Assembly (NCBI GenBank): GCA_001189275.1
Contig: CP012158.1
Location: 1,417,704-1,481,703, forward strand
Length of the DNA stretch: 64,000 nt
DNA from: Pyrobaculum sp. WP30
GTDB lineage: Archaea; Thermoproteota; Thermoprotei; Thermoproteales; Thermoproteaceae
Direction: 5' to 3'
Both the position numbers and the translations under genes were made by a program. This document shows, piece by piece, positions 1-64,000 of this stretch. The notes under the pieces are model-generated. The model ran no database searches. It saw only the letters and a program-made list of their open reading frames with translations, and had not been told where the DNA came from. How positions within the stretch are numbered: position 1 is the first letter of the stretch; each line of letters starts with the position of its first letter.

Positions 1-103
1 GACCCCTCACCTTAACCACGTAGTCAAACGGCCCAGTCTTCTCTACGGCGACCTTAACGTTGCTGGGTATCTCAACCTCCTCAGCCGCATAGACGACATG
101 CAT
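1..103 (-). CDS. rpl6: Ribosomal protein uL6, N-terminal part (gene runs off the window)
   Basis: The first 34 codons of a minus-strand gene are visible, starting at the ATG at 103-101 and reading MHVVYAAEEVEIPSNVKV and then VVKVRG before the window edge. The EEVEIP opening and the beta-strand ending in VKVRG fit the start of archaeal uL6 (L6P), a large-subunit protein near the factor-binding site. An AT-rich stretch (about 105-135) upstream probably holds the promoter. The call rests on a short N-terminus only, so another small beta-rich ribosomal protein is not fully excluded. Confidence 0.65.
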   Translation of the reverse strand, partial: MHVVYAAEEVEIPSNVKVAVEKTGPFDYVVKVRG

Positions 104-169
104 AAAGCCGATTTTTTTACCCAGTATAAAAATTTACACCAGCACAGAAAAGAAAAGTTGAAGTGGGTC

Positions 170-265
170 TGGTGGGCCCGCCGGGATTTGAACCCGGGAC
201 CTCCCGGTTTCTGATTACAGACTAAATATCAGCCGGGCGCTCTAACCGGGCTAAGCCACGGGCCC
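170..265 (-). tRNA. tRNA-Ile (GAT) with an 18-nt intron
   Basis: The minus strand folds into a full cloverleaf: acceptor stem GGGCCCG (265-259) with CGGGCCC (180-174), discriminator A and an encoded CCA (172-170). The T arm has the standard TTCAAAT loop. The anticodon stem CCCGG/CCGGG holds CTGAT, giving anticodon GAT. Twenty-five bases lie between the stem halves instead of seven. The extra 18 (209-226) form a canonical bulge-helix-bulge: CTGA pairs with TCAG, each side flanked by a 3-nt bulge, with an inner TTA/TAA stem. Splicing would leave the loop CTGATAA, with the intron at the usual 37/38 position. Confidence 0.95.
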
Positions 266-324
266 CGAAACTGGTGCTTCCCACGGTTTAAAAATTTTCT
301 GCCCGAGGCGTGAAGATAGAGAAG

Positions 325-412
325 TGGTGCGGGGGGTGGGATTTGAACCCACGCAGGCCTACGCCACAGGGACCTCAACCCTGCCCCTCTAGCCGGGCGG
401 GCAACCACCCGC
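325..412 (-). tRNA. tRNA-Leu (GAG) with an unusual acceptor stem
   Basis: This is a class II tRNA. The anticodon stem CAGGG/CCCTG encloses TTGAGGT, so the anticodon is GAG. A long variable arm and a standard T arm (GTGGG, TTCAAAT, CCCAC) follow. CCA is encoded at 327-325. The 3' acceptor strand is CCCCCGC, but the 5' strand reads GCGGGTGG. Either T6 is mismatched, or an extra T is bulged and the stem is GCGGG(T)GG, which pairs perfectly and leaves TT at positions 8-9. No intron is seen. The gene lies 59 bases before the tRNA-Ile on the same strand. Confidence 0.88.
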
Positions 413-507
413 CCCTTTGACCTGGCTCGGGCACCCCCGCCGACTCCCGTAACGTGTTTGTTTAAAAGTTTTTTGGACTTCCAGGGCTTTGCGACCGCTC
501 CACCTCT

Positions 508-978
508 CTATCGCCTCTCTAAGCTCTTTGCATCGGGCCAGTCCGATGCCCGCGACGCGTCCAGCGTAGCTTCCACCGTGTCGTCTATGTTCACCATGGG
601 TGCCCTAACTCTCGTTATGCCGCCGACGCTCTCTAGGTCGTACGCGATGTAGTCTTTGACTTGTTGCCGGATGGATGAGGAGAGCCTCTGGAGTATAGCG
701 TGGGTGAAGGAGAGCTCCGCGTGTAGCAACACGTCTACCGCCCGCTCGATCGACATGTTCTCCACTGTATACACAGCGGTCTTGACGTCGAACTCCTCCA
801 GAACCTCCGCAGAGACGGCGGGATCCAGCTGCTCAAACACGGAGGCGACGAGGCGTGAGTTTAGATACTTGGGGAGCTGAGGCGCCTAATCCGAGGCCAT
901 CTGTACGATAGACGCTAAAACCCTCGGCTCAAGCCTCTTGGAGAGGGCTACGAAGAGATCCGGCATCTCCTTTGACAT
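508..978 (-). pseudogene. Broken MgtE-type magnesium transporter (N-domain fragment)
   Basis: Two pieces lie in the same frame, split by an in-frame TAG at 888-886. The first runs from ATG 978 for 30 codons; the second continues through a helical-repeat region containing AEVLEEFD and RQQVKDYIAYDLES. This matches the MgtE N-domain, where superhelical repeats lead into the (R)xEVExLxxYxxxxAGG segment just before the CBS pair. The reading ends at 508, at the start of where CBS1 should be. Both CBS domains and all five membrane helices are missing. MgtE is normally about 450 residues, so this is a truncated relic with a nonsense mutation. It ends about 95 bases from tRNA-Leu. Confidence 0.65.
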
Positions 979-1027
979 GTTGCACAAGCCAGGAGGCGCG
1001 CAACTTGATTAACTTAGTAGGTACGCA

Positions 1028-1192
1028 TCACCCGCAGGCACAGCTTCCACCTGTGCTCCCGACGACGATTTTGTTCTCCGCCATGAGCTTAGACCAGCAA
1101 TCGGGGCATACCAAGGCGGGGCCTCTGTTTTTTATGTTGGCCTCAAGAAGAGGTGTGTCCTCTCTTCCACATATTGCACATCTATATGTCAT
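1028..1192 (-). CDS. Small cysteine-rich (zinc-ribbon-like) protein, 54 aa
   Basis: A 54-residue reading frame starts at ATG 1192 and opens MTYRCAICGRE. It has two CxxC pairs, CAIC at residues 5-8 and CPDC at 29-32, spaced as in a treble-clef or rubredoxin-like zinc knuckle, and a third C-A-C near the C-terminus. It lies between the MgtE relic and the glutamyltransferase gene on the same strand. An AT-rich tract (1190-1220) upstream could be its promoter. The ligand pattern predicts a metal-binding protein; partner and function are unknown. Confidence 0.7.
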   Translation of the reverse strand: MTYRCAICGREDTPLLEANIKNRGPALVCPDCWSKLMAENKIVVGSTGGSCACG

Positions 1193-1222
1193 AATATGTT
1201 GTATCGCTGGAAGAAATAAATC

Positions 1223-2611
1223 TTATTCGCCAAGCGCAAGGCCGTCGCCCCGTATGTCCGCGACTGCCACGGCTCCTTTGCCTCTGCGGGCTACCAACGC
1301 CGCGACCCCCATGCGGCTTGGGTACTTCACCAGCCGCACACCTGGCCCCTGCTCCCACCCTTCCTCCGCCTGCACCTCATCGCCGCGGAGCCAGATGAAG
1401 CGGGGGGCCCACACCGCTTGGCGTGGGTCCATGCCGTAGCTCACGACGTTTTGAATAAGCTGGACGTATATGGCGGGTCTGTAGTGGCCGGCGCTTGCGC
1501 CGAGCGCATATACCTCATCCCCACGCCCCATCACCACGGCCGATAGGGTGTGCGCCGGCCGTTTACGCGGCGCCGCCTCGTTGAGGCCGGCCGTGAAGTC
1601 GCTGGCCCTGTTGTTAAACGTAATGCCCCACCTAGGCTCCGTGACGCCGGAGCCGAAGGGATGGTACAGAGACTGTATGGCAGACACCACGACCTCTCCG
1701 TCGGCCGCGGCGAGGTAGGTGGTACCTGGGGTGGGCTCCGGCGACTCCACCTCCCCGAGCTCCACCCTCCCCTCCAAGATGTCGTAGATGGGGACCTCCC
1801 CGTCGTGGAGGAACTTGTCGCGGGCCCAGTGCGCCTTCTTCAAAGCCGCAACCACGTTTTTAATCCTGGCGTAGCTTAACGGGCCCTCGGCGGGTTGCGC
1901 CAGCTTCAGCGCAAGCAACACGGCGAACCCCAGGGAGGGGGGCGGCGCCTCATATATCGTCCACTCGCCGTATTCCATCCGCAGGGCGTCACCCACGGCT
2001 GGTTTGTAGGTGGAGAAGTCCTCCACCTCGAAATATCCAAGCTCCGCCACGTCCCGCGCCACCTCGTCGTAGAAAGACAGGGGACTGTCCCTCAGCCTCC
2101 TCCACAGCTTTAGAAGCGGCTCGATCCTGTAGGGGGAGCCGGGCATCTTTGGGAGCTCCAGATACATCCTGCCGCCTGGGTCCCTCGCCAGGAGGTCTGC
2201 GTTTTTCTCAATGGCGGAGACCAGGGAGGGGTGCGTGGTCGCCTTCTCCATGGCGGCTGTGGCGAAGTCCACAACCTTCTCCCAAGGCAGGTGCCCGTGG
2301 CGTTTGTGTAGCTCGTATAGACCAGCCACGTAGCCCGGCACAACGGCGGATTGGATCCCCCTACGCGGCGGCTTCTTGGGGACTCTCTTAGGCGCCCAGC
2401 CAAAGCCCGCAACAGCCTCAACCCGCCCAGCGTGGACCAGGGCGAGGAAGTCGCCTCCGACTCCGCCCAGGTGTGGCAGGGTGTACGTCAACACGGCGGA
2501 GGCCGCCACAACCGCGTCAACGGCGTTGCCCCCGGCCTTGTATACCTCGTAGCCGGCCCTGGTGGCCAGATAGCTCTCGGAAGCCACGGCGAACTTGGTG
2601 CCTATATACAT
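1223..2611 (-). CDS. ggt: Gamma-glutamyltransferase-family Ntn hydrolase
   Basis: The 462-residue protein matches the GGT/YwrD family, autoprocessing N-terminal nucleophile hydrolases that cleave gamma-glutamyl bonds or related amides. The N-terminal AGGNAVDAVVAASA block is the family signature. The sequence TPGTTYLAAADG about two thirds along holds the Thr expected to become the catalytic N-terminus after self-cleavage. It is followed by SLYHPFGSGV and NNRASDF, matching the substrate-pocket region of the small subunit. No signal peptide is visible, so a cytoplasmic role is likely, unlike the periplasmic bacterial enzymes. Substrate is uncertain because archaea of this group lack glutathione. 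Confidence 0.85.
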   Translation of the reverse strand: MYIGTKFAVASESYLATRAGYEVYKAGGNAVDAVVAASAVLTYTLPHLGGVGGDFLALVHAGRVEAVAGFGWAPKRVPKKPPRRGIQSAVVPGYVAGLYELHKRHGHLPWEKVVDFATAAMEKATTHPSLVSAIEKNADLLARDPGGRMYLELPKMPGSPYRIEPLLKLWRRLRDSPLSFYDEVARDVAELGYFEVEDFSTYKPAVGDALRMEYGEWTIYEAPPPSLGFAVLLALKLAQPAEGPLSYARIKNVVAALKKAHWARDKFLHDGEVPIYDILEGRVELGEVESPEPTPGTTYLAAADGEVVVSAIQSLYHPFGSGVTEPRWGITFNNRASDFTAGLNEAAPRKRPAHTLSAVVMGRGDEVYALGASAGHYRPAIYVQLIQNVVSYGMDPRQAVWAPRFIWLRGDEVQAEEGWEQGPGVRLVKYPSRMGVAALVARRGKGAVAVADIRGDGLALGE

Positions 2612-2766
2612 GGTAACTCTTATAAACCCCGGTTAAAACATTATCTGAACCCCCGATTCCCCGCCCGCCAGACGCGCCCGAGTCACGGGCGTGGGCTGAA
2701 GGCGGAGCCGGTAGGGCCGACCGCATATCTCAACTCCTCGAGGGTCAAATGCAACCATCGCTGTGT
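2612..2766. other. GC-rich intergenic region with two adjacent stem-loops
   Basis: No convincing reading frame fills this gap between guaA and ggt. From 2661 to 2724 it can form two consecutive hairpins. The first has CGCCCG (2675-2680) pairing with CGGGCG (2686-2691) around AGTCA, extended by GCCC/GGGC at 2663-2666 and 2693-2696. The second pairs GCGG (2702-2705) with CCGC (2721-2724), with an inner GCC/GGC stem. TATA-like sequences at 2618-2635 could serve ggt on the minus strand or a plus-strand RNA. It may be a structured small RNA or a guaA 3' element. Confidence 0.35.
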
Positions 2767-4284
2767 TTAACAGGGCTCTATGGTGGAGGGGGGTTTTGTG
2801 GTTATGGCGTAGGTGACCATGGTGACTTGGGGTATCTCCGAGGTTATTCTTGCAGAGATTCTTTCCAAAACTTCGTATGGAAGTCTTGCCCAGTCTGCAG
2901 TCATGGCGTCTTCGCTTTCTACGATCCTTACCGCCACTATGTAACCGACGGAGCGTTTGTCTCCCTTTACCCCCACCCATTTATCGTCGCCCACTGTGGC
3001 GAAGGCTTGCCACACCTTTCTCAGAAGGCCTGCCCTTTCCAGCTCCTCCTCCACGATTTTTGTGGCTTTCCTCACGATTTCTAGCTTTTCCCGAGTAAAG
3101 GGCCCGATTATCCGCACGGCGAGTCCAGGGCCTGGGAAGGGGTGGCGGTGGACCGCCTCCTCTGGCAACCCAAGCGCCTTGGCTATCCTCCTTACCTCGT
3201 CTTTGTAGAACTCGCGGAGGGGCTCGACGAGCTCCAGCTTGAACCAGGGAGGTAGACCGCCGACGTTGTGGTGACTTTTTATTCTGTCCGCGCCCTTTAC
3301 CGCGCCGCTCTCCACCACATCTGGGTAAAGGGTGCCCTGTGCCAGGTATTTCGCATTGGGTATCTTCGACACAGCTTCGGCGAAGACCTCTGCGAAGATC
3401 TCCCCCACTATCCTCCTTTTTTCCTCGCAGTCTGAGACGCCTTCCAGCCTCTTGAGGAAGCGCTCGCGCGCATCGACCACCTGCACCTTTACGCCGAGGG
3501 ATGTGAGGAGCGAAACCACCTGCTGGGGCTCTCCTTCGCGGAAGAGCCCGTGGTCCACGAAGATTGCGTGGGCCCTCTCGCCCACGGCCATGTGCACCAG
3601 GAGTGCCGTCACCGTGCTGTCTATCCCGCCGCTTACCCCAACGATGACGTCGCCGCCGGCGGCTTTTCTGCGGACGTCCTCCACTAAGCGACGTATCTGC
3701 TCCTCGGGCCTCCAGGTGGAGGCGATGCGCGCCACCTTTCTGAGGAAGTTTTCCAGCAGAAGTCCGCCCTTTGCCGTGTGGGAAACCTCTGGGTGGAACT
3801 GGACTCCGTATATATGCCCCTTCCGCATGGCGGCGATGTATCCGTTTTCGCTCACTGCCAACACGACGAAGCCTGGCGGGGGCTCTTTCACGTAGTCTCC
3901 GTGGCTCATCCACACGACCTCCTCGGCGTTCCACCCGTCGAAAACCGGGTCGCGCTCAAGCAACCTCATCAAGGTTCTGCCGTACTCCCCCTTGCCGCGC
4001 ATCACTACGCCTCCAAGCTTCCTCGCAATGAGCTGGTGTCCGTAGCATATTCCAAGTATGGGCTTGCCCAGGTGGAATATCTTGTCCGAGACGTCGGGGG
4101 CGCCTTCTTGGTATACTGAACTGGGGCCTCCCGATAGGATAATGGCCTTGACATCGGGGGCCTCTGCCGCCGCCTCCACGTCCTCGGGTTGAACAACCTC
4201 GGCGTATACCCCCCTTTCGCGAACTCGGCGTGTGATGAGGTGGACATATTGACCTCCGAAGTTTACGACGAGGGCCTTTTCCAC
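2767..4284 (-). CDS. guaA: GMP synthase (glutamine-hydrolysing), single chain
   Basis: This enzyme converts XMP to GMP with ATP and glutamine. Residues 1-180 are a class I glutamine amidotransferase with catalytic Cys80 in GICYGHQ and the His164/Glu166 pair in QFHPEVSH. The ATP pyrophosphatase domain follows with the P-loop SGGIDS at 218-223, then the C-terminal dimerisation domain. Length (505 aa) is normal for the fused form. Many archaea instead split the two activities between two genes. The final residues (PPSTIEPC) differ from the common PPATIEWE ending but the domain is complete. The ATG at 4284 suits the family N-terminus. Confidence 0.96.
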   Translation of the reverse strand: MEKALVVNFGGQYVHLITRRVRERGVYAEVVQPEDVEAAAEAPDVKAIILSGGPSSVYQEGAPDVSDKIFHLGKPILGICYGHQLIARKLGGVVMRGKGEYGRTLMRLLERDPVFDGWNAEEVVWMSHGDYVKEPPPGFVVLAVSENGYIAAMRKGHIYGVQFHPEVSHTAKGGLLLENFLRKVARIASTWRPEEQIRRLVEDVRRKAAGGDVIVGVSGGIDSTVTALLVHMAVGERAHAIFVDHGLFREGEPQQVVSLLTSLGVKVQVVDARERFLKRLEGVSDCEEKRRIVGEIFAEVFAEAVSKIPNAKYLAQGTLYPDVVESGAVKGADRIKSHHNVGGLPPWFKLELVEPLREFYKDEVRRIAKALGLPEEAVHRHPFPGPGLAVRIIGPFTREKLEIVRKATKIVEEELERAGLLRKVWQAFATVGDDKWVGVKGDKRSVGYIVAVRIVESEDAMTADWARLPYEVLERISARITSEIPQVTMVTYAITTKPPSTIEPC

Positions 4285-4311
4285 GGCTTGGTTTGATTTG
4301 TAGGTTAAAAA

Positions 4312-5547
4312 CTATTCCACTGAAAGCACGTCTAACTCAAGTACTTCTAAGTAGCTGTTTAAAACCTCGGCCACGCTGGGGGTCGTCCTGCCACCGTCGC
4401 CGTGGATAAACTCCTTGACGTAGAGCCCGCCTTGGCATCGGACGAAGAGCTCAAACATATGAGCCGAGATCAGCCGCCAGGCAAGCTCATACACCATCCT
4501 CGTCCGCTTTCTGCGTGGGTGCAACCTCTTTATCCTGCGGGGTGTGTACTGATTAATTATCTTTCCAGAAAGCTCAACCATCTTACCCAGGTCCTCCGCG
4601 GCAAGCGGCCTCTCTGAATAGACGAGGGCGCGGTAAAGCTTGATGTCTACCTTCGCCTTTTCCTTGAGCCTCCTAACCTCCTCCCTTGTGGTGAAGCCCA
4701 CAGGCGTAAAAATCACCTCTTCGTCGACGAGAGGCGGTACATGGCCGCGGTAGCGGATGGGCTGCTTGACCTCCACAACAAGCGGCCTACCTGGTCCAAG
4801 CATCCTAACGTCGCTGTCTTCTCTGCCAGAGACGTGAATGACGTGTTCCGAACCGCCGAAGATATTCCCCACATATCGAAGCTTCTCCAGGAGAGTTGTC
4901 TTCACGGAGCCAAATCGTTTTGTCTGCGCCACTCGGCGGCTGAGCTTTAGGTATTTGCCCTCGACAAGTAAGGGGTTCCTTACCACGGTAACCTTACCAG
5001 TAAGGAGATCTATCCTTACCACTATGTTTGGGCGGAGCTTATCCACGCGTTTACCAGTAAGTAACTTGAGCATCTCCTTTCCAATACGCCTATTGATCTC
5101 GTGCTTAATAGGTTCGCCGGTTGTTATCAAGAACTTAGACACAACCTCGGCCTCTCTTTTCAACACGTCAGATGGTATAGTTGTCCCGACGGCGAAGGTT
5201 TCAAAGTCGATGTCGCCTACGTGTTTCGCCGCCTCACGGGCGTGTTTCTCGACGTCGGTAAGCAGTCCGCCGCAGACGTAACACAATACGCCTTCCACTT
5301 CAGTCCCTATGCCTTGCAGAAAGCGCCTTGTGGGCTTGTGCACCTTGGCTAAACTTACGAGGTCATTTTTCACATCTGCCCCCTGCCTAAACTGGGTGAC
5401 GAGTTGCATGTGCAGTAAGGTCTTTATGGCGGCCCCCCTCTCCCAGTTCTCAACGGCGTACCCCATCTGGGCGTAGAGCCTTCCAAGGCATGAGTCGCAG
5501 AGCGGGTACTCCCTTAAGATCTGCAACGACTTCTCCAGCACATCCAC
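4312..5547 (-). CDS. pus10: tRNA pseudouridine synthase Pus10
   Basis: The 411-residue protein has the Pus10 architecture. An N-terminal zinc-binding region comes first (CDSCLGR near residue 18 and CYVCGG near 130), then a THUMP-like part, then the catalytic domain with GREDSDVRMLGPGRP, whose Asp is the expected pseudouridylation nucleophile. Archaeal Pus10 makes pseudouridine 54 and 55 in the tRNA T loop, replacing TruB for position 55. It lies 20 bases downstream of trmY on the same strand, which supports the assignment because TrmY methylates pseudouridine 54. Confidence 0.92.
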   Translation of the reverse strand: MDVLEKSLQILREYPLCDSCLGRLYAQMGYAVENWERGAAIKTLLHMQLVTQFRQGADVKNDLVSLAKVHKPTRRFLQGIGTEVEGVLCYVCGGLLTDVEKHAREAAKHVGDIDFETFAVGTTIPSDVLKREAEVVSKFLITTGEPIKHEINRRIGKEMLKLLTGKRVDKLRPNIVVRIDLLTGKVTVVRNPLLVEGKYLKLSRRVAQTKRFGSVKTTLLEKLRYVGNIFGGSEHVIHVSGREDSDVRMLGPGRPLVVEVKQPIRYRGHVPPLVDEEVIFTPVGFTTREEVRRLKEKAKVDIKLYRALVYSERPLAAEDLGKMVELSGKIINQYTPRRIKRLHPRRKRTRMVYELAWRLISAHMFELFVRCQGGLYVKEFIHGDGGRTTPSVAEVLNSYLEVLELDVLSVE

Positions 5548-5567
5548 AGGCGGCTGCTCGCCACTGT

Positions 5568-6047
5568 TTATATCTGTGGTTGCCGGCCGTAGAGCAGTCT
5601 ATCTGCGTTTATGTTCACCACAACCACCTGGTGATGTGGGGGGAGACGCCCGATGCCCAACCCGCACTCCGCCTCTAGACCGTACTCCTCCAGCTTCACC
5701 ACGTAGGTAAACGGTGGTAAGGGGAGACATCTCCCCTTGCCCATGGGGCCTATGAGGATGCCGGATACCAAGTCGTGGGCGCCCTTCCTCGCAACGACGC
5801 CGGGTAGTCTCTCGCCGGATAGGGCCTTTTTCAAGTAACCGACGGATGAGTCCTCGTCGGGGAAAAGCCTCTTTACCCTCGCCCCCAGTATCTTTACCGT
5901 CTTGTCGACGTCGGTTAGGTAGAAAACCGCCTCGGCGTCTCCCCTTACCCCGTTGGATATTAGAAGCGCCGCGACGAGGATCTTCGCGTGTATATGCGGC
6001 TCCTCGTCAAATCTTCGCAGAGACGTGATGACGAGGAACCGCCTCAC
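5568..6047 (-). CDS. trmY: tRNA pseudouridine-54 N1-methyltransferase TrmY
   Basis: The 159-residue protein fits the TrmY (DUF358) branch of SPOUT methyltransferases, which form N1-methylpseudouridine at tRNA position 54 with SAM. Family features seen are the N-terminal MRRFLVITS strand, the LLISNGVRGDAE helix-strand, LFPDEDSSVGYLKKAL, and LPGVVARKGAHDL. The C-terminal part should form the SPOUT knot, with GILIGPMGKG as the probable SAM loop; it is shorter and more divergent than in euryarchaeal TrmY. The start overlaps the srp54 stop by 4 bases and pus10 follows closely, so the three genes are probably co-transcribed. Confidence 0.82.
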   Translation of the reverse strand: MRRFLVITSLRRFDEEPHIHAKILVAALLISNGVRGDAEAVFYLTDVDKTVKILGARVKRLFPDEDSSVGYLKKALSGERLPGVVARKGAHDLVSGILIGPMGKGRCLPLPPFTYVVKLEEYGLEAECGLGIGRLPPHHQVVVVNINADRLLYGRQPQI

Positions 6048-7348
6048 CTTGTAGGCATGCGCATTCTCAACTGTCTCTTCAACGTCTTAGACATCTTCTT
6101 GAGGTTCTCGTAGACGGTCAGCATCTCCTTCACGTCTTTAGGAGATACGCCGGCCCCCAGGGCGATTCTACGTATCCTCGAGGCGTTGAGTATCTCGGGG
6201 TTTTTCAGCTCTTCCGTAGTCATGGAGCTGAGTATGGCCTTCCACTTCTTTAGGTTCTTTTGGGATAGTTCGATCTGCTCCTCCGAGATCTTCGCCGCCA
6301 TCCCGCCCGGTAGTAGCTGGAAAACCTTGCTGAGGGGGCCGAGTTTCAGGAGGCCGTCGATCTGCTTCTTGAAGGTGAGGAGGTCAAGCTTCCCTGACTC
6401 TATCTCCTGTAGGACCTCCTCTTCCTCAAACACCACCTTGATCTTCTCCACCAGCGCGTCTAGGTCGCCCATGCCGAGAACCCTTGCGACGAACTTCTTG
6501 GGGTTAAACAGCTCGAGCTCGTCCACGTCTTCGCCGACTCCTATGAGCTTTACCCTGGCGCCCGTCTTAGCAACGGCGGCAAGGGCCCCTCCGCCCCTCG
6601 CCGTGCTGTCCATCTTGGTTATTACGACGGAGTGTATCGGCAGATATTTCATGAAGGCCTCTGCTTGCGCCGCGGCTAGCTTGCCCACCGTGGCGTCTAT
6701 CACAAGCATGACCTCGTCTGGCTTAACGGCGTCGTGTATGGCCTTTACCTCCTGGAGTAGCGCCTCCTCGTTTCTGTGGCGCCCGGCCGTGTCGACGATG
6801 ACTACGTCTAGGTTTTTGAAGTTCTGGACGCCCCTCTTTGCGATCTCCACCGCTTCTCTGCCGTCTCTTTCGCCGTAAAACGGCACGCCTATTTTCTCGG
6901 CGAGTTGCCTCAGCTGGTCGAAGGCGGCGGGTCTTATGGTATCTGTCTCGACGAGGCCCACCTTGTAGCCGCGCTTTATCAGATACTTCGCCAGCTTCGC
7001 GGCCGTGGTGGTTTTGCCGCTACCCTCTACGCCGAGCAGGAGGATCACGTGAGGCTTCTTGGCGGGTTTGAATTCGGCGGGTTGCTCGCCGCCGAGGAGC
7101 TTCACCAGCTCGTCGTAGAGGATGTAGATGAGGTATTCCCTGGGCGGTATGCCGGCGGGGGGCTTCTCCTCCCGGATCCTCCTTACCGCGTTTTCGGTGA
7201 AGGTCTTTACCAAATCCAGCGGCACATCTGCCTTGAGCAGAGTCCTCTGGATTTCCCTGGAGAGCTCCTGCAACGTGGCGTCGTCTATGTACTCCACCCC
7301 TCTTATCTTCTCTATGAGCTTGCTGAATACCTCGGTGAGGGCCTTCAC
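6044..7348 (-). CDS. srp54: Signal recognition particle protein SRP54
   Basis: The 434-residue GTPase binds signal peptides as they leave the ribosome and docks with FtsY. The N domain occupies about residues 1-95. The G domain carries GVEGSGKTT (106-114), DTAGRH and TKMDSTARGGG. The methionine-rich M domain begins near 310 and contains LLPGG and IRRIALGAGVSPKDV, the RNA-binding helix-turn-helix. The partner SRP19 is encoded at 30570-30860. An upstream TATA-like sequence (about 7365-7375) suggests transcription starts close to the ATG. Confidence 0.97.
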   Translation of the reverse strand: MKALTEVFSKLIEKIRGVEYIDDATLQELSREIQRTLLKADVPLDLVKTFTENAVRRIREEKPPAGIPPREYLIYILYDELVKLLGGEQPAEFKPAKKPHVILLLGVEGSGKTTTAAKLAKYLIKRGYKVGLVETDTIRPAAFDQLRQLAEKIGVPFYGERDGREAVEIAKRGVQNFKNLDVVIVDTAGRHRNEEALLQEVKAIHDAVKPDEVMLVIDATVGKLAAAQAEAFMKYLPIHSVVITKMDSTARGGGALAAVAKTGARVKLIGVGEDVDELELFNPKKFVARVLGMGDLDALVEKIKVVFEEEEVLQEIESGKLDLLTFKKQIDGLLKLGPLSKVFQLLPGGMAAKISEEQIELSQKNLKKWKAILSSMTTEELKNPEILNASRIRRIALGAGVSPKDVKEMLTVYENLKKMSKTLKRQLRMRMPTR

Positions 7349-7377
7349 GTATGGATAGGGGTGCCGGTTTTAATAGT

Positions 7378-8223
7378 TTATGTAGCAGGGGGGGCCTGCG
7401 GCTGCTGGCCCAGAGTGGCGTACCACACGTCTACTTGTTTCATGAAGTTCTCGAGCCTGTCTAGTATGTAGATGCCGTAGTGTGGGTATATCTCAAATAC
7501 GAGCTTCTGGGGGCGCACCGCGGTCCACCTCATCTTGCGGAGGAACATCACCCTGAAGACGAAGCCTCTGTACTCCATGAGCTCCAGCTTAATCACGCCG
7601 CTGGCTAGGTACTCCTCGACGCCGAAGCGGCTGATCTTGTTCTCCCCGGTGGGGATCTCCGACGTCATGAGCGTAGTTATGTCTTTTATCTTCCGCACTT
7701 GGAACACCAGCTCTCTCATGTACTCCCTAACCCACAACACGTCGGTGTGGGAGGTGATGATGAGGGGGGCTATTGGGTCTATCACCAGCCTCTTCACCCC
7801 AAACTTCTTGACGTATTCTAGTATTATCTTCGCGATGTCCCTGGGATCAGCAGACACTTTCTCCTCCTTCGCGTAGGTCCTGAAGTGGGTCCTCAAGTCG
7901 ACAAATATCAGCTTGTTCTGGGTCTCTAGGGCTTCTAGGTCCCACCCCAGCGACTCCCTCACGCCACGCTTCACGTCCTCCGACGGCTCGTCGATTGTGA
8001 TGTAGAGCCCCGGCTCGTCGTATAGCTCAGCCCCCGTCTTCAGAAACTGGAGGCTGAATATGGTCTTGCCCTGCCCAGCCTCCCCGGCCACTAGGTATAT
8101 CTCCCCCTTGCGGAAACCCCCCTGAAGAAGCTGGTCCAGGTACCAGATCCCGGTGGAGGCTCTGTTGTCGTAGATCTGGTAATAGCCCTGGTAGTCGTAG
8201 CTGTACTGCTCCTGATAAGACAT
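7378..8223 (-). CDS. KaiC-like RecA-superfamily ATPase
   Basis: The 281-residue protein has one KaiC/RadA-type ATPase domain. STGIWYLDQLLQGGFRKGE precedes Walker A GEAGQGKT (47-54). The sequence TIDEPSEDVKRG matches the position of the catalytic glutamates in KaiC, and LVIDPIAPLI is Walker B. The N-terminus is Tyr/Gln-rich (SYQEQYSYDYQGYY), and the C-terminus ends QQPQAPPAT, suggesting disordered tails. It follows the srp54 cluster on the same strand but has its own TATA-like sequence about 8240-8252. Archaeal single-domain KaiC homologues act in signalling and protein complexes; its target is unknown. It is not a clock gene by inference. Confidence 0.82.
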   Translation of the reverse strand: MSYQEQYSYDYQGYYQIYDNRASTGIWYLDQLLQGGFRKGEIYLVAGEAGQGKTIFSLQFLKTGAELYDEPGLYITIDEPSEDVKRGVRESLGWDLEALETQNKLIFVDLRTHFRTYAKEEKVSADPRDIAKIILEYVKKFGVKRLVIDPIAPLIITSHTDVLWVREYMRELVFQVRKIKDITTLMTSEIPTGENKISRFGVEEYLASGVIKLELMEYRGFVFRVMFLRKMRWTAVRPQKLVFEIYPHYGIYILDRLENFMKQVDVWYATLGQQPQAPPAT

Positions 8224-8297
8224 ACGGCACCCGTGGGGTGGATTAATATATTTGTTTTGTTCACGTATCTATACAGTAGGCGGGCAGTATACTTATC

Positions 8298-8717
8298 TCA
8301 GTTACGGTGCTCAAAAATACGCCACTCGCCCCTAAGCTCAAACACCGCCCTCCTCGCCACGTCTCGCCAAGTCTCATACGCCCTTTCGTAGAGCTCAGGC
8401 TCTACAGAAGAGAGAAACAACACGGTGTCGAAGGACCTCTCCCTAAAAGGCGGGCGCCAGAAGTCGGCGACCACCAACTCGCCGAGTTCGCCGCGTTTCG
8501 CCTTCGCCTGCGCGAGCATATCCAGCGAGATGTCCAGACAGACCACGTAGGCGCTGACTACCTCAAAGACTAGGCCAACGCCGCAACCTGCATCGGCAAC
8601 CTTCTCCCCCACCTGCGACGAGATGACCCAGTACTTCCTCCGTTGCTCCTCGCCGTAGATCTCCTCGTAGATGGGGGCCAACCTCTTGTAGAGCTCTAAG
8701 ATCTTATCTGTCTCCAT
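8298..8717 (-). CDS. Class I SAM-dependent methyltransferase (short)
   Basis: This 139-residue protein shows the class I methyltransferase fold. Motif I is VADAGCGVGLVFEVV, motif II is the acidic VVCLDISLDML, and motif IV is FDTVLFLSSVE. The opening LYKRLAPIYEEIYGEEQRRKYW resembles UbiE/Methyltransf_11 proteins. It is shorter than the usual 200 residues and lacks the last beta strands, so it may be truncated or accept a small substrate. Its start overlaps the MFS gene end by 22 bases, which implies co-transcription. Substrate is unknown. Confidence 0.78.
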   Translation of the reverse strand: METDKILELYKRLAPIYEEIYGEEQRRKYWVISSQVGEKVADAGCGVGLVFEVVSAYVVCLDISLDMLAQAKAKRGELGELVVADFWRPPFRERSFDTVLFLSSVEPELYERAYETWRDVARRAVFELRGEWRIFEHRN

Positions 8718-9802
8718 ATGATCACAAGCGATGCGAGGGCAGAGGCGGCGGCGGACATCACGATTAGGTCATAGGCGTGGAGGTCTGTGAGGTATCCGTA
8801 AAGCACTCCGCCTAAAAGGGTGCCAAATCCCCACATGGCGTTTACAAACCCCAGGGAGGCAGCACCGCCGAGCTTAGCCGCGTGGGCCTTGGCGATGACG
8901 TCTGTGTAGGACGTGACGATTGAGTAAAACACGGCGCCTAAAAACAACAAAGCCGGGTGGACAGCCCCGGCGAAGTATATAAACGCCAATAGCATGGAGA
9001 AAAAAGGCGCCGTGAGGACTGACCTCTTGCTTTTATCGGCGAGGTAGCCGAGGGCTGGTGAAGCGAGCACCTCGGTTATCATGGCCACTAGGTACAGGAG
9101 GGACCCCATCCAAGCAACCTCCGCGAATCTGTACATAGAAAGCGATATGTGAACTGTTGACAGACCTAGGAAGAACTGTGCAAGGCCAAACAGAAACACG
9201 TCCTTTGTAAGTGCAATGGTTGTGGCTCTTCTCCTCTCCAGCCTTACGCCGGCTACTCTGTAGGCTATGTAGAGCGTCAATAGGGCGGCGAGGCCCGGAA
9301 TCAGCGAGGCCTGGAAGACGGCTTGGGGCTCGTAGCTACTGTACAGCATTGCGGTGGCCATCACGACGCCCGTCACCGCCCCGAGCTGGTCTAACGCGGC
9401 GTGTATGCCAAATGCCCTTCCCTTAGCCCCCTCGCCCCCCGCCGAAGAGATGATCACGTCGCGAGCGGGCGTGCGGAGGGCTTTGCCGAATCTTTCGAGA
9501 AATATCAAAGCGGCGACTTGCCACAGATCACGCGTAAGTAGAAGGCCGGCTATTGCGGCGAGCTGGAAGCCGTAGCCTAGGAAGGTCTCTAGCCAGTAGC
9601 CGCCTCTTCTGTCGGCCAGCGGCCCCGTCACGAACCTGGCCGCGTACCCCAAGGCGTCTCCCAGGCCGAAAACAAAACCGACAAAAGCCGCAGTGGCGCC
9701 TAAATGTTGCAGGTATTGCGGCGCCACCGCGCGCATGCTCTCGTAGAGCCAATCGGCGAAAAAAGAGACGAGTCCCAAAAGCAGAATAAGCCTAAGATTC
9801 AT
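8696..9802 (-). CDS. Major facilitator superfamily transporter
   Basis: The 368-residue protein is almost wholly hydrophobic, with about eleven or twelve predicted membrane helices. The MFS motif A region appears after helix 2 as GPLADRRGGYWLETF and recurs in the second half as GYLADKSKRSVL. The acidic LADWLYESMRAVAPQYL opening resembles a group of archaeal and bacterial MFS proteins of unassigned substrate. It lies 6 bases downstream of a second MFS gene and overlaps the methyltransferase gene. A drug or metabolite exporter is the likely class; the substrate cannot be read from sequence. Confidence 0.85.
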   Translation of the reverse strand: MNLRLILLLGLVSFFADWLYESMRAVAPQYLQHLGATAAFVGFVFGLGDALGYAARFVTGPLADRRGGYWLETFLGYGFQLAAIAGLLLTRDLWQVAALIFLERFGKALRTPARDVIISSAGGEGAKGRAFGIHAALDQLGAVTGVVMATAMLYSSYEPQAVFQASLIPGLAALLTLYIAYRVAGVRLERRRATTIALTKDVFLFGLAQFFLGLSTVHISLSMYRFAEVAWMGSLLYLVAMITEVLASPALGYLADKSKRSVLTAPFFSMLLAFIYFAGAVHPALLFLGAVFYSIVTSYTDVIAKAHAAKLGGAASLGFVNAMWGFGTLLGGVLYGYLTDLHAYDLIVMSAAASALASLVIIWRQIRS

Positions 9803-9808
9803 GTCCGG

Positions 9809-11236
9809 CTACTTATTATGTGTTATATCTCTTCCCAACACCTCCCTAGCTATGAGGATCGGCGCCAGCACCGAAATAAACATGGCGGTGGCTATGTCAA
9901 TGTTAATCACATAGGCGTCTCTGGAGGGGACCGAGAAATATACGGGGCCGTTGGGCGTGTTGAAGTACACATATGTGCTGTAATTTGTGAGGATCGTGCC
10001 GGCGACCGTGGGGGCTATCGCAGAGCCGAGGTTTCGAAAGACTGTGTTGAGCCCCGTGGCCGCGCCGAGGCGTTGTCTGGATACCGAGAATGTGAGTAGG
10101 TTTATCAGCGAGACGTTTAGTAAAGTCAAGCCCACGAAGCCTAGAGTCAGGTACGGAATCAGAGTCCAGATTCCGCTGTAGAGATGCGCGGCGGCCAGCT
10201 GGTAGCCGACTACGGCAAAGGCGACCCCGGCTACGGCTATCTTCTTCGCGCCTAGGCGCCACATGGCTCTTCCCGCCAGGGGCGCCACGATTATCTGCAC
10301 CGCCGCAGGTGGAAGCATGTAAAGCCCAGTCTGTAGCACCGTGACGCCGTAGCCGTAGGGCGGCGGCATCTGCAGGAGGTAGGATAGGTTTTGTGAATTC
10401 ATCTGGAAGGCATATGCAACTATCAATATGGCGAAGGTGGCGGCGGCGACATTTCGGTTAAATATGTCCCGCGGAATAAAGGGGTTGTCTGTCGTAAGCT
10501 CGTGAAGTATGAAGACGGCGGCGGACGCTACGGATAGGAGAAATAGAGTTACTATCCTCGGGGAGGTCCAGCCCCAGTCGGGTCCTCTGGAGATGGCCAG
10601 AAGGAAGGAGGCGGCGGCCAGGGCGAAGAGGGCTATGCCGAAGAGATCTACCTTACGCGGAGTCCTGTACCTACTCTCCCGTATGTAGAGCCAGACGGCT
10701 AGAGTCAGAAGCGCCGCAATAGGCGTAGCCGTGTGGTAGGTAGCCCTCCAGCCGAAGTTTTGAGCTATGTAACCTCCGACGGGCAGAGCTATTATTATGC
10801 CTACGCCAAACATGGCGCTGACCACGCCCTGGGCCGTGGGGACCATCTGAGGCGGGAACTCCTCTCTTATTAGAGAAAAGGCGAGTGGGAACATGGCCAT
10901 GCCTAGCCCCTGTATCGCCCTTGCGACGAGAAGAGATTCGAAGCTAGGCGCGTATCCGGTGAACGTGACGGCCGCGGCGTATGTTGCCATCACGGCCGTC
11001 AAAACCTTCTTCTTTCCATATATATCGCCGAGGTTTCCAAATACCGCCGCGCTTATGGTGCCCACTATTAAGTATATCGTCAATATCCACGACGCGTCTG
11101 CAGGCGTTACGTTGAACTCCGCCTGTATCTTAGGCAGACTGGGCATCAACATCGCCTCTGTATACATCACCAAAAGAGCGACAGAGCCCAAAAGCGGGGT
11201 GGCCCTCCAGGCGTATTTAATGTCGTAGCTATCCAC
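9809..11236 (-). CDS. MFS transporter, DHA2-like multidrug exporter
   Basis: This 475-residue membrane protein fits the 14-helix DHA2 family of proton-coupled exporters. Motif A is GNLGDIYGKKKVL. Motif C, diagnostic of drug/H+ antiporters, is seen as GVGIIIALPVGGYIAQNFGWR. ARAIQGLGMAMFPLAF matches motif B with its conserved Arg. The gene begins 8 bases inside the end of the surface-protein gene upstream and is followed after 6 bases by another MFS gene. This suggests one transcript coupling export with an envelope protein. Substrate unknown. Confidence 0.87.
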   Translation of the reverse strand: MDSYDIKYAWRATPLLGSVALLVMYTEAMLMPSLPKIQAEFNVTPADASWILTIYLIVGTISAAVFGNLGDIYGKKKVLTAVMATYAAAVTFTGYAPSFESLLVARAIQGLGMAMFPLAFSLIREEFPPQMVPTAQGVVSAMFGVGIIIALPVGGYIAQNFGWRATYHTATPIAALLTLAVWLYIRESRYRTPRKVDLFGIALFALAAASFLLAISRGPDWGWTSPRIVTLFLLSVASAAVFILHELTTDNPFIPRDIFNRNVAAATFAILIVAYAFQMNSQNLSYLLQMPPPYGYGVTVLQTGLYMLPPAAVQIIVAPLAGRAMWRLGAKKIAVAGVAFAVVGYQLAAAHLYSGIWTLIPYLTLGFVGLTLLNVSLINLLTFSVSRQRLGAATGLNTVFRNLGSAIAPTVAGTILTNYSTYVYFNTPNGPVYFSVPSRDAYVINIDIATAMFISVLAPILIAREVLGRDITHNK

Positions 11237-13586
11237 GGCGCCTCCTACGCGCAGCTATAGCCCCGCCGACTACAAGAAGCAGGATGGTAAGCGCCAGCGG
11301 AACCACCACAAATAAGTCTAAGCCTCCTCTCACCTCAACTGGCACGCCGACGTATTGAACCCCCGGAGTAAAGACCCCCGTCTGGTTCCACGTCACCACA
11401 AGCGTGAGCGAGTATACGCCGGGAACCGCCTTATCTGACACGTCCAGCAGAAAGGCAGTGGTGGCAGTGCCGCCGGGCGGTATGTCTCCCAGCACCCGTG
11501 TACCGGCGGCGGCAACTTCAGCGATGTTTGACACATGCGGCTCAAAGACTTGGGAGGGGGTCATCGTTATCTTCACGTTTTTTGCCTCTTCGGAGCCCAT
11601 GTTAGTTATGTTAACGATCAACACCGCCGTGGAGCCCGGGGCCGCGTTGTATATCCTATACCTTATGTCTAGGACATCTTTTTTCCTGACCTCTAGAGGT
11701 CCATGCGCCGCATATTCGCCGCCGCTCCACCTAGCCACAGCCACCACGTTGTAGTCGCCAGCAGACAGCTTGGACACGTCGAGGTAGTACGTGAGCGTGA
11801 CGGGAGAGCCAGGCGGAAGGTAGTCAATGGTGTAGCTCCGTCTGCCTAACGTTGCGTTTACCAGGACCACTGTGATGTTGCGGGCGACCACAGGCCCAGC
11901 GTTTATTACTTGGACCATAACCTGCGCCATGGAGGCACCCTCGAGAAGTCTGGGCGGCGTCACGACAATGTTTTGTATCGCCACCTCAGGCCGGCTCACA
12001 GACAGATAGAAGGTGTAATTAACGCCGTTTACCGAAACCACCACAGGGTATCTTCCCGCTGAGGCGTTGCTCGGCACCTGCACAGTCACATAAGCTGTAA
12101 ACGGTTGACCCTGGGGGAGATAAGGCACTTTGTACTCGCCAGGGCTCGCCAGGATGAGGGGGGTGTAGATCGATATTGCAAGGTTCTTAGCTGTGAAGGG
12201 GGCCGCCACCGTAAGCGTGCCAGACGCCAAGCCGCCCGGGTAGGAAAGAGGCGGGTTGAAAATAAGCAACACGTTGAAGTCCGGTCTAACCACCTCGTAG
12301 TAGAAGGTGTAGTTGACGCCGCCCACCGAGACCTCCAGCGGGTAGAGACCCGGTTGCGTCTCTTTCGGAATTTCCATCACAATATTCACGGTGATTGGCA
12401 TCTGCGGCGTAATGGCTGGAAGCTCCGTTGAGGCGCCTGTGAGGATTCTAAATGGCGTCTTTACGCGTATATTCACCCCCGCCATCGTATAGTTCGTGGC
12501 AACCACGAGAGTGACCTGAGCTAAAGAGCCTGGGTAGACCTGGGGCGGATTGAAATAGGCGTTGACGCTTATCCACGGCCGCGGCACGTAGACCTCTGCG
12601 TACCTAACGATGCAGGCCCCCGTGGAGTAACATATCTCAACCGGCACCCTCACCACTCCATAGGCGGTAAACACGGCCTGCACGGGGATTTGTAACTGGG
12701 TAAGCAGAGGCGTTTTCACTGCGTTTTCGCTTAATATTCTGACGCCTTCGCCATCTAACACGCGGACTGTGACGTTCTGTAAAGGCCCGGCGCCTCCCGG
12801 CGTTATTAAGAGCGTCACCATAGTAGGGGTGCCCAACACCGGGGGTTGCGCAGGCGTGGCCGCTATGTTTACGTCCGCGCCGCTTACCACAGGCAACTGG
12901 ATAGTTTTGTTGAAGACTATGGAGCCAGCGTAGCCCGACACGCCGTTTAACGTCACTGTGAGAGTTGCGTCGTAGAAGCCGGGCTTTAGGGATGCCGGCA
13001 GGACGAAGTTCAACACACAAGTGGCGTTTGACCTAGGCGGGATCGTCGCGTCGCATGTAGGCGTTGCGTTTAAGAACTGCGAAACGACGCCGCCGCTTAT
13101 AGACGCCTTGGCTCTCACGTAGTCCACAGTGGGGTTGAACAGGAGCACGGGAAGCTGGACCGATTGCCCCGCCACATATGCCGAAGGCCTCGCCACGGCA
13201 AGGGCAGAGAAGTCAAATGGAAGCACCTCCACGTCTAACGTGGCTTCTGCAGAGCGGAGAAACGTGTACGCCACAGCCCTAATTCTGTAGTAGCCAGGGC
13301 GGGCATCTAGAGGGACTTGCACAGCCGCCACGGCGGTGTAGGGGACGCCAGCCGACAACTGCTGGATCTGCACCGTAGAACCTGTGACCACCTTAAAAGG
13401 CGAGTCAATGTCGATGTAGACGTTGGTAAGCGGCTGAGCGGAGACTAACGTGATGTAGAGCTGAATAAGAGAGCCGGGATACACATAAGGAGGCGTATAA
13501 GACACAGCGATATTAAACGGAGCCGACTGCCCACTTACGAACAACACTAATACAAGTAGCGGAATTATCCGATATATCGATTGCAT
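11229..13586 (-). CDS. Secreted surface protein with repeated S-layer-type (COG1361-like) domains
   Basis: The frame is open from 13670, but the ATG at 13586 gives a clean signal peptide (MQSIYRIIPLLVLVLFVSG), so I prefer that start (785 aa). The body has at least four beta-sandwich repeats, each opening like YTPPYVYPGSLIQL, FNPPQVYPGSLAQV or FNPPLSYPGGLASG and closing with a GVNYTFY strand. This is the layout of COG1361 archaeal S-layer-like proteins. Many NxT/NxS sites suggest N-glycosylation. The C-terminus has one membrane helix (LFVVVPLALTILLLVVGG) and an Arg-rich tail, so the domain faces outward. Overlap with the MFS gene suggests a linked role, perhaps an external stalk. Confidence 0.8.
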   Translation of the reverse strand: MQSIYRIIPLLVLVLFVSGQSAPFNIAVSYTPPYVYPGSLIQLYITLVSAQPLTNVYIDIDSPFKVVTGSTVQIQQLSAGVPYTAVAAVQVPLDARPGYYRIRAVAYTFLRSAEATLDVEVLPFDFSALAVARPSAYVAGQSVQLPVLLFNPTVDYVRAKASISGGVVSQFLNATPTCDATIPPRSNATCVLNFVLPASLKPGFYDATLTVTLNGVSGYAGSIVFNKTIQLPVVSGADVNIAATPAQPPVLGTPTMVTLLITPGGAGPLQNVTVRVLDGEGVRILSENAVKTPLLTQLQIPVQAVFTAYGVVRVPVEICYSTGACIVRYAEVYVPRPWISVNAYFNPPQVYPGSLAQVTLVVATNYTMAGVNIRVKTPFRILTGASTELPAITPQMPITVNIVMEIPKETQPGLYPLEVSVGGVNYTFYYEVVRPDFNVLLIFNPPLSYPGGLASGTLTVAAPFTAKNLAISIYTPLILASPGEYKVPYLPQGQPFTAYVTVQVPSNASAGRYPVVVSVNGVNYTFYLSVSRPEVAIQNIVVTPPRLLEGASMAQVMVQVINAGPVVARNITVVLVNATLGRRSYTIDYLPPGSPVTLTYYLDVSKLSAGDYNVVAVARWSGGEYAAHGPLEVRKKDVLDIRYRIYNAAPGSTAVLIVNITNMGSEEAKNVKITMTPSQVFEPHVSNIAEVAAAGTRVLGDIPPGGTATTAFLLDVSDKAVPGVYSLTLVVTWNQTGVFTPGVQYVGVPVEVRGGLDLFVVVPLALTILLLVVGGAIAARRRRRG

Positions 13587-13742
13587 AGGTACAACATTAC
13601 CTAGACTATAAATACTTTTGTTGATAAGATGACTTCCCGGCGGCATCCGGCGGAAGCCGCAACACGCCATAACTAAGAAGCAACGTCCGGTAGGTAAACT
13701 CCATGATCCATAACGCTACAAAAAACGATGAACCGTTGCCTG

Positions 13743-13802
13743 CAGGTGTTGACTCACAGGTGTATTCACACTTGCGAGGAAGCACCTGTGAACGAGTACC
13801 TG
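13743..13802. promoter_or_regulatory. Symmetrical inverted repeat between surface-protein and thermopsin genes
   Basis: Two pairs of arms share one centre of symmetry. The inner arms are TCACAGGTG (13754-13762) and CACCTGTGA (13783-13791), a perfect 9-bp match. The outer arms are CAGGT (13743-13747) and ACCTG (13798-13802). A 6x6-base unpaired segment separates inner from outer arms, and the loop is 20 bases. The site lies downstream of the thermopsin-like gene and about 160 bases upstream of the surface-protein start. It could be an RNA hairpin controlling readthrough or a double operator for a dimeric regulator. Confidence 0.5.
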
Positions 13803-13829
13803 TTAGGAGAGTTGAAAGAGAAAAACTTG

Positions 13830-16136
13830 TTATTTTCTCCTCTTCTTCAGCGCAAAGGCGGCCGCCGGCGCGGCGGCTCCGGCGGCTGTGTAGGGGCTTA
13901 TGGGGAACGCCTCCACCGCCGGCTCGCACACCTCTTTTGTATACGTGGAGACTGTAGCCGAGCCGTCCAACCCGGCTTGTGCCGCAGTGCCGCAGAGCCT
14001 CACCGTGCCGAGCGGGTTAGGCACCCCCAACACGTCTCTCACCGCCGTCTTATACACGGCGTAGAAGAGCGGCTTGTAGACGCCAGGATTTGATGCAGTC
14101 ACGACCTCAGCCGGGGTGTACTCCACCCCGCCTACCACGGTGGCGTTCAGCCTCACGACGGCGCCCACATCCACCCACCCCTCCCACTCCTCCACGCCCA
14201 CAATCTTGACGTAGTGTTGTCTCTTGGCGTACTCCACCTTCAACGCAACCGGCCTCTCGACGACCACCTCCCCTACGGAGGGCTTAATCAGCCGGGTGCC
14301 GTTGCCGAAGTTGATGATGTCGGGGAACTTCAGCACGGTGCCTTTCGGCATCCAGCCGGTCGTTTTGTTGACCGGCGTCTCGACGGAGACCCAGTAGTAA
14401 ACCTCGGCGTACTCCGCCCTCAGCGCCACGGGCCTCTCCACGCGGAACTCCCTCGCCGAGGTGCCGTTGATCAACAGACCAGCGAAGCGGGTGCCGTTCG
14501 GCAGATCCCACGGATCTGCCAAACCCACCTTGAAGACGGAGCCCTCGTCGGCCCAGACCTCTGTCGAGTCGGCGGGAGCTATCAGCCGGATTAGGTATTG
14601 TCTCACGCGTGCGACTGATATCTCCGTCGGCTTTGCGACGGTTGTTTTGACTGTCTTCCCGACCGGCGCCCCGTCTACGTATACTTGCGATACGGCTAGG
14701 CGGGTTCCGTTGCTTAGGTAGACATCTCCCGGCTCGTAGGCGATGACGGCCCCCTCGGCAACCCACCTATACGCCGTACCGTTCCAGTCCCTGACCGCCA
14801 CGAGATGCTCACGGCGGAAAGAGTACGTCACGTTGAGTGGACGCGTTGCGGCCACCGCATCTGCGCCCAAGCTGTTGCCGAAGTAGAGCACCCGCGTCTC
14901 GTTCCCCATATACACCACCGGCGGACGCCTCAGATCCAGCAACGTGCCGTTCCTCACTGCGAACCACCTTGCGCCGTCTGCATCCACAACCCGCACTGGC
15001 ACGTAGCCGCTGTACAGCAGGGCAGGCCTGAACACGCCGGCGGAAAGCCTCGCCGAGCCGCCGCCTAGATACGCCACGGAGACGCCCTCGGCGGTCTCGC
15101 CGGTGTTGCCACCGAAGTTGTAGAGAAACGGAGGAGGCACATACGCCGTGCCGTTCCAATACTCAAGCCTGAGGTCTAAGTTAAGGCTCTTAAACACGGC
15201 ATGGTCACCACAGCAGATGCCACACACCACCAGCTCTATGTTCATTTGATGGCCGTCTCCCGTGAGGCCCTCCCTAGGAGGTGTTACGACAATCTTCACG
15301 TCTTTGGCCTTTACTAGAAGCGTCACGTTGTCGTACCACACCACACCCCTACCTACATCGTAGCCAAAGGCAAACCACGGCTGTCCATCTCTAGATAAAC
15401 CAACGCGGATGTATAGCGCAACGCTAATAGGAAGAGAAAGATACTGTGGGTTCAGAGCTCTTGCGTAAAACTTTTCATCTCTCACAACGCCTGTGCCTTT
15501 TATTGCATAATTTTGCATTACACCCTCGACAGCCGTGAGGTTCCAGATGTTATTGACAAAGTTAATCCAAAAGTCCCAGAGATCTACAACGTTTTGAAGA
15601 AGATAGTACTGTGTTTTTCCGTCGGTTCTTACCATGACCACTAAGTTTAGCTGGATGGAGAAGCCGTGGAACTTCTCGTTTACGCTGTAAGCGTCGAAGT
15701 TCTTGAGGGTGGCGAAGGCTCTGACCACCTGCGTCTCGTAGCTATACGCCACGGGTGGGTTGGTCATAGCTATGCCGTAGTCGGCGAGGCCTATGGGTAG
15801 CCTTGGCTCGCCCCGACAGGCCGTATACACCACGCCCGTGTTGTGGGGATTGCGCACCACCACCATGTCTCTAGTCCCCACCTCAAGCCTCAGCTCGGTG
15901 CCGGAGCTCTGCTGGACAGAGCCGGAGGCGTAGTAGATGTTGACCTCCACTGGCATGTCCGCCCAGAGGTATATGACCCCGCCTTCATGTTTGATGGAGT
16001 TGGAGAACTTAGGCGGGAGATACTCCATCACGCAGTTGCCTCCCTCCACAGCCGCAGGCATCTCAACGACGTATTGAGCCACGGCGAGGAACGCCAAGGC
16101 CAGAACCAAAACTCCCAACCTCACGCTGAAATCCAC
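13830..16136 (-). CDS. Thermopsin-family acid protease (peptidase A5), secreted
   Basis: The 768-residue protein starts with a GTG at 16136 and a signal peptide (VLVLALAFLAVAQ). Residues about 110-190 contain LPIGLADYGIA, then FSIQLNLVVMVRTDGKTQYYLLQNVVDLWD. This matches the core of thermopsins, pepsin-like acid proteases of thermoacidophilic archaea. The rest is beta-rich with many N-glycosylation sites and repeated Y-W-V-S/T segments. It ends in a short hydrophobic stretch and KKRRK, which may anchor it at the membrane. A TATTTAAA box about 15-25 bases upstream fits a leaderless transcript. It is larger than classical thermopsin (about 340 aa), so extra binding domains are likely. Confidence 0.72.
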   Translation of the reverse strand: MDFSVRLGVLVLALAFLAVAQYVVEMPAAVEGGNCVMEYLPPKFSNSIKHEGGVIYLWADMPVEVNIYYASGSVQQSSGTELRLEVGTRDMVVVRNPHNTGVVYTACRGEPRLPIGLADYGIAMTNPPVAYSYETQVVRAFATLKNFDAYSVNEKFHGFSIQLNLVVMVRTDGKTQYYLLQNVVDLWDFWINFVNNIWNLTAVEGVMQNYAIKGTGVVRDEKFYARALNPQYLSLPISVALYIRVGLSRDGQPWFAFGYDVGRGVVWYDNVTLLVKAKDVKIVVTPPREGLTGDGHQMNIELVVCGICCGDHAVFKSLNLDLRLEYWNGTAYVPPPFLYNFGGNTGETAEGVSVAYLGGGSARLSAGVFRPALLYSGYVPVRVVDADGARWFAVRNGTLLDLRRPPVVYMGNETRVLYFGNSLGADAVAATRPLNVTYSFRREHLVAVRDWNGTAYRWVAEGAVIAYEPGDVYLSNGTRLAVSQVYVDGAPVGKTVKTTVAKPTEISVARVRQYLIRLIAPADSTEVWADEGSVFKVGLADPWDLPNGTRFAGLLINGTSAREFRVERPVALRAEYAEVYYWVSVETPVNKTTGWMPKGTVLKFPDIINFGNGTRLIKPSVGEVVVERPVALKVEYAKRQHYVKIVGVEEWEGWVDVGAVVRLNATVVGGVEYTPAEVVTASNPGVYKPLFYAVYKTAVRDVLGVPNPLGTVRLCGTAAQAGLDGSATVSTYTKEVCEPAVEAFPISPYTAAGAAAPAAAFALKKRRK

Positions 16137-16296
16137 AGGGCTTTAAATAAAGAAACGTCTGAAAAGAGAGGAAAAATGGGTTTAAACAGGCACATGTTAT
16201 TAACGCAGTTACCCGCGACGCCGGATATAGTATCCGTGCCGCCACCAGAGGAGTTACCGGAGCTTGAGAGGAGCTACTTGAGGAGCTGGAGCTCTC

Positions 16297-16625
16297 CTAT
16301 TTCTCAATTTTTACATCGCCATTGTCGTATGTTTTTGTCATTGTTGTAGTACTGCCGTCACTCCCGGCAGTTAATGGTGTTGACCGCGTCTCCGTAGTTA
16401 CTAGACTGACCATACGCTACATCGCCCCTCTGAACGGTGGTACCACCTATGCTATTCGCGCCACCAGCACACTGAACACACCAATCCATCGGAGGCGAAT
16501 TGTAGACGTTGCCACCGACGTTGCCACTGGAAAGTGTTCTAGTGGCGCCTGGGTAGTTGGCTGTGGTTGCACTCTAGGCGTCTTGGTTGTTATCGTAGCT
16601 TGTGAAGTCGACGTGATGATTATTG
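16297..16625 (-). pseudogene. Remnant of a secreted Gly/Ser/Asn-rich protein
   Basis: On the minus strand, one frame contains MDWCVQCAGGANSIGG (from 16489) and continues to SSNYGDAVNTINCRE before a TGA at 16360. The next frame immediately carries SDGSTTTMTKTYDNGDVKIEK to a TAG at 16297. Joined by a one-base shift, they read like a continuous extracellular domain. Upstream, the first frame also holds protein-like sequence (TTANYPGATRTLSSGNVGG) behind an in-frame TAG. I recognise no family. The amino-acid bias and the shift suggest a decayed surface-protein gene just upstream of the thermopsin-like gene. Plus-strand frames here have less natural composition. Confidence 0.45.
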
Positions 16626-16752
16626 ACTTAAGCGGAGGCGGCTGAGGCTGACGCGCCGAACTTAACAGGCTACGGAGCCGGCATGCCGCACAGTCGACAT
16701 GTGGAATTGGCTACATATATCCGGTTTAGACAAAAACTGGAGAGTCGGTAGA

Positions 16753-16851
16753 CGCCGGGGGTGGGATTTGAACCCACGCCCCCGAACGGGGACGGGCTCG
16801 CTGCGCCCGGCTTAGCAGGCCCGCGCCTTGGACCAACTCGGCCACCCCGGC
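16753..16851 (-). tRNA. tRNA-Ser (GCT) with a 14-nt intron
   Basis: The minus strand gives acceptor GCCGGGG/CCCCGGC, a class II long variable arm, and a TTCAAAT T loop. The anticodon stem CGGGC/GCCCG encloses CTGCTA plus extra bases, giving anticodon GCT. The intron is 16799-16812. It forms a strict bulge-helix-bulge, with CTGC pairing with GCAG and 3-nt bulges TAA and CGA. CCA is not encoded, unlike the other three tRNA genes in the window. The first 31 bases of its 3' end are identical to those of the tRNA-Ser at 18235. Confidence 0.94.
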
Positions 16852-16866
16852 TGTGAGATGTTATGG

Positions 16867-17300
16867 CTACGGTTTTAAATTTTTCTCCTCTCTCGACTTT
16901 ACCACTCTATAATCTTTGTAGGTTATGCGGTAGCCTCGCGGAGCTAGAGACTCGTAGGGCATGAGACGCGCCGGCGGGTAGGGATACATCCTCTTGATGT
17001 TTTCAAGACCCGTCAATATCTTCTCTAGGTGCTCAACGGAGATACGCTAATCTCGTCCTCCTCTGACCAGCCCCACACCACCTCTCCAGACGATGGGATG
17101 CTTACATGAGGCCGTTTTGAGCGGTATGCGCCTACAGCCGCCGAACACCCAAAGGACCAGTTGCTACTAATTTCTGGAAATATGCCGTGCCAGATCAACG
17201 CCTTTGCGATGGCGCTTATTTGAGTCGGCGTGCCGTATATAACGGCAACGTCAGGCACAACCTCGGCGGTCTCCAGCGGCGAGTCATGTTTCAACGCCAC
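16867..17300 (-). pseudogene. Frameshifted, N-terminally truncated DUF169 protein
   Basis: The frame from GTG 17300 contains VVPDVAVIYGTPTQISAIAKAL, then CSAAVGAY, RPHVSIPSSGEVV and EEDEI, which follow the DUF169 pattern. It then breaks (…SVSPLST stop). In the adjacent frame the family tail continues as RISVEHLEKILTGLENIKRMYPYPP and ends at 16867. One base lost near 17045 explains the break. The N-terminal third of DUF169, with its conserved Cys region, is also missing. DUF169 is an uncharacterised family of about 230-260 residues. The relic lies directly upstream of tRNA-Ser(GCT). Confidence 0.68.
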
Positions 17301-17373
17301 TTTTATTATTTTTGACTATTAGCGAAAACACCTATAATCCCGACGTATGCAAGTTCGTGATGAGTAACACAGT

Positions 17374-18154
17374 CTAGGGTCCGATGCCCGCAGTGGCCAG
17401 GGCTGACCATAAGCAACTGAAGGCAGAGGTGAGACCCCATACATAACAACCTCTAAGAGACACGTCACCACCTGAGCAGTCTGCGGAATCCACCGGGCTC
17501 TTACCGGCGTTGTTTCTCACGTTTGGACCCCGCCGTTTAACAGCCAAGCCGCAGCCCCCCACAGCCACGTAGTGAAGGGGATGTTGCCACCTGCGTCTTT
17601 TGCGCCTGGATCAGCGCTGTGCCTCATGAGTATTGACACCGCCACACATATCCCCCGCCATGTTGCATGTGGACTTCTATCATGCCGCCTGGCTACAGCG
17701 GCGTAGAGAGACGCTCATCGGTTGTTATCGCCAGTTTTTTGGGCCAGCGCCGTATCCTATGAGCAACTCGGCAAGCTCGGTTCTGCCTAACTGCGCAACT
17801 ATGTGAAGCGGCTTCTTTCCCTCTTGCTCTCTAACGTCTAGATCCGCGCCCCTCTTAAGCAGAACCCCCACCACCCCGCATGTCCTTCCCCCACGGCTTA
17901 GCGGAGAGGCGTCTTGCAATAAACGTCGCGCATCCAGGTTCCACGCCGGCAGAGAGAAGAAGCCCCACAGCCCGCCACCACCAGCCTCAACCACCACGTG
18001 AAGCTACGCGTCGCACCCCCTCCCCGCACGTTGACATCTACGTCGCTGGAGACTAGCCTGTACAACTCGCCCAGGTCGCAACGCCTTGTCGTCTTAAACG
18101 AGTCCACGACGAATAGTTGGACTCCCAAGTAAGAGTTCTGTACGATACATGGAA
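17374..18154 (-). pseudogene. Ankyrin-repeat protein, degraded by several frameshifts
   Basis: At least three minus-strand frames must be joined. They give, in order, GELYRLVSSDVDVNV, then DVYCKTPL, then VVGVLLKRGADLDVREQEGK and KPLHIVAQLGRTELAELLIGYGA. After a stop comes ASLYAAVARRHD and ILMRHSADPGAKDAGGNIP, then VKRRGPNVRNNAGKSPVD. These are ankyrin repeats, recognisable from the L-L-x-x-G-A-D and G-x-T/K-P-L-H motifs. The breaks include shifts near 17930 and 17560 and an in-frame TGA near 17718. The intact gene would encode five or more repeats for protein binding. The N-terminus may start at the ATG near 18154. Confidence 0.75.
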
Positions 18155-18234
18155 ACTAGTGTTCCAGCTTATGCTGGGAACGCGAATCAGAGAGAGCTTT
18201 TCCCCAGTTATCTGGATGACGTTGTAAGAAAGAG

Positions 18235-18322
18235 TGGCGCCGGGGGTGGGATTTGAACCCACGCCCCCTTGACGGGGACGGGATCTCCAGTCCCGCGCCT
18301 TGGGCCGCTCGGCCACCCCGGC
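18235..18322 (-). tRNA. tRNA-Ser (GGA)
   Basis: The acceptor is GCCGGGG/CCCCGGC, the discriminator is G, and CCA is encoded at 18237-18235. The anticodon stem CGGGA/TCCCG encloses CTGGAGA, giving GGA, with no intron. The variable arm TCCCCGTCAAGGGGGC and T loop TTCAAAT are typical of serine tRNAs. It has the same orientation as tRNA-Ser(GCT) about 1.4 kb away. The two share a 31-bp identical 3' end (16753-16783 and 18238-18268) that brackets two pseudogenes. Confidence 0.96.
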
Positions 18323-18352
18323 CGTGTCTCCGTGTCTGTTTGTATTTAAGCT

Positions 18353-19120
18353 TTATCCCCCGATATAGACCTCGCGTACCTTGGGGTCGTTTGCCACTTG
18401 GTCCGGCAGGCCCTGCGCTATTACTTTTCCGCTTGCCATTGCGTAGACGTAGTCTACGTATCTGAAAGCTATGTCGATTCTATGCTCGATTACGAGGAAT
18501 GTAATCCCTTGCTGGTTTATGTCTTTAACTATTTTGAAGACTTCGTGTGCTTGGTCTACGGGAACCCCTGCGATGGGTTCGTCTAAAATTACGAGGTCTG
18601 CACCCGCCATCAAGGCCCGTGCCAGCTCTAGTAACTTCATTTCTCCTGCAGAAAGGAGGTAGGCAGGAGTGTCCCACTTGCCGTCGAGCCTAACGGCTTT
18701 GAGGATCTTAAAGGCTTTTTTGACTAATTCCTCTTCTTCTTTAACCCAGTTCTTCACAATGGCTGAAAAGACGCTCTCTCCGCGTTGGCCTCTAGCCACG
18801 GCCAAGAGATTTTCTAACACTGTAAGCCTCTGGAAGACCTGCGGTATTTGGAAAGTCCGTACTATCCCAGTTTCAAAGATCTTGTGGGGAGGCCACCCCG
18901 TGATGTTTATCGCCTTGCCGTCTGCCCTTGTATAAATCACCTCGCCTACCTCTGGCTTGTAGACGCCCGTGATTACGTTAACTAAAGTAGTTTTGCCGGA
19001 GCCGTTAGGCCCTATGATCAAGGTGATCTTCCCCCTTTCTACCTCAACATTCACCCCGTCTAGTGCACGAAATGCGCCGAACTGTTTCACGATGTCTTTA
19101 GTGGTTAAAATAGAGGCCAT
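18353..19120 (-). CDS. livG: Branched-chain amino-acid-type ABC transporter ATPase LivG
   Basis: The 255-residue ATPase has Walker A GPNGSGKTT (37-45), signature LSAGEMKLLELARAL, Walker B LVILDEP and the switch His in FLVIEHR. FGAFRALDGVNVEVERG and the long insert between Walker A and the signature are typical of LivG rather than LivF. It would power uptake of branched-chain amino acids or related solutes through LivHM. It lies 29 bases after the binding-protein gene on the same strand. No LivF gene is present in the window, so either LivG works as a homodimer or LivF is elsewhere. Confidence 0.9.
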   Translation of the reverse strand: MASILTTKDIVKQFGAFRALDGVNVEVERGKITLIIGPNGSGKTTLVNVITGVYKPEVGEVIYTRADGKAINITGWPPHKIFETGIVRTFQIPQVFQRLTVLENLLAVARGQRGESVFSAIVKNWVKEEEELVKKAFKILKAVRLDGKWDTPAYLLSAGEMKLLELARALMAGADLVILDEPIAGVPVDQAHEVFKIVKDINQQGITFLVIEHRIDIAFRYVDYVYAMASGKVIAQGLPDQVANDPKVREVYIGG

Positions 19121-19149
19121 TTGTGAAAAAACGCGTAGATTAAAAAGCG

Positions 19150-20463
19150 TTACTGGAAAAGAGGCTTGCCTTGGTCAAATACCACAATCTTTCTATCTGC
19201 GCCGTAGTAGTAGGCGGCGTCTACGTATTTGGGAGTTCCGCCCTCAAGCACCACGCCCCATATGACGTAGTTGGGGTACGCGCGGTCGCCGGCTGCGTCT
19301 AAGTAGACCTTCCCCGTTACGCCTTGGTATTTGCCTTCCTTACCCCACTGTTCGAGGGTCTCTCTAACTTTTACTGGGTCGTCTGTGCCGATGGAACAGA
19401 CGATCTGCATGAGCATCATGGCGGCGTCGTAGCCGTATGGGTCATAAGCAACTGGATCCTTGCCGTATTTGGCCTTGTACTCCTGTTTAAACTGCTGGTA
19501 CTTGGGGTCGTTGGGGTCCGGCGCTGCGATGGTGCCAAGCATCTTGCTGGCGGCCATCTCCTTACCCACCTGCTTTATCATGGCGTCGCTATATGCTATG
19601 CCGTCGGTTCCTATCCACCTTATTTTACTAAGAACGGGGTCTTGGGCGGCGGCTTGCACCGCGGCTATGCCGTCGTCTTCAAAGGTGACGAAGATCATGG
19701 CTGCGTCTGGACCGGGTTGGCCAAGAGCGGCAGATAGCTTCCTAATTACCTCGGGTACAGCTGTTGGGAAGGCCTTGGGGTCTGGGTCGTAGCCGGCTGA
19801 GGCGACGATTTGTATGCCGAGTTTCTTAGTCTCGTTTGCTATGGCGTTACTAAGCCCAAGGCCCCAAGCGTCGTTTCTATATATTATTACGGCCCTCTTT
19901 ACGCCGAGGTACTTAAGTAGGTCTGCAATGGCCATGGCTTGGGCGAAGTCTGTAGGTACTATTCTATACACCCAGTCGCCTGGTATCGCCAACAGCGGCG
20001 ACGTAGAAGACGGAGAGAAGATCAAGATCTTGTTCTGATCGGCAAACGACTTCACCGAATTGACTTCTCCGCTGGCCATTGGCCCCACGATGAGCCTAGC
20101 CCCCTTGGCATACAGCGTCTGTACCTTCTGCAGTGCCTGTTGCGGGTTTGTCCCTGTGTCTTCGACCAGTAGTTTGAATTCGTAGTTAGGACACATCTTG
20201 TTGGCGTCTTCAACAGCCAGCTCCACAGCATTTTTAACACCAATACCGTAAGACTGAAGACCGCCGGTCAAAGGCAAAGCCGCGCCGATGTAAACCGTCT
20301 TTTTCTGCGTCGTGGTAGGCGTAGTCGTCTGTGTAGGAGTTGTGGTCTGTGGAGGTGGGGTGGTTGTTGGGGGTTGTTGTCCTCCCATTGTGAGGAGTGC
20401 CGCTATTGCTGCTAGTACTACTACGACGGCCGCAATTCCTATATATAGGGTTTTTGAAGCCAT
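19150..20463 (-). CDS. livK: ABC transporter solute-binding protein (LivK-like, type 1 periplasmic-binding fold)
   Basis: The 437-residue protein starts with a hydrophobic segment (IGIAAVVVVLAAIAALLTMGG) and then a Thr/Pro/Gln-rich linker of about 25 residues. This is the usual crenarchaeal arrangement for a membrane-tethered binding protein outside the cell. The domain begins TVYIGAALPLTGGLQSYG and continues with VEDTGTNPQQAL and LIVGPMASGEV, the Leu/Ile/Val-binding-protein signature. Divergent transcription from the permease genes through a shared 107-bp region suggests joint control. The ligand may be an amino acid, amide or urea-like compound. Confidence 0.88.
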   Translation of the reverse strand: MASKTLYIGIAAVVVVLAAIAALLTMGGQQPPTTTPPPQTTTPTQTTTPTTTQKKTVYIGAALPLTGGLQSYGIGVKNAVELAVEDANKMCPNYEFKLLVEDTGTNPQQALQKVQTLYAKGARLIVGPMASGEVNSVKSFADQNKILIFSPSSTSPLLAIPGDWVYRIVPTDFAQAMAIADLLKYLGVKRAVIIYRNDAWGLGLSNAIANETKKLGIQIVASAGYDPDPKAFPTAVPEVIRKLSAALGQPGPDAAMIFVTFEDDGIAAVQAAAQDPVLSKIRWIGTDGIAYSDAMIKQVGKEMAASKMLGTIAAPDPNDPKYQQFKQEYKAKYGKDPVAYDPYGYDAAMMLMQIVCSIGTDDPVKVRETLEQWGKEGKYQGVTGKVYLDAAGDRAYPNYVIWGVVLEGGTPKYVDAAYYYGADRKIVVFDQGKPLFQ

Positions 20464-20570
20464 GGAATTGTGATTCCTACGATATAAATATTTTGAGTAT
20501 GTATATAACCATCTATCTTCTATATAGTTCGGTCTTAGTAAGGTTTATTTATGGCGCCTTTTTCAAGTCT
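20464..20570. promoter_or_regulatory. Divergent promoter region for the liv transporter genes
   Basis: This 107-bp AT-rich gap separates two opposite starts. For the binding-protein gene (minus), an AAATATTTATATCG box lies about 15-28 bases upstream of its ATG. For the permease gene (plus), GGTTTATTTATGG lies about 20-28 bases before ATG 20571. Both distances suit transcripts that begin at or near the start codon. No clear palindromic operator was seen. Confidence 0.55.
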
Positions 20571-21530
20571 ATGGAACTTGTCGTAGGGGTAGATTATCCA
20601 ACGCTTGCTAGGGCAATTATATTTTCTAATATCTATGTTTTGCTTAGTCTCGGCTTAAATCTGACATATATAACGACTAAGATACCGTCGTTTGCGCATG
20701 GCGACTTGGCCACTGTGGGGGCCTATGTGAGTTATCTCACCATTATCTTCCTTCTCCAGCCTTTGGGATTGCCCGCCAGTGTGTATCTCACGTTTCCTTT
20801 TGTGGCTCTGGTGACGGGTGCTGTGGCCGTCTTGACGTATATTGCGGTGTTTAGGCCAATGATCAGAAGAGGGGCTGGTATAACGCCTCTTATGATCGCG
20901 TCGTTTGGGTTACACTTCGTGATGTTTGCCGCCGTTGCCATCGTCGCCGATTATGTCCAGAACACCTACGGGGTATTGAGCAGAAATGTATTGCTGGCTA
21001 AATGGGAGTACATATGGCCTGGTACGGATCCCCTCACATCGGCTTTAATAAACACATCAATCATGGTCGTCGTTATTACGGCTCTTCTCTATTTGCTACT
21101 GTATAAGACTCGGTATGGCGTAATCATGAGGGCAAGCATCGATAACTTGTACCTTGCGAAGGCCGCCGGGATAAACGTGGAGAGAGTCTTCGCAATTGCT
21201 TGGCTCTTGATAGGCGCCGTGACTGGGATCGCAGGTGTTTACATGGCCATGTTCTTCCCAATGACGGAGGAGTTAGGCTGGCTTAGACTTGCCGTTGTGT
21301 TTGTGGCGTCGGTGGTGGGCGGCCTTTCTAACATATACGGAGCCGTTCTCGGCGGCTACGTGGTTGGGCTTAGCCTAGTCCTCGGCGCCGCTTATATCCT
21401 CACGCCGCTGGGCGTGCCGACCGAGTTCCAGCTTGTGATACCGTTTGCCTTCGTCATCGTGATATTGTTGTTCGCCCCCCAGGGTCTTGCCGGCATAATA
21501 TCAAGCCTAGTTCAGATGGTGAGAAGATGA
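20571..21530 (+). CDS. livH: Branched-chain amino-acid-type ABC permease LivH
   Basis: The frame is open from 20397, but the ATG at 20571 (MELVVGVDYPTLARAII) lies about 25 bases after a TATA-like box and matches the family start, giving 319 residues. About eight membrane helices are evident. IPSFAHGDLATVGAYVSY is the LivH signature near the N-terminus. The ATPase-contact loop is MRASIDNLYLAKAAGINVERVF, with the EAA-like Ala-Gly-Ile pattern. The C-terminus LFAPQGLAG is conserved. It overlaps livM by 4 bases. Confidence 0.9.
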   Translation: MELVVGVDYPTLARAIIFSNIYVLLSLGLNLTYITTKIPSFAHGDLATVGAYVSYLTIIFLLQPLGLPASVYLTFPFVALVTGAVAVLTYIAVFRPMIRRGAGITPLMIASFGLHFVMFAAVAIVADYVQNTYGVLSRNVLLAKWEYIWPGTDPLTSALINTSIMVVVITALLYLLLYKTRYGVIMRASIDNLYLAKAAGINVERVFAIAWLLIGAVTGIAGVYMAMFFPMTEELGWLRLAVVFVASVVGGLSNIYGAVLGGYVVGLSLVLGAAYILTPLGVPTEFQLVIPFAFVIVILLFAPQGLAGIISSLVQMVRR

Positions 21531-22597
21531 TTTTACAGATAGACCCCGGCCTCCTTCTGGTATTGATTAGAGAAACCGCTGTCCTCTTTGCCATATATGG
21601 CATCTATGTATTAAGCCTAAACCTTGAGGTGGGGTATTTGGGCCTCCCCCAGTTTGGCAAAGTCATGTTTTTGGCGTTGGGAGGCCTCGCCGTGGGGGGC
21701 ATCACTACGAAAATCGCGTTGATGACATACGCAGGAATAAACCCTCTTGCTAACGTAGACTTGTACTGCTCGGCTCAGCAGTATCAAGCCATTGCCGCCG
21801 TGAATAAAATCTTCGCGGCGTCTCCGCTCGACGGGTTGGCGTTCTTTCTCCTGTCGCTTGTCCTCGCCGCAGTGCTTGCGGGCGTTTTTGGAATCCTTAT
21901 GTCAGGCCCGGCGTTGCGCCTGCGCGAGGATTACCTAGGCATCCTCTTGTTAGTCAGTGCGGAGACCGTTAGAGTCGTCACGACATATACGCCGGCCGTG
22001 GCCTGCGGCGTCTTTGGCGCCGTCGTCCCCGACCCCTTTGTCTGGATGGGTGACTTCAGGCCCTGGGGTTATTTGACAATCACTTTACTGTTTTTGGTGT
22101 TAGCGTTCATGGTTATGGAAAGATTGGCCAATTCTCCGTTTGGGCGTGCTCTTAGGGCTATCCGCGACGCTGAGACCGCCGCCAGGGTGTTTGGGAAAGA
22201 TATTGTAAAGTTTAGAATAAGAGTGTTGGCTACGGCGTCTGCGCTTGCGGGCGTTGCAGGTGCGTTGCTCGTGTTTTATAACAACTTCGTCAACATGGGC
22301 CAGTTTATACCCCTCGTCACCTTTGTTGGGTGGGCTATGCTGATAATAGGGGGTATGGGGAACAACGTGGGCGCCTTGGCTGGCGTGGCAATATACTATG
22401 CCCTGGATAGGGTGTTGAGTATATACAAGGAGAGCATTAGACAGGTGGTTAACGTGGATCCGATCTTCTTCCAGTACATTATCTTTGGAGTGGTGATAAT
22501 ACTTGTGCTTATGTTTAGGCCGCAGGGCGTGTTCGGCGAGAAGCCATCCAAGACCTTGAGCCGCCGTATATTAGAGAGGCTCCGCGGGGAGGCATAA
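21527..22597 (+). CDS. livM: Branched-chain amino-acid-type ABC permease LivM
   Basis: The 356-residue multi-spanning protein pairs with LivH. Family marks are [20 protein letters not shown] in the first third, [18 protein letters not shown] mid-protein, the coupling loop [20 protein letters not shown], and [12 protein letters not shown] at the end. An insert around [18 protein letters not shown] between the early helices is longer than in typical LivM. It contains a Cys and may form an outside loop. The ATG overlaps the end of livH, so the two are one transcript. Confidence 0.9.
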
Positions 22598-22628
22598 ATA
22601 TTTATATAGCCGGTTCTTTTTCTGGGCC

Positions 22629-23090
22629 ATGGCAGTCACGATAGACCCGAAGACGTTCTACGCCAACCCGCCGCCGGGGAAGCCGTTCTACGTGAGATTT
22701 GAAGTACCCGCCGATGTTGCTGAGAAGGCTTTGGAGATTCTGTCTGTTGCGAAACAAACTGGGAAGATCAAGAAAGGCACCAACGAGGCCACCAAGGCCG
22801 TGGAGAGAGGAATTGCGAAGCTTGTGTTGATAGCCGAAGACGTGGACCCGCCTGAGGTGGTTGCCCACCTGCCGCTTCTGTGCGAAGAGAAAAAGGTCCC
22901 CTACGTCTATGTGCCGTCTAAGGAGAAGCTGGGCAAAGCTGCCGGTATCAACGTGTCCGCGGCGGCGGCCGTGGTCATCGAGCCCGGCCAAGCCGCGGGA
23001 GAAGTGGAGGCGCTGGTTTCTAAAATCAACGAGATAAGGGCGAAACACGGGTTAAACGCCATATCGCTGCCAGCCGCCGGCAGGAGGTAA
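22629..23090 (+). CDS. rpl7ae: Ribosomal protein L7Ae (eL8), also an RNP core protein
   Basis: The 153-residue protein has the L7Ae core: [20 protein letters not shown], then [18 protein letters not shown]. These contain the residues that bind kink-turns. In archaea it is shared by the large ribosomal subunit, C/D and H/ACA guide RNPs and RNase P. A C-terminal extension after AAAVVI is longer than average. A TATTTATATAG box at 22597-22607 lies about 25 bases before the ATG. It works with Gar1, encoded at 31363-31611, in H/ACA particles. Confidence 0.96.
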
Positions 23091-23168
23091 ATCTCTTTTG
23101 TTATACTTCCTGGGTTTAGTGTCTTTTGAGTCAGAAAACTTTAAATACAGACGGATCACGCCTCACCC

Positions 23169-23402
23169 ATGTCTGAGGAGGTAAAATTTTCGCCGTATGA
23201 AGACGCGGTAGCTGGCCTTGTCGTTCAGATACTGGGCAGGACCGGCATCGCTGGTGAGGTGACGCAGGTGAAGATACGTGTGCTGGAAGGCCGCGACAAA
23301 GGTCGCGTCCTCACTAGAAACGTGAAGGGGCCTGTGAGGCTGGGCGACATAGTAATGCTGAGAGAGACGGAGAGAGAAGCCAGGCGGATTACGGCGAGAT
23401 GA
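23169..23402 (+). CDS. rps28e: Ribosomal protein S28e (eS28)
   Basis: The 77-residue small-subunit protein shows the OB-fold signature [20 protein letters not shown] and the conserved tail [22 protein letters not shown] box about 28 bases before the ATG fits a leaderless start. Its end overlaps the L24e start by 4 bases, the usual archaeal L7Ae-S28e-L24e order. Confidence 0.96.
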
Positions 23403-23581
23403 AAATCCACAAGTGCTCGTTCTGCGGGGCCGACATACCGCCTGGCTACGGTATAATGTATGTAAAGGCAGACGGCGCAATCCAGAGGTTCTGTAGCCGG
23501 AAGTGTTTCGTAAGTGCTACGAAATATAGGAGAAACCCGAGAAAATTAGCCTGGGTCAAGAAACGTGCAGTGAAAAAATAA
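23399..23581 (+). CDS. rpl24e: Ribosomal protein L24e (eL24)
   Basis: The 60-residue protein has a zinc finger with CSFCG near residue 6 and C-x3-C at FCSRKCF, the defining pattern of eL24. The Lys/Arg-rich tail [16 protein letters not shown] contacts rRNA. Pyrimidine-rich sequence right after the stop (23580-23605) may help terminate transcription of this ribosomal operon. Confidence 0.96.
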
Positions 23582-23657
23582 TTTCCCTCTCTTCTTCTCT
23601 ATATCACTAAGCGCGCGTTGTCTTTCTAAGTATTTATAATCGGTTTTTTGGGGGTAC

Positions 23658-25550
23658 GTGGATCCTCTAAGGTCTCCGCGGGAGGAATTTGAGAAGATAG
23701 TGGCTGAGGTTGCTGGGGCGCTTTCTCTCGGAGAGACGCCGCCGGTGGAGAGGACTAAGCGGTATGGCTACTTCTCTGCTAGGTTTCACAAGTACAGGGT
23801 TGACCCAAGTAGGCTTAGGGAGGTTGTGGAGTCTATAAGGGGCAGGCCGGCCACGTATCTCGCCGGGCTCTCAGTGGACGGCCTTTATCTAAATGCTGAT
23901 CTAAACGTGAAGGCCGTTGCTGGTCTTGTGTTTGACGCTGTTGGTAAGATGGGGAGGCGGTACGGCTTCACTGAGGAGTGCAGGTTGGGGTCTTTACTCG
24001 TGGAGCACACCTCCGCGAATCCTGTGCATCCCCTGCACATAGGTCACGGGAGGAACGCCATCTTGGGGGATTCTCTTGTTAGGTTGTTGCGGTTCTGCGG
24101 CAACAAGGTGGAGGCCCACTTCTACGTGGATGACTGCGGGGTTCAGGTGATGTACGCCGCCATAGGATACAGTGCTGTGAAGAGAGAGGTGGATGAACGC
24201 GTCCAGAGGGCTAAGCCCGATTTAGTGGTGGGACACGTGTACTCCGCCGTGAACGCCGTCGCCGAGATAAACAGGCTGAAGAGGGAGCTGGCGGAGCAAC
24301 AGGACGATGAGAAGAGGCGTGAGTTGATCAGGGAGATGGACGAGTGGGTTGCTGTTTTGAAACGGGTGATGGACGCAGAGGGCGAGTTGGTGAACAAGTT
24401 GGTGGAGGTTCTGGGGCAGAGAGACGTCGCGGGCGAGGCGGTTGAGTTAAACAGGCGGTACGAGGCGGGGGATCCAGAGGCCAGGAGGATGGTGAGGGAG
24501 GTCGTGGACCTGGTGCTTAGGGGACAGAGGGATACTTTGGCGAGGCTTGGAATTGAGATAGAGAAATGGGATTACGAAAGCGAAGCCGCCGTGTGGTCGG
24601 GCGAGGCGGTGCGCATAGTTTCTGAGCTTAAGAGGAGGTGGCCTCAATACGTGGAGTCGAAGGGTGGGGCTGTGGTGTTCCGCGCGGATAAGTTCGTGGA
24701 GGACTTCAAGCTGTGGGATGTGTTAGATTTGCCTAAGTTCGTGCCACCTGTGACTTTGACCAGGTCCGACGGGACGACGCTTTATGTGACTAGAGACGTG
24801 GCATACGCGCTGTGGCAGGCGCGTCAGGGTTTCGACAAGGTTATACGCGTCATCTCCACAGAACAGACGCACGAGCAGGCCCACGTCCGCATCATCTTAT
24901 ACGCGTTGGGGTATGAAGACGCCGCGAAGAAGGTTGTGCACTACGCCTACGAGATGGTTAATCTGCCGGGGGCTAAGATGTCGGCTAGGAGAGGCCAGTA
25001 CATCTCTCTAGACGAAATACTTGACGAAGCCGCCGAGCGCTCCGCTTCTCTGGTGAAGGAGAAGAACCCAGAGGTTGCAGGCGTTATCGCAGAAAGAGTC
25101 GGCGTGGGGTCCGTGAGGTATGCCTTCCTCTCCGCCAGCCCTAGGAAGCCCATAGAGTTTAAGTGGGAGGTCGTCTTAAATCTGAGGCAGAACTCGGGCT
25201 CGTTCCTGCAGTATACATACGTCAGGGCTTACTCCATTCTTGAAAAAGCCTCCGATGTTGGGAAGGCAACCGTGCCCGACGACATGCTTCCCGAGGAGCA
25301 GGAGCTTATCGTAAAAATCGCCGAGTGGCCCGGCGTGGTGCGGGAGGCGGTCGCCGCCCTGAGACCCGACTACGCGGCGGAGCACCTAGATGGTCTCGCC
25401 CTTGTCTTCAACAGCTACTACGAGAAGGCGCCTGTCCTCAAGGCTGAGGAGCCGGTGAGGAGCTTCCGGCTTGCGCTTGTAAACGCCGTCAAGACAGTGC
25501 TGGAAGCCGGCTTTTACATACTAGGCATACCAACCCTCACGAAGATGTGA
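23658..25550 (+). CDS. argS: Arginyl-tRNA synthetase
   Basis: The 630-residue class I enzyme charges tRNA-Arg. The HIGH motif is HPLHIGHGRN (about residue 125). The KMSKS-equivalent is KMSARRGQY, as in other ArgRS. The DALR anticodon-binding domain covers the C-terminal region with LQYTYVRAYSILEKA. The start is a GTG at 23658, about 25 bases after GTATTTATAATC. The stop overlaps the next gene by 4 bases. Confidence 0.97.
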   Translation: MDPLRSPREEFEKIVAEVAGALSLGETPPVERTKRYGYFSARFHKYRVDPSRLREVVESIRGRPATYLAGLSVDGLYLNADLNVKAVAGLVFDAVGKMGRRYGFTEECRLGSLLVEHTSANPVHPLHIGHGRNAILGDSLVRLLRFCGNKVEAHFYVDDCGVQVMYAAIGYSAVKREVDERVQRAKPDLVVGHVYSAVNAVAEINRLKRELAEQQDDEKRRELIREMDEWVAVLKRVMDAEGELVNKLVEVLGQRDVAGEAVELNRRYEAGDPEARRMVREVVDLVLRGQRDTLARLGIEIEKWDYESEAAVWSGEAVRIVSELKRRWPQYVESKGGAVVFRADKFVEDFKLWDVLDLPKFVPPVTLTRSDGTTLYVTRDVAYALWQARQGFDKVIRVISTEQTHEQAHVRIILYALGYEDAAKKVVHYAYEMVNLPGAKMSARRGQYISLDEILDEAAERSASLVKEKNPEVAGVIAERVGVGSVRYAFLSASPRKPIEFKWEVVLNLRQNSGSFLQYTYVRAYSILEKASDVGKATVPDDMLPEEQELIVKIAEWPGVVREAVAALRPDYAAEHLDGLALVFNSYYEKAPVLKAEEPVRSFRLALVNAVKTVLEAGFYILGIPTLTKM

Positions 25551-26101
25551 ACAAAGCGGAGCTGGGGAGGGTGGGGGAGTGCGTCGCTGAGACTTTCCTA
25601 AAGCAACGTGGCTTTTCCGTGTGGCGGCCCGACGAGTTCATCCGCCTCCTAGAACTCGCCGTTGTATACGGCGTGGCCAACGGCGAATGTAAGCAGGAGC
25701 CGAAGGAGCCGTTGACCTTTTCTGTCCCCACCGAGGCGGGCCACGTCCACGTCACCTACTGGAGGGGGCGATGCATCCCGCAAGAGGGGAGGGCGGCGAC
25801 CCCTATAGAACACAGCATTTACGTCCCCTGTCTGAAGAAGTGCGTCGAGGAGTCGCTTGGGGGGCAACTGCTCAACGCGTTGCGCCCCGTCGCTCTTGAG
25901 TTGCTGGCTCACAGGAAGGCGTTGAAGACGGTTGACTTATTCGCTTTTAAAGACGGTGTTGTTTACGCCGTAGAGGTGAAGACCAACAGCGGAAAACTGT
26001 CTGAGACGCAGTGGGAAAAAACCTTGGTTTTAAGGTTACTCAGACACCTGGCCGTGCGCGTGTATCTCCAGAACCCCCTCGTCGAGATAAGTCAGCTATG
26101 A
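25547..26101 (+). CDS. PD-(D/E)XK-like nuclease domain protein
   Basis: The 184-residue protein has a layout typical of this nuclease fold. The N-terminal helix ELGRVGECVAETFLKQRGFSV supplies a Glu. After an insert of about 90 residues, TVDLFAFKDGVVYAVEVKTNSGKL supplies the Asp and the E-x-K catalytic strand. This resembles archaeal Hjc-type resolvase relatives. The insert carries several Cys (GECKQE, CIPQ, CLKKC) that could bind metal. It starts on the argS stop and ends 62 bases inside the opposite-strand gene. Activity and DNA or RNA target are unknown. Confidence 0.7.
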   Translation: MNKAELGRVGECVAETFLKQRGFSVWRPDEFIRLLELAVVYGVANGECKQEPKEPLTFSVPTEAGHVHVTYWRGRCIPQEGRAATPIEHSIYVPCLKKCVEESLGGQLLNALRPVALELLAHRKALKTVDLFAFKDGVVYAVEVKTNSGKLSETQWEKTLVLRLLRHLAVRVYLQNPLVEISQL

Positions 26102-26381
26102 CCTGGGCTGTTTTCTCTAGGCATATAACCACGTCGCGCGCCAAGAAGTCCCGTGTGGCCGGCGACAGCATTTTGTATATATCCTCCTGCGCCAAGACGT
26201 AGGCCGAGGCGAGGAACTTAGCCAGCACGTATTCCCCACTTGCCTCCACTATCTCTTCCATCTTCCTCCAGCCCTCCAGCCAGTCGCTCGTCTGCAACAG
26301 CTCTAGGCACAGGCTAGACAGAGATTTGTAGTCCCCCCTTTCCAGAGCCTCCCTTATCTTATGCCTCGGTAACTCCCTCAT
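26040..26381 (-). CDS. Conserved-looking helical protein, unknown function
   Basis: The 113-residue frame opens [20 protein letters not shown] and is mostly helical ([20 protein letters not shown]). It starts within the last codons of the aIF1 gene, which suggests translational coupling. Its last 20 residues ([14 protein letters not shown] and before) are antisense to the nuclease gene end and may be poorly constrained. I do not recognise the family. Codon use of the first 90 residues looks normal, so it is probably real. Confidence 0.6.
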
Positions 26382-26721
26382 CTATGAGTATGTTGTCTTC
26401 TTTGAAGCCCATCTCTATCAGGAGCTTCTTTATCTTCTGGCGGTGGTCTCCCTGTATTTCAATCCAGCTGTCTCTTATGGTCCCCCCGGCCGCCAGTCTC
26501 TTCTTCAACTCCCGCGCCATGTCTTTAATGCCGAGTTGCTTGGCGTCTTCGGCGTTTCCGAAATCCACTATAGTCACGTAGTGTCCCCTCCTGTTTTCAA
26601 GCCTTATTCTCACAAGCGCCTTCTCCTTGGTGAGCGTCTGCATCAAGGTCTCATTTTCAGAGCCACCTAACAGCTGGTCAATGATGTCTTCCGCGTCTTG
26701 ACCAGGTAGTTTTATCTCCAT
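26359..26721 (-). CDS. Translation initiation factor aIF1 (SUI1)-family protein
   Basis: The 120-residue protein ends in a SUI1 fold. [19 protein letters not shown] is the first strand pair, [26 protein letters not shown] is the basic Ala-Gly-Gly-Thr loop that contacts the ribosomal P site, and [10 protein letters not shown] is the last helix. aIF1 promotes correct start-codon choice. The first 35 residues are an extra acidic leader. Because it differs from the short classical aIF1, it could be a second SUI1 paralogue. Confidence 0.85.
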
Positions 26722-26747
26722 TCCGGGCTTCTTCTTTTCATGGATAT

Positions 26748-27239
26748 TTAAACGTTCTCCTTAATTTTAGGCGTCACCACAATTTTGAGGCTCTGGAGCA
26801 GGTTCGCCGGGGCGTTTATAAAAACCGCTATGTACCTCGCGTGGAGGGCTCTGTCTACACACTCCACCACGCCCTCTTTGTCCGTGAGGAGGAGCTGCAC
26901 GGGTTTTACTTCGATGTAGGGCGCCAGCTGGAGCCCCAGAGGCTTTGAATAAGTTTTGTAGATGCAGCTAAACATCCTCCGCCGCTTAGCCGCTACGTAG
27001 CCCACCCCGAAGTCGCCGTTTTGGTCCACAAGCGCGACATATGCCTCCCAAGGCGGGGTCAAGCCCTCCACCTGTATGCCCTCAATAACATACCTGCCCC
27101 CAGGCTTGAGGACCATGTCTACCTCTTGTTTAAAGACCCAGGGCAGGTTGAGCGCGGAGACTTCGTACTTCTCGTCTTGGAGCTTCTTGGCGCCGTATCT
27201 CCTAACCAGCTCCGCCGGCGTAGGAGCAAATGCCTCCAC
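26748..27239 (-). CDS. Uncharacterised protein, about 163-178 aa
   Basis: The frame is open to an ATG at 27284, but that start would overlap the divergent MTA phosphorylase start at 27271. The GTG at 27239 ([19 protein letters not shown]) lies about 25 bases after an ATAAATGTAATA box and seems the better choice. The protein has alternating strands ([21 protein letters not shown]) and ends in [11 protein letters not shown]. No motif, membrane segment or cofactor site is apparent. It may be specific to Thermoproteales. Confidence 0.65.
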
Positions 27240-27270
27240 AACTGTTAAAACACGTAGAGATATTACATTT

Positions 27271-28110
27271 ATGGTGAAACTCACCCAACCCCCAAAAACA
27301 CCTCAGGAAATAGGCTTCGACGAGTTCCCCGCCCTGGGGATAATTGGGGGAAGCGGACTATACGACCCCGGCATTTTTGAAAACGCGGTGGAGGTGCAGA
27401 TGCACACGCCCTATGGCCTCCCCTCCGACAACGTCATAGTGGGGCGGGTCTCCGGCAGGGTGGTCGCCTTCCTGCCTAGACACGGCAGAGGCCACAAGTA
27501 CCCCCCGCATAAGATACCTTACCGTGCAAACATATACGCCCTTCACGCCCTGGGGGTCAGGTCCATCGTGGCCGTCAGCGCAGTGGGCTCCCTAAGGCCT
27601 GACTACGCCCCCGGCGACTTCGTCGTCCCAGACCAGTTCGTAGATATGACCAAGGGCAGGGAATACACCTTCTACGACGGTCCGCGGACCTGCCACATCT
27701 CCATAGGGCTTGAGCCCTTTACCCAGGAGATACGTCAGGTGTTGATAGAAGCCGCGAGGAGGTATAACAAGACGCACGACGGCGGGTGCTACGTCTGTAT
27801 AGAGGGACCTCGGTTCAGCACAAAGGCCGAGTCGCGGATATGGCGTGAGGTATTTGGATGCGACATCATCGGGATGACTCTTGTGCCTGAGATAAATCTG
27901 GCTAGAGAGCTCGGCATGTGCTACGGGCTTATAGCCCTCGTCACGGACTACGACATCTGGGTGCCGCATCAGCCCGTGACTGCCGAGGCCGTGGAGAAGA
28001 TGATGGTTGAAAAAATTAGCGTAATAAAGAGGGTAATCGCGGAGGCCGTGCCCAAGATTCCGGCGGACATCCCCAAGTGCCGCGAGGTGTTGAGACACGC
28101 CTGCGTCTAA
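27271..28110 (+). CDS. mtnP: S-methyl-5'-thioadenosine phosphorylase
   Basis: The 279-residue protein belongs to the MTAP/PNP family, which cleaves methylthioadenosine with phosphate to adenine and methylthioribose-1-phosphate. Seen are [15 protein letters not shown], the phosphate-binding [34 protein letters not shown] and the purine-site VTDYDIW. The Asp in that last motif favours 6-aminopurines. The ATG at 27271 fits the family start. The divergent neighbour begins only 31 bases away, so the promoters overlap. Confidence 0.94.
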
Positions 28111-28139
28111 AATTTATATATCTGAGTCTTGAGGGGGTC

Positions 28140-28538
28140 ATGTCGACTAAGTATGTGGAGGCGGGGGAGCTGAAGGAGGGCTCCTACGTGGTTGTCGACG
28201 GCGAGCCCTGTAGAGTTGTGGAAATTGAAAAGTCGAAGACGGGCAAACACGGCAGCGCGAAGGCCCGCATAGTTGCTGTCGGCGTGTTTGACGGCTCTAA
28301 GCGGACGCTAAGCCTCCCCGTGGACGCCCAAGTCGAGGTGCCCATAATCGAAAAGTTCACGGCTCAGGTGCTCTCCATCTCCGGCGACGTCATCCAGTTG
28401 ATGGACATGAGAGACTACAAGACCGTCGAGGTCTCTATGAAGTACGTGGAGGACGAGGCAAAGGGCAGGCTTGCCCCGGGCGCCGAAGTTGAGGTGTGGC
28501 AGATCCTCGACCGCTATAAAATCATTAGGGTTAAGTAG
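28140..28538 (+). CDS. eif5a: Translation factor aIF5A
   Basis: The 132-residue protein carries the hypusination loop [11 protein letters not shown], where Lys36 is the modified residue, followed by the OB-fold domain ending YKIIRVK. aIF5A rescues ribosomes stalled at difficult peptide bonds. The frame extends upstream, but the ATG at 28140 lies about 25 bases after AATTTATATATC and matches the family start. Its end overlaps the convergent DUF655 gene by 8 bases. Confidence 0.96.
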
Positions 28539-29118
28539 TCTGCGCCGGAGGGGGCGTTGCAAAGAGGTAGTAGGGGTCTTCTCCCGCTATTTCTTTCAGT
28601 ATTCTGTCTGTAAGTAGATCTACCAGGTCTATCCCCGTCCGCTGCTTCACGTCTTCGTATGAGGAGAAGGGTTTTTTCCTCCTCTCGTCTAGTAACTCCT
28701 GGACTTTCTTCTTGCCGACACCCCGCAGTAGCTCTAGGCTGTGTAGTTTTAACGTGATGGGGCCGGCTGTGTTGATCCACTTGATGAAGAACTCTTGTTT
28801 CTGCTCCACGATCTTCCTCACCACTATGCGGAGGTTTTCTCTGCCCTGCGGCTGGAGGTCGTCGTATCTTATCCTTCTCACTATTTTGTCCACCTTGTCT
28901 CTTGTGCCGGGCCCCACGTATACCCTCTCGCCTATGTCCACCGAGGCGCCCTTCTTCAATGTAACCTCTAGGAGGGCGAAGTGGTCCTCGCCGACTAGGT
29001 GGGCATACAAGACGTCGTGTGGGAAATCCCTCCGCATCTTTGGGGGGAGCCTATACAGCGCAACCTCTGGAGGCAGTACATCTACCACATATGCGTACTC
29101 CTCCTTTCTGCTTTTCAT
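28531..29118 (-). CDS. DUF655 family nucleic-acid-binding protein
   Basis: The 195-residue protein matches the archaeal DUF655 family. [12 protein letters not shown] opens an OB-like domain with [14 protein letters not shown]. The second half has a helix-hairpin-helix element ([32 protein letters not shown]). The gene normally sits next to rpoF and L21e in archaea, as it does here, and a role in translation or RNA metabolism is suspected. It overlaps the rpoF stop by 4 bases. Confidence 0.88.
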
Positions 29119-29450
29119 TGCCCTGTGAGGAGCTTGAGGATTTCTCTTAGCTCGTTGTCTGTGTATTCTCTTCTCTCAAGGTATGAGAGCACGGTCTTAA
29201 GCTCATCGAGACTCTCTAACGACAGGTTCACCAGCTGGATGGCCGTGACGCGGGTGAAGCCGAACTTCTCCATCAACTGCCTCACTAACGCCTCGGCATC
29301 CGCAGCATCTCTTTTCACAACCTTCTCTAGGTAGTCCTGGGTTTTCCTCTGCTCCTCGGAGAGTTGCGTGGATGTTGCCAGCTCTCTGAGTATCTCAAGA
29401 GCCCTCGCGTTGGTTACCTCCTCTGATCTGCGTATCTTCTTCACGCTCAC
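29115..29450 (-). CDS. rpo4: RNA polymerase subunit Rpo4 (RpoF)
   Basis: The 111-residue helical protein matches archaeal Rpb4/RpoF, with VTNARALEILRELA, LMEKFGFTRVTAIQLVNL and LSYLERREYTDNELREILKLL. It pairs with Rpo7 to form the polymerase stalk used in initiation and elongation. Here it is transcribed away from the L21e gene, whereas in many archaea L21e, rpoF and DUF655 run in the same direction. Confidence 0.9.
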   Translation of the reverse strand: MSVKKIRRSEEVTNARALEILRELATSTQLSEEQRKTQDYLEKVVKRDAADAEALVRQLMEKFGFTRVTAIQLVNLSLESLDELKTVLSYLERREYTDNELREILKLLTGQ

Positions 29451-29533
29451 TTGTCTGTGTATATCCCACGTTTTTAACTTATGCGTCTCTTGCCCCGCCG
29501 AAAATTTTAATAACTGCCTGGTTTTGTAGGCGC

Positions 29534-29836
29534 ATGGTTAAGAGGACCCATGGGTACCGTTACAAGTCGAGGAAGTTGCTTAGTAAAAAGCCGAGGGAAC
29601 GCGGGATGCCTGGGTTGTCTCGGCTTCTCTACGAGTATAAGCCGGGCGACAAGGTGGTAATCGACATAGACCCCGCGTTCATACCAACTGCCCCCCACCG
29701 GCGCTACCAGGGCAAGGTGGGCGTTGTCGTGGATGTTAGAGGAAAGGCGTATGTCGTGGAGACCTACCTGGGCGACAAGAAGAAGATCATAATCACCACG
29801 GCCGACCACCTAAGGCCCTATCAAGGGGGTAGCTGA
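29534..29836 (+). CDS. rpl21e: Ribosomal protein L21e (eL21)
   Basis: The 100-residue protein opens MVKRTHGYRYKSRKLLSK and has the SH3-like core GDKVVIDIDPAF, PHRRYQGKVGVV, all typical of archaeal eL21. An AAAATTTTAATAAC box about 20-30 bases upstream fits a leaderless transcript. The 3' end overlaps the convergent GPN GTPase gene by 16 bases. Confidence 0.95.
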   Translation: MVKRTHGYRYKSRKLLSKKPRERGMPGLSRLLYEYKPGDKVVIDIDPAFIPTAPHRRYQGKVGVVVDVRGKAYVVETYLGDKKKIIITTADHLRPYQGGS

Positions 29837-30570
29837 GCGTCTTCCCCACCTGTGTAGTGAAGTTGGATCTGGTAGTACAGTTTGTCTAGGCCCTCGCCGG
29901 TCTTTGCGGAGACGAAGAGCGGCTCCACGAAGCCCCCCATGTTTGCGATGGAGCGCAGAATCTCCTTGTCGTACGTGGGCAGGTCTATGGAGTCCAGCAA
30001 CGTGTCTGGGTCTTCTGCCCAGTTGATTATGTTGGTCAAGGCCTCCTCGGGGAGTAGGTCGGCCTTGTTCACCGCCAGTATCTGCGGCTTCTTGAATCTT
30101 ATTCTGCTTGAAAGCGCGAGGAGCATGGTGGTGGTGAAGCCGTCGATGGACTGGACATATACAGCGTCAGCCACGTAGACCACCAAGGAGTGGACGTCTG
30201 AGAGCTTCTGGATGAGGTACGCGCCGCTTTGTCTGAAGGCGAACAGCTCCATTTGCCCCGGCGTGTCGATTAAGTAAATAGGCGCGCCGACAACCTCCAT
30301 CTCTTCTTTAATCCTCTCAGCCTCCGTGACGGCCATGTCCACCGCGGCGATTATTGAGGCATTTGGGCCGAGCTTGTACTGCTTCATTATCTTCCTGGCG
30401 CTTACCCTGTCTCTGATGTCTATGTCTGGAACATAGGGCAGGTACTCAGCCGCCGGGTCCAAGTTAACCACTCCGACGTCGTAGCCTTGGTCGTCCATCC
30501 AGGTGGAGAGAGCCGACACGAGGGTGGACTTGCCGGAGCCCGCCGTGCCTATGAAAAACACCGTGTACAT
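29821..30570 (-). CDS. GPN-loop GTPase
   Basis: The 249-residue protein has P-loop GTAGSGKS (8-15), NLDPAAEYLPY, the defining Gly-Pro-Asn loop (LGPNAS, 68-72), DTPGQMELF (G3) and NKADLL (G4). The GPN loop inserts into the partner's active site in the dimer. Eukaryotic relatives assemble and import RNA polymerase II. The archaeal role is probably similar chaperoning of complexes. It overlaps the srp19 gene by one base, as part of an S8e-srp19-GPN operon. Confidence 0.94.
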   Translation of the reverse strand: MYTVFFIGTAGSGKSTLVSALSTWMDDQGYDVGVVNLDPAAEYLPYVPDIDIRDRVSARKIMKQYKLGPNASIIAAVDMAVTEAERIKEEMEVVGAPIYLIDTPGQMELFAFRQSGAYLIQKLSDVHSLVVYVADAVYVQSIDGFTTTMLLALSSRIRFKKPQILAVNKADLLPEEALTNIINWAEDPDTLLDSIDLPTYDKEILRSIANMGGFVEPLFVSAKTGEGLDKLYYQIQLHYTGGEDAQLPP

Positions 30571-30860
30571 TACCTCCTCTGTTTCTTGATTTCCTCAGCC
30601 ACCTTGGCGGCCACGGCTCTTATCTCCTCCTCAGTCTCAACCACCACGTAGCCCTGTAGCTTCTCCTCAAACCAGAGGGCCGGGTATTTCTTGTCTGGAA
30701 ACGTTTGGTATCTGTACCCCAGCCTCTCGAGGGCTTGGGCAACCTCCTGGAGCGTGGGTCTGTTCACCGACTGACTCTGCGGGAGTATTCTACCCCTCGA
30801 ACGCGGGATGGAGGAGTCTAGGTAAACAAGCCAGAGGATTCTGCCCCCCTTCTTTTTCAT
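30570..30860 (-). CDS. srp19: Signal recognition particle protein SRP19
   Basis: The 96-residue protein has the SRP19 core: [18 protein letters not shown], then [13 protein letters not shown] and [15 protein letters not shown]. It binds the tips of 7S RNA helices 6 and 8 and prepares the RNA for SRP54, encoded at 6044-7348. It overlaps the S8e stop by 4 bases. No 7S RNA gene was recognised in this window. Confidence 0.94.
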
Positions 30861-31252
30861 TCTACGAGTACGGCGTTTACAACTCCGTCTTGTCCAGGCC
30901 TAGAGGTGACGACCGCCTTGCCGACCTCTGTCTGTATCACAGCCCCCTTAACTATGAAGTTACGTCTTGCGAAGTCGGGGTTTGCGGGGGTGGACACTAT
31001 GGAGAGTATCTTGGCCTTAACGTGCTTCTTTTCTTTAGCCACATAGACGTTGGCGTATCTCACCTCTCTTATCCTCACCTTAATGTTCCCCCCTCTGACC
31101 CTCTCCACATATCTTACGTCGTTTTCGCCCAGCTTAGGTATCTGTGGAGACCCCCCGCCCAGGGCTTTTTTCTTCGTCTTGCGGACCCTCCTCTTCTTTC
31201 CGCCTGTGGGCTTTTTTAAATCGCTTCCCTTGTAGAACGCGCCTAGCTTCAC
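30857..31252 (-). CDS. rps8e: Ribosomal protein S8e (eS8)
   Basis: The 131-residue protein matches archaeal eS8: [25 protein letters not shown] in two basic blocks, then [18 protein letters not shown] and a C-terminal [14 protein letters not shown]. It heads a minus-strand operon with srp19 and the GPN GTPase, so ribosome and SRP parts are made together. A GGTTTATAAATC box lies upstream (about 31270-31280). Confidence 0.95.
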
Positions 31253-31362
31253 GGCCTCCCATAATACTGGGGTTTATAAATCTCAACCCCATCTTCTTCG
31301 TGTTGTATTACCCAGATATTGGAGGGGGTAACTATTATTAAGCCGGGCCTACAGTAGTTTTA

Positions 31363-31611
31363 ATGAAGCGTATTGGTCTTGCTCTTCATTACTCACGTCT
31401 CGGGAACCTCGTGGTGAAGCTCAGCGAGGTTCCCCCCCTCTACGTCAATGTATACACATACACGATGAAAAAAGTCGGCGTGTTATACGACGTGATAGGA
31501 AACGTGAAAAACCCATACGGGCTGGTGAAGCCCTTGACGCGTGACGAAACCGTGGTGGGTCAACCTCTGTACGTGAAGCCGCATGACTTAGACAGGCGGA
31601 GGAGGAAATGA
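31363..31611 (+). CDS. gar1: H/ACA RNP protein Gar1
   Basis: The 82-residue beta-barrel protein fits Gar1: LGNLVVKLSEVPPLYVNVYT, VGVLYDVIGNVKNPYGLVKP and a basic tail PHDLDRRRRK. Gar1 binds Cbf5 and helps load and release substrate during RNA-guided pseudouridylation. It overlaps tfb by 4 bases, a pairing seen in several archaea. Confidence 0.88.
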   Translation: MKRIGLALHYSRLGNLVVKLSEVPPLYVNVYTYTMKKVGVLYDVIGNVKNPYGLVKPLTRDETVVGQPLYVKPHDLDRRRRK

Positions 31612-32504
31612 CCAGGAGGCTGATTTTTGAGATAGAGGAGTATAGATGCCCTGTGTGTAGCGCTGTTAACGAAGTTGCTGTGGACTACGAGCGGGGGCAG
31701 GTGATATGTAAAAACTGCGGGGCTGTTATAAAGGAGGGGGTGGCAGATCTGGGGCCGGAGTGGAGGAAGCCTGAATCCTCGAGGGCGTATTCAGGCCCCA
31801 TAGGCTCCTCGCTGGGAGATATTGAGTACGGCAATGTGAAGATCACGGATAAGCTCAAGGCGCTGAGCCTTAAGAAGTTCGCGCGCCCTATGTCGACGCC
31901 TCTTGAACGCGTTGAAACCGACATCAGGGAGTTCCTTGACGCGGCTAGGCAGAAGTTGAACCTGCCTAAAGCCGTCATTGAGGAGACCGTGGTGCTTTAT
32001 AAGAAGCTGTATGACGCGGGGTATAGGGCGCCTAGGCTGGAGAGCTTCGCCGCGGCTCTCTATTTCACGCTTAAGAAACACGGCGTTGCCGCCATAACTT
32101 TGAAAAGTCTAATTGAGAACCTGGGGGTGGATAGGTCTACCTTCGTGTCTGCATATATGGAGCTGATGAGCGTTGCCAATAAGCTAGGCATTAAGCCGCC
32201 GCGCGTAGATCCGAGGATCTACATACCTAAGATAGTGTCAGCTCTGGGCATAGGAGACGAGAAGTCGGCTGAGGTGCAACGCATAGCTGTGGACATACTG
32301 CGCTACATAATCTCGTCGCCGCGTATTAGAAACGGCAGGAAGCCGCAGGTGCTTGCGGCGGCCGCGGTCTTCTACGCTTGCTACATGGCCGGCGTGGAGA
32401 TAACGCAGAAGGAGCTGGCGAAGGCCGCGGACTCCACCGAGGGGCCTGTCAGGGAGCTTTTGAAGGAGCTGGCAGACGTATTATACGTGGAGGTGACTAT
32501 ATAG
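31608..32504 (+). CDS. tfb: Transcription initiation factor TFB
   Basis: The 298-residue protein begins with a zinc ribbon (Cys14, Cys17, Cys34, Cys37) that docks on RNA polymerase. A B-reader/linker with WRKPESSRAYSGPIGSSLGDIEYGN comes next, then two cyclin folds. The second ends in the BRE-recognising helix-turn-helix (ITQKELAKAADSTEGPVRELLKE). It binds TBP-TATA and sets transcription direction. It is flanked by gar1 and a TFE-beta-like gene, so initiation factors are produced together. Confidence 0.95.
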   Translation: MTRRLIFEIEEYRCPVCSAVNEVAVDYERGQVICKNCGAVIKEGVADLGPEWRKPESSRAYSGPIGSSLGDIEYGNVKITDKLKALSLKKFARPMSTPLERVETDIREFLDAARQKLNLPKAVIEETVVLYKKLYDAGYRAPRLESFAAALYFTLKKHGVAAITLKSLIENLGVDRSTFVSAYMELMSVANKLGIKPPRVDPRIYIPKIVSALGIGDEKSAEVQRIAVDILRYIISSPRIRNGRKPQVLAAAAVFYACYMAGVEITQKELAKAADSTEGPVRELLKELADVLYVEVTI

Positions 32505-32521
32505 AATCTTTTTAAAGAGGG

Positions 32522-32977
32522 GTGCGGTCTCTGCCTGTGGCTACCCAGGAATTTACAGAAGATTCTGAGGTGCTCACCGAGGTGGAGATCCAGATACTAC
32601 AGGGATTAGAGAGACTTGGCGGAAGCTATCAGCAGAGAAATCTCTGGAAGTACATAGGCATAGACAGCAAGACGGGGCTCCCGATTCTGGCTAGGCTTGA
32701 GAAGAGGGGGCTTATCGCCCGTGAGAGGGTGGGGGGCAACAAAAGAGGCGTGTACGTGATTAGGCTAACCGAGAAGGCGTATAAGTTGTTAAGTAAAATA
32801 CGGGAGGAAGCCGCGGAGACCTTTGCAGTGGATTTCGAGGCTCTTCCGGAGGAGCTGAGACTTCTGTTGTCGATTCCCTGTACCTACTGCCCTTACTCGG
32901 ATAGATGCGGGGTCAGCTTCATAGCACCTCATAACTGTGATCTGCTTGCCAGATGGGCGTACCGCCTTAGGATATGA
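32522..32977 (+). CDS. TFE-beta-like factor (winged helix plus Fe-S cluster)
   Basis: The 151-residue protein has one winged helix (VEIQILQGLERLGGSYQQRNLWKYIG, then LARLEKRGLIARERV). A C-terminal cysteine cluster follows at Cys120, Cys123, Cys129 and Cys139 (CTYCPYSDRC, HNC). This matches archaeal TFE-beta, the RPC39/Rpc34 relative that carries a cubane 4Fe-4S cluster and opens promoters together with TFE-alpha. The position 17 bases after tfb supports this. The start codon is GTG 32522; GTG 32537 is an alternative. A stand-alone Fe-S regulator remains possible. Confidence 0.72.
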   Translation: MRSLPVATQEFTEDSEVLTEVEIQILQGLERLGGSYQQRNLWKYIGIDSKTGLPILARLEKRGLIARERVGGNKRGVYVIRLTEKAYKLLSKIREEAAETFAVDFEALPEELRLLLSIPCTYCPYSDRCGVSFIAPHNCDLLARWAYRLRI

Positions 32978-33537
32978 GCCTCGTCAGGTCTTTCATCGCG
33001 GTGGATATTGACGATCTTGACGTGGCGAGGAGGATTGAGGACGTGCAGAGGGAGGTTGCGCGGCTTGGGCTTGACATAAAACTCGTGGAGAGGGAAAATC
33101 TACATCTGACTCTCCGGTTTTTGGGGGAGATCCCACAGAGCAGGATCAACGACGTCGTTAAGGCCCTTGTAGGAGTCAAGATGAATAAGTTTCAGATAAA
33201 GCTGTCTGACGTCGGCGTGTTTCCAGACATGTCCAGACCGCGGGTGTTGTGGATCGGCGTTTCTCAAGGTGCAGAACAGCTGGTAAGGCTGGCGTATGTG
33301 GTGAGGGATGCCGTGGATAAATTCGCCGAGCATGAGGAAGACAGGGAGTTCACGCCGCATTTGACCATAGGTAGGATAAAGTCCGGCCGCAACGTGGAGA
33401 AGTTGCGGGAGTTAGTAACGCGTTACAGAGGGGTTGAGTTCGGAGTTGTGACTGTGGATAAGATAAAGCTGAAGAAGTCGGTGTTAACGCCGAGGGGGCC
33501 TATTTATAGCGACCTTTTTGTACAGCCTCTTACGTGA
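32974..33537 (+). CDS. thpR: RNA 2',3'-cyclic phosphodiesterase (2H family)
   Basis: The 187-residue protein carries the two HxTx motifs of the 2H phosphoesterase fold: HLTL (His44) and HLTI (His129), plus RSFIAVDID at the start. ThpR/LigT proteins open 2',3'-cyclic phosphates on RNA ends and can ligate tRNA halves in vitro. It overlaps both neighbours by 4 bases. Its position next to the CCA enzyme suggests tRNA-end processing, fitting because archaeal splicing leaves cyclic phosphates. Confidence 0.92.
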   Translation: MSLVRSFIAVDIDDLDVARRIEDVQREVARLGLDIKLVERENLHLTLRFLGEIPQSRINDVVKALVGVKMNKFQIKLSDVGVFPDMSRPRVLWIGVSQGAEQLVRLAYVVRDAVDKFAEHEEDREFTPHLTIGRIKSGRNVEKLRELVTRYRGVEFGVVTVDKIKLKKSVLTPRGPIYSDLFVQPLT

Positions 33538-34781
33538 TAGAGGTACTTAAAGAGGCCTACAAGCTGGCGACGCCAAGCGAAGAGGAGGAGCAGAAGGTTA
33601 GGGAGGTTGCGCATCGCGCTAAGACCCTCGTTGGCGAGGCCGTCAGGGTGAGCGGAGTAGACGCCGGGGTGGACGTGTACGGCTCCGCTGCGCGCTCCAC
33701 TTGGTTGCCGGGCCAGCGCGATGTTGACGTCTTCGTCGTTATTAACAACAGAGACGTAAAGCCCGAAGAGGTGGTGGGCTTTTTGACGCGTTTCTTTACT
33801 GAGAGGGGGGTCTCATGGGTTATGCGGTATGCACAGCATCCATATCTCACCCTTTTCTTGGAGGGGTACGAGGTAGATGTGGTTCCGTGTTATAAAATCG
33901 AGTTTGGGGAGCGGCCCATCACAGCCGCCGACAGATCGCCTCTTCACCACAAGTTCCTCGTGGGGAGGCTAAACGAAGAACAGAGGCGCGACGTGAGGGT
34001 CTTGAAGCTGTTTCTCAAGACGATAGGAGTATACGGCGCTGAGATTAAGATGGAGGGGTTCTCTGGATACTTGACCGAGTTGTTGGTGGCGTACCACGGC
34101 TCGTTTCTCAACGTGATAAACGCGGCGGCTCGGTGGAGGCCCTATAGGACCTTCATAGCGTTCTCGGAGGTTAAGACGAGGTTTAAGGCTCCTCTGGTTG
34201 TGGTGGACCCGGTGGATCCCAACAGAAATGCGGCTGCAGCGGTCTCGTTGACTTCCATGTCTACGTTCATATTGGCGGCTAGGCGATTTCTGAAAAGGCC
34301 ATCCCTCTCTTACTTCCAGCCGCAACCCGGCGCCTTTCTCCGGCTTAACACCGTGGAGGTTGTGTTTCCCTATCCCAACGAGCCTCCTGACACTGTGTGG
34401 GGCAGGTTTAAGAGGGCTGGGAGAGCCTTGTATAAGTGGCTTAGGGAGTGCGGGTTTAAGGTACTCCGGTGGGGTGCTGAGAGCGACGAGAAAACCTACG
34501 TCTCGCTTATATACGTCCTGGAGCAGGTGGAGCTTGCGCCGTATATGTTACACAGGGGGCCACCTGCTTACGACGACGCGGCTGATGCCTTTGTGGAGAA
34601 ATACGTGAACGAAGAGGTTGTGGGGCCGTTTGTGCAGGGATCTAGGGTCTACGTGATCAAAAGACGGCGCTACACCGACGTATCTGACTGCATACGAGCA
34701 CGGCTGGGCAGAGGTGGGTACGAAATACGTATCAATACATACGATGGCGACTTGGTGAGGAAAAACCCCTGGATTACTTAA
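33534..34781 (+). CDS. cca: CCA-adding tRNA nucleotidyltransferase, archaeal class I
   Basis: The 415-residue enzyme adds or repairs the 3' CCA of tRNA without a template. The nucleotidyltransferase core has GSAARSTWLPGQRDVDVFV (Gly50-Ser51 and metal ligands Asp63/Asp65), followed by a third carboxylate near EVDVVPCY. The central and C-terminal domains (RFKRAGRALYKWLRECGF) follow family length. The start is a GTG overlapping thpR. It is needed at least for tRNA-Ser(GCT) here, which does not encode CCA. Confidence 0.95.
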   Translation: MIEVLKEAYKLATPSEEEEQKVREVAHRAKTLVGEAVRVSGVDAGVDVYGSAARSTWLPGQRDVDVFVVINNRDVKPEEVVGFLTRFFTERGVSWVMRYAQHPYLTLFLEGYEVDVVPCYKIEFGERPITAADRSPLHHKFLVGRLNEEQRRDVRVLKLFLKTIGVYGAEIKMEGFSGYLTELLVAYHGSFLNVINAAARWRPYRTFIAFSEVKTRFKAPLVVVDPVDPNRNAAAAVSLTSMSTFILAARRFLKRPSLSYFQPQPGAFLRLNTVEVVFPYPNEPPDTVWGRFKRAGRALYKWLRECGFKVLRWGAESDEKTYVSLIYVLEQVELAPYMLHRGPPAYDDAADAFVEKYVNEEVVGPFVQGSRVYVIKRRRYTDVSDCIRARLGRGGYEIRINTYDGDLVRKNPWIT

Positions 34782-34817
34782 GCGATGTGCTTATAAACAG
34801 AGGGGAAACCGAAATAT

Positions 34818-35237
34818 ATGGACATATACTCCGCAAAGACTTTCAGCGACGCTGGGCAGTTTCTCTCGGAGCTCGACGCACAGATTAAACAGCTGGAAGA
34901 CCTGGTCAAGGCCGTGGGGGCGGAGCTGGAGGGGCTCAAGCCCTCGCTTGAGCGGTACAGAAGACTCCAGGAGCTTCTAAAGAGGTTCAGCGGCGGGAGC
35001 GGCGAGAGAAGCGCGCCTCTGGAGATCACAGGTCTTCAGCTCTACGTGGACCCCAACCCTATGGTTAGGTACGAGATTCTGGAGGAGTCTTACAGACACA
35101 TGGTGGATCTCCTCAGCGTCTTGAAAAAGGTGCGGGAGGTTGCGCAGTCTGTCATCAGAGAAGGTGGGCTTGAGTCGCTGAGGATCACGGTTCAGTACAA
35201 AAACGGCGTCCCGGTGAAGCTTATTGTAACAGGGTAA
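34818..35237 (+). CDS. Coiled-coil protein of unknown function
   Basis: The 139-residue protein has two long helices, SELDAQIKQLEDLVKAVGAELEGLK and SYRHMVDLLSVLKKVREVAQSV, separated by a short Gly/Ser-rich turn (RFSGGSGERS). It ends in a small beta hairpin (LRITVQYKNGVPVKLIVTG). The shape recalls prefoldin-like or structural coiled coils, but no signature is present. A GCTTATAAAC box about 25 bases before the ATG gives it its own promoter. The 3' end overlaps the DUF89 gene by 17 bases. Confidence 0.75.
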   Translation: MDIYSAKTFSDAGQFLSELDAQIKQLEDLVKAVGAELEGLKPSLERYRRLQELLKRFSGGSGERSAPLEITGLQLYVDPNPMVRYEILEESYRHMVDLLSVLKKVREVAQSVIREGGLESLRITVQYKNGVPVKLIVTG

Positions 35238-36018
35238 TAGCCTTAGCCTGTCTACCGCTGAGCACAACGGGGGAGTTCCTCGGCACCGAGAAGACGCGGG
35301 ATAACACGTCGCACTTCGTCCTAAACAGCAGAAGCGCAGGCGCCGAGCCCCACTCTATATATGCCTCAAAGTTGGCAATGCCCTTCGCCAGGATGAAGCC
35401 GTCCTTGAGCCAGCGCACGGGAGAGATGTTTCCTGGCGTCGTGATGACTTTGTAGCTTGCTAGGTCGGTCTCCAACACGTCTATTTCGTAAGGCTCTGAA
35501 CGCACCACGAAGGTGGGCTTAACGCCGTTTCTCTCCAGGGCCTCGGCCACCACGAGGTCTATCTGCGCCTCGCCTGAGTTGTCAAGCACGTAGTACACTG
35601 CGGGGGGCATCTCCACATACTCCTCTATAGCCGGCTGATCCCACACGGCTTCTTCCAGCTTCTTAGGCCTATAGCCCAAGACGCTTGTGTCCACAATGTT
35701 GGCCGCCGCGGCTATTCTCAACGCAGTCCTTAGATCCCACGAGACTTGTTGTAGCCTCTGCTTGACGGCCTCTGCAACCCGCTTGCCCACTGCGGCGAGC
35801 TTCTCCTTGTAATCCCTATATGGGTCCGCGGTGCCCACCAACCCCGCCACCTTTTGGAAGCTGACGGAGAAGGCCTCGCTTCTGCTGGGTTGCCGGATGA
35901 GCAGGGAGAGCTCGCTTAAGATCTCTGGCAACTTATCCGGCCTGTGTAGCCTTATTAGATCCCCCGTCCTCGACGTAATAATGCAGAGCTTGCAACTTGT
36001 CTCGTCAAGCCAGACCAT
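35221..36018 (-). CDS. DUF89 damage-control phosphatase (ARMT1-like)
   Basis: The 265-residue protein shows DUF89 hallmarks: CKLC near the start, DPYRDYKEKLAAVGK, AANIVDTSVLG, and the metal-site segments VLDNSGEAQIDLV and GIANFEAY. DUF89 enzymes are metal-dependent phosphatases that remove toxic or side-product phosphate esters such as damaged sugar phosphates. The gene overlaps the aminotransferase end by 14 bases, forming a serA-aminotransferase-DUF89 operon. Cleaning up phosphorylated by-products of that pathway is an attractive but unproven role. Confidence 0.85.
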   Translation of the reverse strand: MVWLDETSCKLCIITSRTGDLIRLHRPDKLPEILSELSLLIRQPSRSEAFSVSFQKVAGLVGTADPYRDYKEKLAAVGKRVAEAVKQRLQQVSWDLRTALRIAAAANIVDTSVLGYRPKKLEEAVWDQPAIEEYVEMPPAVYYVLDNSGEAQIDLVVAEALERNGVKPTFVVRSEPYEIDVLETDLASYKVITTPGNISPVRWLKDGFILAKGIANFEAYIEWGSAPALLLFRTKCDVLSRVFSVPRNSPVVLSGRQAKAITLLQ

Positions 36019-37015
36019 TGACTATCTCGACCACCTTCTTAAGATCTTCCATCGCTACATCCCCCATAACTCCTATCCTCACGGAGCGGTCTCTGTATTT
36101 ATACATCCCTCCTGCCACGACGTAGCCCCCCTCCCTCAGCTTCGAGACGACTTCTTTCGGTTTTTCGCAGTGAAACGCAGTCACCGTGACGCTACGCGTC
36201 TCAGGCGGCGGGATGGGCCTCAGCCTCAGCGACGAGTATAGGTACTCAACCCTCTCCCTGTGTACATCTGTGTACCTAGCCCCCAGCTCCAAGATGTAGC
36301 TAAGGGAGGCGTCCAGCGCAAATAATACGGGGATGGGCGGGGTGTAGGGGGTCTCCAGGTGCTCCATGGTTTTTAGGAACCTCCTGAGGTCCATGGAGGG
36401 AGGCACGCCGGCTGTTGCTCTGGGCTCCGAGGCTAGGTAAAGTATTGAGGCGCCGGGCGGCGCCAGCAAGGCCTTATGAGACGCGGTTGCAACCACGTCG
36501 ACGCCGGGGGGAAGCGGCTCCGCGGGGAACCCCGACACGCTGTCTACGAGAAGCAACGCGCCGTATGTCTTTGCGACGTTGATTAACTGTTTCATCTGTT
36601 TATACGCGATGCCGGTGCTGGTCTCGTTGTGTATTAACAACACGGCTTTTATCGCCGGGTCTTTTCTCAACACGTCCTCTACCTCGTCTGGGGCCGGCGG
36701 CGCGTCGCGCTCCACCTCCACCACGTTTGCCCCTCTGATTTTTGCCGTCTCCACAGCTCTTTTTCCGAACTCGCCGTAGACGAGGGCCAACACCTTCTCG
36801 CCTGGGTTTACGTAATTATATATCATGACGTCTACGGCCAACGTGCCTGTCCCAGGCATCACGATCGGCCTAGATGGGTACAAGGCGCCGAGCTTCTCCA
36901 GAACCGACTTGAAGAGTTTTTTGAACTCGTCGCTTCTGTGGAAAGGCGGCTGTCTCGCCATCGCCTCAATGACGAATCTAGGCAACTGGACGGGGCCCGG
37001 GGTTAGGTACTTCAT
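36005..37015 (-). CDS. Class V aminotransferase (serine/alanine-glyoxylate type)
   Basis: The frame is open to 37198, but the ATG at 37015 (MKYLTPGPVQLP) is the family start and overlaps the serA stop, giving 336 residues. TPGPVQLP, PGTGTLAVD, LLLVDSVSGFPAE and ATASHKALLAPPG (PLP-binding Lys181) mark the alanine-glyoxylate/serine-pyruvate transaminase group. Next to serA it may supply the transaminase step of serine synthesis in place of SerC, or interconvert serine, glycine and glyoxylate. Sequence alone does not decide. Confidence 0.87.
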   Translation of the reverse strand: MKYLTPGPVQLPRFVIEAMARQPPFHRSDEFKKLFKSVLEKLGALYPSRPIVMPGTGTLAVDVMIYNYVNPGEKVLALVYGEFGKRAVETAKIRGANVVEVERDAPPAPDEVEDVLRKDPAIKAVLLIHNETSTGIAYKQMKQLINVAKTYGALLLVDSVSGFPAEPLPPGVDVVATASHKALLAPPGASILYLASEPRATAGVPPSMDLRRFLKTMEHLETPYTPPIPVLFALDASLSYILELGARYTDVHRERVEYLYSSLRLRPIPPPETRSVTVTAFHCEKPKEVVSKLREGGYVVAGGMYKYRDRSVRIGVMGDVAMEDLKKVVEIVNGLA

Positions 37016-37935
37016 AGCCTTATCCTCGAAATGACCTCTTCTATGTTTGAGACAAGCTCCTCCGCGAGCCTCCTCATGGCTTCGCGGGTCTCGGAGCCTA
37101 CATGCGGCGTAACCACGACTTTTTCGTGGGTTATTAGCTTCTTCAGATGGGGGCTTTTGGGGGGCTCCTCGGGCAACACGTCGAGCCCGACGCCCCACAG
37201 CCTGTCTAGGTGTTGCAACAAAGCCTCGTGGTCTATCACCTCCCCCCGGCTGGTGTTTATCAATATGGCGTTGTCCCTAAGCAGGGCCAGCCTTTCGGCG
37301 TTTAGCAACTTGTAGGTCTCGGGTGTCAGCGCCACGTGTATAGTAACGACGTCGCTTTCTTTCAGCAGGTGCTCAAGCGGCACCTGTCTGCCGCCCAGCT
37401 TCTCAACCTCCGTGCTCACGTCTATCACGTCTGCCGCCAGTATCTTCATGCCTATGCCGCGGGCCTTATGCGCCACCGCTCTCCCAATTCTTCCAAACCC
37501 CACAACTCCCAGGGTCTTTCCGCCGAGCTCCACCCCGACGTATCTGCCCTTCGGCCACTCGTCTCCCTTCACCTTAGCGTCTAGGAGGGGGATCCGCCTA
37601 GCCACCGCCAGCATGAGGCCAAGGGTCAGCTCAGCCACGCTCTGGGTGGGGGCATGTGGAGCGCTGACCACCGCGATGCCCCTCTTTATCGCATAATCCA
37701 CATCTACGTTGTCTAGACCCACGCCGTATCTCGCCAGAATCTTCAGATTGATCCCCGCATCCACCACCTCCCTGTCAATCTTTAACCTCCCCCTAAAGAT
37801 CAAAACGCTGTAGTCTTTTACTATCTTTATTAATTCTTCCCGCGGAATCCCAGGTCGTAGATCTACCTTTATCCCTACTTGTTCTAGCCGCTCCTTTATG
37901 AGGGGGTCAACATTATCGATGATCAACGCCGACAT
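37012..37935 (-). CDS. serA: D-3-phosphoglycerate dehydrogenase-type 2-hydroxyacid dehydrogenase
   Basis: The 307-residue protein has the short SerA form without an ACT domain. The NAD-binding loop is VVGFGRIGRAVAHKARGIG. The catalytic Arg is in NTSRGEVIDHEAL, the Glu in LPEEPP and the His in TPHVGSET. It would oxidise 3-phosphoglycerate toward serine. Glyoxylate/hydroxypyruvate reductase activity is the main alternative in this superfamily. The gene leads an operon with the aminotransferase and DUF89 genes. Confidence 0.88.
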   Translation of the reverse strand: MSALIIDNVDPLIKERLEQVGIKVDLRPGIPREELIKIVKDYSVLIFRGRLKIDREVVDAGINLKILARYGVGLDNVDVDYAIKRGIAVVSAPHAPTQSVAELTLGLMLAVARRIPLLDAKVKGDEWPKGRYVGVELGGKTLGVVGFGRIGRAVAHKARGIGMKILAADVIDVSTEVEKLGGRQVPLEHLLKESDVVTIHVALTPETYKLLNAERLALLRDNAILINTSRGEVIDHEALLQHLDRLWGVGLDVLPEEPPKSPHLKKLITHEKVVVTPHVGSETREAMRRLAEELVSNIEEVISRIRL

Positions 37936-37984
37936 TATGGCGTTGATTAGTTTGCTTTATAAACTTTAGTTAAATTTTTGCCTT

Positions 37985-38041
37985 GAGCGTGATGAGAAAA
38001 CGGTCTGGGGATTTTCGTGAACGTGAGACCGACGCTGATTG
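37985..38041 (+). ncRNA. Possible C/D box small RNA
   Basis: In the 166-bp gap between serA and the HTH-CBS gene, the plus strand has a perfect C box GTGATGA (37989-37995) and, 39 bases on, a D box CTGA (38035-38038). A D'-like CTGG and a C'-like TGAACGT lie between them, giving guides of about 9 and 11 bases. The size is typical of Pyrobaculum C/D RNAs. Against this, no terminal stem is visible, and a 6-bp inverted repeat (CGGTCT/AGACCG) in the same stretch could mean a simple hairpin. Confidence 0.3.
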
Positions 38042-38101
38042 GGTATTTTTCTGCACATTACCGAGACGGATACACTTTTATACCTATGCCATTTATTAAC
38101 A

Positions 38102-38962
38102 ATGGCCGCCCTCTCAGACTCTGTATATAATGTACTTAAGGCACTTGTGGAACTATATACCAAAGAAGCCGCACCTGTCAAGTCTAAAGACATCGCAAAC
38201 GTATTAGGCATACACGAAGGGTATGTGCGTAACATGCTCTCGATCCTCAAGTCGATGGGGCTTGTGGTAAGCAAGGCGGGCCCACACGGCGGTTACATAC
38301 CGACTTCAAAGGCGTCTGATGTGCTTTCGAGACAAACCTTCTCAGTGCCCATAATGTCCTTGGGAAACGTAATAGGGTACGCGCTTGACATCACCCTAAT
38401 AGGCTTGTTGTCGGACAAGCCTTACGCCTCGATGAGGGTGGTAGGGGATGTATCGGGTTACGTCGACCGCGAGGTTCGAATAGGGCCGCTTCCCAGCGGC
38501 TTGGTTCTTATTGGGAAAATCATCAAGGCAGATATAGAGTCGCTAGTTGAGATAACTTCGATCGTCTCGATACCCAGGACGACTGTGAGGTCCATAATGA
38601 CCCCAAACCCCGTGGCGGCTAAGCCGGAGGATCCGCTGAAGTCCTACATCCAGCTGTTTGTCGAAAAGAGGTACAGAGGCATTCCTGTGATTGACGAAGA
38701 TTGGAGGCCGGTGGGCCTTTTGATGACGTCTAAAGTCATGGATGCCTTGTCCTCCTGCAATCTAGAGGCTAGGGTTGGAGACGTCATGACGCCTAACCCA
38801 CCTACTATTCATGAGGATGAGGATATCCATGAGGCGATCCGGCTAATGGTCTCGAGCGGCATCGGGCGGCTACTAGTCGTGAACTCTGAAGAAAGACTGG
38901 TGGGCATAGTGACTAGGACAGATATTCTCAAGAGGATAGCTACGCTGGAACAGCTCGTATAA
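38102..38962 (+). CDS. HTH and CBS-pair regulatory protein
   Basis: The 286-residue protein begins with a winged helix (DSVYNVLKALVELYTKEAAPVKS, GYVRNMLSILKSMGLVVSK). A middle domain of about 80 residues follows, then two CBS domains with VRSIMTPNPVAAKPEDPL and VGDVMTPNPPTIHEDEDI. CBS pairs bind adenosyl ligands such as AMP, ATP or SAM, so this is likely a ligand-sensing transcription regulator. The ATG at 38102 lies about 20-25 bases after CTTTTATACC. The 3' end overlaps the PfkB gene by 23 bases. Its target is unknown. Confidence 0.85.
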   Translation: MAALSDSVYNVLKALVELYTKEAAPVKSKDIANVLGIHEGYVRNMLSILKSMGLVVSKAGPHGGYIPTSKASDVLSRQTFSVPIMSLGNVIGYALDITLIGLLSDKPYASMRVVGDVSGYVDREVRIGPLPSGLVLIGKIIKADIESLVEITSIVSIPRTTVRSIMTPNPVAAKPEDPLKSYIQLFVEKRYRGIPVIDEDWRPVGLLMTSKVMDALSSCNLEARVGDVMTPNPPTIHEDEDIHEAIRLMVSSGIGRLLVVNSEERLVGIVTRTDILKRIATLEQLV

Positions 38963-39710
38963 CACAGTCAAAATCGTATCTAGTGACCACCCTCCTGGCT
39001 AAGAAGCCGGCGACATATTTACTGGCTTCACATGCCGAGGAAATCAGGTCGAGCCCCTTTAGGAGGTGGAAATACGCTAAAACCGCGAGAAATACGTCGC
39101 CGCTTCCCGTGACGTCTTCGGTCTGGATCTTGGCGCTGTTTATGTGGCTGATCTTCCCCTGTTGTAAAACGTAGGCGCCCTCTTCGCCCAGCGTATACAC
39201 CACAGCGGGCCATCTCTTTGCGAACTCCACAAGTTCTCTTACGGTGAGCTGCATATCGTCATAGGAAAAGTGCACCAAGTCCGCGGCTGGCAACGGCAGG
39301 CGTGTCCGCAAGTACCCCTGGAGGTCAACCGCCACCTTCCTCGCCTTTACCTCTGTGTCTCTAAGTTCGTCGTAGACCGGCGAGAGGATTACTACGTCGC
39401 CTTCCACCTTTCTTATCCCTCTCTCCGGCTTTTTCACGAGTTTAACAGTCCTCGGCTTGGTTCTGTAGTCGAGTTCAAACGTCGTTGTGGCGTCTGCCTC
39501 CTCCAGCTGGGGCGCCGCGCCCATCCTCTGAAGAATCTGTCTTATCTGCGTCGCCACCTCTCTGGAGGCTACCCCTACGGCTTTTGCCCTCACGCCTAAC
39601 GCGCCGAGCGCAAGAGAGATGTATAGTACGGAGCCGCCGTATCTCATGGAGGTTCCGCTCGCGGTGTGGATTATGTCCACGGTGGGGTTCCCTGCTACTA
39701 CTACTTCCAT
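38940..39710 (-). CDS. PfkB-family sugar kinase
   Basis: The 256-residue protein is a small PfkB (ribokinase) kinase. GNPTVDIIHTASGTSMRYGGSVLYIS is the substrate-side glycine motif. EDVTGSGDVFLAVLAYFHLL is the second signature, where Asp is the catalytic base; the usual DTxGAGD reads DVTGSGD. It is shorter than ribokinase and lacks the lid insertion, as in archaeal myo-inositol or nucleoside kinases. Substrate not determinable. Confidence 0.82.
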   Translation of the reverse strand: MEVVVAGNPTVDIIHTASGTSMRYGGSVLYISLALGALGVRAKAVGVASREVATQIRQILQRMGAAPQLEEADATTTFELDYRTKPRTVKLVKKPERGIRKVEGDVVILSPVYDELRDTEVKARKVAVDLQGYLRTRLPLPAADLVHFSYDDMQLTVRELVEFAKRWPAVVYTLGEEGAYVLQQGKISHINSAKIQTEDVTGSGDVFLAVLAYFHLLKGLDLISSACEASKYVAGFLARRVVTRYDFDCVIRAVPA

Positions 39711-39757
39711 AGGCGACGTGAAGCGGTAGATATATATAGTGTTATTTAGAGTGGTCT

Positions 39758-40726
39758 ATGCCTCCTTTGCTGGAGTTGCGCAATGTAAAGATGTACTACG
39801 GCACATCTAGAGGCACCGTGAAGGCAGTTGACGGGATCTCCTTCAGGCTCAACAAGGGGGAGGCGATGGCCCTCGTGGGCGAGAGCGGAAGCGGCAAAAG
39901 CTCTCTCGCGTTTACGATAATTAGGCTTCTGCCGCGCAACGTGGCCGAGGCAGGAGGCGAGATCTTGTTTCACGACGAAGAGCTGGGCGTTGTAGATTTG
40001 GCAAAAATGAACGAATATGAGATCAGGAGGAAGATACGGTGGAAGAAGATTTCTATGGTGTTTCAAGCCTCTATGAACGCCTTGAACCCGATACTGAGGG
40101 TGCAGGACCAGATGATCGAGCCGCTGGTTCTGCACTTGGGTCTCTCTAGGGAGGAGGCCGTGAAGATAGCCGAGGAGGCCCTCCGCTCCGTGGGTCTTGC
40201 CAAGGACGTGTTGATGAGGTATCCCTTTGAGCTGTCTGGCGGGATGAAGCAGAGGGTGGTTATAGCGATGGCGATTATGATGAGGCCTAGGCTTGTGATT
40301 CTCGACGAGCCTACTTCGGCGCTTGACGTGATAACTCAGGCCAACATAATGAACCTCCTGAAGGAGCTTAAAGCAAAATTCGACCTCTCCTATATACTCA
40401 TTACCCACGACATAGCTCTGGCGTCTGAAATCGCCGATAAAATCGGAGTGATGTACGCGGGGAAGCTTGTGGAGGTGGCACCTGCCGACGTCTTCTTCCG
40501 GAAACCGAAACACCCCTACTCCCAGAAGCTACTCGCGGCGATGCCCACGTTGCGCGAGGAGAAGTCCATAGAGTACATTCCGGGAGATGTGCCCAGCCTT
40601 ATCACGCCTCCGCCTGGTTGCCGCTTCCACCCCAGATGCCCATACGCCATAAAAGGCAAATGCGACAAGGAGGAGCCGCAGACGAAACAAATAGACGGGA
40701 GCGAGGTAGCCTGCTGGTTGTATTGA
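39758..40726 (+). CDS. Oligopeptide/dipeptide-type ABC transporter ATPase (OppD/DppD)
   Basis: The 322-residue ATPase has Walker A GESGSGKSS (41-49), MVFQASMNALNPILRV (Q-loop), signature LSGGMKQRVVIAMA, Walker B LVILDEPTSALDV and the C-terminal Opp cysteine motif CRFHPRCPYA, which in this family can hold a 4Fe-4S-like or zinc site. It pairs with the next gene. The cognate permeases and binding protein are not in the window. A TATATATAGTG box precedes it. In archaea such systems often carry sugars as well as peptides. Confidence 0.9.
   Translation: MPPLLELRNVKMYYGTSRGTVKAVDGISFRLNKGEAMALVGESGSGKSSLAFTIIRLLPRNVAEAGGEILFHDEELGVVDLAKMNEYEIRRKIRWKKISMVFQASMNALNPILRVQDQMIEPLVLHLGLSREEAVKIAEEALRSVGLAKDVLMRYPFELSGGMKQRVVIAMAIMMRPRLVILDEPTSALDVITQANIMNLLKELKAKFDLSYILITHDIALASEIADKIGVMYAGKLVEVAPADVFFRKPKHPYSQKLLAAMPTLREEKSIEYIPGDVPSLITPPPGCRFHPRCPYAIKGKCDKEEPQTKQIDGSEVACWLY
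40614..40678 (+). repeat. 65-bp repeat, copy 1 (within oppD-like gene)
   Basis: This stretch is identical to 41578-41642 with no mismatches, 964 bp apart in direct orientation. It codes for the cysteine motif at the C-terminus of both ATPases. Flanking sequence diverges at once on both sides. Confidence 0.9.
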
Positions 40727-40727
40727 T

Positions 40728-41693
40728 ATGCCGTTGCTAGAGGTTCAGGAATTAAGGACTTGGTTTCCAGTTAAGAAGGGCTTGTTTAGCCCTGTGAGAT
40801 ATGTCAAGGCCGTCGACGGCGTCAGCTTCGCGTTGGAGAAGGGCGAGGTGCTTGCGGTCATCGGGGAATCAGGCTCCGGCAAGACCACGCTGGGGAGGAC
40901 TATCCTAAGGCTGGTCAAGCCCACCGCCGGCAGGATAATATTTGAGGGTAAAGACGTGACAAATACGCCCGAGTCGGCGCTTAGGTGGTATAGGTTCTCC
41001 ACGGCTATGGTGTTTCAAGACCCCTTCAGCTCTCTGAACCCGTACCATACGGTGCAGTATATACTGGAGGAACCGCTTATACTCAGGGGAGTTCCCCCTA
41101 AGAATAGGGCTGAGCTTGTGGTTAAGGCGTTGGAGGAGGTTAGGCTTGTGCCTCCTGAGGACTTCCTCAAGAAGTACCCGCATATGCTAAGCGGGGGCCA
41201 GAGACAGCGCGTGGGCATCGCCAGGGCGCTTATAACAAGGCCGAAATTTATTGTCGCCGACGAGCCTGTCTCGATGCTTGACGTCTCAATACGTGCGGAG
41301 ATACTATCGCTCATGCGTTCTCTACAGACTAAATATGGGATCACGATGATGTACATCACACACGACATAGCCACAGCCAAGTACCTCGCCGACAAGATCT
41401 TGGTCATGTACGCAGGTAAGATGGTGGAGTACGGACCTTTCAGAGACGTGATAAAAGAGCCGTTGCACCCCTACACCCAAGCGCTTATAGAGGCGTTGCC
41501 GGACCCAGACCCAACCAACAGGTTTAAGCTGAGAAAAGTCCCGCCGGGCGAGCCGCCGAGCTTACTCGACCCACCTGCTGGTTGCCGCTTCCACCCCAGA
41601 TGCCCATACGCCATAAAAGGCAAATGCGACAAGGAGGAGCCGAAATTTATTGAGGCGAAGAAAGACCACTACACAGCTTGTTGGCTCTATTGA
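40728..41693 (+). CDS. Oligopeptide/dipeptide-type ABC transporter ATPase (OppF/DppF)
   Basis: The 321-residue partner starts one base after the previous stop. Walker A is GESGSGKTT (46-54), the Q-loop VFQDPFSSLNPYHTVQY is the OppF form, the signature is LSGGQRQRVGIARAL and Walker B is FIVADEPVSMLDV. A 65-bp block near its 3' end, coding CRFHPRCPYAIKGKCDKEEP, is identical base for base with the same region of the upstream gene. This suggests gene conversion. Confidence 0.9.
   Translation: MPLLEVQELRTWFPVKKGLFSPVRYVKAVDGVSFALEKGEVLAVIGESGSGKTTLGRTILRLVKPTAGRIIFEGKDVTNTPESALRWYRFSTAMVFQDPFSSLNPYHTVQYILEEPLILRGVPPKNRAELVVKALEEVRLVPPEDFLKKYPHMLSGGQRQRVGIARALITRPKFIVADEPVSMLDVSIRAEILSLMRSLQTKYGITMMYITHDIATAKYLADKILVMYAGKMVEYGPFRDVIKEPLHPYTQALIEALPDPDPTNRFKLRKVPPGEPPSLLDPPAGCRFHPRCPYAIKGKCDKEEPKFIEAKKDHYTACWLY
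41578..41642 (+). repeat. 65-bp repeat, copy 2 (within oppF-like gene)
   Basis: Exact direct copy of 40614-40678. Identical synonymous positions in two otherwise divergent paralogues point to recent gene conversion rather than protein-level selection alone. Confidence 0.9.
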
Positions 41694-41727
41694 TATACAT
41701 ATAAAAACACGAGAAGTCGCATACTTT

Positions 41728-42156
41728 ATGCGGATCGAAAGGACTGGTCAACCGGTTTCTAAACTCCTCCAGCAACTGGAGGAGGATCTGCGGCGCGACG
41801 ACATAATTTACCTTGAGAGAGTCCCCTCGCCCCGCGCCGGTGAGAAGTATAGAGATGTTGTCTCCAGGTTCTTCACGGAGTTTGGGATAGCGACTGTGTA
41901 TATCAAGGTGCGGAGCCCCTCCTTCGAGAGGCGGTATGTGATAAATGCGAAGTACGACTGGGCCATGGGGGGCGTCGTAGAGGGCTGGGTCGTGGAGGGA
42001 AATGTGGTGAGGATGTACGAGCCTGTAGCCATTAGCCTCAGCGACATTGGGAAGGCGCTGGATTACTACGGCGAGACGTATTGGAAGGCTGAGGAGAGGC
42101 TTTTGTCAAAGAAGATGGCTGAGGCGTATACCGAGGAAAAGCCTCCCGCGGATTAG
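41728..42156 (+). CDS. Uncharacterised protein, 142 aa
   Basis: The frame is open from inside the ABC gene, but the ATG at 41728 (MRIERTGQPVSKLLQQLEED) follows an ATATAAAAAC sequence by about 25 bases, so I start there. The protein alternates strands and helices (KYDWAMGGVVEGWVVEGNVV, ISLSDIGKALDYYGETYWKAEE). No catalytic motif or membrane segment is seen. It overlaps the convergent S4e gene by 4 bases. Family unknown. Confidence 0.75.
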   Translation: MRIERTGQPVSKLLQQLEEDLRRDDIIYLERVPSPRAGEKYRDVVSRFFTEFGIATVYIKVRSPSFERRYVINAKYDWAMGGVVEGWVVEGNVVRMYEPVAISLSDIGKALDYYGETYWKAEERLLSKKMAEAYTEEKPPAD

Positions 42157-42869
42157 GCAGATATCTTGATAACAGGCGCCTCTGTCCCCACCGCCATGAC
42201 GTAGTTCAGGATCGTTCTTTTTATCTCCTCGCCTCTTTTTATGGCGACCACAGACTGCCTCCTCTTAAGGGTCCACACCACTTCATATAGCTGACCAGAG
42301 AAGCCCACGTTGCCGCCGTGAGTAACCACAGCCGCGTTTCCCAGCTTCAACGGGATATGCGCCTTTATGGCCTTGTTCTGTAGGTCGTAGAGGACCGTGT
42401 CGAAGGTTTTGATCTGCCGGCTCACTTCCTGCGGAACTATTAGGTTTCTGCCGTCGTGGAAATGTAGTTGAAGCCTCCCGCCCTTTACGGCGGTCTTGCC
42501 CTCTACTCTTAGCAACTTTAGGGCGGCCTCCTGCGGAGGTATGGGCAACAACGCGTAGTATCTGTTCTCGTCAGGAACCACGCGGTAGACCTCCCCCGTG
42601 GGTACGATCTCCACCACGTCCATTAATCCCACCGGGAATTTGTAGTCTCGCCTTACTGCTCCGTCTACCTTTACGTAGCCTCTAGATATTATGTACCTGG
42701 CCTCGCGCATCGTCTTGGCGTATTTCAACACATCTCTAATTATTAAAGCCAAAGGCAGAGAATAAGCAAGGCTGTGCGGCCCTGGAGAAGGCCTAATGAC
42801 CCAAACTCCCCCCTCTTTACGCGGAATAGGCCACCAATATGGGGCAAGGGTTCTGCGTAGGTGCACCAT
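42153..42869 (-). CDS. rps4e: Ribosomal protein S4e (eS4)
   Basis: The 238-residue protein follows archaeal eS4: HLRRTLAPYWWPIPRKEGGV, the S4 RNA-binding domain around ISRGYVKVDGAVRRDYKFPVG, a central domain with LQLHFHDGRNLI, and a C-terminal KOW-like part with THGGNVGF. It lies 4 bases after uL24 on the same strand, the conserved order of the archaeal ribosomal operon. Confidence 0.95.
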   Translation of the reverse strand: MVHLRRTLAPYWWPIPRKEGGVWVIRPSPGPHSLAYSLPLALIIRDVLKYAKTMREARYIISRGYVKVDGAVRRDYKFPVGLMDVVEIVPTGEVYRVVPDENRYYALLPIPPQEAALKLLRVEGKTAVKGGRLQLHFHDGRNLIVPQEVSRQIKTFDTVLYDLQNKAIKAHIPLKLGNAAVVTHGGNVGFSGQLYEVVWTLKRRQSVVAIKRGEEIKRTILNYVMAVGTEAPVIKISA

Positions 42870-42873
42870 AGCC

Positions 42874-43242
42874 CTACTTCTTTCTTCTTTCTATTATTTT
42901 CTGTCTTGCCTTATCTGACGTGTCGACATCCGCTATCATAACTTTCGACGGGTGGATTGGGTAGTACACAGTCTGGCCTTTGCTGTTGGTCCTGGTAGCG
43001 CCTTCGACGTGTATCCTAACCCGCTTGAGGTCTACTCTGACGACTTTCCCTGTGACTCCTTTGAAGTCTCCTCTCGTTATCAACACGGTATCTCCACGTC
43101 TTATCGGGAGCCTCTTTACTCCTAGCTTCTTCTGAAGCTCGGGCGTCAGCTTGGCGTTTAGCAACTTGCGCCGTAGATGCAAAGGTGCGCCGTAGAGACT
43201 CCGCCTCTGTTTCCTAGGTTGCGCAGACGTAGTAAACGGCAT
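42874..43242 (-). CDS. rpl24: Ribosomal protein uL24
   Basis: The 122-residue protein shows the KOW motif [27 protein letters not shown] preceded by [25 protein letters not shown], as in archaeal L24/L26. It starts early assembly of the large subunit. A TTAAATATGG sequence about 20 bases upstream is a plausible promoter. Confidence 0.95.
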
Positions 43243-43273
43243 AGGGCGCTTTTAGGTAGGCCATATTTAAAGT

Positions 43274-43384
43274 TTATCTACGCTTATCGCCCCTCGTCAG
43301 CGCATTGTTGATTTCTTCGAGTTCTTTGAGGATACGGGTATTTATTTCGACTAGTCTCTCTATACGTCTTCTGACCTCCTCCAC
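43274..43384 (-). CDS. Small coiled-coil protein, 36 aa
   Basis: A GTG at 43384 opens a 36-codon frame: VEEVRRRIERLVEINTRI, then LKELEEINNALTRGDKRR. Hydrophobic residues fall in heptad positions (V, I, L, I, I, L, I, L), so a short coiled coil is expected. An AAAATATTTTTT sequence about 22-30 bases upstream would serve as its TATA box and overlaps that of the divergent nuclease gene. It precedes uL24 on the same strand with a 31-base gap. The frame is short, so expression needs proof. Confidence 0.5.
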   Translation of the reverse strand: MEEVRRRIERLVEINTRILKELEEINNALTRGDKRR

Positions 43385-43436
43385 GGAGTCTCCATGTGTA
43401 GGTAAAAAATATTTTACTCCACCAGTCGCGGCTGGC

Positions 43437-44723
43437 GTGCGTTTGAAATTTTTGGGAGGAGCCGGCGAGGTCGGCAGGCTTGCGGTATTTATCAGAACCG
43501 CCTCTAACGGCGTATTGCTGGACTACGGCGTGTCTTTCGACGCGCAGGGTAAGCCGGTATTCCCGCTACATGTGCGTCCCAGAGATCTAACTGCGACTTT
43601 CCTCAGCCATGCGCATTTGGACCACAGCGGTGCGCTTCCTTCTCTTTATGTGTCTACCAAGACTCCGCTCTACGCGACGCCCCTTACGATGGAGCTCAGC
43701 GATTTGATGTATACCGACGCCATTAAGCTGTCTGGCTACTACCTGCCCTACACGCAGGAGGAGGTCAGGGAGACGATGTCAAGCGCCATACCTCTCACGT
43801 ATGGAGAGCCCATGGAAATCGGCGCCGACGCCGTTTTGTCAGTCTACAACGCTGGCCACATACCTGGAAGCGCCATAGGAGTAATAGAGATCGAGGGATA
43901 CACCGTGGTCTTCACCGGGGATTTCAACACGGTGGATACCAATCTGCTGAGGGGGGCCGACGTCTACAATTTGCCTGGGAGCCCCGACGTAGTTATTATG
44001 GAAGCCACATACGCGTCCACAGACCACCCCCCGCGCGAAAAGCTCGAAAAGGAGTTTGTGCAAGCCGTGAGGGAGGTGCTGGAGCAGGGCGGCAGCGTGC
44101 TGATACCGTCTTTTGCCCTGGGTAGGGCGCAGGAAATCTTGCTGACGCTGGTGAAACACGGCGTGGACGGCTACCCGATCTACGTAGACGGGCTTGCGAG
44201 ACAGATAAACCAAATCGTCGGGAGGTATCCCCATCTGTTGAAAGACCCCAACCTCTACAAGAAGGCGCTGGACGTCTCCATAGAGGTACCCAGCACATAC
44301 GTCAGAAGGGGAGCAATGGAGGAGCCCTCTATAATCATCACGCCAGCCGGCATGTTAAAGGGCGGGGCTGCTCTCTACTACTTTAAACGGCTCGCGTCTA
44401 GCCGAAAAAACGGCGTATTCCTCCCCTCTTTCCAAGCGCCCAACACGCCCGGTTTCGAAATCCTCAGCAGGGGATACGCCGTTGTAGACGGCGTCACCAT
44501 ACGGGTCGAGGCCAGGCTTGAGTGGTTCGACTTCAGCGCGCATGCAGGCAGGAGAGAAATTGAGAATTTCGTGAAGAGGTTCCCGCCGACTACTAGAATC
44601 ATCTTTGTACACACCGATCCCCTTTCCGCCGCGCCGCTGATAAGACGGCTGACACAGGAGGGCTACGACAACATATACCTCCCAACTACGCCCGGAGACG
44701 AGGTACACCTCAGCACCTCTTAA
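43437..44723 (+). CDS. Metallo-beta-lactamase/beta-CASP ribonuclease
   Basis: The GTG at 43437 (VRLKFLGGAGEVGRLAVFI) is the family start and lies about 28 bases after a TATA-like box; the longer frame to 43305 overlaps another promoter and reads unnaturally. The 428-residue protein has SHAHLDHSGALP (metal site), FTGDFNTVD, and the beta-CASP motifs MEATYA, SFALGRAQEIL, ITPAGML and the terminal FSAHAGRRE. This group includes aCPSF-like and RNase J-like enzymes that cut or degrade RNA. There is no KH domain, so it is aCPSF2-type or similar. Confidence 0.88.
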   Translation: MRLKFLGGAGEVGRLAVFIRTASNGVLLDYGVSFDAQGKPVFPLHVRPRDLTATFLSHAHLDHSGALPSLYVSTKTPLYATPLTMELSDLMYTDAIKLSGYYLPYTQEEVRETMSSAIPLTYGEPMEIGADAVLSVYNAGHIPGSAIGVIEIEGYTVVFTGDFNTVDTNLLRGADVYNLPGSPDVVIMEATYASTDHPPREKLEKEFVQAVREVLEQGGSVLIPSFALGRAQEILLTLVKHGVDGYPIYVDGLARQINQIVGRYPHLLKDPNLYKKALDVSIEVPSTYVRRGAMEEPSIIITPAGMLKGGAALYYFKRLASSRKNGVFLPSFQAPNTPGFEILSRGYAVVDGVTIRVEARLEWFDFSAHAGRREIENFVKRFPPTTRIIFVHTDPLSAAPLIRRLTQEGYDNIYLPTTPGDEVHLSTS

Positions 44724-44738
44724 ACCCAAGCCATATAC

Positions 44739-44885
44739 GTGAAGATCTACCTCAGAAAAGTAGACGACACACTTATTCCAGAGCTTGTGGAAATAGACAT
44801 TAAGAAGCTACGGAAACGCAGAGTCAAACTCGAAGACCTATATATCTTCCTAGATGATTTTTATCCCCCTGAGAACATTTGGTAA
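44739..44885 (+). CDS. Small basic protein, 48 aa, unknown
   Basis: From GTG 44739 the frame reads VKIYLRKVDDTLIPELVEID, then KKLRKRRVKLEDLYIFLDDF and ends PPENIW. Codon use looks natural, and the strand-helix pattern suggests a small folded unit. It lies 15 bases after the beta-CASP gene and overlaps the next frame by 32 bases. The same bases near 44854-44885 encode the beginning of that next gene in another phase. Confidence 0.55.
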   Translation: MKIYLRKVDDTLIPELVEIDIKKLRKRRVKLEDLYIFLDDFYPPENIW

Positions 44886-45195
44886 GTGCGATCTCTATTG
44901 GAGGCTCTATGAGAAGGGGGTACCGGTCTTGGTGGGTCCATCCCTACTTGCCAAGATCCTCGGTTGCTCCGTTTCTTGCGAATGCGACGTCGTTGTGCAT
45001 GTGGACGACCTAGAGCGTGTCGATGAGAAAGAATGCGTGTGGTGGATCGAGGACCCCACGTTTATCTACAGATACGTCTGGATCGGGGGGTATCCCCACG
45101 TCGCCTTGGAAGACCTTAAGAAACTGAGGGGGAAAGACGCCGAGGTTCTCGGCTGTATACTTGAGAAAATCAGAAATGCACCTCGTGTACCTTGA
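44854..45195 (+). CDS. Uncharacterised protein, 113 aa
   Basis: The protein opens MIFIPLRTFGKCDLYWRLYE and contains LGCSVSCECDVVVHVDDLER and CVWWIEDPTFIYRYVWIGG. It has six Cys in a small domain, including Cys-x-Cys, which may bind metal or form disulfides. The downstream part (YPHVALEDLKKLRGKDAEVL) is helical. I recognise no family. It overlaps the convergent histidine-rich gene by 26 bases. Confidence 0.65.
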   Translation: MIFIPLRTFGKCDLYWRLYEKGVPVLVGPSLLAKILGCSVSCECDVVVHVDDLERVDEKECVWWIEDPTFIYRYVWIGGYPHVALEDLKKLRGKDAEVLGCILEKIRNAPRVP

Positions 45196-45673
45196 GGCGC
45201 CGTCCGTCCTCTGCCGGCAAGATCACAGTGATTTTGTAGGCATCGCCGAAGTATATACCTGCCAGGTCTTCACCTAGGTGGAACTCGCCGTCTACCGTAT
45301 GAAGGGCACACCTCTCGCAGTTAAGCTTGACGTACTCCATCGAGTCTCTCAACGCCTTGATGAGCTCATTCGGCATGCCCTTCACAGCGAACATCACGCT
45401 TCCATGATGACTGTGGAGATGTGGGTGTACGTGGGCGTTGTACATATGCGCCACGTGGTCTATCAGCTTCGCCACCTCTCTAGTGAACTCGTTCTCTTCA
45501 AAATGGTGGTGATGGTGCTCATGTTCCTCTTCCTCCTCTACTCCCTCGTCCCCCTGGGTGGCGACTAGGGTTAAGTTGATGACAATCTCAAGTTGTCCGC
45601 CCGAGGCTATCCTCGCCAGATCCGCCTCCAGTTTTTTCCACTCCTCGACACCGACTTTTATTTTGCTAAACAC
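45170..45673 (-). CDS. Histidine-rich, probably metal-binding protein
   Basis: The 167-residue protein has an acidic/His tract (EEEEEHEHHHHHFEENE, about residues 46-62) and a second His cluster, HMYNAHVHPHLHSHHG (about 80-95). A mixed alpha/beta remainder ends in KVHEVHF. Two Cys occur as CERC. No signal peptide or membrane helix is visible, so it is cytoplasmic. Nickel, zinc or copper storage or delivery is the natural guess, since His-rich loops of this kind occur in HypB, UreE and zinc chaperones, but it matches none of these. Confidence 0.7.
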   Translation of the reverse strand: MFSKIKVGVEEWKKLEADLARIASGGQLEIVINLTLVATQGDEGVEEEEEHEHHHHHFEENEFTREVAKLIDHVAHMYNAHVHPHLHSHHGSVMFAVKGMPNELIKALRDSMEYVKLNCERCALHTVDGEFHLGEDLAGIYFGDAYKITVILPAEDGRRLKVHEVHF

Positions 45674-45718
45674 CAGCAGAGACGGAGGGTCTATTTAAAA
45701 AGTTGCCTCCGACAAGCC

Positions 45719-46153
45719 GTGGTCAGAAAATGCGTGGTGGCAAGCGGCGTGTTGATAAGAGACGGGAGGGTTTTGATGATACGGCATAGAAGACTAGGCG
45801 TGTATCTCTACCCCGGAGGCCACGTGGAGAACGGCGAGACGCCTCTCGAGACGGTGGTCCGGGAGTTCGAAGAGGAGACCGGACTCCGGGTTGAGCCCAT
45901 AGGTCCTACACGCGGAATAAACAACGACGAGAACGCTGTCGAGAGGCCGTTGCCCCTCGCCATACTGGAGGAAACGGTGAGGTACCCTGACGAGGTCCAT
46001 ATACACTTTGACCTGGTCTATCTTGTCCGTGAGATCGGCGGTCTTCTAAAGGAGGGGGTGTGGATCGACGTCTCGGAAATAGACAGAGTAGAGACGTATC
46101 AAAACGTTAAGGAGGTTGTGAAGCTTGCGGCGCGGGCTATAAACTCTATATAG
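45719..46153 (+). CDS. Nudix hydrolase
   Basis: A GTG at 45719, about 20-28 bases after TCTATTTAAAAAG, gives a 144-residue protein. The Nudix box GGHVENGETPLETVVREFEEETGL is complete in its Gly, Glu, Arg-Glu and Glu-Glu positions, so it should bind Mg and hydrolyse a nucleoside diphosphate linked to X. The rest (LMIRHRRLGVYLYPGGHVE, HFDLVYLV) is the standard fold. Candidates include ADP-ribose or oxidised nucleotides; the substrate is open. Confidence 0.9.
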   Translation: MVRKCVVASGVLIRDGRVLMIRHRRLGVYLYPGGHVENGETPLETVVREFEEETGLRVEPIGPTRGINNDENAVERPLPLAILEETVRYPDEVHIHFDLVYLVREIGGLLKEGVWIDVSEIDRVETYQNVKEVVKLAARAINSI

Positions 46154-46184
46154 ATAGCGCAACGTTTAAATAGATCTGAGATTC

Positions 46185-47963
46185 GTGCTTTTCAATGTCG
46201 GGGGTAGCTTCGGGGCTCACACGAGGGATTCGAAACGGGTCGTAGACAAGCTGGCAGAAACATTCAAGACATACGGCGTTAAACACGTGTTGGGCATTCC
46301 CGGCGGTTCTATAATGTCCCTATACGATGCGCTGTATGGACAAGATATAGATGTCGTGCTGTTTCGCCATGAGCAGGGAGCTATCCACGCCGCCGAGGGC
46401 TACGCGAGGGTGGCCGGGCGGCCTGTCGTCGTCGCGGCCACCAGCGGGCCAGGCGCCGCAAACCTAGTGACGGGGCTTGCAGACGCATATATGGACTCAA
46501 CGCCTCTGGTCGCAATAACGGGACAGGTGGCCACCAACATATTTGGGAGAGACGGCTTTCAGGAAACCGACATCCCGGGCATAGTCACGCCGATTACCAA
46601 GTTCGTTTACCAGGTGCGGAGGCCGGCGGAGGCAACAGCGGCGTTTAAGGCCGCCTATGAAATCTCAGTGCTGGGGAGACCCGGGCCTACGTTAATAGAT
46701 CTGCCAAGAGATATACAGCTAAACGCGGCACCTGACTATGAGGAGCGGATACAGATAAACAAGGAGAAGTTTATACCGCCGCCGCCTGACCCAGAAAAGT
46801 TGAGGTTAGCCGCGAAGCACCTCGTCGAGGCGAATAGGCCTGTGATCTTGGTGGGCGGAGGGGTGATCTGGTCAGGAGCCACGCCGGAGGTTCTAGAGCT
46901 GTCTAAAACGCTGTATGCGCCAATCGTCTCGACTCTGCCTGGAAAGGCCGCTGTTCCGCACGACTTCCCGCTCTACATGGGGCCGGCGGGCATGCACGGC
47001 AGAGCAGAGGCAGATGCAGCATTGGCTAACGCAGACGTCATACTGGCGGTGGGGACGAGATTTAGCGACAGGACGTGGGGACGCTTTAAGGAGTTGCAGG
47101 ATGCGGTGAGGAGTGGGAGGGTGAAGCTGATCCACGTGGATATAGACCAGAGCGAGATTGGGAAAAACGTCAAGCCCACGGTGGGTATAGTAGGCGACGC
47201 GAAGGAGGCGTTGAGAAAACTAATCGATTTCCTGGACGTCGTGCCAAAGGCGAACCAGAAGTATCTAGGATGGCTACAGGAAATACGTAAAAGATATGAG
47301 GAAGCCATGGCTAAGATAGCCGACTCCACACCAAGTTTTCACCCCTGGAAGGCGCTGAAGGCGTTGAGGAGGGCCGCGCCTAGAGACACCATCACGGTAA
47401 CAGGCGTGGGGTCGCACCAGATGTGGACTGAGATAGCGTGGGACGTCTACGAGCCTGGCACATACATAACTTCGGCAGGTCTCGGCACCATGGGCTTCTG
47501 CGTGCCCGCGGCCCTAGGCGCTAAGCTGGCGGCTAGAGATAAGCCGGTGCTGTGCATAGACGGCGATGGGTCGTTCCAGATGACCATGAACAACCTCGCG
47601 CTTGTCAGAGATTACGACTTGCCGATCGTCGTCGCTATATTTGACAACAGGGCGTTGCAACTGGTTAAGCAGTGGCAGATCTACCTGTACCAGAGAAGGA
47701 TCATAGCGACTGAGTTCAGCCAAAGACCCGACTTCTTGAAAATCGCGGAGGCGTATGACATAGACGCGGTTAAGCCGGAGACCTACGAGCAACTGGAAAG
47801 CGCTGTGGCTAGGGCATTGAGAAACAACGAACCCCTCATAGTCGACTTGACCATAAACAGCGAAATCGACATAGTGCTACCATGGGTGAAGCCAGGCGAT
47901 TGGCTGACATCTGCGGTGTTGCCTGAGGGCATGGATGTGAAGCTGGTCTATGAGGAGAATTAG
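46185..47963 (+). CDS. ilvB: Acetolactate synthase, catalytic subunit
   Basis: The 592-residue TPP enzyme starts at a GTG about 22 bases after ACGTTTAAAT. It has GVKHVLGIPGGSIMSLYDAL with the catalytic Glu in LFRHEQGAIHAAEGYAR, SGPGAANLVTGLADAYMDS, and the TPP-Mg motif GDGSFQMTMNNLALV. It makes acetolactate or acetohydroxybutyrate for valine, leucine and isoleucine. It overlaps ilvN and leads the ilvBNCE cluster. Confidence 0.95.
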   Translation: MLFNVGGSFGAHTRDSKRVVDKLAETFKTYGVKHVLGIPGGSIMSLYDALYGQDIDVVLFRHEQGAIHAAEGYARVAGRPVVVAATSGPGAANLVTGLADAYMDSTPLVAITGQVATNIFGRDGFQETDIPGIVTPITKFVYQVRRPAEATAAFKAAYEISVLGRPGPTLIDLPRDIQLNAAPDYEERIQINKEKFIPPPPDPEKLRLAAKHLVEANRPVILVGGGVIWSGATPEVLELSKTLYAPIVSTLPGKAAVPHDFPLYMGPAGMHGRAEADAALANADVILAVGTRFSDRTWGRFKELQDAVRSGRVKLIHVDIDQSEIGKNVKPTVGIVGDAKEALRKLIDFLDVVPKANQKYLGWLQEIRKRYEEAMAKIADSTPSFHPWKALKALRRAAPRDTITVTGVGSHQMWTEIAWDVYEPGTYITSAGLGTMGFCVPAALGAKLAARDKPVLCIDGDGSFQMTMNNLALVRDYDLPIVVAIFDNRALQLVKQWQIYLYQRRIIATEFSQRPDFLKIAEAYDIDAVKPETYEQLESAVARALRNNEPLIVDLTINSEIDIVLPWVKPGDWLTSAVLPEGMDVKLVYEEN

Positions 47964-48189
47964 CATATCCACGCCTAAGTCCCTCGACGCGCTGGGACGT
48001 GTAATTGCCATCACGCGTAGAGCTAAGGTCCAACTCGTGGACATGGTGGTCGCCTCTGAGGACTCCATGTATAGGGTGCATATGAAGGTGGAAGGGCCCC
48101 ACGACGAGGTGCAGTGGCTTGTTGCGAAGCTTGACAAGCTTCCGGAGGTGCTGAGAATAGACGAGGGAGATATCGATATAAACTACTAG
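47950..48189 (+). CDS. ilvN: Acetolactate synthase small (ACT) subunit
   Basis: The 79-residue protein is a single ACT domain (ISISTPKSLDALGRVIAITRR, VEGPHDEVQWLVAKLDKLPEVL). It is the minimal regulatory subunit; bacterial IlvH is about twice as long with a second domain. The ACT domain is expected to bind the end-product valine. It begins within the last codons of ilvB. Confidence 0.88.
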   Translation: MRRISISTPKSLDALGRVIAITRRAKVQLVDMVVASEDSMYRVHMKVEGPHDEVQWLVAKLDKLPEVLRIDEGDIDINY

Positions 48190-48201
48190 GAGTATATAGC
48201 T

Positions 48202-49188
48202 ATGGCAAGGGTCTATACAGATAACGATGCGTCTCTAGAGCCACTTAAAAACAAAACCATCGCAGTAATAGGCTACGGAATACAGGGGAGGGCACAAGCG
48301 ATGAATCTGCGAGACAGCGGATTGAAGGTTGTAGTGGGTTTAAGAAAAGGCGGCAAGTCGTGGGACCTCGCCGTCGCTGAGAGATTCGAGGTGTATGAAG
48401 TAGAGGAGGCGGTTAAGCGCGCCGACGTCGTGTTGGTGCTCATCCCAGACATGGAACAGCCCAAGGTGTGGGAGAGACAGATAGGGCCGTTTCTAAAAGA
48501 GGGCGCGGTGGTCGACTTCGCCCACGGCTTCAATATCCACTACGGCTTGATCAAGCCTCCTAGACACGTAGACGTGGTGATGGTGGCCCCCAAGGCACCA
48601 GGCAAGGCTGTGCGAGAGGAGTTTCTGGCGGGCAGGGGCGTCCCAGCGCTGGTAGCTGTACACCAGGACTACAGCGGCTCTGCGTTGAAGTACGCCCTCG
48701 CCCTCGCAAAGGGCATAGGCGCCACGCGCGCCGGTGTTATAGAGACTACGTTTGCCGAGGAGACGGAGACGGACTTAATAGGCGAACAGACTGTGTTGGT
48801 GGGTGGGCTCATGGAACTTATAAAGAGGGGGTTTGAGGTGCTCGTGGAGATGGGCTATCAGCCTGAGGTGGCCTACTTCGAGGTGCTTAACGAGGCCAAG
48901 CTCATCATGGACTTGATATGGCAACGAGGGATCTACGGCATGTTGAACGGGGTCTCCGACACAGCCAAGTACGGAGGACTCACAGTAGGGCCCAAGGTCA
49001 TAGATGAAGACGTCAAGGACAAGATGAGACAAGCCGCCCTCCGTGTTAAAAGCGGCGAGTTCGCAAAGGAGTGGGTAGAGGAGTATTCAAAGGGAGCGCC
49101 GACTCTAAAAAGGCTGATGGAAGCCGTTAAGAATCACCCCATCGAACAGGTCGGCACGCAGATGAGGAAGCTGTTGTTCGGGCCATGA
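48202..49188 (+). CDS. ilvC: Ketol-acid reductoisomerase
   Basis: The 328-residue class I KARI has the NADPH loop [21 protein letters not shown], then [17 protein letters not shown] and the metal-binding [15 protein letters not shown]. It converts acetolactate to dihydroxyisovalerate. The gene lies 12 bases after ilvN. Dihydroxyacid dehydratase (ilvD) is absent from the cluster and must be elsewhere. Confidence 0.96.
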
Positions 49189-50102
49189 GGTTCCACGCAC
49201 AATACGTCTGGCTAGACGGCAACATTGTCAAGTGGGAAGACGCCAAAATCCACGTGCTGACACATGCCCTCCACTACGGCACCTCGATCTTCGAGGGCAT
49301 TAGGGCGTATTGGACCGGGAGAAATCTGCTTATCTTTAGACTAGAGGACCACGTCGAACGCATGTTTAAATCGGCCAAAATACTGGGGGCTAAGATCCCG
49401 TATACCGCAGACGAGGTGAGGAGGGCTGTAATCGAGACGCTTAGAGCCAACGACTTCAGAGAAGACGTGTACATCAGACCAATTGCGTTTGTGTCGACGC
49501 CCACCGTGACTCTAGACGTGAGGACTCTAGACGTGTCGCTTGCAGTTATAGCGTTTCCATTTGGCAAATACCTCCCGCCCCAGGGGATAAGGGCCGCCGT
49601 GGTGAGCTGGAGAAGAGTACACAACACCATGTTGCCCGTCATGGCGAAGATAGGAGGTATATATGTAAACTCTGTGCTTGCATTAGTTGAGGCGAGGAGC
49701 AAGGGGTTCGACGAGGCCCTTCTAATGGACGCCTCCGGCTATATAGTCGAGGGGTCCGGAGAGAACATCTTCATAGCGCGAGGCGGCAAGCTCTACACCC
49801 CGCCGACACACGCCTCTATACTCGAGGGAATAACAAGAGACACGGTCATTAAACTTGCCGCCGACTGGGGCATGACCGTGCAGGAGAAGCCGATAACTAG
49901 AGAGGAGGTATACACAGCCGACGAGGTGTTTCTCGTCGGCACAGCCGCCGAGATCACGCCCGTTGTGGAGGTAGACGGGCGGCCGATAGGCGACGGGAAG
50001 CCCGGACCTACCACAAAGAAGCTTGCTGAGCTCTACGCTAAGGTGGTCAGGGGCGAGGTGGAGAGGTATGTGAAATGGGTGACCCCTGTCTACTCAACGT
50101 AG
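49185..50102 (+). CDS. ilvE: Branched-chain amino acid aminotransferase
   Basis: The 305-residue class IV PLP enzyme has [16 protein letters not shown] at the start, the PLP Lys expected in [36 protein letters not shown], and [22 protein letters not shown]. It performs the last step to valine, leucine and isoleucine. It overlaps ilvC by 4 bases. The 3' end overlaps the convergent ribH by 13 bases. Confidence 0.95.
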
Positions 50103-50542
50103 ACGGTGGAGCCCGTATATTTCGCCTCTTTTAGCAACTTCTTCCTCCTAGCCAACTTCACGGCGGCCTCGACAGCGCGTCTTGCGTACTCCTCCACCCT
50201 CTCCAGCGCCTGCATCCTGTTGGCGCCAGGCCCTATGATGCCAAGGGCCACAGGCTTGCCGGATTCGACGCTTATGTCTAGGATCTTTCTGGCCGCCTGC
50301 TGAGCGACAACCTCGTCGTGTTTCGTGGCGCCTTGAATCACAGCCCCCAGCGTCGCCACGGCGTCCACCTCCTCCTTCATGACCAGGTCCCTCAACACCG
50401 TAGGGATGTCGTAGACGCCTGGCACCTTAACCACGTACACCACCTCTGCTCCCAGGAACTTGGCGTGGTCTATCGCTTTTTGCAACATCAGCTGGGTTAC
50501 ATCGTAGTTGAACTCCGCCACCACCAACGCCAGCCTTACCAT
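50090..50542 (-). CDS. ribH: 6,7-dimethyl-8-ribityllumazine synthase
   Basis: The 150-residue protein shows [14 protein letters not shown] (the family's F/W-N), [36 protein letters not shown] with the catalytic His, and PVALGIIGP. It condenses the ribityl pyrimidine with butanone phosphate in riboflavin synthesis and usually forms icosahedral or pentameric shells. No other rib gene is seen nearby. Confidence 0.94.
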
Positions 50543-50624
50543 AAGGCGTTGTTTAGAGTTGTTATAAAAAGTTGGCGCTGTCTATGCTTTTAATCTTTAA
50601 ATATCCAAGTCTTTAATTTTATTT

Positions 50625-50813
50625 ATGCCCTCAGGCGTGAAGACCAAGATATACGAGTTCTTAGCGCAGAATAAAGGTAAAGAGTACGCCGCAGAGGAGA
50701 TCGCGAAGATGGTAGGCATAGAGAAGGTAGCCATCGTCAAGGCGCAGCTGACCAGGCTTACTAGGGAGGGTAAGGTGGAGAGGACCGCAGAGGGGCGCTA
50801 CAGGGCTAAGTAG
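50625..50813 (+). CDS. Small winged-helix DNA-binding protein, 62 aa
   Basis: The 62-residue protein is a minimal helix-turn-helix: KTKIYEFLAQNKGKEYAAEEIAK, then KVAIVKAQLTRLTREGKVERTAEG with a short wing. It is basic and lacks any other domain. An AATTTTATTTATG box lies directly before the ATG and a TTTAAATATCC sequence about 25 bases before it. It could be a small transcription regulator or an abundant chromatin protein. Target unknown. Confidence 0.82.
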   Translation: MPSGVKTKIYEFLAQNKGKEYAAEEIAKMVGIEKVAIVKAQLTRLTREGKVERTAEGRYRAK

Positions 50814-50864
50814 ATGGCGAGGGGGGTTAACATAGATAAATAAATCAGGTGTTTTTCATCAAAC

Positions 50865-51656
50865 GTGTCAATTGTGCCGCAGGAGGTTTTGCTCGCCCTG
50901 GAGCAGATTAGGACCCACCTACGCGACTTAGGCGCCGATATAGAGCCGCAATCTCTACGTAGCGCCGTGCGCCACTACGCAGAGACGCCTGGAAAGCTCC
51001 TCAGGCCTCTGCTTCTCTTAACCTTTTCCTACAGCATAGACAGGAGGTCTTTAATCGACCCCAAGATCCTCCAGGCGGCGACCATAGTGGAGCTACTACA
51101 CATTGTGTCCCTCCTACAAGACGACGTCATGGATAAACACGACGAAAGAAGGGGCATCAAGACGCCGCGGGCGTTATACGGCGATGGGAGGTCTATACTG
51201 GCAAGCGACTGGCTCATCGCGGAGTCTATAAAACGCGCCGTACGGCTGGGGCCTGAAATCGTGGAGTATCTAGCCGACGTGGCCCAACGGCTTTCTGTGG
51301 GCCAGGCCTTGGACCTAGACGGCGAACAGGTGCGCGCCGCTGAGTTCAAAACCGCGCCTCTCATCGAGGCCTCCCTGGTGTTGCCAACTCTGTTGTTGGG
51401 GAGAAGAGACATAATAGAGGCCGCGAAGAAGCTGGGACGCTCGCTCGGCGTCTTATACCAGTATTCAGACGACTTCAGCGACGAGAAGGTAGAGAGAGGC
51501 GACGTAACCGCCGTGGTGACGGAGATAAAAAGCCTACTCGGAAGGCTGAGAAACACGCTGGGAGAAACCTTCGCGCCGTTTGAAAAACTCGTCAAGACCC
51601 TCGTCGAGAAGGCGCTGGAGGGTAGCTTAACCGTGGCGCGAAGCTTTATAACTTAA
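50865..51656 (+). CDS. Polyprenyl diphosphate synthase
   Basis: The 263-residue protein, starting at GTG 50865, belongs to the trans-prenyltransferase family. KLLRPLLLLTFSY leads to the first Asp-rich motif LLQDDVMD (86-90), and the second is YSDDFSDE. Between them, SVGQALDLDGE is conserved. It is shorter than GGPP synthases (about 300-330), lacking part of the C-terminal helices. In archaea it would supply geranylgeranyl or longer chains for ether lipids or quinones. Product length cannot be set from sequence. Confidence 0.85.
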   Translation: MSIVPQEVLLALEQIRTHLRDLGADIEPQSLRSAVRHYAETPGKLLRPLLLLTFSYSIDRRSLIDPKILQAATIVELLHIVSLLQDDVMDKHDERRGIKTPRALYGDGRSILASDWLIAESIKRAVRLGPEIVEYLADVAQRLSVGQALDLDGEQVRAAEFKTAPLIEASLVLPTLLLGRRDIIEAAKKLGRSLGVLYQYSDDFSDEKVERGDVTAVVTEIKSLLGRLRNTLGETFAPFEKLVKTLVEKALEGSLTVARSFIT

Positions 51657-51666
51657 ACGCGGACTA

Positions 51667-51775
51667 GACACGTGATGAGGCTGAAGTTTAGGGAGAGCCG
51701 TGTCTCACGGTTTGCTAGTTTATAACTACGGGAACACAGCTCGGAGACGTCAGAGGAATTTTACATATTCCCCTC
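51667..51775 (+). repeat. PaREP2-flanking direct repeat, left copy
   Basis: This ~109-bp stretch aligns without gaps to 56054-56162 at roughly 80% identity by eye, with most differences being transitions. The core includes CGTGTCTCACGGTTTGCT, identical in both. CCGTG-TCT-CACGG inside it forms a small hairpin. The right edge includes the stop codon of the PaREP2 gene. Confidence 0.85.
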
Positions 51776-54700
51776 TAGCCACTTCTCTATGGCGTCTGCA
51801 AGCTCGGCGAAGCGCCTAAAGCCTTCTAGATGCTCCCTGCCGCATACGATCTCTATGGTGCCGTCGCTCCTCTGGTACACCTTAGGCTCTCTCCCTGTAA
51901 GGGCCTTCACAAGCGCCGAGAACCTCTCGGCGTCTGCCTCCCTGCCCCCCGGCGCGTCGGCCTTGGCGTAAGCGCGTCCCACAGCCGCCTTGTCTCTGCC
52001 GAGCCTGCTGTAGGTAATTGTGTAGTCGCGCCTTACGCCGTCCACCTCCGCCGTTATCTTAATCCTCAGGAGGAGTTCGCCGCTCCTGCCCTCATCGAAC
52101 TCGGCCCCGCCGCCTACTACCTTCACCTCATGCTCCCTGCCATCTACCTCGACCTTCTTCTCAAAGCCCTCCAGCGTTAGGGAGCCCCTTGCCCTCCCCT
52201 CGTCTATGATCTCTTCGGCTTTTTCGTAAACCTCCCCGCCCTCCTCCTTTGCCCTCTGGAGTATGTACTCCACGAACTCAGCCGCAAGCCTCTGCCGCTC
52301 CCCCTCGCCGCGAACGGAGAGCCACGCGGCGTGGGCCAAGCCCTCCCTACGGATATACACATAGCCGTCGCGTCCCCCCTCCGGCATCTTCACCGTGAAA
52401 TGCTTGCCCACCTCAAGACCCATCTGCCTAAGTCTCTGCATCTCCCACTCTATGTTGCCGGAGTTGGTGGAGTTGAATCTGACCACCAGCGCGCCCTCCA
52501 CCAGCCTCACGAGATACTCAGGCCATCCCTCCTTCAACACGCGGCCTCTTTCCAGTTTCTCCAGCCAGCCCTCAGCCTTATTAGCGTCCATCCAACCCCT
52601 CGCGATGGCCTCCCTAACGACCTCGGCGAGGGTGTTTCTTAGCTCCTTGCGCCCAGCCGCAAGCTTGTCGGTGGTGGCTATGACGTACCAGACGTCTCTA
52701 CCGCCCTCCTTTTTCACCTCTGCGCTGACGCCTGCCAGTCTCAGAAGACGCGCCGCGAGCTCGGCGCGGCTCCGGTCCGATGAGACGAATTGGAGCACGA
52801 CCGCGTCATGCAGATATATGTTGTACTTGACGGCAACGCCGGCCTCCGAAATGGTTAGGTCGGCGGCGACGCGTCCGCGGTCGGTCAGCCTTATGCTACT
52901 CTTGTCAAGCTGCACCTCCACTCTGGCCTCCTTCACGAATTCGTTGAACTTGGGGCTTAAGTATTCTCCGCCCGCTGACGGCGCAGAGACGGCGAGTAGG
53001 CGCATAAGCTTTACCGTGTTCTCGCCGGTTGCGGTTATGCGGTATATACCCCTCTTCACGTATATCCGCGCGTTGAACTTCAGCTCGTCTGGCAGGAGCT
53101 GGTTGAGCATATGTAATGTGGCTAGGCGCAGTAGCGCGGCGCCTCCGCCCAGCTCCCCACCGACGACCAGCTCGACCAGCCTACGCCACACCGTGCCGTC
53201 CCCCGCTACTGCTGTTGCATACATCTTGCCGAAGTTGAGCAACGCCTCCTCTCTGTCGAACTTTTTGTTCAGCGCCTTGTCCAGCATGATTAACTCCAGA
53301 GCTGGGGCGACGAACTTCCTAACCACCGCATCCCTAGCGCAGTCCCTAGCCAGGCAGTACATATCGCTGAGGACGAAGTCGACGACGCCCCAAACCTCCT
53401 CCCTAGAGACGCCGACCTTTTCAGCTAGGCTTTCGATGAGCCCCATTGCCTTTTTCTTATACTCCTCGGCGTAGCGGATGATCACCCAGGCCAGACTATC
53501 TGCATAGTTGCCGGCTATCCTCCCGCCGCTCAACACCTCCACGGCTCTGGCCAGCCTCTTGGCCCTCTCCTCGCGCCATTTGTCGTCGTCTATACCCCTC
53601 CTCGCCTCGGCGAGGTGTGCTAGGAGCGCCAGCTCGCCCAGCGCCCTCCTCGCCAGTCCCTCCCTCTCCGCGTCGTCCCACTTCTCGGGGCCAATCCAAG
53701 GCTTCAACTCGTCGGCCAGCCTCTCAACCCTCTCTAGGACCCAGCGCCAGTCTATGGCGCCTACCAGCTCCCGCCAGCTTTCTACGCGCCGGCCCAACAA
53801 CTGCTCAAGCCATCTGCTATTCTTCAGAATCTGATCCTCCCTCTCGCGTGGCCAGTACGCGGTGACAACGGGCTTGATGCTCTCCTTAGTGACGTTAGCC
53901 CTACCGCGGAACGACTTCGGTCCGCCGAGGAGGCTGAAGTACCACCTCAACTGCCAAGGATGGGCGGTGGCGGCCTCTATCCGCCCCTCGGAGGTCGACA
54001 CGTCTGTGGCGCGCCACGCCACATACTGCGGCGCCTTGTCAAGCCCCAAGAGGTCCGGCGCCGTTCTCTTCGCCTCCTCCACGAAGCGCCTCAGCTCCTC
54101 CTCGCCAGCCTTAGAGCGGGCCACCTCTTCTATCTTCAACACATCGACGGGGGTCTCCACGCCGCCGTATGTCCTAAACACCTCGAAGCCCTCCCCAACG
54201 CGTCTAAACACGAGGTCCTCATTGACGGCTCTGCCCAGGAAGTAGCGCAGAAGCGCAGAGGCGGCCCTATCCTCCCAGCTGGGCTTACCCACAGACCTTC
54301 CGCGCCGGCCTGAGTAAGACGGATCCACAGTTTCGCCGCGTGCGTTAGCGATCCTATCGGCCTTCTCGTAGGCGCCCTTCGGCGTCAACAACACAACATC
54401 CGCCAAAGCGCCCTCCCCCACAAGCAACATGGCAACGTGGCCGTATATCCCGCCTCTCGCCACTGAGAGAAAGGCGGCGTAGGCCTTAGTCCCCATGTTG
54501 GCGTCGGAGTAGTTGCCCAACTCGTTGCGCCTCACCTCCGCCAGCTCCTCAGCCTTCTTTACGTCCACCTCCAGGTGGGGTCTGAGCCTTTCGTATAGGT
54601 CGCGGCTGTGCGACGCGTACAGCGCCAACACGCTGTTCAGCTCCCTCCTCGCCTCCTCAGCCACCTCCTCCCGCCTCCTATGCGCCCCGCGGAGCCTCTT

Positions 54701-55468
54701 CACCTCCTCGACCTTTACGGTGAATTCACGCTCCTTAACCAGACCCCTCGCCCAGTGGTACACCTCAGCCCACTCTCTATAAGCTCCGGCGTTTTTCACA
54801 AGTGTCTTATACAAAACAAGCACCGCAACCACTGCGGCGTCTTGCACCACCTCGTCCCTACTAGCAAGCGCCTTCCTCAACTCCACGAGGGGCTTGGGCA
54901 GGTTCGGCGACTTGGCCAGCTTCAGATACGGCCTCTCTCCATTCAGAGGGGCGTTGATGACCTCGTTAACGACGTTTTCGTCCACCCTCCACCTCTCATG
55001 CCTCTCAGCCAGCGTCTTAAACCTCTCAGCCGTCTTCTCGCCCACATCAGCCAGCCCAGCCACAAACGGCGCAGAAGCGGCATACGCCAGCTTCTCCAGC
55101 TCCACAAGACCCCACAGGTTCAACGCAACCGACAGCGCAACCACCCCAGCCGCCATCAAGAAGAGATATGCTTTGTGCTCATCCGCCCAAGCCAGCACCC
55201 TCGTGACGGCTTCAACAAACAGCTCAACTAGGCGCTGTGCCGTAACCTTCACCTGCTCAAATACTTCTTTAGCCGCCTCGTACAGCGCCTTCGCCGCCTT
55301 CTGCACGTACTGCACCGCCTCTCTGAACTGCCCAACCTCGGCGAGGGCGACGGCAGAGGCGATGGAGGAAACCACGGCCTCTGAATACAGCCCGTGATAC
55401 GCAGAATACAACGCCGTGGCGGAAAGCCCGGCTGAGGCGGCTTCTCTATGTCTACGCCACACCCCCAT
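51761..55468 (-). CDS. PaREP2-type repeat protein, about 1235 aa
   Basis: The long frame (open to TTG 55486; ATG 55468 preferred) matches the PaREP2 family of large repetitive-element proteins first noted in P. aerophilum. Three features stand out. There is an N-terminal Ala-rich helical region, one hydrophobic helix (YLFLMAAGVVALSVALNLWG, about residues 105-130), and a middle part with GTKAYAAFLSVARGGIYGHV and HPWQLRWYFSLLGGPKSFRG. The C-terminal third repeats a helix-strand unit (RLLRLAGVSAEVKKEGGRD, RRDYTITYSR). No transposase or nuclease triad is evident. Unlike many family members described as frameshifted, this copy is intact. Function unknown. Confidence 0.8.
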   Translation of the reverse strand: MGVWRRHREAASAGLSATALYSAYHGLYSEAVVSSIASAVALAEVGQFREAVQYVQKAAKALYEAAKEVFEQVKVTAQRLVELFVEAVTRVLAWADEHKAYLFLMAAGVVALSVALNLWGLVELEKLAYAASAPFVAGLADVGEKTAERFKTLAERHERWRVDENVVNEVINAPLNGERPYLKLAKSPNLPKPLVELRKALASRDEVVQDAAVVAVLVLYKTLVKNAGAYREWAEVYHWARGLVKEREFTVKVEEVKRLRGAHRRREEVAEEARRELNSVLALYASHSRDLYERLRPHLEVDVKKAEELAEVRRNELGNYSDANMGTKAYAAFLSVARGGIYGHVAMLLVGEGALADVVLLTPKGAYEKADRIANARGETVDPSYSGRRGRSVGKPSWEDRAASALLRYFLGRAVNEDLVFRRVGEGFEVFRTYGGVETPVDVLKIEEVARSKAGEEELRRFVEEAKRTAPDLLGLDKAPQYVAWRATDVSTSEGRIEAATAHPWQLRWYFSLLGGPKSFRGRANVTKESIKPVVTAYWPREREDQILKNSRWLEQLLGRRVESWRELVGAIDWRWVLERVERLADELKPWIGPEKWDDAEREGLARRALGELALLAHLAEARRGIDDDKWREERAKRLARAVEVLSGGRIAGNYADSLAWVIIRYAEEYKKKAMGLIESLAEKVGVSREEVWGVVDFVLSDMYCLARDCARDAVVRKFVAPALELIMLDKALNKKFDREEALLNFGKMYATAVAGDGTVWRRLVELVVGGELGGGAALLRLATLHMLNQLLPDELKFNARIYVKRGIYRITATGENTVKLMRLLAVSAPSAGGEYLSPKFNEFVKEARVEVQLDKSSIRLTDRGRVAADLTISEAGVAVKYNIYLHDAVVLQFVSSDRSRAELAARLLRLAGVSAEVKKEGGRDVWYVIATTDKLAAGRKELRNTLAEVVREAIARGWMDANKAEGWLEKLERGRVLKEGWPEYLVRLVEGALVVRFNSTNSGNIEWEMQRLRQMGLEVGKHFTVKMPEGGRDGYVYIRREGLAHAAWLSVRGEGERQRLAAEFVEYILQRAKEEGGEVYEKAEEIIDEGRARGSLTLEGFEKKVEVDGREHEVKVVGGGAEFDEGRSGELLLRIKITAEVDGVRRDYTITYSRLGRDKAAVGRAYAKADAPGGREADAERFSALVKALTGREPKVYQRSDGTIEIVCGREHLEGFRRFAELADAIEKWLEGNM

Positions 55469-55519
55469 GCGCCGGTTTAAAAACAACTATACGCAAAAGA
55501 AAACAGCTGAGGAGAGACG

Positions 55520-55951
55520 ATGGAGAGGCTTAGGGAGCCGCCTAAGCCTCCGCCTAACCCGGCGGAGGAGTTGTTGAGGGGGTGGCCGGAGCTACAAGCA
55601 TTCGGCGTTGATTGGGTGAAGAAATGGCTTGACCTTAGGGAGAGGTTAATCAAGATCGCCAAGGTGTTGAGGAGGTTTCCGTGGATGGTGGAGGTGATAA
55701 AGCAGAGGCCGATGGGCATCCTCCACCCGTATACAGTGGAGGTGTATGTGGCGAGAGACGGGTCTGAGGCGTGCCTCTCTCTAAACCCGCCTAAGGCGTA
55801 TTGTGTTCAAAACGGAGCCGTGAAGGAGGTCAAGCTGGATCTAGAGTTCAGCAGATATGAAGTGTATGAGGAGAAGATAAGAGAGGTGTACAGACCCAAG
55901 GGGCTATTGGCGTTTACCACGGCGGCCAGGGAATATGTGAGAATGCTCTAA
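55520..55951 (+). CDS. PaREP2-associated protein (PaREP2a-like), 143 aa
   Basis: This gene is divergent from the large PaREP2 gene, separated by about 50 bases. The protein starts MERLREPPKPPPNPAEELLR, has WPELQAFGVDWVKKWLDLRERL and IKIAKVLRRFPWMVEVIKQR, then a beta-rich half (YTVEVYVARDGSEACLSLNP). GAGGAG lies 8 bases before the ATG, a possible ribosome-binding site, unusual in a region of mostly leaderless genes. I assign it to the PaREP2a family from its position and composition; this is less certain than the large partner. Confidence 0.6.
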   Translation: MERLREPPKPPPNPAEELLRGWPELQAFGVDWVKKWLDLRERLIKIAKVLRRFPWMVEVIKQRPMGILHPYTVEVYVARDGSEACLSLNPPKAYCVQNGAVKEVKLDLEFSRYEVYEEKIREVYRPKGLLAFTTAAREYVRML

Positions 55952-56316
55952 CCGCTTTTTGGCGCCTTAAACTGCTTAACCATATCGAGAAGTTTTATTA
56001 TAACCTAACAAATATATTAAATATGATGAAGCTAGACTAAGCCGATTCATGACGTCGCGTGAAAGGGCTGAAGCTTGGGGAGGGTCGTGTCTCACGGTTT
56101 GCTGGTTTATAGCTACGGGGGTGCAGCTCGGAGAGGCCGGAGGGATTTTACATATTCTCCCGCCGCTGTGGCGCAAGTTTCTAGCATAGGGCCGTTACTA
56201 TATCCATACTTCTACCCCCTCCATGAATCTTTTCGAGGGGGGTGTGTACATGTTTGCGGCAGAGGTCGCCTGTTGGTGGGATGACCTTTACTGTGTAATA
56301 TTATATTGTAGATGAA
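55952..56316. other. AT-rich gap holding the right PaREP2 repeat; no gene seen
   Basis: From 55952 to 56050 the sequence is AT-rich (TTTTATTATAACC, AATATATTAAATATG). It then gives way to the right-hand direct repeat (56054-56162). Frames from 56075 to 56284 read only repeat DNA and unnatural sequence. A TAATATTATATTG tract at 56296-56308 is the likely promoter of the THEP1 gene. Confidence 0.6.
56054..56162 (+). repeat. PaREP2-flanking direct repeat, right copy
   Basis: Direct-orientation partner of 51667-51775, 4,387 bases away. It includes a sequence like the tail of the PaREP2 frame (AATATGTAAAAT on the minus strand), but the bases beyond do not resemble PaREP2 coding sequence. It therefore copies the element's 3' end only. 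Confidence 0.85.
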
Positions 56317-56844
56317 GTGGGCGTCATGGAGTTTAGGAGTGAAGTAAGGCTTGGTGTTTCCGGGATGCCGGGCGTAGGGAAGACCACACTGGCGCTTAAA
56401 GTCGTCGAGGCGGCTAAGACGCGTCTCGCAGTTTGTGGGTTTGTCACCGTGGAGGTGCGGGAGGGGGGCGCACGTATAGGCTTTGATGTCGTTGATATAA
56501 ACAGCGGCGAAAAGACGCCCCTTGCCCGCGCTGGGGTCGGAGAGCCGTCTGTGGGGAGATACGTGGTGAACCTCGGCTCCTGCGGGTTCATAGTCGGCAT
56601 CCTGCGCCGTGTGCGGTGCGACTTGTTAATCGTCGATGAAATAGGCGCCATGGAGTTCAAGTGCCCAGGCTTCGGCGAAGCTCTTGCTTCTGCCGTACAG
56701 AACTCGCCAAGAGTTCTAGCGACAGTACATAGAAACTACATAGACACGGCAAGAAGACTGGGGCTTGAAGTCATTTGGATGACTAGAGAAAACTGGGGGT
56801 CGGTCTACGCCGAGGTGTTAAGACGGCTGGGGATTTCCCAATAA
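56317..56844 (+). CDS. Nucleoside-triphosphatase THEP1
   Basis: The 175-residue P-loop enzyme has Walker [16 protein letters not shown] (about residues 16-30), [20 protein letters not shown] and Walker [13 protein letters not shown]. This is the DUF265/THEP1 family that hydrolyses ATP, GTP and other NTPs. [13 protein letters not shown] occupies the family's GxYxV segment. The ATG at 56317 could be replaced by ATG 56326 ([13 protein letters not shown]). The 3' end overlaps the convergent GTPase gene by 27 bases. Confidence 0.92.
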
Positions 56845-57315
56845 GATTTTCGTAAACACCTCCGGAGGGTCCTTGATGGCGGAGATGTAGTAAACCTCCC
56901 TAGCCCCTATCGCCTCTGCTATCTCGTCGGCTTCTATGAAAAACCCGGCTTCAGAGGCCAGGTCCATCTTGTTCCCCACTATTACCACCTCCTTCGCGAC
57001 CTCAGAGCCCCGGTCCGCGAATATAGAGTGGAGCTCCGAAACTGCGTATAGAGATTCGTGGCTTGTTACGTCGTACATATACATCAATCTGTCCACAACG
57101 GGGATTTTAAACGTGGCGAACTTCATGGCGACCTCAAAAACACGTTGCCCCGGCACATCTATCAAGTCTATCTCTAAGTCGCCGATATATATCCTGTAGT
57201 AGCTAGGCCGCAAGGTAAGCACCGGCACTTCGGAAAGCCTCAGCACCCTATATGCAAACGTGGTCTTTCCCACGCCGCCTGTACCCAGCAACGCCACGAC
57301 CTTTCTATACAGCAT
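56818..57315 (-). CDS. Small Ras-like/Arf-Rag-type GTPase
   Basis: The 165-residue protein is a single G domain: G1 [10 protein letters not shown] (about 10-19), G3 [12 protein letters not shown]4 VGNKMDLA and G5 SAIKD. The DxPGQ form of G3 is like Arf/Rag GTPases, where Gln aids hydrolysis. The [16 protein letters not shown] switch strand also fits. There is no lipidation motif. Such archaeal relatives of eukaryotic regulatory GTPases have unknown roles. A CTTTAAAATC box lies about 20-27 bases upstream. Confidence 0.85.
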
Positions 57316-57348
57316 CGCCAGTAGTTACCTCATGATTTTAAAGAGTTA

Positions 57349-57367
57349 AAAAGGCGGCGAGCCTTTT
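57349..57367. promoter_or_regulatory. Perfect 7-bp palindrome upstream of the small GTPase
   Basis: AAAAGGC (57349-57355) and GCCTTTT (57361-57367) flank the 5-base spacer GGCGA. The site sits just upstream of the GTPase TATA-like box, about 34-52 bases before its ATG, where an activator or repressor could bind. It could equally form an RNA hairpin in a transcript coming from elsewhere. Confidence 0.4.
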
Positions 57368-57554
57368 CACACAAACTGGGAGAAATCTAAAAAGATACAG
57401 AAGGAAGGAGAATATACAAAAAGAGTAAAACTATATAAACAATAAAAAGAAGAAACAGAATATGCTCAATAATTATTCCATAAAAATTACCATAGAAAAA
57501 ATACAGTACCTAAATTAAACAAAAGCTTTATAAACCAAGAAGTATCTACAGCCC

Positions 57555-57728
57555 ATGTCGAAGAAGCAGAAGCTAAAGTTCTACGACATAAAGGCGAAGC
57601 AGGCGTTCGAGACAGATAATTACGAAGTTACGGAGAAGCAGACTGCCCGCGGCCCGATGATGTTCGCCGTCGCCAAATCCCCATACACAGGTATCAAGGT
57701 CTACCGGTTGCTAGGCAAGAAGAAATAA
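57555..57728 (+). CDS. cc1: Crenarchaeal chromatin protein CC1
   Basis: The 57-residue basic protein reads MSKKQKLKFYDIKAKQAFET through to GIKVYRLLGKKK. It matches CC1, a small DNA-binding protein of Thermoproteales that binds single- and double-stranded DNA and replaces histones or Sul7 there. The core ARGPMMFAVAKSPYTG is characteristic. AGCTTTATAAACC lies about 20-30 bases before the ATG. The 57370-57540 leader region is unusually A-rich, which may help strong expression. Confidence 0.93.
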   Translation: MSKKQKLKFYDIKAKQAFETDNYEVTEKQTARGPMMFAVAKSPYTGIKVYRLLGKKK

Positions 57729-57748
57729 GTAAAACCCAAAACCGGCTC

Positions 57749-57755
57749 TTTTTTT
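57749..57755 (+). terminator. Poly-T terminator after cc1
   Basis: Seven T residues followed by C/T-rich sequence (to about 57770) lie 20 bases after the cc1 stop. This is the form of intrinsic archaeal termination signals, apt for a highly expressed short gene. Confidence 0.6.
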
Positions 57756-57788
57756 CCCCTCTTTCCTCTCGTTAGAAGGTACTAAAGC

Positions 57789-58035
57789 AAGTGGTACGTC
57801 TACGCCTACACCGACGTTCTCGCCCCCGTCTCTGAAGTGAGGAGACCGTCAAGGAGGCTCTTCAGATGGGCTTGGCGGATCCCTTAACGAGATGCCCGGG
57901 AAGATTAGAATCAGATACTTCGGAAGACGCATAGACGCCTTGGCGCGGTACGAAGAGCTTAGAGAGGCGATAGAGGATTGGAGCAACCACCGCCGCGGGG
58001 GGTCAGAACAAAGACGTAACGTCTGCATTCCTTAA
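57789..58035 (+). pseudogene. Decayed coding remnant in the cc1-pelA gap
   Basis: Three plus-strand frames carry natural-looking pieces in order: KWYVYAYTDVLAPVSEV (from 57789), ETVKEALQMGLADPLTRC (from about 57842) and an ATG-started 47-codon frame from 57892, IRIRYFGRRIDALARYEELR then EAIEDWSNHRR. Joined by shifts they could be the end of one protein. The WYxYAxxD opening and W-x-N-H-R-R ending faintly recall DDE transposases, but this is a weak resemblance. The rest of the 329-bp gap holds the cc1 terminator. Confidence 0.35.
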
Positions 58036-58057
58036 CACCAACGCTGAAGGGAAACTA

Positions 58058-59047
58058 TTACCACCTCAGCAACGCGGCGACGTTGCCCATGGCCCTGAGC
58101 CCAGCGCCTATTTCTGTATCCTCCCGTATTATGTACACCCTTCCCCTCGTCTTGTATACCTGCGAGATAAGTCGCCAGGCACGTTCCGGAGACTCCTTGA
58201 TATATGCATCGAGCACCAACAGAGCCTCTATGCGTCCCACAGATGCTGCGGCGTCTACCTCCTCGGGGCCTATCGCAACGGCGTCTCTATCTGTGGCAAG
58301 CCTGTGTAAAAACTTCTGATACGCCTCCACCCCCATCTCGTTTTTCAGCGCCTCGTAGAGCCCTTGTCTCATGAATTCGTAAACGCCGGCAAGCCCGCCT
58401 GAGCTTTGAGGCGATTTTTCCCCCTGTATATGCCTACCGGCGTGGTCTATTATCATCCCAGGCCCGGCCAAAACCACTTTATCAGGTCTATAGCGCTGTC
58501 TCAACTCCTCCACCACCTTTCTGACTGAGGCGATGAACTCGTCAAGTAAGTTATCCTCTTTCCGCACGTTGCGAAGCACATGTAGCACCTCAACGCCTAG
58601 GACAGTCACGTATGCAAAAGCCACCTCTTCGTCGTCCATAGAAACCAGAATAACTCTAGGCAACGCCGCCTTAGCCATGTTAAGAACCTCCACGACGGCG
58701 TCGAGGGGGAGGTCGCCGGTCTTTTCGATCTCCACCTCCCTACCCGGCACAATATCAAACGTGTGTCTCCTGCCCTTCACCCCCTCTATGCCCTCCTGCA
58801 CCTCAACCACAGGGCCCCTCACCCTTAGACTCCCGCGAAACTTGTGATATTCCAAAGTCTCGGCCTTCACGGCTAGGTACATCTTGACCCTCTCGCCTTC
58901 CTTAACGCCATCCGGCTTATACTCCCTCACCGTCCACCCCCTCACAACGTCCCCCCTATCTATCAACAGATAGATGAAGTAGAGGTCTTCCTCTCTTTCA
59001 GGAAGGACCTTAACAACTCGGCGCTTCGCGTCGATCTCATACTTCAC
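58058..59047 (-). CDS. pelA: Pelota (Dom34) ribosome-rescue factor
   Basis: The GTG at 59047 (VKYEIDAKRRVVKVLPERE) is the family start; the longer frame to 59095 adds unrelated residues. A CACTATATATAG box lies about 25 bases upstream. The 329-residue protein has an Lsm-like domain (EEDLYFIYLLIDRGDVV), then a central eRF1-like domain (VILVSMDDEEVAFAYV) and the C-terminal domain with GPEEVDAAASVGRIEALLVLDA. With aABCE1 it splits ribosomes stalled on mRNA lacking stop codons. Confidence 0.94.
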   Translation of the reverse strand: MKYEIDAKRRVVKVLPEREEDLYFIYLLIDRGDVVRGWTVREYKPDGVKEGERVKMYLAVKAETLEYHKFRGSLRVRGPVVEVQEGIEGVKGRRHTFDIVPGREVEIEKTGDLPLDAVVEVLNMAKAALPRVILVSMDDEEVAFAYVTVLGVEVLHVLRNVRKEDNLLDEFIASVRKVVEELRQRYRPDKVVLAGPGMIIDHAGRHIQGEKSPQSSGGLAGVYEFMRQGLYEALKNEMGVEAYQKFLHRLATDRDAVAIGPEEVDAAASVGRIEALLVLDAYIKESPERAWRLISQVYKTRGRVYIIREDTEIGAGLRAMGNVAALLRW

Positions 59048-59197
59048 ATTTATAGGCGTAGACACGCCACTATATATAGTGATGAACCCGACCAAATACG
59101 AGAGATGACGAGGCGGCAGCTATCTGATTTCTGTAACTAACGAAAATCGTGTAGCCAAAAGACGAAACATTTATATGTGTCGAACTTCAGTTGGTCT

Positions 59198-59353
59198 ATG
59201 CAACCAAACTCGACACTAATCGACGAGTTAACGAGGCTAATAAATCAATTTTATGAACACGGCTACATAGAGGCCGCAAGACTGCTCGAACAAGCCAGGA
59301 CAGTTGCTCTGCTAAGGGAGAGAGAACGGCTTATCCCCCCTGCTACTGACTAA
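59198..59353 (+). CDS. Small helical protein, 51 aa, unknown
   Basis: The frame reads MQPNSTLIDELTRLINQFYE, then HGYIEAARLLEQARTVALLR and ends LIPPATD. ACATTTATATGTG lies about 20-30 bases before the ATG, an excellent leaderless promoter. The two helices form an amphipathic hairpin. It lies between the pelA and DsbA-like genes and overlaps the latter's 3' end by 11 bases. No family recognised. Confidence 0.7.
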   Translation: MQPNSTLIDELTRLINQFYEHGYIEAARLLEQARTVALLRERERLIPPATD

Positions 59354-59966
59354 GAAGCGAGATGACCCTGGCGACGTCTGCTCCAACCACCACGTTAATA
59401 GTTCCGTTTTTTATCACAATGAAAGTCGGCGTGCCGACCTGTCTAATCGAGACGCCTTTCTGAACCAATGCGTTTAACAACGCCTTCACTCCGCTGTCGA
59501 AATCTGTTTTCGTGGGTGCATCGGCACATTTATACCGCTGAAGCATCTCAAGTTGTTTTCCTGCCCCTCCCTCTAGGTATGCCCTGTATAGCTCAGTCAA
59601 GAGGTCGTAGGTCTTGTTCCCCAGTTGCTTGTAGGCGCAGTGGAGATACTGGTGGGCGACTACGGCCTCTGGATGTACGATCAGGTCTATGAATATCAGC
59701 CTCAGCTTCCCCTCCGCCATCAGTTGCCTGTAGAGCGGGTCTAGTTGCTCTTGCGCCATTGCGCAGTAGGGGCAGTGAAGGTCGTAAAGCTCGATGAGGG
59801 TAATGGGGGCTGTTGGGGCTCCGAAAGAAATGGCCCAAGCGGGTATGGGCAAACCCTGCGAGGAGGTGTATGTTTGCGCGGGTGTGAGGAGCTTCGTGTA
59901 CACTACAGCCGCTACTATAACCGCAAAAACCACTATGACCACCGCTAGAGCGGCCCAAAAACGCAT
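59343..59966 (-). CDS. DsbA-like extracytoplasmic thiol protein
   Basis: The ATG at 59966 (MRFWAALAVVIVVFAVIVAA) gives a clean N-terminal membrane anchor; the ATG at 59984 is the longer option. After a Thr/Ser linker the thioredoxin fold appears: ELYDLHCPYCAMAQEQLDPLYRQL with the redox pair CPYC, and a cis-Pro in VGTPTFIVIKNG. A helical insert (LLTELYRAYLEGGAGKQ) carries two further Cys. It should form or reshuffle disulfides on exported proteins. Confidence 0.88.
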   Translation of the reverse strand: MRFWAALAVVIVVFAVIVAAVVYTKLLTPAQTYTSSQGLPIPAWAISFGAPTAPITLIELYDLHCPYCAMAQEQLDPLYRQLMAEGKLRLIFIDLIVHPEAVVAHQYLHCAYKQLGNKTYDLLTELYRAYLEGGAGKQLEMLQRYKCADAPTKTDFDSGVKALLNALVQKGVSIRQVGTPTFIVIKNGTINVVVGADVARVISLLSQ

Positions 59967-59988
59967 GGCGGCTACACGATGCACATTA

Positions 59989-60495
59989 TTAACATTTCTC
60001 TAGGTAGTTAAAAAGCCTGCGTATTTTGTCTCTGTACCAGTCGACAGGTACGGCGATCATTGCCCCGAGGTAATGCCCATATACAACCACCGACCGCGGG
60101 GGGGCTAGCTCTATGAAGGCCAGAGACAGCATGTCCTCCTCCCCCTCCACCTTTATCACAACGCTACTCTCTACCGCCTCCTCTACGGCTCTCCAAGCCT
60201 CCTCCGTAATGTAGCCAGGGGGGTTGCGTACCTTCACCACCTTGTTATATACGGCTAGTTGCTCCACCTGAACCCCGCGTCGCGTCTTCTCGTCTACCGC
60301 AACAGACGTAGGAATAAGGCCGTGGGTTAAGAGGTTCTTGGTCACGACGTCGCCTATGGCGTATATGCGCTCTAGCCGGTAGCTATCTACGATGTCTTTT
60401 AGAATCTCCACGGAGCGTGGGGGGTCCTTCCAGATGGCTATGGGGTAGGGAAAGGCGAATAGGTCGCGGCGCTTGCCGAGTTTGAGACATCTCAT
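59989..60495 (-). CDS. GTP-dependent dephospho-CoA kinase
   Basis: The 168-residue protein matches the archaeal DUF359 family, now known as GTP-dependent dephospho-CoA kinase, the last step of CoA synthesis. Seen are IYAIGDVVTKNLLTHGLIPTS, VDEKTRRG, VRNPPGYITEEAW, IKVEGEEDMLSLAFIELAPP and VVYGHYLGAMIAVPV. The GDVVT and EGEEDML motifs bear the catalytic acidic residues. It overlaps the upstream hydrolase gene by 4 bases. Confidence 0.92.
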   Translation of the reverse strand: MRCLKLGKRRDLFAFPYPIAIWKDPPRSVEILKDIVDSYRLERIYAIGDVVTKNLLTHGLIPTSVAVDEKTRRGVQVEQLAVYNKVVKVRNPPGYITEEAWRAVEEAVESSVVIKVEGEEDMLSLAFIELAPPRSVVVYGHYLGAMIAVPVDWYRDKIRRLFNYLEKC

Positions 60496-61244
60496 AGCAC
60501 AAGCCTGCCGCAGGGCGTGGGCAGGACAAGGGAGATCCCAGGGGGTACCGTCGGCTGTTCTATATAGAAATGAATCGGCATTAGCAACTTCACGCCGGCT
60601 TTCTTGGCTATCTCAACTGCGTCTCTTGTTGTGCTGTGCCCCACCTTGTGGGCTTCCTCCTCCTGGCCCGGGTTCCCGGAGACCTCGTGTATCAGCAGGT
60701 CGCATCCGCGCGCCAGCTCCACCACCTCGTCCGACGGCGCTGTGTCTGAGCTGTATACCACACAGCGCCCTCCATGTTCCACCCTCACCGCCAACGTCTC
60801 GACTGGGTGCTTGGTTTTTGCAAATCTCAGCTTAGTCCCCCCAATTACCATCTCCTGTCTCGCTTCTACGAAATCCACGTATTGCAACGTGTTCTCCACC
60901 CCGGTTATAACCGCCAGAGACCTAGCTGCCTCCAGCACCTCTCTGTTGCCCAGAAGACTAAACCGCCTGCCCTGCCTCCGCGCCATCAGCATGAAGGTGG
61001 GGAGTCCCAAGATGTGGTCCCCGTGTCTATGGCTTACGAAGACCACGTCGGGCCAAGGCAGGCCGCACTGGGCCATACGTACATATGTACACTCCCCAGC
61101 GTCTAGAAGCAGGTTGATGTCCGTCTTAACAAAGACCGAGGTGTAGCCTATATGAGGCGAGGAGATCCAGCCGCCGTATCCCAACACGATTACCTCCACA
61201 CGGCTGGGGGACATACATTTTAAAAACGTTGACATGAGGGGCAC
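60492..61244 (-). CDS. RNase Z-like metallo-beta-lactamase hydrolase
   Basis: The 250-residue protein has VIVLGYGGWISSPHIGYTSV, LLLDAGECTYVRM, the metal site SHRHGDHILGLP, VVYSSDTAPSDEVVELARGCDLLIHEVSG and the distal HSTTRDAVEIAKKAGVKLLMPIHF. The order fits the RNase Z/ElaC group that trims tRNA 3' ends. It lacks the flexible exosite arm of long RNase Z, so another phosphodiesterase role is possible. The start may be later, since VEVIVLGYGG is where the fold begins. Confidence 0.78.
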   Translation of the reverse strand: MPLMSTFLKCMSPSRVEVIVLGYGGWISSPHIGYTSVFVKTDINLLLDAGECTYVRMAQCGLPWPDVVFVSHRHGDHILGLPTFMLMARRQGRRFSLLGNREVLEAARSLAVITGVENTLQYVDFVEARQEMVIGGTKLRFAKTKHPVETLAVRVEHGGRCVVYSSDTAPSDEVVELARGCDLLIHEVSGNPGQEEEAHKVGHSTTRDAVEIAKKAGVKLLMPIHFYIEQPTVPPGISLVLPTPCGRLVL

Positions 61245-62594
61245 ATGCTTGCCGATCTGCTCCGCAGAGGCGAGCTCGTCGTCTCGATATATGGTTTGGG
61301 CTACGTGGGGCTTGCCTTGGCGGCCGCCTGGGTGCGGGCAGGCGCGAAGGTAATCGGCGTTGACATCGACGCGGCTAAGGTTGAGAGGCTAAACAGCGGA
61401 GTGGTAGAGTATTTGGAGGACGATGTGGTTGAGGCTTTATCCACAGCCGTGAAGGTTGGGAAGTTCTCTGCGACGACAGACGGAGTTGTGGCTTCTATAA
61501 GAAGCCACGTAAAAATCGTGGCTGTCCCCGTCTTTCTAAAAAAGTCGCCGACCGCAATAGAGGTTGATTTCTCTGCCTTGACCTCCGCGGCGAGGGCCAT
61601 AGGCGCAGGGCTTAAGAGTGGAGATCTTGTCATTGTTGAATCCAGCGTGCCGCCTGGAACCACGGAGGAGGTGGTTAAGCCGGTATTAGAAGGCGCCTCG
61701 GGCCTCACCGCCGAGGAGGACTTCTACCTGGCATACAGCCCCGAGCGCATCATGGTGGGCCACGCCTTGAAGGACATCACGGAGAACTACCCCAAAGTGG
61801 TCGCCGGCGTAGGTCCAAAAAGCGCCCAGGTAGCCGCCGAGCTGTACAAGCTCGTGGCTAAAAAAGGCGTCATAGTGCTTGGAGGCACAAAAGAGGCGGA
61901 GTTCGAGAAGCTTCTAGAAGGCGTGTATAGAGACGTCAACATCGCCTTGGCGAACGAGATGGCCAAGCTGGCAAACGCCATGGGAATCTCGTTTAGAGCC
62001 GCGCGGGAAGCTGCAAACAGCCAGCCCTACAGCCATGTACACAAGCCCGGGTCCGGCGTGGGCGGAAACTGCATTCCTGTGTACCCGTACTTCCTCATGT
62101 GGGCGGCGGCTAAATACGGCGTTGAGCTACCGCTTACGCGTCTGGCTAGGCTTATCAACGAGCGGCAACCGGAGGAGGTGGCCTTTGCGGTGGTTCGCGC
62201 CATGTTGAAACACGGCGTAAATCCCTCCACGGCGAAAATAGCGGTGCTGGGGCTAGCGTTTAGAGGCGATGTGGATGACACGCGGGAGAGCCCGACGTAC
62301 GGCATAGTCTCAACCCTTCTAAGACTCGGAATTAGGCCGGAGCAAATCGTGGTGCATGACCCCTATGTTAAACAAGACCGGCAACTGGCCAGGTGGGGTG
62401 TGGCGCTTCTGCAGGACTTGGAGGCCTCGGTGAAGAACGCCGATGTTGCTGTGGTGTCCACGGACCACTCGGCGTATCGCATCGAGGTTGCTAAAATAAC
62501 CGCGCACATGCGGACGCCTCTTGTAATAGATGCCAGAGGCGTGGTAAAGCCAGACCCAGCCACCTACTCGATAGACCTAGGCAGATGGCCTTAA
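61245..62594 (+). CDS. Nucleotide-sugar dehydrogenase (UDP-glucose/UDP-ManNAc type)
   Basis: The 449-residue protein has the Rossmann start LVVSIYGLGYVGLALAAAWV, the signature VESSVPPGTTEEVV, and AYSPERIMVG. The catalytic-Cys region is HKPGSGVGGNCIPVYPYFL and the NADH-binding C-terminal domain has VLGLAFRGDVDDTRESP. It oxidises the C6 hydroxyl of a UDP- or GDP-sugar to a uronic acid for surface glycans, fitting the many glycosylation sites of surface proteins in this window. The start abuts the divergent MBL gene at 61244. Confidence 0.9.
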   Translation: MLADLLRRGELVVSIYGLGYVGLALAAAWVRAGAKVIGVDIDAAKVERLNSGVVEYLEDDVVEALSTAVKVGKFSATTDGVVASIRSHVKIVAVPVFLKKSPTAIEVDFSALTSAARAIGAGLKSGDLVIVESSVPPGTTEEVVKPVLEGASGLTAEEDFYLAYSPERIMVGHALKDITENYPKVVAGVGPKSAQVAAELYKLVAKKGVIVLGGTKEAEFEKLLEGVYRDVNIALANEMAKLANAMGISFRAAREAANSQPYSHVHKPGSGVGGNCIPVYPYFLMWAAAKYGVELPLTRLARLINERQPEEVAFAVVRAMLKHGVNPSTAKIAVLGLAFRGDVDDTRESPTYGIVSTLLRLGIRPEQIVVHDPYVKQDRQLARWGVALLQDLEASVKNADVAVVSTDHSAYRIEVAKITAHMRTPLVIDARGVVKPDPATYSIDLGRWP

Positions 62595-63137
62595 CACGCC
62601 CTGGATCTTCTTCGCGGCCTCGTAAGCCTCAACAACGGCGTTGATGTTAGCCTCTATGTATCTCTTCGGCACGTACTCAGGCACGGCCTTGACGATGCTT
62701 TCCAGCGAGATAAGCCCGCTGACCGCCGCAAAGGCGGCTGCCATTATTAAGTTTACCACAGGCCATCCTGCCACCATCAAGCCGTATTTCAGCGCGATTG
62801 ATGTGGCGTCTATTGCTATGTACCAATCGGCAGATGTCCTCGTGTTTACTATATATACTGCGCCGGGCTTGCCGTACTGCCTTACGTCCGTCTGTTCTAA
62901 TATACGCCCATCTAGAACCACGACGTAGTCCGCCTTCTTAACCGAGGAGTGGAGGAGGGTTTCGCCGATTCTGAGATACGCCCTTACTATGGCGCCTCTC
63001 CTCTCTGCGCCGAACTCCGGCAGGGCCTGCGCCTTTTTGCCCTCGAGCGCCGCGGCGTATGCCAATAGCTGGGCGGCGGTGACCGCGCCTTGACCGCCCC
63101 TCCCTAGGAAGACCACCTCGTACATGATACCCACCAA
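62577..63137 (-). CDS. porG: 2-oxoacid:ferredoxin oxidoreductase, gamma subunit
   Basis: The 186-residue protein has GRGGQGAVTAAQLLAYAAALEGK, FGAERRGAIVRAYLRI and MVAGWPVVNLIMAAAFAA, the standard gamma subunit of pyruvate (or 2-oxoisovalerate) ferredoxin oxidoreductase. It is divergent from the delta and alpha genes across a 148-bp gap. Normally gamma, delta, alpha and beta run in one direction. It overlaps the convergent dehydrogenase gene by 18 bases. Confidence 0.92.
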   Translation of the reverse strand: MVGIMYEVVFLGRGGQGAVTAAQLLAYAAALEGKKAQALPEFGAERRGAIVRAYLRIGETLLHSSVKKADYVVVLDGRILEQTDVRQYGKPGAVYIVNTRTSADWYIAIDATSIALKYGLMVAGWPVVNLIMAAAFAAVSGLISLESIVKAVPEYVPKRYIEANINAVVEAYEAAKKIQGVLRPSA

Positions 63138-63285
63138 CTACATATGTTTATAACTTTTTCTAATTAGTTTAACTGTAGCCTTCAGAGGGTGTGTTTTTAA
63201 GGGCTGTATTTTATACCAATCATCTTCATTTACTGCGGTTCTATATACCACTATAAAATATATAAATGGGAAACACAAACACAAC
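63138..63285. promoter_or_regulatory. Bidirectional promoter region between porG and porD
   Basis: The gap is AT-rich. On the plus side CTATAAAATATATAAAT (63250-63266) lies about 20-35 bases before GTG 63286. On the minus side, TATGTTTATAACTTTTTC (63142-63159) probably serves porG. The one open frame here is biased by AT content and reads unnaturally. Confidence 0.5.
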
Positions 63286-63537
63286 GTGCTTCCTCTATCA
63301 AGACCTGCGCCGGCGTCTGCCGGCATGACCGGCACCTGGCGTACCTATAAGCCTGTCGTTAACCTGCAGAAATGTATAGACTGCGGGCTGTGCTGGCTGT
63401 ATTGCCCTGAGTCTGTGATAGACTGGGAGAAGGGATACAAGATACAGATAGACTACACGTACTGCAAAGGTTGCGGGATCTGTGCAGATGTATGTCCTGT
63501 AAAAGCAATCAACATGACGCCTGAAGAGGGGATATGA
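63286..63537 (+). CDS. porD: 2-oxoacid:ferredoxin oxidoreductase, delta subunit (ferredoxin-like)
   Basis: The 83-residue protein has two 4Fe-4S motifs: [13 protein letters not shown] and [14 protein letters not shown] choose GTG 63286 because it lies about 25 bases after a strong TATA box, and because family members carry residues before the TGTWR segment (usually N-K-TGSWR). The internal ATG 63325 aligns with that Lys. Electrons from the TPP centre pass through this subunit to ferredoxin. It overlaps the alpha gene by 4 bases. Confidence 0.92.
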
Positions 63538-64000
63538 AAACTTTAACCATACAAAAAACGGCCTTGACGGGGAACTACGCGGTGGCCTACGCTACTAAGA
63601 TGGCAAAGCCGCATGTAATCGCGGCTTATCCCATCACGCCGCAGACCTCCATCGTGGAGAAGCTGGCTGAGTTCGTCGAGAAGGGCGAGTTAAACACAAG
63701 TTTCGTCAACGTGGAGTCCGAATTCGCCGCTATGTCTGTGGTATATGGGGCGGCTATGGCGGGGGCCAGGGCCTTCACCGCCACCTCTTCCCATGGGCTC
63801 TTGTATATGTACGAAGCTACTTGGTGGACTGCGCTTAGCAGAGCCCCGGTGGTAATGGCGGTGGTGACGCGCACAATTGGGCCGCCTTGGAATATTCATG
63901 TGGAGCATAACGATATTCTTACGTTGAGAGATGCCGGCTGGATAATAGCCATGGCGGAGACCGTGCAAGAAACCTTCGACTTGACGCTACAGGCCTTTAG
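63534..64000 (+). CDS. porA: 2-oxoacid:ferredoxin oxidoreductase, alpha subunit (partial)
   Basis: The first 155 codons are present: [32 protein letters not shown], then [30 protein letters not shown] and [10 protein letters not shown]. This is the alpha subunit pyrimidine-side domain of PorA/VorA, running off the window. The beta (TPP-binding) subunit should follow. Whether the preferred substrate is pyruvate, 2-ketoglutarate or 2-oxoisovalerate cannot be told from this part. Confidence 0.94.

What the first reader, a model, noticed from the sequence alone, without database searches (positions are those of the whole stretch)
16753..18322. Gene graveyard between two tRNA-Ser genes sharing 31 identical bp
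Two tRNA-Ser genes in the same orientation, with an identical 31-bp 3' end, enclose a truncated frameshifted DUF169 gene and a shattered ankyrin-repeat gene. A third decayed gene lies just outside. The tRNA 3' ends form ready-made direct repeats for recombination or for integrase action, so this may be the scar of an integrated element or a site of repeated insertion.
Basis: partly seen in the sequence, partly recalled or inferred. Interest (0 to 1): 0.55.

Follow-up and report, generated by a model that had tools for sequence, protein, structure and literature searches.

The report
Broken insertions between paired tRNA-Ser genes
In this heat-loving archaeon the short gap between two neighbouring serine tRNA genes has been opened up by insertions that later decayed, at a tRNA pair which in related species also attracts mobile DNA and chromosome breaks; it is a neat but largely familiar kind of recombination hotspot.

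Summary
Two intact tRNA-Ser genes (GCT, 16753-16851, with a 14-nt intron; GGA, 18238-18322; both minus strand) share exactly 31 bp at the 3' end and enclose the C-terminal half of a DUF169 gene and a shattered ankyrin-repeat gene.

Seven genus relatives keep the tRNAs as a tandem pair 39-222 bp apart, without these genes; here the gap is 1,386 bp. The contents are derived insertions, not decayed natives. A C/D-box-like sRNA (17357-17406, +), present in this spacer in five relatives, still separates the two remnants, suggesting two insertions.

The 31 bp are not mere isoacceptor similarity: six relatives share only 8. The window's GGA gene has taken on a GCT-type T-arm.

In relative G003 an 8-kb integrase element sits in this same tRNA-Ser(GCT), with a tRNA fragment at its far end and the empty site in G005; in G010 the pair is split. 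But no integrase and no tRNA fragment was found in the window insert, so 'integrase scar' is plausible, not shown. A ~107-bp sequence abutting the GCT 3' end recurs after two tRNA 3' ends in another genus and is unexplained.

The parts
18238..18322 (-). tRNA-Ser(GGA), intact, with a T-arm of the GCT type (both affected stem pairs changed)
16753..16851 (-). tRNA-Ser(GCT), intact, 14-nt intron near the 3' side of the anticodon stem; form without the intron identical to G004
18238..18268 (-). 31-bp identical 3' end, copy in GGA
16753..16783 (-). 31-bp identical 3' end, copy in GCT
17434..17916 (-). ankyrin-repeat gene remnant, frameshifts and stops; one alignment runs to the C-terminal end of the intact ankyrin gene of this genome
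17357..17406 (+). C/D-box-like sRNA (C box GTGATGA, D box CTGA, guide ...AGTGGCCAGGG), native to this spacer
16885..17282 (-). DUF169 (COG2043) remnant: C-terminal half, one frameshift near 17043
16646..16752 (-). 'sequence X': conserved stretch starting at the first base after tRNA-Ser(GCT); also right after two tRNA or tRNA-like 3' ends in genome G018
13830..16136 (-). thermopsin-family gene, open frame intact, extra in this genome between tRNA-Ser(GCT) and the conserved gene 11229-13670; its C-terminal third is 78% identical to a second copy elsewhere in the genome

Best explanation
The interval is the opened-up spacer of a conserved tandem tRNA-Ser(GGA)-tRNA-Ser(GCT) pair that acts as a recombination hotspot in Pyrobaculum. 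Shown: foreign gene pieces (C-terminal ankyrin, C-terminal DUF169) lie on either side of a retained C/D-box-like sRNA, a further 3 kb was added just downstream of GCT, and the GGA gene has acquired the T-arm of another tRNA-Ser. Inferred: the pieces came in by recombination at tRNA 3' ends, most probably by elements with a tyrosine integrase that use tRNA-Ser genes as attachment sites (an element with an attP of the GCT, CGA or TGA type entering GGA would rewrite its 3' half), after which integrase, displaced tRNA fragment and gene starts were deleted. Both tRNAs remain intact and presumably functional; the remnants presumably do nothing.
For: Seven genus relatives (G001-G005, G007, G009) have the pair in tandem with 39-222 bp between the genes, beside the same ABC-transporter gene; the window has 1,386 bp. 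The insert has no DNA match at E 0.001 in the 10 genus relatives, and in the other 30 relatives only an 89-bp hit in G016 at another place (at most 9 candidates a genome scored). GGA differs from the intronless GGA genes of G004, G007 and G009 at 5 positions, 4 of which are two complete T-stem pairs, all four as in GCT. The same tRNA-Ser(GCT) carries an integrase element in G003, with a tRNA fragment at the far end and the empty site in G005; relatives of that integrase lie beside tRNA fragments and tRNA-Ser(CGA) and tRNA-Ser(GCT) genes of G006 and beside a fragment of tRNA-Glu(CTC) in the window's own genome. In G010 the pair is split by rearrangement, with an FtsX-like permease gene by the sRNA. 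Sequence X begins at the first base after the tRNA in the window and after two tRNA or tRNA-like 3' ends of G018. [quoted passage not shown]
Against: No displaced tRNA-Ser fragment: nothing over 11 nt outside the two tRNAs in 13600-18400, and Rfam lists no third tRNA there. No integrase domain in the frames scanned, and four integrases and a resolvase of the genus give only chance matches there (best E 0.31). The insert DNA matches no phage record, the DUF169 piece no plasmid or viral contig. T-arm exchange between tRNA-Ser genes also occurs without any insertion (G001: 61 identical bp, spacer 39 bp). The retained sRNA between the two remnants needs two insertions or a more complex history. 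T-arm homogenisation goes with separation of the pair in 2 of 2 separated and 1 of 7 tandem genomes (G000 included; G006, whose tRNAs are on different contigs and both of the GGA type, and incomplete G008 left out); too few to test usefully. Attachment at GGA itself was not seen in any genome.
Confidence: 0.5

Rival explanations
1. Two unrelated ordinary processes: gene conversion homogenised the T-arm of GGA with another tRNA-Ser, and separately gene fragments landed by illegitimate recombination in a gap that tolerates them. No integrase was involved.
For: T-arm type of GGA varies across the order and G001 shows exchange without insertion; no tRNA-Ser fragment or integrase in the insert; both remnants are partial genes; [quoted passage not shown]
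Against: Does not explain why this locus is also an integration site (G003), a rearrangement breakpoint (G010) and the place of a further 3-kb insertion in the same genome, nor why sequence X starts at the tRNA 3' end.
Confidence: 0.4
2. Simple decay in place of native genes that relatives have lost.
For: Both remnants run in the direction of the tRNAs and are decayed.
Against: Seven relatives with the tandem pair have neither gene there; the DUF169 remnant is the only match to itself in this genome and its nearest relatives found are in another family of the order (53-55%).
Confidence: 0.07
3. A single large element entered and the sRNA came with it or was copied back.
For: G010 has a second, degenerate sRNA-like stretch beside its GGA gene (by eye), so sRNA copies can move here.
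Against: The sRNA lies in this spacer in G003, G004, G005, G007 and G009, and the exact 14-nt core occurs once in G000 (four further places with one mismatch), so the window copy is most simply the native one.
Confidence: 0.1

Closest known systems
Integrative elements of archaea with pNOB8-type tyrosine integrase in tRNA genes (review PMC8371274, passages seen)
   Same: Attachment in the 3' half of a tRNA gene; the element of genome G003 in this very tRNA-Ser(GCT) has an HTH domain and weak matches to two integrase families (25 and 24 bits, each under its cut-off of about 27), and matches integrases of Sulfolobales plasmids at 24-29% identity in the ten listed of 13 records
   Different: The window insert itself has no integrase and no tRNA fragment that I could find
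Insertion at the tRNA-Thr locus of Caldiarchaeum subterraneum (PMC3293823, passages seen)
   Same: 1.9-kb insertion beside a tRNA, linked by its authors to a pNOB8-type element, with change of the tRNA body
   Different: There a putative recombinase ORF and a tRNA fragment remain; here neither was found
Integrase-driven chromosome inversions at tRNA genes in Thermococcus (PMC5495485, passages seen)
   Same: tRNA genes that are att sites are also rearrangement borders, as in G010 for this pair
   Different: No enzyme identified here; the G010 case is inferred from gene order
tRNA intron transposition in Thermoproteales (Fujishima 2010, not seen; as told in PMC4090602, passages)
   Same: Exchange of stretches between different tRNA genes of one genome
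   Different: In the window the exchanged stretch is the T-arm body, not an intron; G001 shows body and intron together

Membership tests
Integrase element scar at a tRNA gene | Intact tRNA plus displaced 3' fragment bordering the insert | tested here: not met
   No tRNA-Ser match over 11 nt outside the two tRNAs in 13600-18400; Rfam lists only the two tRNAs in 13600-20600
Integrase element scar at a tRNA gene | Integrase gene or remnant | tested here: not met
   Pfam on 28 distinct frames between 13833 and 18155 shows none; integrases of the genus give only chance matches; the integrase relative in this genome is at G000:C1:570593-571843
Integrase element scar at a tRNA gene | Empty site in a relative | tested here: met
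   Seven relatives have a 39-222 bp spacer
Integrase element scar at a tRNA gene | Target tRNA is used as attB by known elements | tested here: met
   G003 and G006 elements in tRNA-Ser(GCT); not seen for GGA
Gene conversion between tRNA-Ser genes | Tract in one gene matching a paralogue against its orthologues | tested here: met
   Four T-stem positions, two pairs; holds against six relatives; G010 shares the window's type and some other genera too
C/D box sRNA | C box, D box at fitting distance, conserved guide | tested here: met
   Motifs and guide in G000 and in G003, G004, G005, G007, G009, G010
C/D box sRNA | rRNA target beyond chance | tested here: inconclusive
   12-bp match in the 23S locus, but shuffled guides often do as well or better; 16S not tested
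C/D box sRNA | Expression | not testable with these tools
   no RNA data

The most novel reading that the evidence does not exclude
Sequence X (16646-16752) belongs to a family of ~107-bp units that attach exactly at tRNA 3' ends and move between different tRNA genes (Ser, Leu and a tRNA-like 3' half) across genera, either as the arm of an undescribed tRNA-targeting element or as an RNA released from tRNA trailers by 3' processing; the opened tRNA-Ser pair would be the result of such tRNA-end recombination.
Probability: 0.2. Interest if true: 0.55.

Novelty: new member of a known kind. Interest (0 to 1): 0.33.

Why it matters
It gives a comparative view of one tRNA pair as a hotspot: a tandem pair in seven relatives, a complete integrase element in one of them, a rearrangement in another genome and decayed inserts here. 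It also shows that a shared 3' end between tRNA genes can be the product of recombination and not just of common ancestry, which matters when such repeats are read as att sites. Sequence X is a concrete lead for a tRNA-end-associated unit.

Tried and rejected
Rejected: 'the two tRNAs are att copies made by an integration' (ancestral tandem pair). Rejected: in-place decay of natives (seven empty spacers). Rejected: the extra thermopsin gene as a tandem copy of its neighbour 11229-13670 (no significant similarity, best E 0.30). Considered and not supported: sequence X as the end of the G003-type elements (model R1, searched in 78 sources, the window and 77 of the loci held, found X only in the window and in the G018 stretches L216, L271 and L272, L216 and L271 being the same place); X as a strongly folded RNA (z -0.3, -1.7 and -2.4 on the tRNA strand, two compensated pairs among three sequences); X as a known Rfam family. 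DUF169 genes lie 6-9 kb from tRNA-Ser genes in G023, G038 and G039: no relative of the G003 integrase in those stretches, so dropped. C/D guide target in 23S: not above shuffled guides. Searches without result: integrase in viral contigs and phages, X in viral contigs, phages, plasmids, insert in phages, DUF169 piece in plasmids and viral contigs. The species tree (six proteins, ten genomes) places G010 outside the clade of G000 (support 61) and has weak inner nodes; whether the GGA T-arm change in G000 and G010 is one event or two therefore stays open. The donor of the T-arm (GCT, CGA or TGA) cannot be told apart; in this genome the other three tRNA-Ser genes, CGA or TGA by eye, carry T-loop introns.

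Full report
What is there. The window lies in a 1,993,257-base single-contig genome whose genus relatives include Pyrobaculum oguniense (G002, contig length equal to CP003316.1). Both tRNA-Ser genes are real and intact: GGA 18238-18322 and GCT 16753-16851 with a 14-nt intron. Between them, on the same strand, lie an ankyrin remnant (about 17916-17434) and the C-terminal half of a DUF169 gene (17282-16885) with one frameshift near 17043.

The ancestral state. In seven genus relatives (G001, G002, G003, G004, G005, G007, G009) the two tRNAs form a tandem pair beside the orthologue of the ABC-transporter gene 18353-19120, with 39, 75, 222, 130, 202, 120 and 132 bp between the genes. Of the ten genus relatives the other three are G010 (pair split, below), G006 (the tRNAs lie on different contigs) and G008 (74% complete, no GGA match). 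The window has 1,386 bp. None of the seven has DUF169 or ankyrin at this place (spacers read), and the insert has no DNA match in the genus outside this genome (41 genomes at E 0.001: one 116-bp hit to this genome's own ankyrin gene, one 89-bp hit in G016).

A possibly live gene in the graveyard. The spacers of G003, G004, G005, G007 and G009 hold a C/D-box-like sRNA (GTGATGA ... GTGGCCAGG[GT] CTGA). The window keeps it at 17357-17406 on the plus strand, between the two remnants. G010 has it beside the orthologue of gene 11229-13670. In G001 and G002 I see none in the spacer. That the native sRNA separates the remnants suggests two insertions. Its 23S match is not better than that of shuffled guides, so its target is not established.

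The 31 bp. In six relatives GGA has the T-arm CCCGGGTTCAAATCCCGG and GCT the T-arm CGTGGGTTCAAATCCCAC; only 8 bp at the 3' end are shared. In the window both have the GCT type (31 bp), as in G010; in G001 both have the GGA type with the same T-arm intron (61 bp). Against the intronless GGA genes of G004, G007 and G009 the window gene differs at five positions, four of them two complete T-stem pairs. Point mutation is a poor explanation; a tract copied from another tRNA-Ser is a good one. In other genera of the order both T-arm types of GGA occur, so such exchange recurs. [quoted passage not shown]

The same gene is an attachment site elsewhere. In G003 about 8 kb are inserted at the 3' end of tRNA-Ser(GCT), with a tRNA fragment at the far end (97.8% identical to the window's GCT over 46 bp), an open frame with an HTH domain and weak integrase matches next to the fragment, and a serine resolvase. 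The DNA beyond the fragment continues as the uninterrupted site of G005. Integrase relatives lie next to tRNA fragments in G006 (tRNA-Ser CGA and GCT) and, in the window's own genome, next to a tRNA-Glu(CTC) fragment some 2.4 kb from the intact gene. The nearest named relatives found are plasmid integrases of Sulfolobales (13 records, all under 60% identity; 24-29% in the ten listed). In G010 the transporter gene is followed by an inverted GCT, while GGA lies about 520 kb away, turned against its old neighbour, beside an FtsX-like permease gene, the sRNA and the orthologue of 11229-13670: the pair was split by rearrangement. In Thermococcus, tRNA genes that serve as att sites are also inversion borders (PMC5495485, passages).

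Just outside the interval. Between GCT and gene 11229-13670 the window has about 3 kb (a thermopsin-family gene, debris, sequence X) where four relatives (G002, G005, G007, G009) have that gene, or only a part of it (G002, G009), within about 40-200 bp of GCT. In G004 and G001 it was not found beside GCT, and in G003 the element intervenes. X (16646-16752) starts at the first base after the tRNA. Its relatives, 79-80% identical, lie at the first base after a tRNA-Leu(CAA)-like gene with introns (read by eye; ARAGORN finds none) and after a tRNA-like 3' half in G018. The tRNA-end boundary of the X alignment was my choice; of the BLAST pieces, the one to L271 and the one between the two G018 copies run across it, the one to L272 stops short of it. 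X may be an element arm, a trailer RNA or a recombination footprint; folding evidence is weak.

Judgement. That the interval is a derived, decayed insertion at a recombination hotspot is well supported. That an integrase made it is plausible but lacks the two marks of such a scar, the displaced tRNA fragment and the integrase.

Noticed in passing
window 16646-16752; L271 2475-2583; L272 2276-2392: A conserved ~107-bp sequence begins at tRNA or tRNA-like 3' ends in two genera; function unknown.
   Followed up: partly
L082 576-8783: 8-kb integrated element in tRNA-Ser(GCT) of G003 with an integrase-like frame, a serine resolvase and a weak DNA primase small subunit match.
   Followed up: partly
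L164 10500-13055 (G000:C1:570499-573054): Small (about 2.4 kb) element-like stretch between tRNA-Glu(CTC) and a fragment of it, with an integrase 61% identical to that of G003.
   Followed up: partly
L272 2180-2275: tRNA-like 3' half with no recognisable 5' half just upstream and a TATA-like stretch before it; could be a displaced fragment or a split tRNA half (by eye).
   Followed up: no
L166, L167, L168: Other tRNA-Ser genes of this genome carry T-loop introns; two of them share the same 22-nt T-loop intron.
   Followed up: no
L213 8543-10100: G010 has a second, degenerate copy of the C/D-box-like sRNA beside its tRNA-Ser(GGA), with an FtsX-like permease gene between the copies.
   Followed up: partly
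L169, L170, L171, L164 and L180, just after tRNA 3' ends: A hairpin-like motif CCTCTTGACA...TCAAG (or CTTTACA...TGTAAAG) recurs right after several tRNA genes or fragments in the genus (by eye).
   Followed up: no

Follow-up and report, generated by a model that had tools for sequence, protein, structure and literature searches.

Restriction-modification (R-M) gene complexes, which encode nucleases, are described as inserting with long and variable target duplications (Nobusato et al. 2000; PMC1643837, PMC3031569), and the transposed genes of Arabidopsis are flanked by direct repeats, largely of genic sequence, that can be matched to the empty site at the orthologous locus (PMC2869330). In archaea, the PaRep2b family of Pyrobaculum has been called a family of putative transposons (PMC3558965); we found no report in the open-licence literature of PaREP2 ends, of a mechanism, of its partner gene, of target duplications or of empty sites.

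We have analysed a stretch of 64,000 nucleotides from Pyrobaculum sp. WP30 (hereafter the window), which carries an intact PaREP2 gene and a divergent partner gene. As judged from comparison of its copies with one another and with empty sites, this gene pair appears to be a mobile element that generates variable, often long target duplications. The resemblance to R-M complexes lies in a long, variable duplication that shows up when a related genome with the empty site is compared: at four loci and in the window the repeated sequence is single copy at the relative's empty site, and its length differs from locus to locus. Unlike R-M complexes, PaREP2 is a multicopy archaeal family with a near-constant end, it comes without restriction or methylase genes, and its nuclease activity is a prediction. 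The Arabidopsis genes are ordinary genes that moved once each, whereas PaREP2 is one module that moved many times and has a recurrent end. Ordinary transposases leave short, fixed duplications, whereas PaREP2 insertions have variable and often long ones, and the terminal inverted repeats with short fixed duplication that mark insertion sequences of the DDE type are not found in the PaREP2 element.

The PaREP2 repeats are abundant in Pyrobaculum; now that ends, target duplications and empty sites can be given for them, their movement is directly testable. Long-target-duplication insertion, as described for bacterial R-M genes, would be extended to an archaeal element with many copies. The element also suggests how such elements may settle in gene-dense genomes with genes and small RNAs unharmed.

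The Window Module

The two divergent open reading frames noticed when the DNA was read from sequence alone are present and intact. PaREP2 (PaRep2b) is encoded on the minus strand at 51761..55486 and measures 1241 aa when counted from a TTG start and 1235 aa when an in-frame ATG is taken as the start, while the 143-aa partner is encoded on the plus strand at 55520..55951. The window protein belongs by Pfam to the same family as the PaREP2/PaRep2b proteins of Pyrobaculum: its C-terminal 539 aa match PF07775 with E = 1.6e-11 (43.9 bits vs a cut-off of 20.4), and the full-length protein as Pfam query gave no match. Intact PaREP2 copies are under purifying selection, with dN/dS of 0.37-0.44 between the window gene and two other intact copies of its own class and of 0.30-0.46 among six intact copies.

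Domain searches of the module proteins found no reverse transcriptase or transposase domain, neither PaREP2 nor its partner carries a restriction-modification domain, and searches of PHROGs and PADLOC returned nothing convincing. An Rfam search of the region gave one chance-level H/ACA match inside PaREP2 and nothing in the repeat described below. Among solved structures, a sequence search with PaREP2 found nothing, a search with its C-terminal profile gave one chance-level match (E 0.72), and the partner matched coiled coils at chance level only. The partner may have an assisting or regulatory role.

Target Duplication and Empty Site

The module is flanked on the left by a polyprenyl (GGPP-type) synthase gene (50865..51656, plus strand; PF00348, E 1.9e-33) and on the right by an NTPase gene (56317..56844, plus strand; PF03266). 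These two genes are direct neighbours without PaREP2 in all ten congeners, which provides the empty site that the earlier reading had asked for; the interpretation as an element thus withstands the check that would have counted against it had no relative shown such a site. The synthase-NTPase gap measures about 60 nt in nine of the ten, and a C/D-box sRNA of the form GTGATGA...CCGA...ATGACGT...CTGA lies between the two genes; Rfam matched no family to this sRNA at the four congener loci searched.

In the window, an inserted element of about 4.2 kb (51774..55973), running from the PaREP2 3' end on the left to a point about 22 nt beyond the partner's stop codon on the right, separates two copies of the target. 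The left copy (51625..51773, plus strand) consists of the synthase gene's true 3' end, a collapsed C/D-box sRNA and the left member of the direct repeat; the right copy (55974..56160, plus strand) consists of a duplicated synthase gene tail, which opens at 55974 with GCTTAACCATATCGAGAAGTTTTAT, an intact C/D-box sRNA and the right member of the repeat. The intact sRNA (56022..56072, plus strand), which is kept in all ten congeners, has its C box at 56023-56029 (ATGATGA), D' at 56042-56045 (CCGA), C' at 56049-56055 (ATGACGT) and D at 56068-56071 (CTGA), whereas its remnant in the left copy (51672..51686, plus strand) has lost its inner part by deletion between two GGCT words. With a synthase tail on the right and the synthase's own 3' end on the left, host sequence is therefore duplicated on both sides, and about 190 bp of target, comprising the gene tail, the C/D-box sRNA and the DNA after it, surround the insertion in duplicate.

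No other direct-repeat family in the region is as long as the one that drew attention to this locus (51671-51773 / 56058-56160; 103 bp, 83% identical, ungapped, with a spacing of 4387 bp); it forms the better-preserved part of the more extended target duplication. Over the 109 bp originally delimited, we recover the reported 80% identity, with 22 mismatches of which 18 are transitions; the PaREP2 stop codon does lie inside the left copy, and the repeats do bracket the inserted module. On the right copy, gapped homology extends another 84 bp in the 5' direction, an extension matched by 0 of 500 shuffles, so that the full extents are 51625-51773 and 55974-56160. Within the duplicated stretch the final 88 bp (56073-56160), and beyond it the 156 bp that reach from the right target copy to the NTPase gene (56161..56316), occur in no congener; they must either have pre-existed or have arrived with the insertion, and we infer the pre-insertion state of the 88-bp part, absent as it is from all relatives.

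The bracketing, and the position of the PaREP2 stop codon within the left repeat, had suggested terminal repeats belonging to the element itself, or, for the right repeat, a leftover tail from a second PaREP2 copy that has been lost. Both versions are almost certainly wrong. By BLAST, the repeat has exactly two copies in the 1.99-Mb genome (1,993,257 bp; second copy E = 5e-24) and is absent from all 40 relatives searched; it thus fails as a boundary common to other copies, and a check of other PaREP2 copies failed to find it marking both of their ends. Missing from every other copy and genome, it is made instead of host sequence with a conserved sRNA. The family-wide 3' end of PaREP2 (...TCTCCTCTAGCCAC, preceded by CACCGGCCCG) is absent from the right repeat, which cannot then be read as a PaREP2 tail. 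The repeat is duplicated target, because the right copy starts in homology to the synthase gene's 3' end and contains the sRNA of the empty site.

Two smaller features of the locus may be recorded here. A 24-nt pair of 79% complementarity (51749-51772 / 55929-55952) was considered as terminal inverted repeats and dropped, since its left arm lies mostly inside the host repeat. At the start of the NTPase gene, a 29-bp stretch (56305-56333) is 83% identical to 56629-56657, 324 bp downstream in the Walker-B region of the same gene, and is possibly templated filler beside the insertion.

Element Ends

Genome-wide searches gave 26 PaREP2 and 30 partner matches, mostly as divergent pairs; partner relatives in the genome number about 20, most of them beside PaREP2 copies. 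When about 20 copies are aligned, homology on the left repeatedly stops at window position 51769, just inside the left repeat. Other copies show a short motif, roughly CTCACCGGCCCG, before TCTCCTCTAGCCAC, and their PaREP2 proteins end in ...ETGR or ...KTRR; in the window copy the repeat takes the place of these last bases, and the protein ends in ...GNM. On the right, the element sequence of the window copy runs on for about 22 nt after the stop codon of the partner and ends directly behind CTTAAACTG, and in another class of copies the common sequence runs to about 200 nt beyond that stop. The true ends of the element lie inside the repeats: the left one, at the 3' terminus of PaREP2, is near-constant, and the right one is ragged, its distance from the partner stop codon ranging from 20 to about 200 nt. 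On inspection, the left and right ends are unrelated to each other. Both are kept in a 1.6-kb copy at L066 that has been shortened by internal deletion.

Insertions at Other Sites

The left flank was compared with the right flank for every pair of PaREP2 and partner, with 15 flank pairs tested. Five of these score 115, 64, 55, 54 and 39, whereas the highest of 273 mismatched pairs scores 35; among 3000 random same-locus pairs, some of which contain elements, 0.3% reach 39. A softer alignment scoring gave high off-diagonal scores and was left out of the significance estimate. The remaining ten of the 15 pairs show no significant repeat. Where flanking repeats occur, they differ between copies, each being unrelated to the others.

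As empty-site reference we used the closest relative (G008), an incomplete draft with 82-96% protein identity at most compared loci. Four further copies from the same genome correspond to uninterrupted sequence in this relative, where their flank alignments overlap by 34-62 bp: 42 bp at the end of an acetyltransferase-like gene (L066b), 52 bp at the start of a KH-domain-like gene (L067), 34 bp at the end of a Sir2-like gene (L076), these three names coming from reading the sequence, and 62 bp at the end of a 187-aa gene (L069). The duplicated sequence of all four loci is single copy in the relative; in each pair the gene remains complete in one of the copies, and in several cases the second copy has decayed. 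The module has inserted repeatedly at unrelated sites, and since other copies have their own, different long target duplications, the gene pair is probably mobile by an unusual mode. What was first read from the sequence therefore stands as regards the intact module, its mobility, the empty sites and the bracketing, and falls as regards the boundary role of the repeat and the tail of a lost copy.

Six further copies compared with relatives (L065, L070, L071, L072, L073 and L074) give a more varied picture. The flanks of L071 and L074 meet at the empty site with overlaps of 2 bp and 0 bp, so that duplication is either not obligatory or has been lost, and L070 and L072 show no overlap at the empty site. 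L073 has a 23-bp overlap, with some 800 bp of additional DNA to its left (G000:C1:1574674-1575484), including a 108-bp, 98% identical inverted copy of a gene segment whose source (1568911-1569018) lies on the element's other side; the right junction of L074 contains a 30-bp PaREP2 snippet. Junction filler is typical of break repair. Duplication is frequent and not universal, and its length varies, with 34, 42, 52, 62 and about 190 bp alongside the cases of 0-2 bp.

Spread Beyond This Genome

In the genome of one relative (G007), one PaREP2 copy is flanked by a 50-bp repeat of 90% identity, and six other copies have no convincing flanking repeat. Eleven loci in Thermoproteus sp. CP80 carry close PaREP2 relatives; one copy there has a perfect 28-bp flanking repeat (28/28) and another has a 35-bp repeat beside its left end. 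Caldivirga sp. MU80 has a PaREP2 fragment on one contig, and the viral contigs searched contained no PaREP2 relatives. The loci of these two genomes (L141-L152) belong to this PaREP2 subfamily and in many cases include the partner, which most sampled Pyrobaculum species lack; with the subfamily multicopy in another genus, horizontal spread is likely.

A Predicted LAGLIDADG-Like Domain in PaREP2

There is moderate evidence, from structure prediction and profile comparison, that the C-terminus of PaREP2 resembles LAGLIDADG endonucleases. An AlphaFold model of this part (pLDDT 82.6, pTM 0.54, built on 11 sequences) places a candidate half-domain at 52985..53254 on the minus strand, with the order helix-strand-strand-helix-strand-strand-helix and a conserved GDG at residues 762-764; this is the element order of a LAGLIDADG half-domain, and in the model the first helix ends in GDG, where LAGLIDADG endonucleases have an acidic residue. 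Foldseek matches in the PDB are almost all LAGLIDADG proteins, with a best E of 1.1e-3 and TM-scores that are low because the multi-domain arrangement differs. By hhalign, alignment to a LAGLIDADG_3 profile built from relatives gave a probability of 80% (E 1.4e-5), against 0.3% for a control in which the partner profile was compared with LAGLIDADG_3; a shallower C-terminal alignment matched weakly, and only to a later repeat unit. The Pfam model LAGLIDADG_3 (PF14528) stayed below its cut-off, with a match to a Thermoproteus relative only (E 0.0076, 16.9 vs 22.5 bits). A second AlphaFold model, of a 229-aa fragment, was poor (pLDDT 55) and was not used.

In its predicted fold PaREP2 may be like the homing endonucleases PI-PfuI, I-OnuI and I-DmoI, with the acidic GDG in one half-domain; a recognisable acidic motif is seen in one half-domain only. 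PaREP2 is a predicted and likely nuclease. Homing LAGLIDADG enzymes bring about precise allelic insertion through homology-directed repair, without target duplication, whereas PaREP2 sites are unrelated to one another.

Mechanism and Alternative Explanations

Taken as a whole, the data are probably best explained by a mobile element that inserts a copy of itself at widely staggered PaREP2 nicks, followed by fill-in. PaREP2, through its LAGLIDADG-like domain, would nick the two target strands tens to about 200 bp apart, and the element would be copied into the resulting long-overhang break. Fill-in of the overhangs would then yield a duplication of variable length. Of the two target copies, the one in which a host gene or RNA stays complete is preserved, and the redundant one decays. 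Whether this amounts to a new class of archaeal element, with two genes and a LAGLIDADG-derived large protein that makes widely spaced nicks at varied sites, so that up to about 190 bp of target are duplicated with each new copy, is a more tentative proposal, to which we give rather less than an even chance. If true, insertion near gene ends can leave both neighbour genes intact.

The main rival is passive capture, in which unrelated chromosome breaks were patched with PaREP2 DNA and PaREP2 encodes no mobility function. The variable length of the duplications, the ragged right ends, the junction filler and the existence of insertions without duplication would all fit, and the transposed plant genes show such a pattern without a transposase (PMC2869330). 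We nevertheless regard it as unlikely, since the same module has been inserted many times with a near-constant left end in several genomes, including those of another genus, and purifying selection maintains the intact copies. For the equivalent Arabidopsis pattern, insertion of a circle by homologous recombination has been proposed (PMC2869330), with the repeats either already tandem at the target or brought from a donor site; every target sequence we examined is single copy in the closest relative, and no donor site carries the window repeat, as it occurs nowhere else in the genome. This explanation is largely contradicted and highly improbable here. Retroelement-like or DDE-type transposition is very unlikely as well: a ragged end opposite a constant one, together with duplications of variable length, does recall LINE-type insertion, but we found no reverse transcriptase or transposase domain, short copies keep both ends and have internal deletions in place of one-sided truncation, and enzymes of the DDE type give short, fixed duplications. 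The preferred reading remains insertion of a mobile element at staggered PaREP2 nicks.

Variant Copies

Three copies depart from the usual arrangement. At L064 (G000:C1:804541-804696), a PaREP2 copy lies directly against part of a different partner gene; the arrangement resembles an element that has landed in a second one, and it would provide a clean left end. At L068 (G000:C1:862944-866448), a 1043-aa open reading frame with a partner fragment beside it matches the window PaREP2 over its first ~154 aa only, which suggests that the remainder of the protein was exchanged. L079 (G000:C1:179101-179276) is a 176-bp miniature made up only of short pieces of both element ends, and is possibly a non-autonomous derivative or a decay product.

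Follow-up and report, generated by a model that had tools for sequence, protein, structure and literature searches.

A two-gene PaREP2 module of Pyrobaculum sp. WP30 is probably a mobile element that encodes a LAGLIDADG-type protein and that produced a long target duplication on insertion, leaving both neighbouring genes intact. The module lies in the window, by which we mean the whole 64,000-nt stretch analyzed (contig CP012158.1, positions 1,417,704 to 1,481,703). Since its first naming, the PaREP2 repeat family of Pyrobaculum has gone without an explanation. Comparison with congeners shows, at the level of sequence, empty sites, insertion, element boundaries, target duplication and survival of the neighbouring genes. 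A ~4.2-kb element, bounded on the left by the 3' end of PaREP2b and on the right by a short tail that follows the partner gene, would have entered the gap between a polyprenyl synthetase gene and an NTPase_1 gene.

The module and the duplicated sequence around it

The first-pass annotation had described an intact divergent gene pair between two ungapped direct repeats (~109 bp, ~80% identity, 4,387 bp apart), with mostly transition differences and with the PaREP2 stop codon inside the left copy. The gene pair, the stop codon (Table 1) and the spacing of 4,387 all hold, and the repeat is real, its extent having been slightly overstated: the ungapped copies (51671-51773 and 56058-56160) span 103 nt with 85/103 identical positions (83%), and 16 of the 18 mismatches are transitions. 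The alignment score of 116 compares to a maximum of 30 from 300 dinucleotide shuffles and a maximum of 33 from 156 mismatched left/right flank pairs of other copies. The differences are also one-sided, mostly with A in the left copy where the right copy has G, as if one strand of the left copy, just downstream of PaREP2b, had been deaminated.

Table 1 Features of the PaREP2 module and its surroundings (positions within the window)
Feature	Position	Strand	Length	Details
Polyprenyl synthetase gene, left neighbour	50865-51656	+		Intact
Left copy of duplicated target	51625-51773		149 bp	Last 10 codons and stop of synthetase, broken sRNA remnant, segment X
Broken C/D-box-like sRNA remnant	51673-51686			In left copy
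PaREP2b gene	51761-55486	-	1241 aa from TTG, or 1235 aa from ATG at 55468	Open reading frame intact
PaREP2b stop	51761-51763			TTA, within left repeat copy
Predicted two-motif LAGLIDADG endonuclease region	52925-54058	-		Protein residues ~477-854
Head-to-head intergenic region, PaREP2b/partner	55487-55519		33 bp
Partner gene	55520-55951	+	143 aa	Intact, divergent from PaREP2b
Right end of element	55952-55974			Terminates in ..CTTAAACTG
Right copy of duplicated target	55974-56160		187 bp	C-terminal codons of synthetase, intact C/D-box-like sRNA, segment X
Intact C/D-box-sRNA-like gene	56024-56071	+		Boxes TGATGA..CCGA..ATGACG..CTGA
Segment absent from congeners	56081-56339		~260 bp	Most of segment X plus the spacer after it
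NTPase_1 gene, right neighbour	56317-56844	+		N-terminus re-made

The right copy does lie beyond the partner gene, as first described, and both copies of the duplication are longer than the repeat itself (Table 1). Approximately 38 nt are missing from the left copy, inside the RNA gene, with the order otherwise as in the right copy, and because of this loss the ungapped comparison missed the rest of the duplication. In the right copy the synthetase end reads CLTISRSFIIT-stop, compared with ..LTVARSFIT-stop in the real gene. Because the right copy holds synthetase codons together with a conserved C/D-box-like RNA gene, it represents duplicated target DNA, and comparison shows that, to judge from the sequences, ~187 bp of target was duplicated around the module.

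The left target copy runs into the final codons of PaREP2b, the 3' end of which forms the left end of the element; since target sequence abuts there, these codons depart from the family consensus (..KWLEGNM-stop versus ..WLEETRR-stop). The CTTAAACTG motif after the partner stop is common to several copies, and the right ends of elements differ between loci. No terminal inverted repeat of at least 25 nt was found at the module. A search of the WP30 genome (1,993,257 bp) and of 18 further genomes of the family found the window repeat at no other place, and it is therefore neither a PaREP2 3' UTR nor a terminal repeat. Both of these family-wide readings were rejected given a sequence unique to the locus, as was the earlier suggestion that the repeat marks both ends of other copies, which have duplications of their own.

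The C/D-box-sRNA-like sequence (46-48 nt) is near-identical among the Pyrobaculum genomes read (loci L112-L120) and had no confident Rfam match. In most congeners its gene is located between the synthetase and NTPase_1 and overlaps the NTPase_1 start codon. In the window, the ~260-bp segment absent from congeners sits in the first NTPase codons between the similar short sequences TGAAGCTTGGGG and TGAAGTAAGGCTTGGTG, and it looks like an older insertion into those codons. As X, the distal half of the duplication, is missing from relatives, the window duplication can be checked on an empty site for its first part only.

Empty sites and flanking duplications at other loci

The window site is empty in ten congeners, with a gap between polyprenyl synthetase and NTPase of 55-64 bp in most of them compared to ~4.66 kb in the window. 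Empty sites were also found at four other loci of the WP30 genome (G000), for which the nearest relative (G008) served as the reference; all of these comparisons are between species (congeners) rather than between strains of one species. The genes flanking the element are adjacent in 10/10 congeners for KH/RIO1, in 9/10 for RimI/TadC, in 7/10 for regulator/citrate synthase (close together in six, with a wider gap in one) and in 9/9 congeners where found for Sir2/DUF309, the 3' ends of which overlap there. On the G008 empty site, the two WP30 flanks overlap by 52 bp, 42 bp, 62 bp and 34 bp, respectively. The sequence is thus single when the site is empty and double around the element, which is the sequence signature of insertion with target duplication. 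The outcomes that the first-pass annotation had named as refuting its reading, a repeat confined to PaREP2 3' UTRs or conserved synteny with no empty site in any relative, are thus not what is seen.

At four of the five loci the duplicated piece carries a gene 3' end with its stop, and at the fifth a promoter and start, so that both neighbours stay intact. For Sir2/DUF309, both reading frames survive with the duplication, and an insertion without it must break a gene. The excess of gene 3' ends may reflect the survival of harmless insertions and not a site preference. Where the two copies could be distinguished, the one belonging to the functional gene tended to be closer to G008 and the other diverged; one copy matched G008 at 34/34 positions and the other at 31/34 for the 34-bp locus, and at 49/52 and 39/52 positions for the 52-bp locus.

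The large and small genes occur together, in divergent orientation, at ~14 places in the WP30 genome. Same-locus flank repeats were detected in five of the 13 modules with both ends readable, scoring 116, 59, 55, 54 and 38, compared to none of 156 mismatched flank pairs between loci that reached 34 (maximum 33); the observed score sum was matched by 1 in 100,000 permutations. These repeats are locus-specific, differing in sequence from locus to locus. Flanking repeats were undetected in the remaining 8/13 modules, possibly due to age, rearrangement or another insertion route. One module (L073; 1516442 / 1520429) has on its two sides a 94-bp repeat (96%) in inverted and not direct orientation, which is a different thing.

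Beyond WP30, a P. aerophilum-type genome (G001) contains PaRep2b/PaRep2a pairs arranged head to head, 29 bp apart. One of these elements lies between two copies of a 50-bp repeat (92%), which corresponds to the final 16 codons of a C5-methyltransferase gene (score of 80 versus a control maximum of 33), and a second case, of 26 bp, is weak. Thermoproteus sp. CP80 has two copies with possible repeats (28 bp, identical, and 36 bp), for which placement or control is poorer, and Caldivirga sp. MU80 has a PaREP2 fragment. Searches of viral contigs turned up no relative of either protein. In three closely related G001 copies (L156, L157 and L158; two of these read), the PaREP2 reading frame is divided in two, with overlapping parts of 351 and ~1030 residues, which could be a programmed frameshift.

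The PaREP2b protein and its partner

The C-terminal 559 aa of PaREP2b match PaRep2b (PF07775) at 43.6 bits (cut-off of 20.4; E = 1.9e-11), and a genome scan with PF07775 gave a match of 38.7 bits at 1470079-1470504. Searched at full length against Pfam, the protein returned nothing at E = 10; because the C-terminal part alone matches strongly, this whole-protein negative is misleading. LAGLIDADG_3 matches seven of 16 PaREP2b relatives (best E = 1.9e-6), and a profile search of solved-structure sequences found no homologue of PaREP2b or the partner. Pfam and NCBIfam scans of both proteins revealed no transposase family and no integrase.

Residues 42-1241 were modelled with AlphaFold2 (mean pLDDT of 74), and the best structural alignments of this model were to LAGLIDADG endonucleases, over model residues 436-813. 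These were led by I-WcaI (Z = 9.2, 183 aligned, 3.9 A), with further matches to I-SceI (9.0), I-Tsp061I (8.6) and PI-PfuI (8.5), Z values that are moderate (8-9) and come from a predicted ~1200-residue model. Nearly all of the best 50 structural rows were LAGLIDADG endonucleases, and two were WhiA, a regulator with the LAGLIDADG fold. Foldseek returned no match below 0.001, with I-Tsp061I ranked first (E = 0.03), and a viral fold library gave nothing below E = 0.001, with intein/endonuclease proteins among the weak matches. PaREP2b is thus predicted to contain a two-motif LAGLIDADG endonuclease fold, the halves of which are separated by a helical insertion that shorter family members do not have. 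Across 12 proteins from two genera, D495 and G762-D763-G764 do not vary, and the motif aspartates, D495 and D763, would form the active site.

The partner gene has ~20 other copies or fragments in the WP30 genome. Its product is predicted to fold into helices followed by a seven-strand sheet (pLDDT of 87), with no significant match in a structure search (best hit avidin-like, Z = 4.7). The divergent partner of the P. aerophilum-type elements is PaRep2a (PF07903; E = 8e-65). Profile comparison of the window partner with PaRep2a gave E = 0.18, below significance, while its position and orientation agree. Partner copies were also seen without an adjacent intact PaREP2b (L086, L087, L089 and L090), some with similar 3' flanks of ~300 bp.

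Insertion mechanism, alternatives and known systems

Insertion duplicated a long locus-specific stretch of the target, 34-62 bp at the four other loci and ~187 bp in the window, and in the mechanism that we propose PaREP2b would cut or nick that target. Two routes could then lead to insertion and duplication: the two strands may be nicked at positions tens of bases from each other and the gaps filled in, or copying induced by the break may rejoin the target at a point upstream of it. Known LAGLIDADG cuts leave a 4-nt stagger. The duplications are far longer than this, so that a mechanism linking the nuclease to the duplication is still missing; to our knowledge, no LAGLIDADG system makes target duplications that range from tens of bp to nearly 200 bp. 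A stronger version, in which PaREP2 is a separate archaeal class of transposable element inserted by its own LAGLIDADG protein with duplication of tens to nearly 200 bp, is one that we put forward tentatively, at somewhat under an even chance.

We considered four other explanations. The element might be moved passively by host break repair, with PaREP2b serving another role, such as regulation in the manner of WhiA. The presence of WhiA among the structural matches, a partner without assigned function and the degraded state of many copies are in keeping with this. We nonetheless regard it as unlikely, because neither motif aspartate varies among 12 copies drawn from two genera and because it is the large gene that recurs as the core of the module.

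A second explanation is that the element arrived together with a target-gene 3' end from another lineage, making one copy foreign. The LAGLIDADG-encoding WHO elements of yeast do so at FBA1, leaving 3' gene fragments, and WHO10 insertions elsewhere duplicate host-gene 3' ends (PMC7282813); at the 34-bp and 52-bp loci, moreover, one copy is clearly the nearer to the relative. However, it is the functional-gene copy that tends to be nearer G008 while the other has diverged, as expected from duplication on site followed by decay, and the target differs for each copy, with no common gene fragment travelling with the element. Homing of this kind is therefore a distinctly improbable account.

Loss of the DNA between two tandem PaREP2 copies, which would make the right repeat the tail of a vanished second copy as the first-pass annotation had suggested, accounts for the PaREP2 stop in the left repeat and for a right repeat that ends at about the matching position. 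Yet the right copy opens with codons of the polyprenyl synthetase and with the sRNA-like gene instead of PaREP2, and the arrangement repeats at unrelated loci with different repeats. Compared to PaREP2 3' ends, the 195 nt at and after the right-copy end scored 21-34, within the range of 100 shuffles for 13/14 copies and topping all 100 by a single point for one. Lacking clear similarity to PaREP2 3' ends, a second-copy remnant was rejected, and we consider tandem loss very improbable. Elements integrated by tyrosine-recombinase-type enzymes, which leave attL/attR repeats, typically have direct repeats at the 3' ends of genes, but the repeats here are locus-specific without a common core and neither protein matched an integrase, making site-specific integration the least credible reading. 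A mobile LAGLIDADG-encoding element with a long target duplication thus remains our preferred explanation.

With respect to its own family (PaRep2b, PF07775; PaRep2a, PF07903), the window protein is a PaRep2b member by profile, and the module shares with it the pairing of a large gene with a small divergent one in multiple, often degraded copies; it differs in that the protein belongs to a diverged subfamily and the partner is not provably PaRep2a. PaREP2b resembles LAGLIDADG homing endonucleases (I-SceI, I-Tsp061I, I-DmoI and PI-PfuI) in its predicted fold and two acidic motifs. Unlike in these enzymes, the region forms part of a 1241-aa protein that also has a long, helical N-terminal portion and an insertion, and the gene is found not in an intron or intein but at many unrelated insertion sites. 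An empty site and a flanking direct repeat are shared with insertion sequences that make target-site duplications, whereas in PaREP2 neither a known transposase domain, in the Pfam and NCBIfam scans of the two proteins, nor a long terminal inverted repeat was found, and its duplication is variable (34, 42, 52, 62 and ~187 bp) rather than short and fixed as in a classical DDE insertion sequence.

The closest analogue is the WHO element of yeast, a LAGLIDADG gene that leaves duplicated host-gene 3' ends (Coughlan et al. 2020, PMC7282813). Both are mobile LAGLIDADG genes with duplicated 3' ends that keep the host gene intact, and WHO10, like PaREP2, is scattered at many loci, although the integration route of these scattered members is unclear according to the authors (PMC7282813). 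In contrast to WHO, PaREP2 is archaeal, has two genes and has no common target gene such as FBA1, and its duplications were measured on empty sites with no travelling gene fragment. The first-pass claim that an intact pair would give the first clear element boundary holds for the literature searched, in which we found no description of PaREP2 boundaries, target duplications or a LAGLIDADG assignment, with the qualification that PaREP2b had already been named a putative transposon, though neither ends nor a mechanism were given (PMC3558965).

With its ends, empty sites and duplications defined, PaREP2 becomes a mobile element that can be tested and that has a probable nuclease, and its marked insertion sites are useful for studying break repair in hyperthermophiles. 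If the stronger version is true, the long target duplication would be a harm-avoiding way of entering a densely packed genome. PaREP2 would be to archaea what the WHO elements are to yeast, which suggests that endonuclease genes can become scattered, host-sparing mobile elements more than once, by way of gene-end duplication.
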